Shown piece by piece: positions 1 through 30,110 of a stretch of DNA of 30,110 nt (position 1 is its first letter; each line of letters opens with the position of its first letter). The DNA lies in the IMG/VR virus record IMGVR_UViG_3300044959_000107, positions 1 through 30,110 of that record. One strand, given 5' to 3'. The notes under the pieces are model-generated. The model had not been told where the DNA came from. It saw nothing but the letters and a program-made list of their open reading frames with translations, and did not search any database. The position numbers and the translations under genes are program-made. Source of the DNA: a virus.

Positions 1-165
1 TCCGCTCGCAGGCGCGCATCGGTTGTTTCACGTGCTCCTTGGCGTGCATTGGCGAGCCGCTGGGCTATTGCGTCGGCTTGCTTTTGCAACCCCGCAAGCT
101 CTTGTTCCTGCTTTGTAAGTTGTTCGGTAAGTTGCCGCTGTTCACGCTCTAACGTTGCGCGTTGC
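1..165. repeat. Left copy of terminal overlap (circular closure)
   Basis: These 165 bases recur at the right end of the window with one difference (c at position 38 against g at 29983). The leftward tape measure frame runs through the repeat in the same phase at both ends, so joining the ends restores one gene. This is best read as the overlap of a circular or circularly permuted assembly, not a biological repeat inside the genome. Confidence 0.93.
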
Positions 166-2759
166 GATTCGTAATCTATAGCCAGACGTTTTAGCGCTAA
201 TTCCTTCCGCTTTTCAATCACTGCCACCCGACCCGCCGTTGTTTGGCGTTCGAATTCGGTGTAGTCACGCACAACGCCTGTCAGTACATCCCGCGCCCGC
301 TTCGCCGTGTCGCCCGCGTCAATCAACAGGAAGTTCGCATCCTGCATCACCTCCCGCAGCGCCCCGTAACCCCGCCGCGCTGCGTCGAATACGTTTGCGA
401 CCGCCTGCGATTGTTCGGGGCTAACAAGCTCTGCACGTAGCTCGGCGATGCTTTGTTGCGCTTCAATGATGTTCGCGTTGAGTTCACGGATAGCCGTATC
501 CGTTTCCGTTACAATCTCCCGCAGCGCGTTGCCAAGCTCTTTGTATTGCTTCGCGATATTCACCCGTGCCGCCGCCGTTGCCTGTTCTATATAGGTAAGA
601 TAAGCCTGGTAGACTTTCGAGTTCCGACCGAACCGCCGCAGGTATTCATCTCGTTGGCGCTCTAAGTCTTGCAACGTCTGCACCGATTGTTTGGCGATGT
701 CCGCAAGGTTACCCGCCAGTTCGCCCGCCCCAGCGCCCAGAAGGTCGAGCGTTTTTTGTTGTACGTCGCGAAGTGCATCACGGATTTCGTTCGCCCGCTC
801 AATTGCCCGCGCACGGATTTCGGCGTCGATCTCTTTTAGCTGGTCTTTCGCCTGTTCGAGTTGCTTGCGGTCCTCTTCGGTTAGCTCTTTCTTTTTTTCG
901 AGTTCGGCAGTAATAAGTTTGATGCGCTCTTCAGTCGCTTTGCGTTGTATTTTGAGTTTCTGCATCTCAACAGCGTACGTTGACCGCCCGTCGGCTGCTA
1001 AGACTTTTGCGCGACGGTCAAGTGCAGCAATTTCACGGTTGGCGGTTTCGTCAATGCGTTTTGCCTGCAATAGCGCCGCCCGCGCATCAAGTTGTTCACG
1101 CTGTGCGTAGTATTCGGCGAGCTCTTTGCGTTGCTCATCTGTTAGCTGACCTGATTTTCGAGCGAAGTCCTCAAGTAGCGCGATTCGTTTGTTCAGCGTT
1201 TCGCGTTCGGCATTGAGGATTTGCGCCTCCTGCTCGACCGTACTGACCCCGAGTGATTCCAGAAGACTTTGCTTCGCCTCGATTGTTGATTTGTACTCGT
1301 CAAGTTCCCGCCCGTAGAGTTCGTTTAGCGCCGCAATCGTTTTTTCGGCTTCTTCCAGGTCCTCTTCATTTGCCTTTTTGCCCGCTTTGCGTTGTTCGGC
1401 GATGATCGCAGCGTAATTGTCTAATTGCTGTTTGCGCAGTTCTGCTTCCCGCTCGAGTGATTCTTTGAGCGATTCAGGACTTGCTTTTGTTGTCTTCTGT
1501 AGTTCGAGCAGCTGGCGGTTTAGCTTTGCAATACCTTCGCGTGCATCTCTGATTTCACGTTTTTCAGCCAGCCCCAGCGCCGCTGCAAAGTCTAATACAA
1601 CGTTGACCGCGTCCTTTAGGAAGCCAATCCTGTCAATGAAGTCCTTCACCCATGCGGTAATCTTATCTAAGTTAGCGATCACGACCCCCAGCGCGATAGC
1701 AAGTAACCCTATACCCGTTGACGCAAGCCCCGCTTTGAGCGCCTTTGTTGCGGTCTCCGCCGTGAACAACGACCGTGCGAAACCGATAACGCTATTGCCC
1801 GATTCTTTATATGCTGCCGCCGCCGCCTGCACAACCGACGACATGCCTTCGTGCAGACGTTGGAGGGCTTTTTCCTTCAGTCCCGTCGATTCTAAGATTT
1901 CACCGTACTTTTGGAGCCGTTCGATCGAGGGGGCATAGACAGACGTGATTCCTTTGACCGTCTCGCTTAGCTCTATATTCGTTTCGGAGACCTCTTTGAC
2001 CGCCCCCGCGATCCCGCTGAACGCCTCTTTCGCGTGCCCCAAGCGTTCAGCGATACCCCCGAATCCTTCAGCGCTATCGGCAGCCTGCAATAATTCGCGG
2101 TCAAGTTCCGCCATTAGCTTCGCGGCTTCATCTGTTTCGCCCGCGACCGTCTGCAGCTCTTCGCCGACCGCCGCAAGTGCAGCCGCAAGCGCACCCGCAC
2201 CGGTGACCGTCCCAAGCTCTTCAGCTGTGTCCAATATATGGTTTAGCGCCGCCTCGATTTCTTCAAGACTTTTTTCACTGACCTCGCTTAGCTCGTCCAG
2301 TAGCCCGTTTGCCGCGTCTTCAATGCTGCCAATTGACTTGACAACCTGTTCGGGCAATTCAGCGCCGACGCGTGCAGTCAGTTCAATCGCTTTGCCGATA
2401 CCCAATATTGATTCCGCAGCCGACCCCGCCCGCTCGACCGCGTCCCCAAGTGCAGACGATAGTTCACCTTTGAGCGCTTTCGCTGCGTCCATATACGGTT
2501 CGACCAGCGCCGCATCCCCAATTGCGACTTCGAGCGCCTGGGCATCAGCTTCAAGTTCGGTGATTGCATGGGCTAATTGTTCAGCTGATGCAGTCCCCCC
2601 GCGAAATTGTTCGATAAGACTACCGACTCGTTCGGATAGCACCCCCGCCCCCTTGCCCATACCGGCAAGTTGCTCTTGTAATTTTGCCAGCGCCGATACA
2701 ACCCTGCTTGTATCGACCGACGCGATGAAGGCTATCTCTTTTCGGATGTTGTCAGGCAT
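1..2759 (-). CDS. Tape measure protein, N-terminal three quarters (gene continues across the circular junction)
   Basis: The frame opens at ATG 2759, overlapping the upstream tail gene's stop by eight bases (ATGCCTGA), and stays open to base 1. After circular joining it continues from 29945 to the stop at 29030, giving about 1,224 residues. The protein is Ala/Glu/Lys/Gln-rich with long coiled coils from about residue 370 to 1000, and has a hydrophobic stretch near residues 340-365 (GLLAIALGVVIANL). Long helical proteins with embedded hydrophobic segments are typical of tape measure proteins, which set tail length and help DNA enter the cell. It is by far the longest gene of the genome and directly follows two tail genes. 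At position 38 this copy encodes Gly where the right-hand copy encodes Arg. Confidence 0.88.
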   Translation of the reverse strand, partial: MPDNIRKEIAFIASVDTSRVVSALAKLQEQLAGMGKGAGVLSERVGSLIEQFRGGTASAEQLAHAITELEADAQALEVAIGDAALVEPYMDAAKALKGELSSALGDAVERAGSAAESILGIGKAIELTARVGAELPEQVVKSIGSIEDAANGLLDELSEVSEKSLEEIEAALNHILDTAEELGTVTGAGALAAALAAVGEELQTVAGETDEAAKLMAELDRELLQAADSAEGFGGIAERLGHAKEAFSGIAGAVKEVSETNIELSETVKGITSVYAPSIERLQKYGEILESTGLKEKALQRLHEGMSSVVQAAAAAYKESGNSVIGFARSLFTAETATKALKAGLASTGIGLLAIALGVVIANLDKITAWVKDFIDRIGFLKDAVNVVLDFAAALGLAEKREIRDAREGIAKLNRQLLELQKTTKASPESLKESLEREAELRKQQLDNYAAIIAEQRKAGKKANEEDLEEAEKTIAALNELYGRELDEYKSTIEAKQSLLESLGVSTVEQEAQILNAERETLNKRIALLEDFARKSGQLTDEQRKELAEYYAQREQLDARAALLQAKRIDETANREIAALDRRAKVLAADGRSTYAVEMQKLKIQRKATEERIKLITAELEKKKELTEEDRKQLEQAKDQLKEIDAEIRARAIERANEIRDALRDVQQKTLDLLGAGAGELAGNLADIAKQSVQTLQDLERQRDEYLRRFGRNSKVYQAYLTYIEQATAAARVNIAKQYKELGNALREIVTETDTAIRELNANIIEAQQSIAELRAELVSPEQSQAVANVFDAARRGYGALREVMQDANFLLIDAGDTAKRARDVLTGVVRDYTEFERQTTAGRVAVIEKRKELALKRLAIDYESQRATLEREQRQLTEQLTKQEQELAGLQKQADAIAQRLANARQGARETTDARLRA

Positions 2760-5244
2760 CTGTCATCGCCAATAAGTATGCTCTACCATTGTCAGTGGTT
2801 GCAAATATAGCGGTGTATAGAATTGGAATTTCAACATAAACGTAACCGGTGTCTACAGTGATTATAGGTACAGAGATATTCCGCAACGCGATGATCTGCC
2901 CATTGCCAATATCGGCGCTAAATGTTATAATGCCGCCCGTGTAGCTTCCATCGTAATCCACCCGCGCAACCCCAGGTGGGATGACCTCTAAGTTCGACCC
3001 GTCTCCATAATAACGCTGGTTGTGCGTCGGTACGTCGGTTGGCTTATCAGGGTATTCAACGGGAGTTATATCGACTTGCCCCGAAGGGGGTGCCGAACCT
3101 GCACGGCGTCGAAACAGCTGGACGCTATATAAGCCGCCCCGCAATATGTCTATGTCGCCTATCTGGTGGAATCTATACACGACCCCGTCTATCTGTATCG
3201 GACGCCAAAGCAACGTCGCGCCGCTTGTTATCTCGTATGGGTCGAACCGCAAATAGCACGTGACAAGTTTTGCCTCCTGTGCAGTTGCTTCCGAAATATA
3301 GGGTTCGTGAAAGCGCTGCCAATTTGTTGGCAAATAACCAGGTTGCGGGTTTTGAGCATACGAAATTTCGGGTAGACTATAAAGCAGGCAAAACGACTGT
3401 CCCCCGACTGAATCTTGATAATGCACCCGCCAATAGCAATCATAGCTCGTGTAGCTACCCCACCAGTTCATGGTAAACACGTCCGCTGGCTCCCCCGTCG
3501 GTTTGGGAACGATATAGCCTATCAATCCTTTATCGGGGTCAACGCCGCTAAACCGTGACCCATCCGTTAGCCGCGGGCATTGTACTGCCCCAAGCCCCGC
3601 CGCAGAGCGGAATACAGGGTGGAGCGTCGGGTACGCAACCGCAAGCGGGCATTCGTATTCGTTTGTATCGCGGTTGTAGAATAACTGGCTATCGTATCGG
3701 ATAGCCCCTAATTCTTTTGCCCGCTCCGCCTTATAGCGATTATAATAATAGCCATCCACGTGTGCGAACTTGCGAACCCAGTAGCGCGGCATCTGTGTCG
3801 CGGGCAGGGATATGTATATATCCCGCGTGTAGTCTAAGCGGTCCGAAAGGTCCACCGTCTCCCCCGTCCAGAACTGCACCGCGGGCAAAAACCGCCACGT
3901 GTCCCCGTAAATATAGGACACCAAGTTGAACGTCTGCATTAGCATCGTGATGAATTCCCCAACCGTCATGTCGGGCATGATCGAAGCCCAGTCCAACTCG
4001 TCTCCAGGCGTTTGCGCAAGTTGAGCGGGGATACCGATCGACACGGTCATGGGGGGAGGGGGTTCAGGACCGTTAGGGTCGCGGACAGCTGCATCGGCAT
4101 GCACAATAATTGAGTCTGTGCGATTGAGTGTAACTTCGCCGATCCAATTCGGACCGCTAACCGACATTGCTGCGAGGACGCCATTGACCCGCACAACGCT
4201 ACTCCATACATCGTAACCGCTTGGCGCCTGTCCACTTACGCGTACAACAACGCGGCACGGTGAAGATAGATATATCCGATCCCCTGCTGTGCGGTATTTG
4301 ATAGGGCTACCCGGTATCGATTGCCATGTTGTAGACCCACCCGATACAATCGCAAGTTTAGTTGTTGTATATAGATACCATTTTGCGAAGCTTGTAACGT
4401 TCGATCCAACATAATTGTATTGCACTGCGACCGCCGTCGGGTTGGCTTGTTTCAGCGGCACCTTCCCGCTGGTGACAGCTAAGTTTCGGACGCTAACGTC
4501 GCCACTGAAGGGCACGTATTGGGGAGCATAATAATTACTGTACGGCATTCGCGTCGCCGGCAGCACCCCCCAGAACGCTTGCGATTCAGCATCAAACCGC
4601 AGCCCCGCCCGCGCTAAAATCATTGACAATATCGCCCGCACCTTGACCCAGACGGGGGTCTTACGAATATAGCATGTTCGGATATTGCCAACCACTCGAA
4701 CGTTGTTGTTGTTATCAGGGTTCGTCTCATCTTGTGCCGCGACCTGCTCTTTGTCAATCGGTACGAGTGCGTAAGGGGGGTTGTATTCGTCACCCATAGC
4801 CCCCATCCAGCTTTGGAGCTGACTGAACGTAACGGGGTTAAGTGGCAGCATCCCAAGGGGTTCCGATAGAACGAGGGATAGCCTCTCTTGTGCGTTATCG
4901 TAGAGCGTGCAGTCGATTTCGAGTGTTCCCGCTGTATAGCGTGCACCCTGCACAATTAGGAGACCTTCGTAAGCTAAGACGGCATCGCCGTATAGACGGG
5001 CATAGAGCGGACGGTTGTACTTTATAATCGACCAGGCGTTTATGTTTTCGGCATGTGTCTGATAGAGCGCTGCGAACACCTGCACGTTCCGCGGGGTCCC
5101 GTAGATCGTGAACTGCTTGGAGTAGGATAACCGCTTCGCCCCTTCGGTCAGGTCGTCAACGGCGAAGACGAATGGAATTATAAGGTCACCAGGTAGCTCG
5201 ACCTCATACCATGTAACCTTATCATTCGAAACCTGCAACATCAT
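2752..5244 (-). CDS. Large tail tip / baseplate-type protein (830 aa)
   Basis: The gene starts with two consecutive ATGs, the first forming an ATGA overlap with the stop of the 384-residue tail gene. The N-terminal 60 residues contain DLTEGAKRLSYSKQFTIYGT followed by PRNVQVFAAL, a pattern I associate with tail-tip proteins of Bacteroidota phages and prophages. The middle is rich in beta-type sequence, aromatic residues and Thr/Ser, as in hub or Tal-like proteins. No enzymatic domain is evident. It lies between another tail protein and the tape measure gene, so a role at the distal tail in adsorption or tip assembly is inferred. In many siphophages such genes follow the tape measure gene; here they precede it. 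The family assignment is from general resemblance. Confidence 0.7.
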   Translation of the reverse strand: MMLQVSNDKVTWYEVELPGDLIIPFVFAVDDLTEGAKRLSYSKQFTIYGTPRNVQVFAALYQTHAENINAWSIIKYNRPLYARLYGDAVLAYEGLLIVQGARYTAGTLEIDCTLYDNAQERLSLVLSEPLGMLPLNPVTFSQLQSWMGAMGDEYNPPYALVPIDKEQVAAQDETNPDNNNNVRVVGNIRTCYIRKTPVWVKVRAILSMILARAGLRFDAESQAFWGVLPATRMPYSNYYAPQYVPFSGDVSVRNLAVTSGKVPLKQANPTAVAVQYNYVGSNVTSFAKWYLYTTTKLAIVSGGSTTWQSIPGSPIKYRTAGDRIYLSSPCRVVVRVSGQAPSGYDVWSSVVRVNGVLAAMSVSGPNWIGEVTLNRTDSIIVHADAAVRDPNGPEPPPPMTVSIGIPAQLAQTPGDELDWASIMPDMTVGEFITMLMQTFNLVSYIYGDTWRFLPAVQFWTGETVDLSDRLDYTRDIYISLPATQMPRYWVRKFAHVDGYYYNRYKAERAKELGAIRYDSQLFYNRDTNEYECPLAVAYPTLHPVFRSAAGLGAVQCPRLTDGSRFSGVDPDKGLIGYIVPKPTGEPADVFTMNWWGSYTSYDCYWRVHYQDSVGGQSFCLLYSLPEISYAQNPQPGYLPTNWQRFHEPYISEATAQEAKLVTCYLRFDPYEITSGATLLWRPIQIDGVVYRFHQIGDIDILRGGLYSVQLFRRRAGSAPPSGQVDITPVEYPDKPTDVPTHNQRYYGDGSNLEVIPPGVARVDYDGSYTGGIITFSADIGNGQIIALRNISVPIITVDTGYVYVEIPILYTAIFATTDNGRAYLLAMTDA

Positions 5245-6395
5245 AGCGGCGCGGGGGTCCCCTCCCCGATTAGTTCGACTGTTAGGGGTTGCGCGTCCGA
5301 TGGCGAAGTGTCGTCAAACGACGTGCCGGAAATACTATAGAGCCGCATGTAATTCGGATTGCCGTAATCGCCTAACAGCACTGCCCGCGCAAGGCTTAGC
5401 TGTTCGGCTATCTCGTTAGTTTGCAACTGGTTCGACGTCAAGACAAGCGTTTCCGAAGCTTCGAATTTTGAAGCGCGAACGCCATTGCGAAGGCGCGTGT
5501 CGTATTTGACGTACTGCTCTTCCACCGTATAGCTTACCCACGTCCCATGCCGCCGAATATAGGTTTCCTTTTCCACACCCCGCTTGCGGCTAAGGACCCC
5601 ATCGAATATAAGGTTATCGGGATAGCCCAGCGTCGTTCGAAATCGTAGGGACACGGGCAGTTCACACACGACCGGTCGGGTTACCGTATACCACGTAATC
5701 TCCGTGTCAACGTCGAGAACGTTAACCATAGCCCCTGGAGACGGTACAACGCGAATTGCATGCACGCCAGTACCTGTTGAAGCGTTGTGAATCGGTAAAC
5801 CATCTTCGTATGCTTTTATATTTCGATCCCCGATGACTATGAAGCCCATCGCATGCATCGCCCGCGACCGATACGCATAGCTGCCCGCCGTCAAGACCGA
5901 TCCCCAACCGATGGAGTTCCGGTGCCGCCCGCCTTTGAGCGCCTTGAGCGTGGGGGTCGTGTTGTCACCGGTCCAATTGGCAGTCCCGTCGGACTGCACA
6001 TAATAGGCTTTCACTTTGAAGCGGTAGCGCAATATATAGTTTTGCAGGCTGATGACCGTCACCCCTGTTGACCAGGTCGGTGAGATATATTCAATGTTCA
6101 GCGGGTCGGGGGCAAATGAATCTAAGAGCAGGGGGTCGTAGAATTTCGCCGCGAACCGCACTCCACCCGTCACTGCCTGCACAACTTCGGGGGTCGCAGC
6201 AAATTGCCCGATAACCTGCCATGCAGCGCCGTCGTATATCTCCAGGGTGTAGAGGACATAACGCACCACCTCCCCGCTGGTCGCGATATACGACGCCGTC
6301 ACCGGAAACGGCTCCATCGAAAGATGAAGCCAATCGGCGTTGAAGTTGAAATCGTCTGTGACCGTGTAGCCGAATTTTTCGAAGTTTACCGCCAC
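5241..6395 (-). CDS. Tail structural protein (384 aa)
   Basis: A beta-rich protein with many aromatic and Thr residues and no transmembrane segment, signal peptide or catalytic motif. It begins at ATG 6395, ten bases inside the end of the tail-completion gene, and is coupled to the 830-residue tail gene by ATGA. Position and composition fit a virion tail component such as a distal tail or minor tail protein of a Bacteroidota phage. I do not recognise a named family. A major tail tube role is less likely because the protein is large and repeat-poor, and another abundant-looking virion gene lies at 25420-25932. Confidence 0.6.
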   Translation of the reverse strand: MAVNFEKFGYTVTDDFNFNADWLHLSMEPFPVTASYIATSGEVVRYVLYTLEIYDGAAWQVIGQFAATPEVVQAVTGGVRFAAKFYDPLLLDSFAPDPLNIEYISPTWSTGVTVISLQNYILRYRFKVKAYYVQSDGTANWTGDNTTPTLKALKGGRHRNSIGWGSVLTAGSYAYRSRAMHAMGFIVIGDRNIKAYEDGLPIHNASTGTGVHAIRVVPSPGAMVNVLDVDTEITWYTVTRPVVCELPVSLRFRTTLGYPDNLIFDGVLSRKRGVEKETYIRRHGTWVSYTVEEQYVKYDTRLRNGVRASKFEASETLVLTSNQLQTNEIAEQLSLARAVLLGDYGNPNYMRLYSISGTSFDDTSPSDAQPLTVELIGEGTPAPL

Positions 6396-6907
6396 GGCAG
6401 GTCAATTATAAGGTTTCGCACAAAACCGCTGATAGACTTATCGAGTCTTTGCAACGCGTTGCGCGTCGGGTTATCTAAGAACGGACGCCCGACAATGCCC
6501 TTGCGTTTGATTGATTCAGCAAGTGCGTGTTCGGATACGTGCCTGGGGATGCCCTTGAACATTTTCCAGACGCGAAGTTTTTCAAGGAAATCCGACCAGC
6601 GCCCTTTCGACCGAATGCCTAAGCGCTTCCAATATATGGGGGTTGTCTTTCGCTCGACCCCGTTCACGCCATAATGCACATACTTCCAATACTCTGCCAT
6701 ATAGAGTTTCAAGATTACCCGCGACCGCCCCTTCGCCTCGACCATCGGAACGAACGACTGCATAAGGTTGCGCGTTGCGAATACCTTCAGACGCAATAGC
6801 TCCATGCGCGTATCTTCAATGTACGCATCTAAGTCCGCATCGAAGAGCGGCTTAGCGTAGCTTTCCAATTTGCGCCCAAGTTGTTCTATCGCGTCGAGCT
6901 GTGTCAT
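6386..6907 (-). CDS. Neck / tail completion protein, HK97 gp10-like (173 aa)
   Basis: A basic, helical protein with a central segment, KGRSRVILKLYMAEYWKYV, followed by a Gly-containing turn and, near the C-terminus, GRPFLDNPTRNALQRLDKSI. A C-terminal RPFL-type motif before an amphipathic helix is a common feature of HK97 gp10-type head-tail joining or tail completion proteins. It starts with an ATGA overlap on the preceding 228-residue gene and overlaps the next tail gene by ten bases. The role inferred is closing the neck between the connector and the tail. The assignment is by motif and context only. Confidence 0.55.
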   Translation of the reverse strand: MTQLDAIEQLGRKLESYAKPLFDADLDAYIEDTRMELLRLKVFATRNLMQSFVPMVEAKGRSRVILKLYMAEYWKYVHYGVNGVERKTTPIYWKRLGIRSKGRWSDFLEKLRVWKMFKGIPRHVSEHALAESIKRKGIVGRPFLDNPTRNALQRLDKSISGFVRNLIIDLPWR

Positions 6908-7590
6908 GACCGTGCAGCAAGTTTGCGTTTGTAACGTTCGTTTTCTTTTTCGATTATAGAGTTCGCGACCGTTACGAGATGGTAGAACGTTCGAACGTTT
7001 AGGTCCATGACGTCGAAAAAGCTAAGTCTATAGAACTTAGCAATATAATAAAACACCTCCTCCCACCCCATCCGTTGCCCGTTTGTTGCAACGCGGGTTG
7101 TACGCATATATACGCCGACCCGCTCCATGCACTTGCCGAAGTCTACAAGTGCATGCGTGAAAAGTGCCAGCGGGAAGTGCTCAGCAAATAATTTTGCACG
7201 CTCCTCCATGGGATACTTTATATTCCCATAGCCGTCAACTTCGCCGTATTTCGACCCCGCCGGAATATAGAGCAGCGCTGCCACCCAATCGGGACGCCGT
7301 TCGGGAAGCGAAACTAAGTCGGCATACCATCCGATCGGTGCTTTATCAGCGCGCATGTATTCGTAGCGCTGACCGCGGATTTCAACAACCCGTTGAAATT
7401 TCGTAGACTTGAGTTGTTTGCCGTACGCTTCAACAAGCTCGCCCACGCGGTCCCGCGCCTGCACGATTGTTTCGGGCGTCACCTCTTCAGGCTTACCTTC
7501 AACGTCCCACAGCGCCCGCACTGCATCGCCAACAGTCTGCGCGTGCACGACGTGCCAATACTTGAGGGGGAGCGAATTAGTATACTGCAT
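6904..7590 (-). CDS. Uncharacterised late protein between terminase and tail genes (228 aa)
   Basis: The ORF starts at ATG 7590, 14 bases inside the terminase large subunit gene, and ends in an ATGA overlap with the gp10-like gene. It is a soluble, mixed alpha/beta protein with a helical C-terminus from about residue 175 (GWEEVFYYIAKFYRLSFFDV, then a charged Lys/Arg/Glu-rich tail). A C-terminal helix of the type found in tail assembly chaperones is suggestive, but I see no slippery sequence or frameshifted extension. A tail assembly chaperone or a minor head-tail factor are both possible. I do not recognise a family with certainty. Confidence 0.5.
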   Translation of the reverse strand: MQYTNSLPLKYWHVVHAQTVGDAVRALWDVEGKPEEVTPETIVQARDRVGELVEAYGKQLKSTKFQRVVEIRGQRYEYMRADKAPIGWYADLVSLPERRPDWVAALLYIPAGSKYGEVDGYGNIKYPMEERAKLFAEHFPLALFTHALVDFGKCMERVGVYMRTTRVATNGQRMGWEEVFYYIAKFYRLSFFDVMDLNVRTFYHLVTVANSIIEKENERYKRKLAARS

Positions 7591-8713
7591 AGGTCAACTG
7601 ATTATATTTCATGACCGCATAACGCATCGCGTCGAGTGCGTGATCGTTCACACGGACTGGGGTCTCGATGATCTGCCCGTTCGGGTCGACCGAAAATGCA
7701 TAGTTTTCGAGTTCTCGTATAAGGTTTTGCGAATCACGCGTCACGACTATTCTATATGTTTGCACAAGACGAATTGAATCAATTATGTTCGCTTGTTTTT
7801 TGACGGGCACTGCGTTCACCCCTGCGCGCTGAAGTTCCAGAATTGTTCGCGGCTCTGCTGAGTCACACGCGACAATTTCCCCACCCGCAGCACGGCGAAC
7901 GAGTTCAGCAAGTTCAGAAGTCGAAAGATACGAGCGATATAAGATTTCGCGGACGTACAAGACGCCATCAGCAATTTTCACCCCGCAAAGCGCTGACGGT
8001 GCCGTATAGCCAAAGTCCAAGCCGTACACCACGGGGTAGTCTAACATATCCCAGTTGTAATCGCCTATTTGCCAATTGCGGTAGATAATTCCTGCCCGTT
8101 CGCGACGTAGCCCCATTCCATATATTCGCCAGACTTCTGGGTCTTTGTCTTTATAGGATTCGATTTCAGCGATCTGCGAACGCGAAAGATAGGGGTTATC
8201 TTTGTACGTCGAATGGCAGGTTGCAACGCTTTCTTCTTTCAGAATGTAGTCGTAGAACCAGTGCGTATAGTAGCTGGGGTTGTAGTCACAGATTATCCTA
8301 TACTTCGTTCGCAACGCCAGCTGGTCGTATTCTTCCTTCTGAAATTCGAGCACCTCATTACAATATAGGATATCCTGCTGCAGACCATGTAATTTTGCTG
8401 CCTCTGAAGCTCCCACGAACCGAACCGTGTTTCGCCCGTACGTCCATTCCGTGCCGCGAACTGTTTGCCCAAGCCCCTGCAGAATCTTTTTAAAGTCTTG
8501 ATAGGTCGTTTGCATCACGTCAGTTTTGTACCGGCGGGCAATTGTTATATTGATCCCCGCCCCAGCGAACCGCATCATGAGCCAAACGATAAACTGCAAT
8601 GCTGAATACGTTTTTCCCGAACGCGTGCCACCCTCCAGAACCAGCAATCGCTTTTTGGAGAAGTTGTTCCTCAAGAATATAAGGTTAGGATTGATTTTCA
8701 GCGTCGTCTTCAT
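7577..8713 (-). CDS. terL: Terminase large subunit (378 aa)
   Basis: This is the packaging ATPase-nuclease that docks on the portal, pumps DNA into the prohead and cuts the concatemer. Walker A is GGTRSGKT at residues 28-35, and a Walker B-like strand, DILYCNEVLE, is near 114-123. The C-terminal RNase H-like nuclease shows three acidic clusters: GLDFGY (D233), VACDSAEP (D284) and NDHALDAMRY (D357/D361). The organisation resembles the PBSX/Terminase_3 family, and 378 residues is compact but complete. ATG 8713 is preferred over an upstream TTG at 8722. The gene overlaps the small subunit by 29 bases. Confidence 0.95.
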   Translation of the reverse strand: MKTTLKINPNLIFLRNNFSKKRLLVLEGGTRSGKTYSALQFIVWLMMRFAGAGINITIARRYKTDVMQTTYQDFKKILQGLGQTVRGTEWTYGRNTVRFVGASEAAKLHGLQQDILYCNEVLEFQKEEYDQLALRTKYRIICDYNPSYYTHWFYDYILKEESVATCHSTYKDNPYLSRSQIAEIESYKDKDPEVWRIYGMGLRRERAGIIYRNWQIGDYNWDMLDYPVVYGLDFGYTAPSALCGVKIADGVLYVREILYRSYLSTSELAELVRRAAGGEIVACDSAEPRTILELQRAGVNAVPVKKQANIIDSIRLVQTYRIVVTRDSQNLIRELENYAFSVDPNGQIIETPVRVNDHALDAMRYAVMKYNQLTYAVY

Positions 8714-9173
8714 GGCGCTCAAGTTTTTCGTTCGGCTTTTCGTTCAGGAATTCCAAAAATTCAGCATTTTCAACGGGTTGCAACGATTCATTCTGAATAC
8801 CGATGTACCTGCCGAGCTTGTTGAGCGTGTCCATTACTACACGCGGTTCTGGCTTTATAAAGTATTCAACGCCATTGACATAATACACCAATTCGCCTTT
8901 TATAAACTTCAACGCAGCTTCCCGCGCTTCAGCGACCAGCCGCTCGTTGAGCTCTGTGTCGAGCGCCTCCTTCTGTGACCGAAATTCGGGGTCGTTTTGC
9001 AGCCACTGCCAATAGGTCCGCCATTCAATTCCTATAGCCCTACAGGCACGTGCAGCAACCCCGCCATGCTCTCTATACGCCTTCAACCACGCCTCCTTTC
9101 GGGCGGCGACCGCGTCGGGTTTGTTGCTGTGTGACCTTTTGTACGAGCGTTTCTGTTTCCGACTTTCGCTCAT
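8685..9173 (-). CDS. terS: Terminase small subunit (162 aa)
   Basis: The N-terminal half carries a helix-turn-helix resembling the homeodomain-like phage terminase small subunits (GGVAARACRAIGIEWRTYWQW, about residues 37-57), suited to recognising the packaging site. The middle is helical (oligomerisation) and the C-terminus is acidic, the usual region for contact with the large subunit. It lies immediately upstream of terL and overlaps it by 29 bases. ATG 9173 is chosen; the upstream alternative at 9185 is a TTG. The first 34 codons overlap, in another frame, the end of the preceding 93-residue gene. Confidence 0.85.
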   Translation of the reverse strand: MSESRKQKRSYKRSHSNKPDAVAARKEAWLKAYREHGGVAARACRAIGIEWRTYWQWLQNDPEFRSQKEALDTELNERLVAEAREAALKFIKGELVYYVNGVEYFIKPEPRVVMDTLNKLGRYIGIQNESLQPVENAEFLEFLNEKPNEKLERHEDDAENQS

Positions 9174-9354
9174 CGCGCTGAACAATGTAATTGTGAAGGA
9201 TTATATAGGCTTCACGGCGGCAAGCCATGCACTTGCCCATCGATTGACCGGTGACCTGACGGAATAAGTCTGCAATCGTTTCGCTATGTTGTTCGAATTC
9301 AACAAACATACGGTCCAGGTCAGCAAGGGTCAGCGTTGTCAATTCTGCATTCAT
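9073..9354 (-). CDS. Small CxxC-containing late protein of unknown role (93 aa)
   Basis: ATG 9354 is preceded by a GAGGT ribosome site about six bases upstream, one of the few clear ones on the minus strand. The protein is helical with a central GKCMACRREAYIIL segment (one CxxC pair) and a very basic tail (QTRRGRRPKGG). Its 3-prime end overlaps the terminase small subunit start by 101 bases. The basic tail might bind nucleic acid. Its position directly before the terminase genes suggests a packaging-linked or transcription-coupled role, but I do not recognise the family. Confidence 0.6.
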   Translation of the reverse strand: MNAELTTLTLADLDRMFVEFEQHSETIADLFRQVTGQSMGKCMACRREAYIILHNYIVQRDERKSETETLVQKVTQQQTRRGRRPKGGVVEGV

Positions 9355-9384
9355 TTTTACCTCAAAAAATATGAATATTATGTA

Positions 9385-9801
9385 TTAATCGCATCCAATC
9401 ACCACGCGAAACGTCGCTGTAAAAGACAAACCGAACAGCAAGTCACCGCCTTGCAGCGGGCTAAAATCGAACGATGCATCTCGAACTGGGGCAACGCTTA
9501 GGTTCGGTGGAATCACGCCTGCAACGGTAGCCGTGTATTCGCCGAACGCCGATACCGCTTCGGCAACTGTTAGCGCCCATTCGATTGCCGCGTCGATGTC
9601 ATCTGATTTCGCCAGACAACTGAACCGATACGTTAGATCGGTATAACGTTGGTATGGGGGGAATTGAAACGACCCCCCGACAAACTCTATAATCACCCCA
9701 GGCACGGGCAGATCGCGCCCAGCCCGAACGGTGGGGTCGTCACCTAAGACAACTCCACCGACGTTCGTTCGAAGGTAATTGTAGAGCGCCTGGGTTATCA
9801 T
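9385..9801 (-). CDS. Tail terminator / minor capsid-like protein (138 aa)
   Basis: The sequence begins with MITQALYNYLRTN, then an extended beta-rich domain (VPGVIIEFVGGSFQFPPYQR ... LTYRFSCLAKSDD), a helix (AAIEWALTVAEAVSAF) and a final beta strand (ATFRVVIG). This fold order resembles tail terminator proteins of the DUF3168/gpU type, which cap the tail tube and join it to the head. It is the first gene behind the promoter at 9822-9852, ahead of the terminase genes and far from the other tail genes. ATG 9801 is used; TTG 9807 is the alternative. The family call is by resemblance. Confidence 0.6.
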   Translation of the reverse strand: MITQALYNYLRTNVGGVVLGDDPTVRAGRDLPVPGVIIEFVGGSFQFPPYQRYTDLTYRFSCLAKSDDIDAAIEWALTVAEAVSAFGEYTATVAGVIPPNLSVAPVRDASFDFSPLQGGDLLFGLSFTATFRVVIGCD

Positions 9802-9821
9802 TTGCAAATTTTATGTTTGTG

Positions 9822-9852
9822 CAAATATACGATTTTAGAGAAGCAATGTCAA
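9822..9852 (-). promoter_or_regulatory. Late promoter 1, Bacteroidota -33/-7 type
   Basis: On the minus strand CTTGACA (TTG at 9852-9850) is followed by exactly 20 bases and then TATATTTG (9829-9822), matching TTG-N20-TANNTTTG. Transcription should begin near 9815-9818, a few bases ahead of ATG 9801. The element overlaps the 3-prime end of the nuclease gene. Its boxes and spacing match the promoter at 28853-28883. Confidence 0.75.
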
Positions 9853-10200
9853 GAGTTTTTCTAAGTCTTTCAAATATAGAATAACGACCGGTTCTTCTCG
9901 GTCTGCACGGGCAATTACGACGGGGATTTCACCAGGTTCGGTGCCCGATTCCGCCTGCCCAAGCCATTCGTATAGGTTCCCAATTCTGGCACGGCGTTTG
10001 CATTCGATTGCCAGGGGTCCAAGGTGCATGTCGCATTGATTAGCCGACTGGTATTGCTTCAGGTTGCGCCAGACTGTGCCGTTGAATATATGTTCAGCCC
10101 GCCCACTAAGTCGTTCAGCAAGGCGTTGGCGCAGGGATTCGAGTTCATGGGCAATTTCGCGCTCGAACGCAGCACCTTTTTCACGCTCGTAACGTGCCAT
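9835..10200 (-). CDS. PD-(D/E)xK nuclease (121 aa)
   Basis: Residues 5-20 (EREKGAAFEREIAHEL) form the N-terminal helix seen in Hjc-like and related restriction-fold nucleases. The catalytic core is QCDMHLGPLAIECKRR, with D57 and E66-x-K68 fitting the PD-(D/E)xK signature. Such enzymes resolve branched DNA or trim recombination intermediates; here a role in processing concatemers before packaging is plausible. ATG 10200 has AAGGAG upstream and overlaps the preceding gene by 20 bases. A longer ORF from 10263 exists but lacks support. The gene ends the replication-side operon, and the late promoter lies across its 3-prime end. Confidence 0.75.
   Translation of the reverse strand: MARYEREKGAAFEREIAHELESLRQRLAERLSGRAEHIFNGTVWRNLKQYQSANQCDMHLGPLAIECKRRARIGNLYEWLGQAESGTEPGEIPVVIARADREEPVVILYLKDLEKLLTLLL
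9986..10002 (+). promoter_or_regulatory. Sigma54-like element, antisense in nuclease gene
   Basis: CTGGCACGGCGTTTGCA keeps all core positions of TGGCAC-N5-TTGC. It faces rightward, against the minus-strand genes. Confidence 0.5.
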
Positions 10201-10834
10201 TACGTTTCTCCTTGCAATGGAATTTACCTTCTCTATATTCAATTTTTCCAAAATTAGTTTCACCCGTTCGACCCGTTACATAAAGATTTCTCGCTTCGTC
10301 AAATTCTATTCTGACGTCTGTAACGTTTCGCAATTTGACTGATGGCTCTACAAACATTGTAGTCACATCAAGTTTTTCGGCTGTATAGGCAATCCATTTA
10401 ATTGTATACTCCGAGGCTTCGTAGTAGCCCCCCATGTTGAATAGATGTTTTGGGGTGCTGATAACAACAACTTCAAAGCCTTGATCTTTCGCCTGCACGA
10501 TTCGATCCCTCCATTCATTATCTGACAATTGTTCGTATTCAAAAAGTAAGAATATATTATCAGCCACTTCTTGACCAGTAATATCTAACATGCACCGCCA
10601 ATCTCTTATGTTATTCTCTGTGCAGTATAGCGTCGGCAACCCCCATTCCGTCACTAAAAACAGTGCAAACGACTCCCCCCATTGGCGATCTGTGATGAGT
10701 ATAGAATCACCTTTAAAAACAACATCTTTGCCAAAGATTGGCAATTTTTCGATTGGGGGCATTCGGGCAAGCTCTTCTATTGGTTTTGCGCGCTTGAACC
10801 AGTCAAGTGGATTTAATAATTTTCGTTTTTTCAT
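10181..10834 (-). CDS. RecA/DnaB-fold protein with degenerate P-loop (217 aa)
   Basis: The order of elements resembles the RecA-like domain of DnaB-type helicases. A strand leads into a P-loop position (GDSILITDRQWGESFALFL, residues 42-60), then GLPTLYCTENN, a second strand FEVVVISTPKHL (120-131), a helix and strand YTIKWIAYTAEKLDVTTMFV (143-162), and a terminal GRTGETNFGKIEYREGKF (188-205) like the arginine-finger hairpin. The Walker A Gly-Lys-Ser/Thr is replaced by Gly-Glu-Ser (53-55) and the Walker B Asp is missing, so ATP hydrolysis is unlikely. A structural or loader-type role is possible. It overlaps the HNH gene by 32 bases. The fold assignment is my own alignment by eye. Confidence 0.55.
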   Translation of the reverse strand: MKKRKLLNPLDWFKRAKPIEELARMPPIEKLPIFGKDVVFKGDSILITDRQWGESFALFLVTEWGLPTLYCTENNIRDWRCMLDITGQEVADNIFLLFEYEQLSDNEWRDRIVQAKDQGFEVVVISTPKHLFNMGGYYEASEYTIKWIAYTAEKLDVTTMFVEPSVKLRNVTDVRIEFDEARNLYVTGRTGETNFGKIEYREGKFHCKEKRNGTLRA

Positions 10835-11096
10835 TTGACGTTTGCCTTATTTTTCTACGGTGTTCTCGGTCGTAATTTAGATGACAGCGCTGGCAAAGTG
10901 CACGCAAGTTTTCGTCTGCACAATTCTGAGGATCGTGATCAAGATGGGCAACAGTCAACACAACTTTTGAACCTGTTAGTGGATGCGGCTTGTAATTTTC
11001 AGCACCGCAAAATTCGCATTTCCATCCGGCACGTTCACGGATGCGTAGGCTAATTTCTTTCCAGTTAGTCGGATATAGTTCTTTCCGGAATGGCAT
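10803..11096 (-). CDS. HNH endonuclease (97 aa)
   Basis: A compact HNH protein: first zinc pair C27-x2-C30, core LTVAHLDHDPQNCADENLRA containing the His-Asp-His and Asn positions, and second zinc pair C68-x2-C71 followed by His72. Phage HNH proteins of this size often nick DNA during packaging or act in replication. This one sits in the replication-side operon, overlapping both neighbours by 32 bases. A perfect sense-oriented sigma54-like element ends 33 bases before its ATG. A weak GGAG lies about 14 bases upstream of ATG 11096. Confidence 0.88.
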   Translation of the reverse strand: MPFRKELYPTNWKEISLRIRERAGWKCEFCGAENYKPHPLTGSKVVLTVAHLDHDPQNCADENLRALCQRCHLNYDREHRRKIRQTSNEKTKIIKST

Positions 11097-11403
11097 GTTG
11101 TTTCGACTCCAAGAAATTCAAAATCTTCTGCAAAAAGTGTGCCAACGGTTTTGGCGATGGAACGTCGGTGAATTCTGCATCAACGATTTGAGGCAATTTG
11201 TATTCAGGCAACGGTTCAATCGAGCGCAGCGGTGCGTCTTGTACCGGTTCCAGTTCCGGTTCCGTCCACTCTGCATCCGCTTGCACGGTAAGCGTCCCAT
11301 ACCAGGCTGCCCAGCGGGTAATTTCTTCTGATTGTTTGAGGGACGTTTGCCCCGCGGGTAGCAATCCAAGCTGTTTGGCACGGCGTTTGCTGTGTCCGAT
11401 CAT
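11065..11403 (-). CDS. Uncharacterised protein (112 aa)
   Basis: It starts with ATGA coupling to the upstream wHTH gene and overlaps the HNH gene by 32 bases. The N-terminus is basic (GHSKRRAKQLG), the middle is Pro/Glu-rich and probably disordered (EWTEPELEPVQDAP), and the C-terminus has a short amphipathic helix (LAHFLQKILNFLES). This layout fits an adaptor that tethers partners of the replication machinery, but no family is recognised. The gene contains two sigma54-like motifs, one on each strand. Confidence 0.55.
   Translation of the reverse strand: MIGHSKRRAKQLGLLPAGQTSLKQSEEITRWAAWYGTLTVQADAEWTEPELEPVQDAPLRSIEPLPEYKLPQIVDAEFTDVPSPKPLAHFLQKILNFLESKQHAIPERTISD
11129..11145 (-). promoter_or_regulatory. 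Sigma54-like element upstream of HNH gene
   Basis: On the minus strand TTGGCACACTTTTTGCA keeps TGGCAC-N5-TTGC. It is sense-oriented; an RNA starting about 12 bases past the GC would begin near 11118-11120, some 23 bases before ATG 11096. Confidence 0.55.
11375..11391 (+). promoter_or_regulatory. Sigma54-like element, antisense
   Basis: TTGGCACGGCGTTTGCT is a full match to the -24/-12 consensus. It faces rightward at the start of the 112-residue gene and would transcribe antisense RNA into the wHTH gene. Confidence 0.5.
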
Positions 11404-12590
11404 GGCGTCAGCTGTGCTTGTTTGGCACGTTCTTCAGCTTCACGGTACCGGCGGCGTAGTTCGTTGTAACGCCGGAAGGCTTCTTCTTGTTCCTGTTTCA
11501 CCCGTGGGTCGTTTGGGTTCCAGCGGCTTCCAGGCATCTCAATTTTGATTGCCTGCACGGGGTTGGGTTTCGGTTTGGGTTCCGTTTGCCCCTGCGTATA
11601 GTATTGCCGGCGGTCGTGGAGGTGATGCAGATATGCTTCGAGGCGGCTAAGACCGCGGGGGGCTTTCAAGTAGTCTGGCGTTGGGGGTGGTGGGGGTGGT
11701 TCGGACGGTTGTTCGGGTTGCGCTATCGGGATGGACGCGATAACCGCCTTCAGTGGCACTGGTCCACCGTGCAGTTCGACGGGGGAGACTTGCTTGTAGT
11801 AGCGGGGGACGGGTTTGCCCTTCTTGCGGTACGGTGACCAGTACATTTTTTTGATGCGCCAGGCGATACGCTTCACCGTTCGGTAGCCTTCGAGGCAGGC
11901 TTTGACGACGCGGTCAACGATTTTGAGCGCCATTTCGACACTTGCACCGATTTTGAGCGCCAGCCACGAGACGACTTTGCCGGCAGCAACCCACACGTTC
12001 CGGTCATCAATGCCCGCAAGGTGCAGCTTCCACCTGGTCCACTTCATCAGATCGCGCCAGTAGGGGTACCCCTTCTTGATTTTGTACCCCTTTCGCTTGT
12101 CTAAGACCAGATCAAGTTCCCATATATGTTTGCATTCGCGTTTTGGTTTCCTCTCCCATACCTTATGAGCCTTCTTTTCTTCCCCTTCTTGGGGGGTAAA
12201 AATAGAGCGCGCCGTCTGCGGCGTTTCCCCTTTAGACTGTCTATTCTTAATAGAGCTGCATATGCGTCCAGGTTTGTTCGCGATATTTTTTCGGGGTCGC
12301 TGGTTCGGAAAATTAAAAAGCGGGTTGCCCTTGTGGTCGGTTAGTGTCCAGAGGGTTCCCCGTCCTGTAGTTTTCGACCTACAAACGATTCGGGCTTTTT
12401 CGAGGCGCCGAAGGATGCGGTTAATGTAGCTTGTGTCTACCCGTAAGCGTTTTGCCAACGCGGGCACGTTGACGTACGTATTGCGCTCGACTTCGTAGGT
12501 GATTTCGTACGCAATCCACACCGCGTGGCGCCAGCGGGTGTCGAAATATTCGCGGATGTTTTTGATTCGTTGGAGTGCGTATGGGGTCAT
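11400..12590 (-). CDS. Winged-helix replication-initiator-like protein (396 aa)
   Basis: Residues 20-85 form a winged helix-turn-helix (YVNVPALAKRLRVDTSYINR, then ILRRLEKARIV and a wing GRGTLWTL). A basic linker follows, then a helical domain around 170-270 (WRDLMKWTRWKLHLAGID ... VVKACLEGYRTVKRIAWRI). The C-terminal third holds a poly-Pro stretch and a charged helix rich in Arg/Glu. A DNA-binding head with a basic helical body fits phage replication initiators or helicase loaders, and no other initiator is visible. The gene is ATGA-coupled on both sides. Direct DNA binding is a fair inference; the replication role rests on context. Confidence 0.6.
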   Translation of the reverse strand: MTPYALQRIKNIREYFDTRWRHAVWIAYEITYEVERNTYVNVPALAKRLRVDTSYINRILRRLEKARIVCRSKTTGRGTLWTLTDHKGNPLFNFPNQRPRKNIANKPGRICSSIKNRQSKGETPQTARSIFTPQEGEEKKAHKVWERKPKRECKHIWELDLVLDKRKGYKIKKGYPYWRDLMKWTRWKLHLAGIDDRNVWVAAGKVVSWLALKIGASVEMALKIVDRVVKACLEGYRTVKRIAWRIKKMYWSPYRKKGKPVPRYYKQVSPVELHGGPVPLKAVIASIPIAQPEQPSEPPPPPPTPDYLKAPRGLSRLEAYLHHLHDRRQYYTQGQTEPKPKPNPVQAIKIEMPGSRWNPNDPRVKQEQEEAFRRYNELRRRYREAEERAKQAQLTP

Positions 12591-12907
12591 TTGATTTGCA
12601 CCTGTGAATGCCTTAATACTAACTTCTTAACGTCGTCGCCGTACACTTCGCACAAGACCGCCAGCACAGCCATGAAGTTCCACCGCGAAACATACGCTTC
12701 ATCGGCGATTGCGTCTTGTGCAGCTCGAATTGCTTCTGTTCCTAACAGCTCGTCAAGATCGGTGAAAAGCAGCCACAACGTCCACGCGGTGAACCGTTGC
12801 GGCGATATCCACTTACCCCCGATGTAGAAGCCGCCACGTGCTTTGACGTCTGGCACGATTTTTGAGGCGACTTCGTGCATGTAGTCAAGTGTTATTTCGG
12901 TTGGCAT
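12587..12907 (-). CDS. Uncharacterised protein (106 aa)
   Basis: The preferred start is ATG 12907 (MPTEITLDYMHEVASKIV), because the longer reading from 12961 adds a segment unlike the rest and lies in the gap after the methyltransferase gene. The protein is helical and acidic with several Trp residues (FTAWTLWLLFTDLDELLG, SRWNFMAVLAVLCEVYG). It ends in an ATGA overlap with the wHTH protein gene, suggesting co-production. I see no catalytic motif and do not recognise the family. A partner protein of the replication protein is one guess. Confidence 0.55.
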   Translation of the reverse strand: MPTEITLDYMHEVASKIVPDVKARGGFYIGGKWISPQRFTAWTLWLLFTDLDELLGTEAIRAAQDAIADEAYVSRWNFMAVLAVLCEVYGDDVKKLVLRHSQVQIK

Positions 12908-12997
12908 AGGGTAGTTTTGTATGGTTATACTTCCAACCGCAATATACAACACCGCAAGCAATTCTGCAACAACATTTTTGCGCGGTGGAAAAATTGT

Positions 12998-13014
12998 TTG
13001 GCACGTTATTTGCT
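12998..13014 (+). promoter_or_regulatory. Sigma54-like element in the gap after the methyltransferase gene
   Basis: TTGGCACGTTATTTGCT is a full match. It lies in the 105-bp gap 12908-13012 and reaches the methyltransferase stop codon, facing rightward, so it would give RNA antisense to the methyltransferase gene. Confidence 0.5.
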
Positions 13015-13906
13015 ATTCGAATAGGCTTAGCGTAGGTGGTTCGTAGTTCAGCCAGATGCATTCGGTGCGTTTGGCATGGTTTTTGTATGCGTTCTCTTCG
13101 GTCCATCGCGTGCCTCGGACGCGCACAATGCTATGGCATACTGTATTCTTAATGTATCGTCGCCAACCTTGTTGTTCAAGTTGATTGTATATTTCATTAG
13201 GGTAGCCAGATAACATGACTTTGCCCTTCACGTTCAAAAGCGTTTCAACAAGATTGATGTGGTAATTGAAGTCAGTATCGTGATTGTAGAGTATTTTGTC
13301 TTTCCGCGATTCGGGGACGTAGGGCGGATCAAGGTAAAAAAACGTCTCTTCGGAATCCCAATTACGAATGCATTCGATAGCGTCAACGTTTTCAACGTAG
13401 ACATTCGCAAGTCGACGGTGAAAATTGTGCAGTTTACGTTTTTTGTTATCCCAATAGGATGGATCTTTATTTACAAGTGATATTCCCCAATTATCACTAT
13501 CGAGTTTACCAGCGTAGTTTTGGTTTTGCCGAACAAAAAACGCCCATGCACGTTCAACATCAGACGACCAGTTCCCCGACTTCAAAATCTCGACGGCGCG
13601 TTCGAAGTCTGCGCGCGAATAGAGCGTGTATGTTATTCTGTGATTGAATTCTGCATATGTTTCGGGATTTTGCAGCACGCGGTAGAGATTAGTAATGTGA
13701 CCATCGAGGTCGTTTAGGACTTCAATCTTGTATCGCTTCGGTAGATTGAAGAACAACGCCGCTGACCCTGCGAATGGCTCTACATAACAGCTAACGCCGC
13801 GGTCGGGTAGATATTGGAGTAGCCAGTCTACAATCAGGTGTTTGCCGCCCATGTAACAAAATAACGCACCTTTGATCGGCTGGACGTATTTCGATTCGTG
13901 CTGCAT
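13013..13906 (-). CDS. D12-class (Dam-like) DNA adenine N6-methyltransferase (297 aa)
   Basis: The motifs are in the alpha-class order of Dam/D12 enzymes: FCYMGGKHLIVDWLL (SAM site, YMGGK at 18-22), VEPFAGSAALFF (42-53), NDLDGHI (65-71) and the catalytic FFYLDPPY (DPPY at 193-196). Length is normal for a full-length enzyme. It should transfer a methyl group from S-adenosylmethionine to adenine N6 in phage DNA, protecting it from host restriction or marking it. No partner restriction enzyme is visible. It is the first gene of the leftward operon, and the only upstream promoter-like signals on its strand are the sigma54-like elements at 14041-14057 and 14194-14210. Confidence 0.9.
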   Translation of the reverse strand: MQHESKYVQPIKGALFCYMGGKHLIVDWLLQYLPDRGVSCYVEPFAGSAALFFNLPKRYKIEVLNDLDGHITNLYRVLQNPETYAEFNHRITYTLYSRADFERAVEILKSGNWSSDVERAWAFFVRQNQNYAGKLDSDNWGISLVNKDPSYWDNKKRKLHNFHRRLANVYVENVDAIECIRNWDSEETFFYLDPPYVPESRKDKILYNHDTDFNYHINLVETLLNVKGKVMLSGYPNEIYNQLEQQGWRRYIKNTVCHSIVRVRGTRWTEENAYKNHAKRTECIWLNYEPPTLSLFE

Positions 13907-13980
13907 AGCTTACGGGAATAATATGACTTTGCTAATTTAGCTATTGCGCGGCATCGCTGCAAACATTTTCTTCGCGCTGT

Positions 13981-13997
13981 TTGGCACATCATTTGAG
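13981..13997 (+). promoter_or_regulatory. Sigma54-like element, -12 variant
   Basis: TTGGCACATCATTTGAG has an intact -24 box and TTGA in place of TTGC. It is intergenic and faces the early operon. Confidence 0.4.
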
Positions 13998-14007
13998 GTA
14001 GACTCAA

Positions 14008-14024
14008 CTGGCACGCCCTTTGCA
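14008..14024 (+). promoter_or_regulatory. Sigma54-like element facing the early operon
   Basis: CTGGCACGCCCTTTGCA is a full match to the -24/-12 consensus, including the C before TGGC and the G after it. The predicted start is near 14035, upstream of P1 and P2, so it could drive the same early operon. Confidence 0.55.
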
Positions 14025-14040
14025 TGCGGTTGTTCGTGCT

Positions 14041-14057
14041 ATCAAACACCGTGCCAA
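14041..14057 (-). promoter_or_regulatory. Sigma54-like element in module copy 1, -12 variant
   Basis: On the minus strand TTGGCACGGTGTTTGAT has an intact -24 box, with TTGA at -12. It faces the methyltransferase gene and is the counterpart of the full match in module copy 2. Confidence 0.4.
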
Positions 14058-14104
14058 ACTATGCCAAAATTATTCAAAAAAATTTTCAAAAAAATAAAAA
14101 GTGC

Positions 14105-14135
14105 TTGCGAAATACATTTTCGTTTCGTATTTTTG
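14105..14135 (+). promoter_or_regulatory. Early promoter P1, -33/-7 type
   Basis: TTG at 14105-14107, 20 bases, then TATTTTTG at 14128-14135, matching the Bacteroidota TTG...TANNTTTG promoter. It points toward the zinc-ribbon gene at 14365. Confidence 0.75.
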
Positions 14136-14193
14136 CAGTGAAACAACGGTTCATTGAAAACGGCGCGAAAATACGATGGTTCGGGGCGGCTAC

Positions 14194-14210
14194 AGCAAAC
14201 AGCGTGCCAA
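14194..14210 (-). promoter_or_regulatory. Sigma54-like element facing the methyltransferase operon
   Basis: On the minus strand TTGGCACGCTGTTTGCT is a full match to the consensus. The predicted start is near 14183-14185. No -33/-7 promoter was found on this strand in the region, so this is the best candidate promoter for the 13906-9835 operon. Confidence 0.6.
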
Positions 14211-14261
14211 ACCGAACCAAAAATTCGCAAAAAAATTTTTTTCGAATCACAAAAATTTTCC

Positions 14262-14292
14262 TTGCAAATTCAAAATAAGTTTCGTATTTTTG
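14262..14292 (+). promoter_or_regulatory. Early promoter P2, -33/-7 type
   Basis: TTG at 14262-14264, 20 bases, then TATTTTTG at 14285-14292. The flank TTTCGTATTTTTGC is identical to that of P1. The expected RNA start is near 14297-14300, leaving a leader of about 65 bases before ATG 14365. Confidence 0.78.
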
Positions 14293-14364
14293 CGTCGTAG
14301 AGATTGAAAACAAATAACGGCGGTCCACCGCCAAGTATGTACAACCAATCCTATAGGTGATGCC

Positions 14365-14853
14365 ATGTCACACAAGATCGTGTCCATCCGCTGCAACAAG
14401 TGCGGCGAATACGAGACGACCAAGCTGTATGCCTCGACCAACCGCGAAGCCAATCGCAAGGCAGAGTGGATGAGCTCTGCAGGCGTCTACACCTGCAGCA
14501 CGTGCAAGGCAGCAAGCCAGCCTAAGCCATGTGTGTCGATCCGGATCGACCGCTGGGATGGCGCTACGTATCGCGTCCTTGCGGCGGGCGCAACGTATAC
14601 TATTAAGGACAGCCTCCGCAAGCTCGACATGCGATGGGGTCAGCATGCACCGACCCCGACGAGTGATGCCGATGGCACGCAGGGCTGGGCACGAGTGTGC
14701 AAGTCGCGTCAAGATGCAGAGGAGCTGGCTGATCGCATCCGCGCGATAGCGGCAGCCTGCAAGCTCGATGCATACGTACGCATCAATGACGACATGCCAG
14801 CCGATGGCGATGAGATCACAATCCGTCCAGATGCACTGGACGCTGTACTGTAA
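14365..14853 (+). CDS. Zinc-ribbon early protein (162 aa)
   Basis: The first gene behind the early promoters. An N-terminal treble-clef or ribbon-like zinc site is formed by CNKC (10-13) and CSTC (44-47), followed by an alpha/beta domain and a C-terminal helix-strand unit (RQDAEELADRIRAIAAACK, then AYVRINDD). A small zinc-bearing early product may act on host transcription or bind nucleic acid; this is inference. Its leader carries TATAGGTG before the ATG, the same string as ahead of the next gene. Codons favour G/C endings more than in the late genes. I do not recognise the family. Confidence 0.6.
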   Translation: MSHKIVSIRCNKCGEYETTKLYASTNREANRKAEWMSSAGVYTCSTCKAASQPKPCVSIRIDRWDGATYRVLAAGATYTIKDSLRKLDMRWGQHAPTPTSDADGTQGWARVCKSRQDAEELADRIRAIAAACKLDAYVRINDDMPADGDEITIRPDALDAVL

Positions 14854-14880
14854 TGTATCACTATCTGTATAGGTGCCCCC

Positions 14881-15345
14881 ATGTTACTACTTACAATCCA
14901 CCGCCCCGATCCCGACCGCTGGTCGGACATGTTAGACCGCGCCGTCGCGGTCGATAGCACAGGAGACGAAGTATACCTGCGCTGCTACATTGACGGCGAA
15001 TATGCTTACTGCCTTGACGACCCGACTTGGGTTGCCGCACTGGTCACAATAGGTGTGCCGGTCGAAATTGAGGATTATGATCTTGACGCGGTCATAGACA
15101 CCGACTGGCAAGACGTCGAGCGCGACGGCAAGGCAACCGTACGCGATATGGTCGAGTATGCGTACGGTCATCTGTTAGGTTGGACTGACGGTTATCGCCC
15201 ATTCCGTGGCGAGTCGTACTACATTAGCGACACGCCTGATGATGGTTGTGTGTACTGCATCAATTACGACGAGGTGCGCGACATCGCGCGACAGCGGGCG
15301 CTGGCTACAGACGAAGAAGAGCAAGAACAACAAGAACAGAAATGA
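14881..15345 (+). CDS. Very acidic early protein, possible DNA mimic (154 aa)
   Basis: Counting by eye gives about 37 Asp/Glu against 13 Lys/Arg, spread along the whole chain, with a tail EEEQEQQEQK. There is no signal peptide or membrane segment. Small, strongly acidic early phage proteins are often DNA mimics that block restriction or other DNA-binding host enzymes, so an anti-defence role is a reasonable guess, but I recognise no named family (ArdA, Ocr and similar were considered). The leader TATAGGTGCCCCC precedes ATG 14881. The stop overlaps the next start as ATGA. Confidence 0.55.
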   Translation: MLLLTIHRPDPDRWSDMLDRAVAVDSTGDEVYLRCYIDGEYAYCLDDPTWVAALVTIGVPVEIEDYDLDAVIDTDWQDVERDGKATVRDMVEYAYGHLLGWTDGYRPFRGESYYISDTPDDGCVYCINYDEVRDIARQRALATDEEEQEQQEQK

Positions 15346-15638
15346 AATACCGCGTCGAACTACGCCGCGACTTGAATCGCCCCGACCTGGTAGCCTACGT
15401 CTCTGATGACGGATGGCTCTGGATCGGAGATGAAGAGTTGCAGATCGCCTACCACCCAAGCGATAAGTCGCCCTTCGACGGGCGCTACGAGCGGTATATC
15501 TACGAGGACATCGTTCCGCCGCCGCCCGATACGCCTGCGATGGACGCCTATGCGAAATGGATATCTCGCAACGTCATCGCCGCGCTAAAAGTATGCCAAA
15601 TGATGCTTGAGCAAAAGAAAAACCCAGGGCACAATTAG
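15342..15638 (+). CDS. Uncharacterised early protein (98 aa)
   Basis: The start is fixed by ATGA coupling to the acidic gene; a longer reading from 15246 would lie entirely inside that gene. The protein begins MKYRVELRRDLNRPDLVAYV, has a beta-rich first half with several Trp and Tyr residues, a VPPPPDTP linker and a C-terminal helix with KVCQMMLEQKK. The coupling suggests co-production with the acidic protein. No family is recognised. Confidence 0.55.
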   Translation: MKYRVELRRDLNRPDLVAYVSDDGWLWIGDEELQIAYHPSDKSPFDGRYERYIYEDIVPPPPDTPAMDAYAKWISRNVIAALKVCQMMLEQKKNPGHN

Positions 15639-15673
15639 CCCGAATGTATGTCAAACCATAATCCTATATACCT

Positions 15674-16456
15674 ATGCATCCCCAAAAACAACAACTGGAC
15701 TTGCTGCAGGTTATTGCCGACCAGTCAAAGACTGGCAACGTCGAAGCCCTGCAAAAATTGATCGATCTGAAAATCCAGGTCGACCGGTACCTTGCCGAAC
15801 AAGCGTACCGCGAAGCAAAAGCCGCAGCGCTTGCGGAAATTGGGGTCATTCCACCGAACCGAACGGCGCGAATCAAAAGCAAGCGAACGGGGGAAACTTA
15901 TCAGTACACTTATGCAAGCCTCGATCACCTTATCGCAGTTGCCGGTCCGGTACTAACGCGACACGGCTTCAGCTGGTCCTGGGAGCACCGCGCAACGGAA
16001 CAGGGGGTCGAGACGACGTGCCGCCTTGTCCACCGCGACGGGCATTCCGAGACGGCAACGTTCACCTGCCCCTTGGAGTCGGGCGATTACATGTCCGCCC
16101 GCGCACAGCATGTATCGGCGCGAACCACCGGTTGCCGAATCACCTTCATGGCGGTCACCGGCATCGCCGTCGCGGGCGAAGATACCGACCGAACCGTTGT
16201 AGGGTCGGAATACCGATACGAAGAAGACCCCTTCAGTGACTTACCGAGACAGCAACAATCACAACAGAATGAGCCGCCCGCAACTGAAGCGCAAATAAAG
16301 CTACTGCAAACACTATGCCAACAAAAAGGCGTTGAATATATCGAGCCGCCGTCGAAGGCGATAGCGTCGAGCATGATTACGAGATTGAAGGCGCTGCCTA
16401 ACGTAGAACCGAAGCAAACGAAAAATGTCGAACCAAAACAAGAGGAGCTGCTATGA
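15674..16456 (+). CDS. erf: ERF-family single-strand annealing protein (260 aa)
   Basis: The core matches the ERF recombinases (P22 Erf type): TYQYTYASLDHLIAVAGPVL around residues 74-93, a beta-rich middle (ETTCRLVHRDGHSETATFTC) and the RxTGCRITFMAVTGIAVAGE segment near 150-169. The C-terminal third is Gln/Glu/Pro-rich with a small helical unit (EAQIKLLQTLCQQKG), as is common in this family. It should anneal single strands exposed by the exonuclease encoded next, in phage recombination and concatemer formation. The stop overlaps the exonuclease start as ATGA, and AGGAG in its last codons serves as the ribosome site for that gene. Confidence 0.85.
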   Translation: MHPQKQQLDLLQVIADQSKTGNVEALQKLIDLKIQVDRYLAEQAYREAKAAALAEIGVIPPNRTARIKSKRTGETYQYTYASLDHLIAVAGPVLTRHGFSWSWEHRATEQGVETTCRLVHRDGHSETATFTCPLESGDYMSARAQHVSARTTGCRITFMAVTGIAVAGEDTDRTVVGSEYRYEEDPFSDLPRQQQSQQNEPPATEAQIKLLQTLCQQKGVEYIEPPSKAIASSMITRLKALPNVEPKQTKNVEPKQEELL

Positions 16457-17400
16457 ACTTCGCTGATGAATTGCGAAAGTTAGATGAGCAGATCGCTATA
16501 GCAGACGCGCTTATTGATATGCTCGACGACCCGAACCCGAAGTTCATTGGAGCCAGCCAGGTCGCTGCCGTTGCGGGGTTATCCCCGTGGCAAAGCCCGC
16601 GCGACGTCTGGGCGGCAATCGTGAAGGGACAAGAAGCCGAAACGACGGAAGCGATGGAAATTGGCACGCTACTTGAAGACGATATTCTGGAAATATACCA
16701 GCGCCGCCACGGGGTCGAGGTCGGCAGCCGCCAGCTGCAGAAGACACGCGACATCTACCGCGCTACAATAGACGGTTACGACGCCAAGCACCGAATGATC
16801 ATCGAAGCAAAGACAAGCGCTCGAAGCGTTACCGAGGTGCCCCCGTACTACCTTGCGCAAATAGCGTGCCAAATGTACGTGCACGAGCAGACCGCCGCCC
16901 GCGTGGTGTACCTTGCGGCAATGCGGTATACGGAATTCGACGTGTATTGGGACGACGTGCAAGAGCTTTGGAAAGCAGTCGATTCAGCGTGCCATGAATT
17001 CTGGGTGAACTACGTAGCGACAGGCAAAGAGCCGCCGCGGTCGCATAAGAATATCGAACCGGAAGCAATCAAGACCGGAACAACCGACGTGCTGCTATCG
17101 GAACACGTCTATCGGGTTGAAGACCTGAGGAAATTAGAAGCACAAATCGAAGCTATACAAGAGACGCTAACCGCGCTCGAGCAAATGCGCGATGCGCTGG
17201 TCGATGAACTCGTCTCCATGTACGGCTACCCCGAACGCCTAACGCTACCGGATGGCACGCTAATTGCAGCTGCACGCGAACGTAAATTACCAGGTCGCGT
17301 CGATGCAAAGCGACTCAAAGCTGAAAAACCTGAAATCTACGAAGCCTATTATGTACCAGGCGAAACGAAAACAGAGTACAAACTATATCTGGAGGACTGA
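16453..17400 (+). CDS. YqaJ-like viral recombinase (lambda-type 5-3 exonuclease), 315 aa
   Basis: The N-terminal half has the YqaJ/lambda exonuclease motifs: IGASQVAAVAGLSPWQSPRD (about 31-50), EIGTLLEDDIL (68-78, conserved Glu), and the PD-(D/E)xK core ATIDGYDAKHRMIIEAKT (103-120, with Asp and E-x-K). The remainder is helical with a coiled-coil stretch (LEAQIEAIQETLTALEQM). It digests one strand of a duplex end and loads the ERF protein on the other, a two-component recombination pair. It is ATGA-coupled to erf. Three sigma54-like motifs lie inside the gene. Confidence 0.88.
   Translation: MNFADELRKLDEQIAIADALIDMLDDPNPKFIGASQVAAVAGLSPWQSPRDVWAAIVKGQEAETTEAMEIGTLLEDDILEIYQRRHGVEVGSRQLQKTRDIYRATIDGYDAKHRMIIEAKTSARSVTEVPPYYLAQIACQMYVHEQTAARVVYLAAMRYTEFDVYWDDVQELWKAVDSACHEFWVNYVATGKEPPRSHKNIEPEAIKTGTTDVLLSEHVYRVEDLRKLEAQIEAIQETLTALEQMRDALVDELVSMYGYPERLTLPDGTLIAAARERKLPGRVDAKRLKAEKPEIYEAYYVPGETKTEYKLYLED
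16856..16872 (-). promoter_or_regulatory. Sigma54-like element, antisense in exonuclease gene
   Basis: On the minus strand TTGGCACGCTATTTGCG keeps TGGCAC-N5-TTGC. It faces leftward, opposite to the early operon. Confidence 0.45.
17252..17268 (+). promoter_or_regulatory. Sigma54-like element, sense, near the end of the exonuclease gene
   Basis: ATGGCACGCTAATTGCA keeps TGGCAC-N5-TTGC. An RNA starting near 17280 would carry the small downstream genes from 17403 onward. Confidence 0.5.
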
Positions 17401-17402
17401 CC

Positions 17403-17621
17403 ATGCGACTTACTCTGCAAAAACCGTACCAACTTGACAACGCTATCGGCAACGGCGTCGAACGCCTGCGGGTGATGCTCTACCGGCGGCTCAAAATCGA
17501 ACTAATCGAACGCGGCATCGACCCCGAAGAAGCAAAAGATATAGCAAGCGACGTCGCCTTAGGTGAAGCAATCGAAGTCTACCGAATGATGAAAGGTATA
17601 CAATGGAGGCTACGAAAATGA
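17403..17621 (+). CDS. Small uncharacterised protein (72 aa)
   Basis: A GGAGG ribosome site lies about eight bases before ATG 17403. The protein is helical and charged (GVERLRVMLYRRLKIELIER, then GIDPEEAKDIASDVALGEA). Its stop overlaps the next gene's ATG 17618 as ATGA, so the two are translationally coupled. No family recognised. Confidence 0.6.
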   Translation: MRLTLQKPYQLDNAIGNGVERLRVMLYRRLKIELIERGIDPEEAKDIASDVALGEAIEVYRMMKGIQWRLRK

Positions 17622-18151
17622 AAGAACTGCTGATGGTACTCAGTAGCATCTCGCCGCTTTTCATTCTTTGGGCGATTCGCGGGAATAATCTTGTCCCGGA
17701 TCGTGTGTTTGTCGGCTTCTGCGTGCTGATGGTAGCCCTGCCCAATGCCTTCCTGTGGCTTAGGATTCGGACAGCGAAGAAGCAGAACGACAAGCGCGAA
17801 CTCACAGTTGGAAGTGCCGATGATCACCGCGACTACATTCTCGTCTACCTCTTTGCGATGCTCTTGCCGTTCTACTCCGCTAACGTGAGCACCTGGCGCG
17901 ATCTTGGCGCGACGGTCGCCGCGCTGGCATTCATCGTGTTCCTGTTCTGGCACCTGAACCTGCACTCTATGAACCTGATTTTCGCTGCGCGTGGCATGCG
18001 GGTCTTCACGATCTATCCGCCTGCGGACGGCAACGTGCTCAGCGGTAAAACGCCTTGCGCTGTGATCACACGTCGAGTCAGCCTTGCTCCGGGTGATAAG
18101 ATCATTACCTACAGATTGAGTAACACGGTGTATATGGAGGCAGAAAAATGA
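17618..18151 (+). CDS. Four-helix inner-membrane protein with small soluble tail (177 aa)
   Basis: ATG 17618 is chosen over ATG 17603 because it is coupled as ATGA and has GGAGG at 17605-17609. About four hydrophobic segments are visible: LLMVLSSISPLFILWAI, VFVGFCVLMVALPNAFLWL, ILVYLFAMLLPFY and VAALAFIVFLFWHL. A soluble C-terminal part follows with TPCAVITRRVSLAPGDKIIT and YRLSNTVYME. This architecture recalls small membrane proteins such as KwaA of the Kiwa defence system, but I could not confirm homology. Codons are richer in G/C and nearly free of ATA compared with neighbours, suggesting recent acquisition. A role in superinfection exclusion or membrane sensing is a guess. Confidence 0.6.
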   Translation: MKELLMVLSSISPLFILWAIRGNNLVPDRVFVGFCVLMVALPNAFLWLRIRTAKKQNDKRELTVGSADDHRDYILVYLFAMLLPFYSANVSTWRDLGATVAALAFIVFLFWHLNLHSMNLIFAARGMRVFTIYPPADGNVLSGKTPCAVITRRVSLAPGDKIITYRLSNTVYMEAEK

Positions 18152-18348
18152 ACCGCTACGACGGAACCGCCGACGTACTGCCCGAATGGCTAAAGCAGCA
18201 ACGCGAACACGCTGAAGCTATCAGCGAACTCAAAGAGGTATTCGAATTTGAACGCCGCAAAAAGCGTGCCGAACGAACGCGACTGAACATAACAATTACC
18301 CTTATTGTACTGCTACTTGTATGTCTAACCATATATTCGAGGTGCTAA
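18148..18348 (+). CDS. Small C-tail-anchored membrane protein (66 aa)
   Basis: ATGA-coupled to the four-helix membrane protein, with GGAGG upstream. The first 45 residues are charged and helical (LKQQREHAEAISELKEVFEF, then ERRKKRAER), followed by one membrane segment LNITITLIVLLLVCLTIYS at the extreme C-terminus. The coupling suggests it partners the 177-residue membrane protein. It is unlikely to be the lysis spanin, because a spanin candidate lies in the late lysis cassette. Confidence 0.55.
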   Translation: MNRYDGTADVLPEWLKQQREHAEAISELKEVFEFERRKKRAERTRLNITITLIVLLLVCLTIYSRC

Positions 18349-18349
18349 A

Positions 18350-18595
18350 ATGGATGCTAATATCCAAAATTGTCTCTATTTTCTGAAACTCGAACCGATG
18401 CTCAAAGCGATTGGTATCCCAAAGAAAGAGCGGTCGAACATAATCACCCGACGCCGCTATGGGACCCCAACGCCCAGAGACCTCGCTCTTATAGCGAATG
18501 CATTGAAGGCGGCTGGTATCGACGAGCTGCTGCGCTATGCAGACGGCGTGACGTTGCCGCCGGTGACGGTCACAACACGGGAGGTGGAGCCATGA
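18350..18595 (+). CDS. Small helix-turn-helix-like protein (81 aa)
   Basis: ATG 18350 follows the previous stop by one base. The segment LEPMLKAIGIPKKERSNI plus TRRRYGTPTPRDLALIANAL has the spacing of a Cro/CI-like helix-turn-helix, with a basic ITRRR turn. The rest is short. If it binds DNA it would be the only evident small regulator of this genome, and the many repeated sigma54-like motifs would be obvious candidate sites to test. The stop overlaps the next ATG as ATGA. The family is uncertain. Confidence 0.45.
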   Translation: MDANIQNCLYFLKLEPMLKAIGIPKKERSNIITRRRYGTPTPRDLALIANALKAAGIDELLRYADGVTLPPVTVTTREVEP

Positions 18596-19152
18596 AGAGA
18601 TACACACATTTTGACTTTGACAAGTTCCCTCGCGATATTTGTGACATCGGTTGGCGCAATTGCCCATCAGGCGATTATACGCTGATGCATAAGTTTGAAG
18701 GAAACTGCGATTTTGCCAACAATTGCGTATTTGACTCTGATACAGTGTTTACACACACCTGCATCTTTGGTGATAATTGCTCGTTTGGCGATAATTGCAT
18801 GTTCGAGCATACTACAGAGTTTGGTAAAAATTGCAGCTTTGGTAAAGGCTGCAAATTTGGGGCTGGGACATACTTCGGGGATGGGTGCGTGATTGGGAGT
18901 GATGCCAAAGTAGGTGGAGAAAGCTATATCGGCAATCATTGCGCTTTTGGGGATAATTGCATAATAGGGAAGTGGAGCACTATTGGTGACTACTGTACAT
19001 TTGGCGAATCGACGGTGCTATATTGCGGCTGCCAATATGGTAGAAGTTGCCGTTTTGGGACTAATAGCATCCTCCATATTGCATATAGCAATTCATCAGC
19101 CGTATGGATGCGCGGACCTATCTTTTTGGGCAACGAGGAGGCAGAGCCATGA
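18592..19152 (+). CDS. Cys-rich hexapeptide-repeat beta-helix protein A (186 aa)
   Basis: ATG 18592 is preceded by GGAGGTGGAGCC. After a short head (CPSGDYTLMHKF) the chain is a strict six-residue repeat of the form C-x-F-G-x-x, for example CSFGDN, CKFGAG, TYFGDG, CAFGDN, CTFGES, running about 20 units. Hexapeptide periodicity with a small hydrophobic residue at every third place predicts a left-handed parallel beta-helix. Cysteine takes one fixed place in most coils, about 16 in all, so a ladder of thiols would line one edge. No acyltransferase catalytic His or domain is evident. The next gene is a paralogue. The DNA is more A/T-rich than upstream genes. Confidence 0.7.
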   Translation: MKRYTHFDFDKFPRDICDIGWRNCPSGDYTLMHKFEGNCDFANNCVFDSDTVFTHTCIFGDNCSFGDNCMFEHTTEFGKNCSFGKGCKFGAGTYFGDGCVIGSDAKVGGESYIGNHCAFGDNCIIGKWSTIGDYCTFGESTVLYCGCQYGRSCRFGTNSILHIAYSNSSAVWMRGPIFLGNEEAEP

Positions 19153-19583
19153 AGCTCAAAAAGTACACAGAAGACGATCTGAAAAAGTTCCGCCGGCTCA
19201 AAGACGGGAGCCTATATTGCCCAATGGGGGATTATACCGCAATCAAAAAATTTGGCGATGATATCCATTTTGCGCATTGGTGTGAATTCGCTGAAGGAAC
19301 ATATTTCGGCAACGGCTGCAAATTCGGCAGGGCATGTTATTTCGGTAATTACTGTATATTCGGTCTTGACTGCACGTTTGGGGATGGCTGCCGTCTGGGT
19401 AATGGCTGTATAATTATGAAGCGTTGCCGGTTCGGGAAATATTGTAAACTGGGTAGCGGGTCTATAATCGCCGATATGTGTGAATTTGGCGAAGGCACAA
19501 TCTTATACTGGTGCGTTACAATCGGAAAAAACTGTATATTCGGGCGCGAATCCCGAATCTATATTGATAAAGGACCAACATAA
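19149..19583 (+). CDS. Cys-rich hexapeptide-repeat beta-helix protein B (144 aa)
   Basis: A shorter paralogue of the upstream gene, ATGA-coupled to it and preceded by GAGGAGG. It shares the head pattern K-YT-x2-D...CPMGDYTAIKKF and the C-x-F-G-x-x coils (CKFGRA, CYFGNY, CIFGLD, CTFGDG, CRFGKY, CIFGRE), about 14 units with 13 cysteines. Two neighbouring paralogues of different length suggest duplication and perhaps a hetero-oligomer. Possible roles include metal binding or binding a host protein; none can be read from the sequence. It is the last gene before the terminator near 19640. Confidence 0.7.
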   Translation: MKLKKYTEDDLKKFRRLKDGSLYCPMGDYTAIKKFGDDIHFAHWCEFAEGTYFGNGCKFGRACYFGNYCIFGLDCTFGDGCRLGNGCIIMKRCRFGKYCKLGSGSIIADMCEFGEGTILYWCVTIGKNCIFGRESRIYIDKGPT

Positions 19584-19623
19584 GGGGAGGCACACGAGGG
19601 GATAGCGCTCCTCTACCCACTGC

Positions 19624-19654
19624 AACGGCGCCTACAACGGGCGCCGTTTTGTTT
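19624..19654. terminator. Strong hairpin terminator between converging operons
   Basis: A perfect 9-bp stem, AACGGCGCC (19624-19632) with GGCGCCGTT (19640-19648), and a 7-base loop, then TTGTTT on the plus strand. An outer imperfect stem (CCCACTGC at 19616 with GCGGTGGG at 19656) surrounds it. It ends the early operon and, from the other side, lies just past the last late gene, so it probably works in both directions. Confidence 0.85.
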
Positions 19655-19668
19655 GCGCGGTGGGCGCA

Positions 19669-20385
19669 TTAGAATAGAAAAACGTCGGAGAGAGTTAGTG
19701 TAAATACAGGGCAATATCCTGTCGTATTAGTATATCCACTTGTCGGAGCTGGATCGGGCATACTTGTGTTACTGTGCACGATAGCCCATATATTGTAACT
19801 ATTATCTAACGCATTGTAGAGCTGATAAAAAGGTGCTGACTGCACTGAGGTTATGTTGAGTGTGCCGCTTGCAGACCGCGCAAACGCTAAAAAATACAGC
19901 TCGCCAGAAAGCAGTTCGAGGGGAGTGTCGAACGTAACTGTTTTGAGCCCAGTAGTACCTGTATTAATAGTGCCACTACGTAATCGATTGTTAGGATAAT
20001 AATAGCCGCCATTATTAATGTCTCGGAGCTCGCTATCATAGATTCCCAGCAGCGCTGTACTGCCGCTAAGAGCCGTCGTGACGTTGATACTGATCGATGA
20101 CACGACGCAGCCGTATGGCACAACTAATGGTGCATAGACGGTAGCTATTTGAGCATTTTGGTTTATTATATTGGTTGCTTGCGGCCATACAAGCCTTGTT
20201 GCTCTTTGCCCCGCCAACCGCGGCACGTCTATCCCATAATTAACCGGCGGGTAGATTTTGCGCCAGCGGGAGTCGCGGCAAATATAGACTGAATCGCCCT
20301 TCTTGACAACGTCGCCTTCGGTGTCGCTGGAAGGGGTTGGCAGCGATGTAACTTCGGGAAGCTTAATCTTGCTCTTGAATTCCAT
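19669..20385 (-). CDS. Distal tail fibre / receptor-binding-type protein (238 aa)
   Basis: The last gene of late operon 2. Residues 1-50 include a small folded head (GDVVKKGDSVYICRDSRWRK), followed by a beta-rich, Thr/Ser/Asn/Tyr-rich C-terminal domain with ISINVTTALSGSTALLGIYD and LELLSGELYFLAFARS, resembling a jelly-roll carbohydrate-binding fold. The end-of-operon position after a fibre gene and the sequence style fit a receptor-binding tip. There is no enzymatic motif. The family is not recognised and the role is inferred. Confidence 0.55.
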   Translation of the reverse strand: MEFKSKIKLPEVTSLPTPSSDTEGDVVKKGDSVYICRDSRWRKIYPPVNYGIDVPRLAGQRATRLVWPQATNIINQNAQIATVYAPLVVPYGCVVSSISINVTTALSGSTALLGIYDSELRDINNGGYYYPNNRLRSGTINTGTTGLKTVTFDTPLELLSGELYFLAFARSASGTLNITSVQSAPFYQLYNALDNSYNIWAIVHSNTSMPDPAPTSGYTNTTGYCPVFTLTLSDVFLF

Positions 20386-20393
20386 ATATACAA

Positions 20394-21188
20394 TTACCCG
20401 ATAACAACCACACGAATTGCATTATTGCCAGGGGGAGCGGCAAAATTGAGCTGCACGGTATTCGCCCCCGTAACCGTCCAATCAGCGATAACGGCTTCGA
20501 GGGTACCCGATGCCTTGCGAAGCGATACAACGATGTCTTGTGTGTTGAGATTGTGCGTAACCGTATATTGCGTGTTCGACGTGTCCCCAATTGTTGTGGC
20601 ATACTTTTTGATCATGCCAGTGTAGTTCGCAAGCTTCAATGGCGTTATCGCCTTTGTGTCGTTCGTCCCCGCGTTGACCTCCGCCTGCGTGGCGATCTGT
20701 ATTTTGCCCTTCGTCGTCTCCGTTGCGTCGGGGACCTGCGAAAGGAACGCCTCGAATGTTATGTTATCGGTCCCGATTGTCGGGTTCGGCACCGTTTGCC
20801 GCCAAGCCGTGCCAGCGTTTGCGGTGCCTTCATCAACAATCACGACCGCGTTTGTCAGCTCTGAAGCTGTATTCGCATCAGGGCTGCGCGTCATCGCAGC
20901 GCCCGAGCCATTGAATATATAGATACCGTTTTGCGTTGTGGTTGTTTGGTCTTTGACGAGCACGCGGTCGTTTACCGCAAGCGTTACCCCGTCGATAGTC
21001 GCGGGGGCTGACGATAGGTTTATGTTCCCCGTCGTAGCCACACGGACGTTATCCTTCCAGTTGAGCCCTTCAACAAGGGCATCGACATAGGCTTTGTTTG
21101 CCGCGTCACCGTTTGCAGTCGGGTTCGGCAGGTTAATAATTTTGCCGACGTTCTGGGCATCGAGTGTACCTAAGAGGAGCGTTGCCAT
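20394..21188 (-). CDS. Tail fibre protein (264 aa)
   Basis: The sequence contains two common tail fibre segments: the N-terminal INLPNPTANGDAANKAYVDA followed by a beta domain with VRVATTGNINLSS, ATIDGVTLAVNDRVLVKDQT and NGIYIFNGSG, and near residue 155 the fibre repeat ATETTKGKIQIATQAEVNAG with DTKAITPLKL. The C-terminal 70 residues (TVTHNLNTQDIVVSLRKASG ... NAIRVVVIG) form a beta domain of the sort found at fibre tips. It should bind the host surface. It lies between small beta proteins and the distal protein gene, eight bases from the latter. Confidence 0.85.
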   Translation of the reverse strand: MATLLLGTLDAQNVGKIINLPNPTANGDAANKAYVDALVEGLNWKDNVRVATTGNINLSSAPATIDGVTLAVNDRVLVKDQTTTTQNGIYIFNGSGAAMTRSPDANTASELTNAVVIVDEGTANAGTAWRQTVPNPTIGTDNITFEAFLSQVPDATETTKGKIQIATQAEVNAGTNDTKAITPLKLANYTGMIKKYATTIGDTSNTQYTVTHNLNTQDIVVSLRKASGTLEAVIADWTVTGANTVQLNFAAPPGNNAIRVVVIG

Positions 21189-21192
21189 AGGT

Positions 21193-21489
21193 CTATGCTA
21201 CAGTGATAATTATACTCAATGGGGTATGCAGATATACAGTTACAAGGGTTGGGGTTACAACGTAATCGGTTACAATCGGGAGCCCGCCCAGCGTCTGTAT
21301 TTCGACGATGGGGGTGCGACCTAAGTTGTGCGCGTACGTATGCACGGTTGCAGGGGCAGGCGATATATACTGCTTCACGGTGCCCGCTGCATTGACGATG
21401 ACCCCCGCCTGGTCAACGTACGAGGTGACCTGCGGAAGTACCGTCACCGATGGACGTTTGCGCACAATTACAGGGTTGCCGCTGGGCAT
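21193..21489 (-). CDS. Small fibre-associated beta protein (98 aa)
   Basis: The C-terminal half (TYAHNLGRTPIVEIQTLGGL ... VTVYLHTPLSIIITV) looks like the terminal beta domain of the neighbouring fibre protein (VTHNLNTQDIVVSLRK ... NAIRVVVIG): both start with an H-N-L motif and end in a run of beta residues. It may be a short fibre tip, a chaperone-like piece or a relic of duplication. ATG 21489 lies inside the end of the preceding gene by 22 bases. Confidence 0.55.
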   Translation of the reverse strand: MPSGNPVIVRKRPSVTVLPQVTSYVDQAGVIVNAAGTVKQYISPAPATVHTYAHNLGRTPIVEIQTLGGLPIVTDYVVTPTLVTVYLHTPLSIIITVA

Positions 21490-21761
21490 ATCTCGATCCA
21501 GATATATCCTTCGATGTTTTCGACGTTCGTGCCGTTTGTGTATTTCAGATCGGTATAATACCGCCCAGCCGGTAGCGTACGGGGAAACTCTATATACACT
21601 TCGCCCTTCGCTGGGTCGGCTACAACAACCGTGCCAACCGCCGCTATACGTCCGTCGAGTCTGCGCAACGTCGAGGCGAACGAATAGCCCGTTACGTCAC
21701 GCTGCAAAACTACGTGCACGCGGACGTCTTCGCCGGTCTTGAACGATTGCCACCTAACCAC
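21468..21761 (-). CDS. Small beta-sandwich tail-associated protein (about 97 aa)
   Basis: The second half, GEVYIEFPRTLPAGRYYTDL followed by KYTNG, resembles the small Ig-like domains found in phage baseplate or fibre-adjacent proteins, where Leu-Pro-x-Gly-x-Tyr-Tyr precedes the last strands. There is no ATG. GTG 21761 is preferred because it gives an eight-base overlap with the spanin stop, like the tape measure start; TTG 21785 is the alternative. Placed between the lysis genes and the fibre genes, it is probably a virion part. Confidence 0.5.
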   Translation of the reverse strand: MVRWQSFKTGEDVRVHVVLQRDVTGYSFASTLRRLDGRIAAVGTVVVADPAKGEVYIEFPRTLPAGRYYTDLKYTNGTNVENIEGYIWIEICPAATL

Positions 21762-22125
21762 GGCGCAAAATCTTATATAAGCCAAACAATGCTAAGAGCA
21801 CAAGAACCAATATAAGCCACCACCAGCGCTGGTCGGTGGAGGGGGTATGCTGCACAACGCGTTCGACGGTCTGAATCGATTTGACGGGGACGTAGATTGT
21901 GTCGCGATAGATTTTTGCACGCACAATATTTCGGGACTTGTATACGGTCACCGTATCCCGCCCCGCCGCGGCAACGATAACAGCTGTATCGTGCTGCACA
22001 ACGGGGATGTAGCGGTCTATGTATTCGGGCTGCACGGTTACGACTGTATCCCGAACCGTCCGCTCAATTACGGTTGGGCTGCTGCATCCAGCGAACGCAA
22101 CCGCTATAATCAGCGCTAATAGCAT
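21754..22125 (-). CDS. Unimolecular spanin (lipoprotein with C-terminal membrane anchor, 123 aa)
   Basis: The N-terminus MLLALIIAVAFAGCSS is a lipoprotein signal with a lipobox ending at Cys14 and Ser at +2, which suits outer-membrane sorting. The C-terminus carries one membrane segment, WWWLILVLVLLALFGLYKI, with a positive tail RRG, and the middle is beta-rich. A lipoprotein anchored at both ends is the architecture of the T1-type u-spanin, which fuses inner and outer membranes at the last step of lysis. It lies directly after the endolysin and overlaps it by ten bases, which supports the call. Confidence 0.8.
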   Translation of the reverse strand: MLLALIIAVAFAGCSSPTVIERTVRDTVVTVQPEYIDRYIPVVQHDTAVIVAAAGRDTVTVYKSRNIVRAKIYRDTIYVPVKSIQTVERVVQHTPSTDQRWWWLILVLVLLALFGLYKILRRG

Positions 22126-22661
22126 GGCGTGAAATGAGTTATCCTCAAATGGTCACCGATGTCAAACAGCCGCCGCCGCTTGCGATAGACGCCATCGCCA
22201 TCGCGAAGGTCAGCCGAACCGGTATTGCCTTCAATGGTCTGTATAAGGTTTTTGGATATGATACGTTCAACGAATCCTATATGCCCTGTCCACGTTGCTG
22301 ACCGCGTCCATATAGCAAGCCAGCCAGGCTGAACGGTGCGGTAGCCCTTCAGGACGTGTTTGACGGGCACCGACCGCGAAACAATATACTTGCGTGCCCC
22401 CGCTGACCGAACCGCGGGGAACGTCGCCCCACCCGCGTCGAGGCAATACGCAACGAATGCTGCACACCATGCGTAGCCGCAAGGCAAGCCGACGCGCCCC
22501 AAAAACCGCTCAATTACGGGGGAGCAGTTCGGGGACGTCTCCCGCGTGCCTATATAAGATTTCGCCGTGTCCAGCCATCGGGGGTTAGCCGACAATAATT
22601 GCGGCTGCCAGTATAACGATAGCAGCAGCGACAAGCAGAAGAGCGTACGCAACATTGCCAT
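22116..22661 (-). CDS. CHAP-domain endolysin with N-terminal signal (181 aa)
   Basis: Residues 1-25 form a hydrophobic secretion or signal-anchor sequence (LRTLFCLSLLLSLYW). The rest is a CHAP-type (NlpC/P60-like) peptidoglycan hydrolase: YAWCAAFVAYCL with catalytic Cys66, TGHIGFVE with His127, and TIEGNTG with Glu144/Asn146 as the third polar residue. It should cut peptide bonds or amide links in the cell wall. The signal suggests export by the host Sec path or a SAR-type release rather than passage only through a holin hole. Its first 77 bases overlap the end of the holin-like gene in another frame. Confidence 0.85.
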   Translation of the reverse strand: MAMLRTLFCLSLLLSLYWQPQLLSANPRWLDTAKSYIGTRETSPNCSPVIERFLGRVGLPCGYAWCAAFVAYCLDAGGATFPAVRSAGARKYIVSRSVPVKHVLKGYRTVQPGWLAIWTRSATWTGHIGFVERIISKNLIQTIEGNTGSADLRDGDGVYRKRRRLFDIGDHLRITHFTPCY

Positions 22662-22869
22662 TGCGAATTTCGTGCAACGTGTTGAATTCTCTGAATATAA
22701 ACGAGTCAGCGGCTACAAGTGCGCCTAAGAGCAAGCCGACGCCTAAGACCGCTTCGCCCCAGACGGCGAACGCAGGTGCAGTATAGAGCAGCACGACAAG
22801 AATGATAATCCCCGCCAACGTGCTAAGAGTCGGCATCAGTAGTTTGGGGTTTGCCTTTTGCTTTTTCAT
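22585..22869 (-). CDS. Three-helix holin-like membrane protein (94 aa)
   Basis: Three hydrophobic segments are seen: LLMPTLSTLAGIIILVVLLY, VLGVGLLLGALVAADSFIF and VAYALLLVAAAIVILAAAII, with a basic N-terminus (MKKQKANPK). Size, topology and position immediately before the endolysin fit a class I holin. ATG 22869 is chosen; ATG 22881 (MKCVMKKQ) is an alternative, and both lie inside the previous small membrane gene. The third segment is encoded by the DNA that also encodes the endolysin signal. Confidence 0.6.
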   Translation of the reverse strand: MKKQKANPKLLMPTLSTLAGIIILVVLLYTAPAFAVWGEAVLGVGLLLGALVAADSFIFREFNTLHEIRNGNVAYALLLVAAAIVILAAAIIVG

Positions 22870-23044
22870 GACGCATTTCATTCAATGTTCGAACGATCCG
22901 AATGATTATAAAGATGAACGTCGCCAGCGATACCAATATTTGGACGATGACACTTATGTCTTTCAGCATCGCGGATATAGTCATTCCGCTGATGATAATT
23001 GCCATGTCTCGTAACGTGTCACGAATAGTATGTTCCGCAATCAT
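22823..23044 (-). CDS. Small membrane protein, holin or antiholin candidate (73 aa)
   Basis: ATGA-coupled to the connector gene. It has an amphipathic or weakly hydrophobic N-terminal part (DMAIIISGMTISAML) and one clear membrane segment, ISVIVQILVSLATFIFIIIR, with a charged C-terminal tail (RTLNEMRHEKAKGK). It overlaps the three-helix protein gene. Two adjacent small membrane proteins ahead of an endolysin suggest a holin and antiholin pair; which one is which cannot be told from sequence. Confidence 0.5.
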   Translation of the reverse strand: MIAEHTIRDTLRDMAIIISGMTISAMLKDISVIVQILVSLATFIFIIIRIVRTLNEMRHEKAKGKPQTTDADS

Positions 23045-23487
23045 CGCATTACGATCGGTAGTATATACTTATCGCTTCGGCACGTTGCCGCACCGGTAAT
23101 TTCGTCAACTTTCGTTTTGACCGCCTGCAAAGCCTTCGCTGCTTCGCGAATGAAGTATTCGGTCACCTGGTGTCCGTCCTTGACCTGGAAGCCGTCGGGG
23201 CTATAGACCCCCAAGCCTGCATTTGTGATTTTATATGCCAGCCCGATTGCTGCATCGCGTTCGACACAACGCACACACGCCCGCTTTATAAGAGTTACAA
23301 GTTCCGATTGTTCAGGCGTTAGCGTGTTCGCGTCGAACGCCGCCTGCAATATAGGATAATAATCCCCTAACAGGGGACGTATTTCAAGTTCATCAACGCC
23401 AGTAAGGTACGTTTCAAGTACCTTGTCTTCCAGGTTAGAACTTAGGTGCACCGAAAGGTTTTTCAGCTCTGCAACGCTTGTAAACAT
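23041..23487 (-). CDS. Head-tail connector, DUF6712-like (148 aa)
   Basis: A helical protein beginning MFTSVAELKNLSVHL, with LTGVDELEIRPLLGDYYPIL near the N-terminus. The pattern of helix, E-x-x-x-x-PLLG and long helices is what I associate with the DUF6712 family of Bacteroidota phages, placed next to the portal and thought to be an adaptor of the neck. ATG 23487 is chosen because it overlaps the portal stop by one base (TAATG); a longer reading from 23514 is possible. The C-terminus ends in a lone Cys-containing loop. Confidence 0.65.
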   Translation of the reverse strand: MFTSVAELKNLSVHLSSNLEDKVLETYLTGVDELEIRPLLGDYYPILQAAFDANTLTPEQSELVTLIKRACVRCVERDAAIGLAYKITNAGLGVYSPDGFQVKDGHQVTEYFIREAAKALQAVKTKVDEITGAATCRSDKYILPIVMR

Positions 23488-25205
23488 TAGATTCGCACAA
23501 GATGTTGACGCCATTCATGACGGCATGCGGGTTCATTTTGTCCCGTCTGCCAATTGTGATACCACCCGCCGCGATAGGTCCACACGTCACGACCTATGAT
23601 AGAGCTTATACGGTCGATCTCGTCGCGGGTATATGCTTTGTTCAGCGTTAGCATTCGCCGACAGAACGGGCGCGATTGCGTTAGCAGCGGTGGAGCATCG
23701 GGGCGCTCTTCATAGGTATATACCACCCGCAGGTTTTGCCGCCCGTGGATTGCAACCAGTCCTTTGACTGTAGGACGTAAGGGGTTATTTCCGTCGGGCA
23801 TCTTTATGTAGCCAAGCTTTATAAGGTTAGCCAGACGGCGCACAACTTCCGACCGTTTGCCTTGGAATGCCTGGATTATATGGTTCAAATCGCTCCCTGC
23901 CGATACCATCTCTATTAATTGCAGGTCCTGTTCTGTCGGTTTATACGCCGGACGAAATTCTTCATAGTCACTGAATTCTACAACCGCATGCCAATCATCA
24001 CGCCCGACAACGGGTTCCGATGCAATCCACGCCGACACCTTAGATCGAGGCATGCCTGCCCGCGCAAAGAGGTCCACAACCGTATCGACTGAAGCGAACG
24101 ACACCATCGTTTGCCCCTGCGTTTCGGGCTGTTCGACGGTGATTTGCGCGGGCACCTTTAGCAGCTTCAAAACCTTATTAATCGCGGTTACAAGCGCGTT
24201 GCGCCGCCCCGCAATATATGTCTGCTCAAAGATTGCATAGGACTCTTCGCGTGACGTCGTGCCCCCAAGCTGCCCTGGAATTGCAACGCCGATAAGTTCA
24301 GGCGAAGTGACTGAATGTGCAACTACAATCGACGTGACAATGTCCTGACGCACGGTCGAATAGCGCGCCGCCGTGTCTGACCCCGAAATCGGTTGTATAC
24401 TTGCCCCCTGCTCTGCACCTGGAGCACGGAACGTTACAACAATTCCAGTTTCGCTTGTGGAGCTGGTTAGTTCCTCTTTTATCCGCCGCGCAATCTCCGC
24501 CCGCTCTTCTTCGCTTTTGAAAAAGTCTGGCAATTCAACGAGCGTTCCCCCTTTGAACGAGTTCGCGATCTCGTGATATTGATACTTTTGCGACTCAATG
24601 TCGGCAAGGATAGCGTATATACCCCCTGCATAGGTCGGCTGGGGATATACAAGAGAGGTCAGCGAATACCGGTTCTCTAAGTCGTATAACGCGGGGGTCG
24701 GGGTAGCTGCAAGCCGATAGATATAGACCTGCCCGATAGGTGGTTCGGTTATCGGCATTTGCGAGATGTCAGGGATTTCCGTTTTGTCAATAGGGCGCGT
24801 CCAGTTTTCTGAAACGAAATACTTATCAAAATTCGTGCCAACCCTAACCTTATAAAACGGTATAAAGCCTAACAGCCACCCGTTCGATACCCGTCGAACG
24901 GTTATATAAGCCTGGTTGCTGATTTCGTAGTCGCGGGCAAGTTGCTCCATGTATTGCGCCCACGTTTGCCCGTCTTCCAGCCATAGCCCGTCAGCGTTCG
25001 GATATAGGATTTTCCGCGCTTGTGTGATATAGTAGACTTTCGTTTCGATAATGCCCTTGTGTATAGGGCTTTCGAGGTACGCATTGAGATAATACGGGTA
25101 TAGGTTATCGTCCCCATACCGATAGAATTCACCCCGTGCTGGGCTATACGTCAGACGGGGTGGTTCTATGCGCCGAAAGTCGTATGTAGCGCGCGTCTTA
25201 TTCAT
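23487..25205 (-). CDS. Portal protein with C-terminal winged-helix and Cys/His extension (572 aa)
   Basis: Residues 1-410 fit a portal of the type seen in Bacteroidota phages: GDDNLYPYYLNAYLESPIHK early, a wing and stem region, and VTSPELIGVAIPGQLGGTTS before the clip. The portal ring is the DNA gate of the capsid and the docking site of terminase. After this come two extra parts: residues about 424-485 look like a winged helix (IEMVSAGSDLNHIIQAFQGK, then SEVVRRLANLIKLGYI), and 510-572 hold SRPFCRR ... TRDEIDRI ... GGWYHN ... ACRHEW, a Cys/His motif seen at the ends of some phage minor head proteins. The extension probably faces the capsid interior. Confidence 0.82.
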   Translation of the reverse strand: MNKTRATYDFRRIEPPRLTYSPARGEFYRYGDDNLYPYYLNAYLESPIHKGIIETKVYYITQARKILYPNADGLWLEDGQTWAQYMEQLARDYEISNQAYITVRRVSNGWLLGFIPFYKVRVGTNFDKYFVSENWTRPIDKTEIPDISQMPITEPPIGQVYIYRLAATPTPALYDLENRYSLTSLVYPQPTYAGGIYAILADIESQKYQYHEIANSFKGGTLVELPDFFKSEEERAEIARRIKEELTSSTSETGIVVTFRAPGAEQGASIQPISGSDTAARYSTVRQDIVTSIVVAHSVTSPELIGVAIPGQLGGTTSREESYAIFEQTYIAGRRNALVTAINKVLKLLKVPAQITVEQPETQGQTMVSFASVDTVVDLFARAGMPRSKVSAWIASEPVVGRDDWHAVVEFSDYEEFRPAYKPTEQDLQLIEMVSAGSDLNHIIQAFQGKRSEVVRRLANLIKLGYIKMPDGNNPLRPTVKGLVAIHGRQNLRVVYTYEERPDAPPLLTQSRPFCRRMLTLNKAYTRDEIDRISSIIGRDVWTYRGGWYHNWQTGQNEPACRHEWRQHLVRI

Positions 25206-25410
25206 GCTCAGACGGTTTTTCTATGTCTTTGCCTTTAGCGGGTTTACGCTCTGAGGGCGGGGCGGGGGACCGCTCGAAAAATACATCGAACAAGTCCCCC
25301 AGCTCCTGTCGCAGCAAGTCGGCGTTATCGGTGATGTGTACTTCCTTATATAGCTTGGGAATGTACACAATCTTACCTTTATATTCCGGTTTCGGTCGCC
25401 ATTGTGACAT
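25198..25410 (-). CDS. Small acidic-tailed protein before the portal (70 aa)
   Basis: A short protein with a beta-type start (GKIVYIPKLYKEVHITDN), a helix (ADLLRQELGDLFDVFF) and a Pro/Lys/Glu-rich disordered tail. It overlaps the portal gene by eight bases. No family recognised; the position between an abundant virion gene and the portal suggests a small head component or assembly helper. Confidence 0.55.
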   Translation of the reverse strand: MSQWRPKPEYKGKIVYIPKLYKEVHITDNADLLRQELGDLFDVFFERSPAPPSERKPAKGKDIEKPSEHE

Positions 25411-25419
25411 AGCTATATA

Positions 25420-25932
25420 TTAGGTTGTTGGCACTGTACCGCTGAAGAACGGCGATGGCGTCGAACTTTTCGAGGTGAATTGCAGGTTGACCACGTGGGG
25501 GTCGCCAAACGCCTGCCCCGATTGCTCATCACCGCCCGAACGCAGGCACCCGAATTCGTGTCCGATAATTCGTTTTGTGCCGTCGTTCAGTTCGACGACG
25601 AACGCCGCAACGCCTGAACTTAGGTCGTGCAGCCACTTGATATCGTTAGCCGTCTGTACGGGCAATTGCAGGGAGATTTGCGTTTCGTAGTATATAGTTC
25701 GCCCCTGCGGATTGACGTTCGGGGTTTCCGTGAACGATACCGATTCGGGTTCTATTCCGATAACATAGAATTTTTTGCCCGTCTGCATCGTGATCGCTGT
25801 GACCTGATGGGGGTTTGCGGGGTCTTTGGTCAGCGACTGAATGTCTCCAAAGTTTGTCACATAAATGGCTTTCACCCCGCCCGTCGTGCTACAAGTTTTT
25901 CGGGCGTAACCCGATGCAATTTCGCAAGGCAT
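25420..25932 (-). CDS. Abundant virion protein, possible major tail tube protein (170 aa)
   Basis: It begins MPCEIASGYARKTCSTTGGV and continues with beta-rich sequence (KAIYVTNFGDIQSLT, YETQISLQLPVQTANDIKWL), ending in Ser/Thr/Pro. Proteins of this size and style, with an early Cys and Gly-Gly followed by a Tyr-x-x-Asn-Phe strand, are common next to the capsid gene in Bacteroidota phages and are taken as major tail tube proteins. The same 16-base leader lies before this gene and before the major capsid gene, which suggests similarly high expression. A capsid decoration protein is the main alternative. Confidence 0.55.
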   Translation of the reverse strand: MPCEIASGYARKTCSTTGGVKAIYVTNFGDIQSLTKDPANPHQVTAITMQTGKKFYVIGIEPESVSFTETPNVNPQGRTIYYETQISLQLPVQTANDIKWLHDLSSGVAAFVVELNDGTKRIIGHEFGCLRSGGDEQSGQAFGDPHVVNLQFTSKSSTPSPFFSGTVPTT

Positions 25933-25937
25933 GGCAA

Positions 25938-25953
25938 TACTCTATATTGTTGT
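25938..25953 (-). promoter_or_regulatory. 16-base leader shared with the capsid gene (copy 1)
   Basis: On the minus strand ACAACAATATAGAGTA lies five bases before ATG 25932. It is identical to the sequence before the major capsid gene. There is no purine-rich ribosome site, so this may be a translation enhancer or part of an RNA-processing signal. Confidence 0.5.
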
Positions 25954-25964
25954 ACTTATTAGAC

Positions 25965-26960
25965 TTACGCAACTGTTCGAATGAACATATTCGGGCGCCA
26001 GAGCGCCAGACCGCTATACCATTGAATCGATCCGCGAATTTCGCGTTCGCTGGTTTCGTACCACAAATTGAAGTCCTGATAGTCAGCGGGGTCATCGGTG
26101 CCGACTACAATATAATTTTCGACGACCCCGTAGGCAAGCGACGTAGGTGTACCGCTGTAATTTGCCGGTTGGGCGTCGATCTCGTGGAACTTCCGCAGCC
26201 ACACACCCGACCGCGGCAGCATCATTTGCGCGCGGCTGGTTCCAACGTTTTCCGAATCGGGGGCAACGTGATAGTAATTCAACTTGAATAGCCCCTTCCG
26301 AATCCGTTCGTAGACCGTCGAGCCGACATATACTGCCGGTTGCACGCCTGGGTTATCGCGAACTTCGGCTGGGAACGAAAGTGCGAAGTCTTCAATGGCT
26401 TCGTAGATTTGCACGGGGTCCGTTACGGTCACACCTGCCAGCGAATATGTTCCAACGCCGGGGGTTATGACCATCTTTTTTAGCAAGCCATCATGATGCA
26501 CAAGTTCCACGTCCACCGACGTGGTATCGCCAAGCAGCAGTAGCCGCTGCCACTTCGTAGCCGCAAGTTGGGTCATGCCGATTGTCAGGACGTCGGGGAA
26601 CGAGAGCGATTCAAGTTCCTTTTGCGCCCCGCGGGGGTTCAGGATTTGCGTCCACTTCCCGTTCAAATCTCGACGGCATAGAGCGACATCAATCCCAACG
26701 GGGACGGTCGAAAGAGAAACCGAAGGGAATGAAACGGTCGCGTCATCATTGAAGCCGCAACCTGCCTTCGAACGAAGGGTACCGGTGATATTGATCCCGT
26801 TCCACTGGATCGTACCCTTCACCCCCTCCTGAATGGTGACGTTGTCCAGGAAGCGGGTAGCTTTGAACAACATCGGCATAATCTGGTCGAGCTGCTGGTC
26901 TACATAAGCGGGGAGACCAGCCAGGTCGAAGCCGAATGCGTGGTATTGTTTGAGTGCCAT
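25965..26960 (-). CDS. Major capsid protein (331 aa)
   Basis: A soluble alpha/beta protein following the scaffold gene, with segments typical of HK97-fold capsid proteins in Bacteroidota phages: an N-terminal helix region (AYVDQQLDQIMPMLFKATRF), DVALCRRDLNGKWTQILNPR, KWQRLLLLGDTTS, then YEAIEDFALSFPAEVRDNPG, the P-domain-like AVYVGSTVYERIRKGLFKL, and a final IQWYSGLALWRPNMFI. There is no long N-terminal delta domain, in keeping with a separate scaffold gene. The 16-base leader 2 bases upstream of ATG matches that of the 170-residue gene. Strong expression is expected. Confidence 0.85.
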   Translation of the reverse strand: MALKQYHAFGFDLAGLPAYVDQQLDQIMPMLFKATRFLDNVTIQEGVKGTIQWNGINITGTLRSKAGCGFNDDATVSFPSVSLSTVPVGIDVALCRRDLNGKWTQILNPRGAQKELESLSFPDVLTIGMTQLAATKWQRLLLLGDTTSVDVELVHHDGLLKKMVITPGVGTYSLAGVTVTDPVQIYEAIEDFALSFPAEVRDNPGVQPAVYVGSTVYERIRKGLFKLNYYHVAPDSENVGTSRAQMMLPRSGVWLRKFHEIDAQPANYSGTPTSLAYGVVENYIVVGTDDPADYQDFNLWYETSEREIRGSIQWYSGLALWRPNMFIRTVA

Positions 26961-26962
26961 GT

Positions 26963-26978
26963 TACTCTATATTGTTGT
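26963..26978 (-). promoter_or_regulatory. 16-base leader shared with the 170-residue virion gene (copy 2)
   Basis: On the minus strand ACAACAATATAGAGTA ends two bases before ATG 26960. It is identical to the copy at 25938-25953, while the flanks differ. Confidence 0.5.
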
Positions 26979-26989
26979 TAGACAAGTAC

Positions 26990-27739
26990 TTATGTGTTTC
27001 GGAATTTGTATGCTACATCGATAAGGCTATTTGCCTGCGTGCCGTTCGGCTTAGCGGTGCTATAGCGTTGTTTCGATAGGTCGAGACGTGCAGTAAGCGC
27101 ATCGACCTGTTTTTCGAGCGATTGAATTCTTGCTTTGAGTGCCGCGATCGCTTGTATATCCTGTGCAGCCGTAGCTTCTTGACCGCTAACGACTTGCATA
27201 TCGGTGACGACACCGTTTTCACAGGTAATCTGCACCTGTTCGCCGTTGATTTCGAGCGTGTACGTACCGTTCGCGGGCACGGGTGTCCCGTCTGCACCGA
27301 TCTCGTTGACCGTCGTTCCGACAGCGAGTTCACCGTCCCAATCTAAGACGGCACCTTCGAGCGTCGTAACCTGTTCGAATATATGGTTTTGCGCCCGCCG
27401 TGCACCCCGCATCGCAATCGCGCGTGCCGTTAGGTTCGACGCTGCCTCGGTCGATTCAGTGGAGCCAACGGGTTGCAGGTCGGTAATTGTACCAGTATCA
27501 TCAACGGTAACCGTATATTGCTCACCCGTCTCCGTTGTTAGGGCATAGGTGCCCTGGGGGAGGGGCAGTTTAGAGCCATCAGTTGCCTCGACCATCAGGA
27601 CGGTCCCAACGGCAAGGTCACCTTCCCAGGTCACAGCCTGACCCCCTTCGATTGTACCCTGTCCGAATAGCACAAGCCCGAAGCGTCGGACTTTTGCGGA
27701 CCGACCCCGTAGCCGGTCCAAAAAACTAAGCTTTGCCAT
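26990..27739 (-). CDS. Scaffold-like head assembly protein with duplicated beta domain (249 aa)
   Basis: ATG 27739 follows the protease stop by one base. Two copies of a roughly 65-residue beta unit are visible, one with AVTWEGDLAVGTVLMVEATD and LPQGTYALTTETGEQYTV, the other with AVLDWDGELAVGTTVNEIGA and VPANGTYTLEINGEQVQI. A C-terminal coiled coil follows (AIAALKARIQSLEKQVDALT). Between protease and capsid genes this is the usual place of a scaffold. The beta pair with a coiled coil is a combination I associate with Bacteroidota phage head proteins. A decoration role for the beta units is possible. Confidence 0.65.
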   Translation of the reverse strand: MAKLSFLDRLRGRSAKVRRFGLVLFGQGTIEGGQAVTWEGDLAVGTVLMVEATDGSKLPLPQGTYALTTETGEQYTVTVDDTGTITDLQPVGSTESTEAASNLTARAIAMRGARRAQNHIFEQVTTLEGAVLDWDGELAVGTTVNEIGADGTPVPANGTYTLEINGEQVQITCENGVVTDMQVVSGQEATAAQDIQAIAALKARIQSLEKQVDALTARLDLSKQRYSTAKPNGTQANSLIDVAYKFRNT

Positions 27740-27740
27740 G

Positions 27741-28289
27741 TTACTTAACATAAAGTGGAACATCTTTGTGAACAAATTCGCCTTCAATGCTGAAGCCGCG
27801 AAACTTTCCTTCTTTTATAAGGCTTTTGACGTCAGAATTATCGACGTGGTATATACCGATCCAGCTTCCATCGGTCACCTTACCGGTCGCGAAATGGGGG
27901 GTTAGCCCCTTCGCTGAATCGACCTGGTAGCCGCCAATATAATAGACTCCATCGATGGTTTTGCCTGGGTCGTGCATAAGATTGACGTTATTGAGTGCCC
28001 CCAGCTTCGACGCCCGAACCATCATTTTGCGGATGGTTTCGGGTCGGAAGAATACATAATATGGCTCGTTGTCTGTATCGTAGCGCAATATAGGCACGTT
28101 CGCAAGCATGAGCACTCCATATAGGGTTTGCGAGCCCTCATCCCAACTGAAGCGTTGGGGGGCTACCACATCCGACCGCAGTCCGAACAGTACAAAGTTG
28201 CGTTGCACGGCGGGCTGGTCCACAATCGCGACCCCCGTCACACCGGTCGGTTCGTCTTCCGATAAGATTAGTTCAACGTAGCGGAGCAT
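27741..28289 (-). CDS. Prohead serine protease, XkdF-like (182 aa)
   Basis: The sequence fits the XkdF-type phage serine proteases: GVAIVDQPAVQRNFVLF at the start, NVNLMHDPGK with the likely catalytic His106, a strand GVYYIGGYQVDSAKG, WIGIYHVD, and KFRGFSIEGEF with the likely catalytic Ser167. Such enzymes cut the scaffold and capsid N-termini when the prohead matures. Length is normal. The order protease, scaffold, capsid supports the call. ATG 28289 lies six bases after the previous stop and has no Shine-Dalgarno sequence. Confidence 0.85.
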   Translation of the reverse strand: MLRYVELILSEDEPTGVTGVAIVDQPAVQRNFVLFGLRSDVVAPQRFSWDEGSQTLYGVLMLANVPILRYDTDNEPYYVFFRPETIRKMMVRASKLGALNNVNLMHDPGKTIDGVYYIGGYQVDSAKGLTPHFATGKVTDGSWIGIYHVDNSDVKSLIKEGKFRGFSIEGEFVHKDVPLYVK

Positions 28290-28295
28290 AATTAA

Positions 28296-28823
28296 TCACT
28301 TGAGCGATACACCTAGATCAATGCCGCGATTCTTAATCATTTGTAGCATTTTAAAAGAGTCTTTAGCATAATTTTTATATCGATACACAGCCTCGTAGGC
28401 TAATCTTATCGTATCACCACTTGTTGCTTGCTCTATCTTTGAAACGACCTCGGTTATATTCCGCACGAACTCTTCTGCCATTTTCACAAGCATAGATACC
28501 CCCGTTGCCGTTGGGGCAACCTTCATTACATAGTTGCGTTGTGGTTCTTCAGCAAATACCTTGAGCTGTTTTCCTTTTTTCGCAATCGCCGCCAGCCAGT
28601 CGTTAACTTTGATGCGCTTACCCGCAGCGTTGCCCCAAAAATCTTCAACAAATTTATAGAGCGCTTGTAGAGTCCCCCCATCGGTGATTTGCGACAGCGA
28701 CTTTATAAGACTATTCGTTTCAATTATAAGGTCGTTGAGGATGTTTCGCGCGGTTTTTGCCTTAGCCGCCAGGGGGTCGGCAAATTCATTGCCGCTTACA
28801 AGTTTTACAGCCCGAACTAACAT
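28296..28823 (-). CDS. Helical protein of unknown function, first gene of late operon 2 (175 aa)
   Basis: ATG 28823 (MLVRAVKLVSGNEFADPLAA) is chosen because a longer reading from 28982 would run through the promoter at 28853-28883. The protein is almost wholly helical and basic-acidic balanced (TARNILNDLIIETNSLIKSL, MAEEFVRNITEVVSKIEQAT, YAKDSFKMLQMIKNRG). Being first behind the late promoter and next to the protease gene suggests a head assembly factor, but no family is recognised. Its A/T content is higher than that of the neighbours. Confidence 0.6.
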   Translation of the reverse strand: MLVRAVKLVSGNEFADPLAAKAKTARNILNDLIIETNSLIKSLSQITDGGTLQALYKFVEDFWGNAAGKRIKVNDWLAAIAKKGKQLKVFAEEPQRNYVMKVAPTATGVSMLVKMAEEFVRNITEVVSKIEQATSGDTIRLAYEAVYRYKNYAKDSFKMLQMIKNRGIDLGVSLK

Positions 28824-28852
28824 GTTTTGTAACCTATTATAGTGGTACACTA

Positions 28853-28883
28853 CAAATATACAATTTCCAACCGCCGTTGTCAA
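28853..28883 (-). promoter_or_regulatory. Late promoter 2, Bacteroidota -33/-7 type
   Basis: On the minus strand CTTGACA (TTG at 28883-28881), exactly 20 bases, then TATATTTG (28860-28853). The expected RNA start is near 28846-28849, leaving a leader of about 25 bases before ATG 28823. It shares boxes and spacing with the promoter at 9822-9852. Confidence 0.78.
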
Positions 28884-28912
28884 GGGGTTTCGCAAAATAT
28901 TTTTCCACCCAC

Positions 28913-28944
28913 TTGACAATATAGGGTTTTGCGTCGTATCTTTG
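28913..28944 (+). promoter_or_regulatory. Plus-strand promoter opposite late promoter 2
   Basis: TTG at 28913-28915, 21 bases, then TATCTTTG at 28937-28944. Its CTTGACAA is the inverted copy of TTGTCAAG in late promoter 2 (28878-28885), making a symmetrical divergent pair. No plausible gene follows before the terminator at 29007. Confidence 0.65.
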
Positions 28945-28946
28945 CG

Positions 28947-29031
28947 ATGCCTACCTATATTCCAATTGGGGACGGTTGGCATGGTATATAGGACGGTTGT
29001 ACATTCAACCCGCTTCGGCGGGTTATTTATT
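28947..29031 (+). ncRNA. Candidate short structured RNA
   Basis: The stretch runs from the plus promoter to a hairpin terminator, about 80 bases, and lies head-on to the end of the tape measure gene. Two stems can form: ATGCCTACC (28947-28955) with GGTTGGCAT (28974-28982), one mismatch; and CCTATATTCC (28954-28963) with GGTATATAGG (28983-28992), one mismatch. They share bases 28954-28955, so they compete in full length. A palindrome CCAATTGG (28962-28969) lies between. The role is unknown; it is not a tRNA. Confidence 0.4.
29007..29030. terminator. Hairpin terminator after the tape measure gene
   Basis: AACCCGC-TTCG-GCGGGTT (29007-29024) is a perfect 7-bp stem with a stable tetraloop, followed on the plus strand by ATTTATTAT. 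It lies just after the tape measure stop on the minus strand and ends the short plus-strand RNA. Its U tract favours the plus direction. Confidence 0.75.
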
Positions 29032-30110
29032 ATGTTATCGTGCTGCCTTTGACGATAGCACTATTGCGTTCACGCACTCCAACGATATCGCTGTCCAAGA
29101 CGTACACCCGCAATTCGCCCGTCGGCAGCCCCGCCTCGACCGTCTGCCGCGTCTGCAACGCGTTCTGCATATTCGCAACCGCCGCGCCCCAGTCGAATTC
29201 TGGCGTCTGCACCTCTGGGGGGCTAATTTGCACGTCGAGAATTTCGCGAATCTGTGTAATCGCACTGAACACCGCCCCAAGTTGCGACGCAAGGAACGTC
29301 GCAAACGTGAACGGCGCAAGGGGACCGGTACCGATTGCCCCCTGCTGCGCGACCAGAACAGCGTTCATGATTGATTGCGCCGTCTTTGCCAGTACGTCGG
29401 CAACGGCGAACGCTTTGTAGACCTTTGACGCCCGCCCCTGGCGCGTGAACAGGTCGAAAAACTGCCCGACCGCTTCCGCAGCTGTCGCGGTGAATTCGCC
29501 GACCGTCTGCATCCCTTCGCTGATTCGCATCAGCGGTGCAACCGCCTCTTTAGTTTCGAGCTCTTTCAGCTGCCGCAATAGGTTCGCTACCTCTTCACCG
29601 CTTGCGCCCGTTGCCTGGGCAACGCGCAATTGCGATTCGAGGATGTGCCGCTCCAGTGACAAGCGTTCGCTGCTATATTCGCGATAGCCCTGCAAGTCGA
29701 TTTCGAGCTGCGCCGCCCGTTGCTTCGCGTTCTCTTGTTCAACAAGTTTTTGCTGTTCGGCGTCTTGTTCGATCTTCTTCTGTTCGAGCGCCTGGCGTTC
29801 GTTCAGCAGCGCAATCTGCTCCTGTGCTTTTTGAGCCGCCTCCACTCGTGCACGTTGCAAGCGTTCGAGGGCAGCCGCGCCTTTTGCACTTAGGTCCTGT
29901 ATTGCGGCTTGCTGTTCTTCAAGTGCTGTGATCTCTTTTTCAGTCTCCGCTCGCAGGCGCGCATCGGTTGTTTCACGTGCTCGTTGGCGTGCATTGGCGA
30001 GCCGCTGGGCTATTGCGTCGGCTTGCTTTTGCAACCCCGCAAGCTCTTGTTCCTGCTTTGTAAGTTGTTCGGTAAGTTGCCGCTGTTCACGCTCTAACGT
30101 TGCGCGTTGC
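29030..30110 (-). CDS. Tape measure protein, C-terminal part (continues from the left end of the window)
   Basis: This is the 3-prime part of the tape measure gene begun at 2759; bases 29946-30110 repeat bases 1-165 in the same phase. It ends at TAA 29032-29030. The region starts with coiled-coil sequence (QKQADAIAQRLANARQRARE) and goes on to a hydrophobic segment around residues 1095-1150 of the joined protein (AFAVADVLAKTAQSIMNAVL, then GPLAPFTFATFLASQLGAVF), as found near the end of many tape measure proteins. The C-terminus is beta-like (GELRVYVLDSDIVGVRER). Confidence 0.85.
   Translation of the reverse strand, partial: QRATLEREQRQLTEQLTKQEQELAGLQKQADAIAQRLANARQRARETTDARLRAETEKEITALEEQQAAIQDLSAKGAAALERLQRARVEAAQKAQEQIALLNERQALEQKKIEQDAEQQKLVEQENAKQRAAQLEIDLQGYREYSSERLSLERHILESQLRVAQATGASGEEVANLLRQLKELETKEAVAPLMRISEGMQTVGEFTATAAEAVGQFFDLFTRQGRASKVYKAFAVADVLAKTAQSIMNAVLVAQQGAIGTGPLAPFTFATFLASQLGAVFSAITQIREILDVQISPPEVQTPEFDWGAAVANMQNALQTRQTVEAGLPTGELRVYVLDSDIVGVRERNSAIVKGSTIT
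29946..30110. repeat. Right copy of terminal overlap (circular closure)
   Basis: Identical to bases 1-165 except g at 29983 in place of c at 38. On the coding strand this gives CGA (Arg) here against GGA (Gly) in the left copy. Confidence 0.93.

Follow-up and report, generated by a model that had tools for sequence, protein, structure and literature searches.

A phage genome with a conserved swarm of sigma54-type -24/-12 elements, probably read by the RNA polymerase of its host

Introduction

What reads the many copies of TGGCAC-N5-TTGC, the core of the bacterial sigma54 (RpoN) -24/-12 promoter, that are scattered through a single phage genome, and what purpose might they serve? Accounts of phage gene expression usually turn on sigma70-type factors, polymerases of phage origin and regulators that the phage encodes, and a full-text literature search retrieved no study in which phage transcription relies on the sigma54 of the host. 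The window analysed here, the whole stretch of 30,110 bases, is a complete phage genome with 165-base end repeats that is filed as a virus record. An initial annotation had listed most of the sites and left three readings side by side, namely RpoN-dependent promoters, a decoy array for host RpoN and operators of a phage regulator.

The sites and their chance controls

Across both strands of the 30.1-kb genome there are eight exact copies of the core and 17 copies at no more than one mismatch, a density of about one site per 2 kb. The eight exact and seven one-mismatch sites of the initial annotation were all recovered at their coordinates, and its remark on the outer consensus bases that flank the cores was borne out. 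Two further one-mismatch sites join the list, both antisense: TGGTAC at 17416..17432 (-), with a matrix score (see below) of 17.4, and the weaker CGGCAC at 18256..18272 (-), whose core is kept in a sister phage.

It had been allowed that shuffled or codon-preserving controls might match these counts. On the contrary, dinucleotide shuffles gave a mean of 2.4 sites at up to one mismatch (maximum 8), and shuffles that preserve both the proteins and their codon usage gave 0.46 exact sites (maximum 3 in 300 shuffles) and 3.5 sites at up to one mismatch (maximum 10 in 60 shuffles), far below the 8 and 17 of the real genome. Moreover, spacers of N3, N4, N6 and N7 and the reversed pattern yielded zero exact matches in the genome, and the motif is thus specific to N5, the spacing by which sigma54 promoters are defined. 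Most sites are intragenic, antisense more often than sense, with eight antisense sites in the early arms. Intragenic core matches with the wrong spacer, however, lean the same way, at 142 antisense to 67 sense (about 2:1), so that part of the antisense excess is a matter of codon composition and the lean alone is no sign of function; the idea that antisense orientation is meaningful in itself is weakened to that extent. The late-region sites, few in either this phage or its sister, are all sense (Fisher p 0.026 against the early arms), which is suggestive only, given the small numbers and groups picked post hoc.

Likeness to experimental sigma54 promoters

The E. coli sigma54 ChIP-seq map (PMC4591121 Table 1) has 42 sites that are intergenic and in sense orientation, and a weight matrix was derived from these. 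By this matrix, which is that of E. coli and not of the host, 13 sites of the phage equal or exceed the median score of the 42 promoters, whereas six Markov shuffles gave zero sites at that score; the matrix comparison put forward by the initial annotation thus sets the real genome clearly apart from shuffled sequence. The top score of the genome is 21.0 (the highest-scoring E. coli promoter reaches 21.4) and belongs to TTGGCACACTTTTTGCA at 11129..11145 (-). The sites carry the GG and GC doublets at the canonical spacing, in agreement with the experimental matrix. The C at -12 is absent from six of the nine one-mismatch sites; this base is strongly conserved in E. coli sigma54 sites, and TTGA variants at -12 are found among the sites bound in vivo in E. 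coli too (PMC4591121).

Eighty terminase-related viral contigs, picked independently of the motif and amounting to 852 kb, held one matrix match against 13 in the 30-kb genome, and 21 named phages of about 2 Mb, including Bacteroides and Cellulophaga phages, T4, lambda, phiKZ and Mx8, held one exact core in total.

Conservation in a sister phage

Queries with RecE, terminase and methyltransferase found no relatives in bacterial genomes and a sole close relative among viral contigs, the sister phage IMGVR_UViG_3300045922_000603 (30,338 bases), which is 87% identical over the aligned parts. Loss of the motif in related phages had been named as an outcome that would speak against function; instead, all eight exact cores are kept in the sister with every base unchanged. 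Over the 17 sites, 5 core substitutions were observed where codon-position rates predict 23.7, and third codon positions within the cores are identical at 38 of 40 (95%) compared with 70% genome-wide. Real cores are 97% identical to the sister and permuted cores of the same genome 86%, and in the flanks, 40 bases from the sites, conservation is near the genome level. Two sites are exact in the sister and inexact here. Such conservation beyond codon constraint indicates that the motif itself is under selection, within genes as well, in a test that rests on one sister phage and has little phylogenetic depth.

Overall, shuffles, spacer controls, relatives and conservation refute the reading of the motif as a composition or codon artefact or a chance occurrence, to which we give next to no credence. 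The site swarm is real, and more strongly supported than the initial annotation had claimed.

Genome layout and placement of the sites

The leftward early genes, from 13906, encode a methyltransferase, a winged-helix protein, an HNH endonuclease and RusA, and the rightward early genes, from 14365, encode Erf-like and RecE-like proteins. Between them lies a divergent control region (13907..14364). An 84-residue ORF within it (14024-14278) was considered as a gene and rejected, for frame-breaking indels separate it from the sister phage; as the frame is not kept, we take the region to be non-coding. It holds three vegetative promoters and four sigma54-type sites, two toward each operon. Toward the right operon point 13981..13997 (+; TTGA, altered in the sister) and 14008..14024 (+; exact core, score 19.6), and toward the left operon 14041..14057 (-; TTGA) and 14194..14210 (-; exact core, score 18.3), the latter two belonging to one duplicated module. 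The earlier placement of sites relative to genes, correct in finding them on both strands, had to be amended here, as none of those at 13982, 14009, 14042 and 14195 lies within a gene.

The vegetative promoter consensus of Bacteroidota is TTG-N19-21-TAnnTTTG. Elements of the form TTG-N20-TAnnTTTG, which we take to be Bacteroidota-type vegetative promoters, flank the sigma54-type sites, with PR1 (14105..14135, +) and a second promoter PR2 (14262..14292, +) serving the right operon and PL (13932..13962, -; with one mismatch, which the sister lacks) the left; the genome has eight matches where 0.9 are expected. Because the phage carries promoters of this type, its host is probably a Bacteroidota bacterium. 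This host presumably possesses RpoN.

Sense placement shortly upstream of a gene is clear for 11129..11145 (-), whose core is conserved in the sister and whose -12 base is 34 nt upstream of the HNH endonuclease start codon (ATG at 11096). It can plausibly be claimed for the four sites of the control region and for 17252..17268 (+), a sense site with an exact core and a score of 19.6, which lies 136 nt upstream of the next start codon (17403), and it is absent for the eight or nine antisense sites. Among the latter are CTGGCACGGCGTTTGCA at 9986..10002 (+) in the RusA-like gene (score 18.0; core identical in the sister), 11375..11391 (+; exact core), 12850..12866 (+; TTGA, score 15.5, conserved in the sister), 16305..16321 (-) in the Erf-like gene, which reads TGGCAT here and the exact TGGCAC in the sister, and 16856..16872 (-; exact core) in the RecE-like gene. 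An extra matrix match with two core mismatches, TTGGCATGGTTTTTGTA at 13071..13087 (+), is antisense in the methyltransferase gene (score 16.7) and fully conserved in the sister. Sense sites are found at 16661..16677 (+; TTGA) in the RecE-like gene, at 21621..21637 (-; TTGT, score 16.3) in the late region and at 24825..24841 (-; TTGA, score 16.9) in the portal gene. Finally, 12998..13014 (+) falls in a short gap that separates the methyltransferase gene from the gene after it; a vegetative-type promoter lies at about 12940-12970 (-), and the site is upstream of this promoter and inverted with respect to it.

This last arrangement is not isolated, as the motif stands inverted 16-49 bp upstream of PL, PR1, PR2 and the promoter before 12961, where operators would be. 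The sites could accordingly be bound by a phage-encoded regulator or replication initiator, in the manner of stoperators or iterons, and share the sigma54 core by coincidence. The relaxed C at -12 in this phage's lineage would suit such a binder, and a candidate is at hand in the winged-helix protein encoded at 11400-12590, which has a MarR-like score just below the Pfam cut-off; its AlphaFold model is of low confidence, and the fold was set aside as evidence. We nevertheless hold this reading to be improbable, because the sites equal the sigma54 consensus in their ten core bases, in the exact length of the spacer and in the bases preferred at the flanks, the winged-helix gene itself is free of sites and the motif recurs across lineages that have no protein in common. 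The 81-residue HTH-like protein suggested earlier as a binder has no family match and no supported role.

Search for an encoded sigma factor or activator

Sigma54 is unable to open promoters without an activator. Neither RpoN (PF04552) nor an enhancer-binding ATPase (PF00158) was detected in the phage at family cut-offs, and no convincing GAFTGA or RpoN-box frame was found in it. With an activator needed and none in the phage, the timing of any sigma54-dependent transcription would depend on a host activator. Thirty dense-array records, many of them fragments, likewise had no match to PF00158 and one sub-threshold match to PF04552 (in G006).

Arrays in other phages

A scan of viral contigs for TTTGGCACG-N3-TTTGC returned at least 119 stretches, many with further sites; as these were selected by one match, they prove that arrays exist and recur, and do not give their frequency. 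Among the stretches listed, at least 116 additional exact cores fell within 1.1 Mb, against 5 with a spacer one base longer, and 69% of the listed array sites are intergenic compared with 8% of the control sites. Mismatches in the arrays of other lineages spare the GG and the G of GC and mainly change C-21 to T, a pattern that resembles E. coli sigma54 sites (PMC4591121). No protein is common to the dense lineages compared (BLASTP, E 1e-4; GC 35-61%), and a phage-encoded binder shared by the motif-carrying phages, as stoperators or operators would imply, was thus not found. Megablast of two dense contigs against named phages gave tRNA and short matches only. Given recurrence in unrelated phages, a host factor in common explains the facts best, and the sequence points to RNAP-sigma54.

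The layouts of these arrays bear on what the sites might be for. An unrelated viral contig, G028, has about two dozen intergenic sites on one strand, mostly 34-76 nt upstream of gene starts, so that its sites are placed as promoters would be, in sense orientation and shortly before a gene; most other arrays are less clearly promoter-like. At the other extreme, by gene calls from a simple script, one contig (G003) packs 12 sites, eleven on the same strand, into 0.8 kb without an evident gene, and another (G002) has 21 sites on both strands within 0.77 kb, flanked by convergent genes and with no evident gene inside. Such clusters would be in keeping with a sponge, in which the sites chiefly titrate host RNAP-sigma54 and damp the sigma54-driven response as their copy number climbs with phage replication, transcription being secondary or absent. 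The presence of sites on both strands, mainly within genes, in a phage that lacks an activator fits this idea, and most E. coli sigma54 binding sites seem to be transcriptionally inactive (PMC4591121). However, the sites of the present phage are dispersed, four of them occupy the divergent control region, and the top-scoring one has a position well suited to a gene; the layout of G028 is clearly promoter-like, and a sponge needs no fixed positions, yet the positions are kept in the sister. We therefore regard titration as the chief role as unlikely.

A model for host sigma54 at the phage sites

The reading that we favour is that the sites are genuine -24/-12 elements for host RNAP-sigma54 and that some of them act as activator-dependent promoters, to which as a whole we assign a probability of roughly 55%. 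It is favoured by the fit to the E. coli matrix, by the exact N5 spacer, by a conservation that exceeds what codons demand and by recurrence in phages without a common protein. Host sigma54 is the likeliest reader of the sites, and that RNAP-sigma54 binds them appears quite probable on these grounds. The control-region sites and 11129 are most likely the ones used as activator-dependent promoters. Of the three readings offered initially, sigma54 elements thus come out ahead and operators of a phage regulator are disfavoured; productive promoters and silent or decoy binding would fit this evidence alike. The mostly intragenic and antisense layout, unlike that of G028, the lack of the -12 C in six of nine one-mismatch sites and the want of a phage activator are points against the promoter model.

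The analysis shows the sites themselves, with their statistics, positions, conservation and resemblance to sigma54 elements; RpoN binding, transcription, its timing and its purpose are what we infer, and the course of events could be as follows. Upon entry, PL, PR1 and PR2 would be fired by the vegetative sigma factor. As the phage has neither sigma54 nor an enhancer-binding ATPase, the host would have to supply both, and once a host sigma54 activator turned active, the four control-region sites and the sense sites would add sigma54-dependent transcription, with 11129, 34 nt before the HNH gene, as a prominent sense site in this phase. The antisense sites might yield antisense RNA across the early genes, or may be silent and hold closed complexes. 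In Bacteroidota, sigma54 has chaperone genes under its control, driving grpE and groES in B. thetaiotaomicron (PMC12316311), which makes a tie to the host stress response plausible. More tentatively, unrelated phage lineages may have independently evolved sigma54-site arrays as an RNAP-sigma54 sponge or a stress-triggered switch, by which phage replication would silence or hijack the host stress programme with no phage regulator. Selected sigma54-type arrays in several unrelated viruses suggest, at any rate, that a stress-response switch of the host is tapped or sequestered by certain phages. Should this be true, infection by these phages would either need or disable a host sigma factor that is gated by activators and governs stress genes in Bacteroidota, and the motif would be a simple handle for finding such phages and the host activators used by them.

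Comparison with known systems

It is instructive to set these sites beside the systems that they resemble. The Bacteroidota vegetative promoters, present in this phage before both early operons, are separate from the sigma54-type motif and leave it unexplained. The stoperators of mycobacteriophage L5 are short asymmetric sites across the phage genome that are bound by the phage repressor; the present sites are likewise short, asymmetric and scattered, but their motif equals the site of a host sigma factor and is met again in lineages without a common protein. With bacterial sigma54 promoters the sites share the core TGGCAC-N5-TTGC with Y before and W after it, scores equal to those of ChIP-mapped E. 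coli promoters and, for some, a position 20-80 nt upstream of a gene; they differ in belonging to a phage without an activator, in their density of about one per 2 kb and in the many that are antisense within genes. A further parallel is offered by the sigma54 sites of E. coli, many of which also lie within genes in both orientations with core positions conserved beyond protein constraint, although the E. coli chromosome has about 135-250 sites with a sense bias (PMC4591121), whereas here 15-17 sites, antisense more often than sense, are packed into 30 kb.

Promoter duplication and a repeat-bearing gene

A module consisting of a sigma54-type site, an A-tract and a vegetative promoter is duplicated in tandem at 14043-14300 of the window, yielding the two predicted vegetative promoters of the right operon, PR1 (14105..14135, +) and PR2 (14262..14292, +). 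Tandem-like DNA repeats also occur within a hexapeptide-repeat (left-handed beta-helix) acyltransferase-like gene at 18750-19583; its Pfam match is the ORF 19104-19583, and the similar repeats running further upstream, from 18755, hint that the gene is longer than this ORF, or broken.

Sigma54-type sites in other viral contigs

Across the sequence of G028 (IMGVR_UViG_3300032030_000285; L133:1-20000 and L134), sigma54-type sites lie 34-76 nt upstream of most genes, on a single strand throughout, and are followed by ATATA. This contig also encodes a putative RpoD-type sigma factor, judging by how the protein reads. The array of IMGVR_UViG_3300027770_003399 (G011, L137:3681-14161) comprises 12 sites at ~1 kb spacing on the strand opposite to the called genes, every one of them surrounded by a longer conserved repeat, ACAAAGTTTGGCAC..TATTTGCAC..CTTGCTCTAAGTCGTTGGTATC.

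Dense clusters are found in two contigs. In IMGVR_UViG_3300002520_000024 (G003, L142:6583-7355), 12 sites fall within 0.8 kb, 11 of them on the same strand and often spaced by 50-60 nt, in a stretch without a confident gene that is flanked by divergent operons. The cluster of IMGVR_UViG_3300049489_000321 (G002, L141:13204-13973), flanked by convergent genes, holds 21 sites within 0.77 kb on both strands, many spaced by ~28 nt. In G023 (L135) and G022 (L143), ORF coverage is low with code 11, and tRNAs are numerous in L135; the phage may use an altered genetic code.
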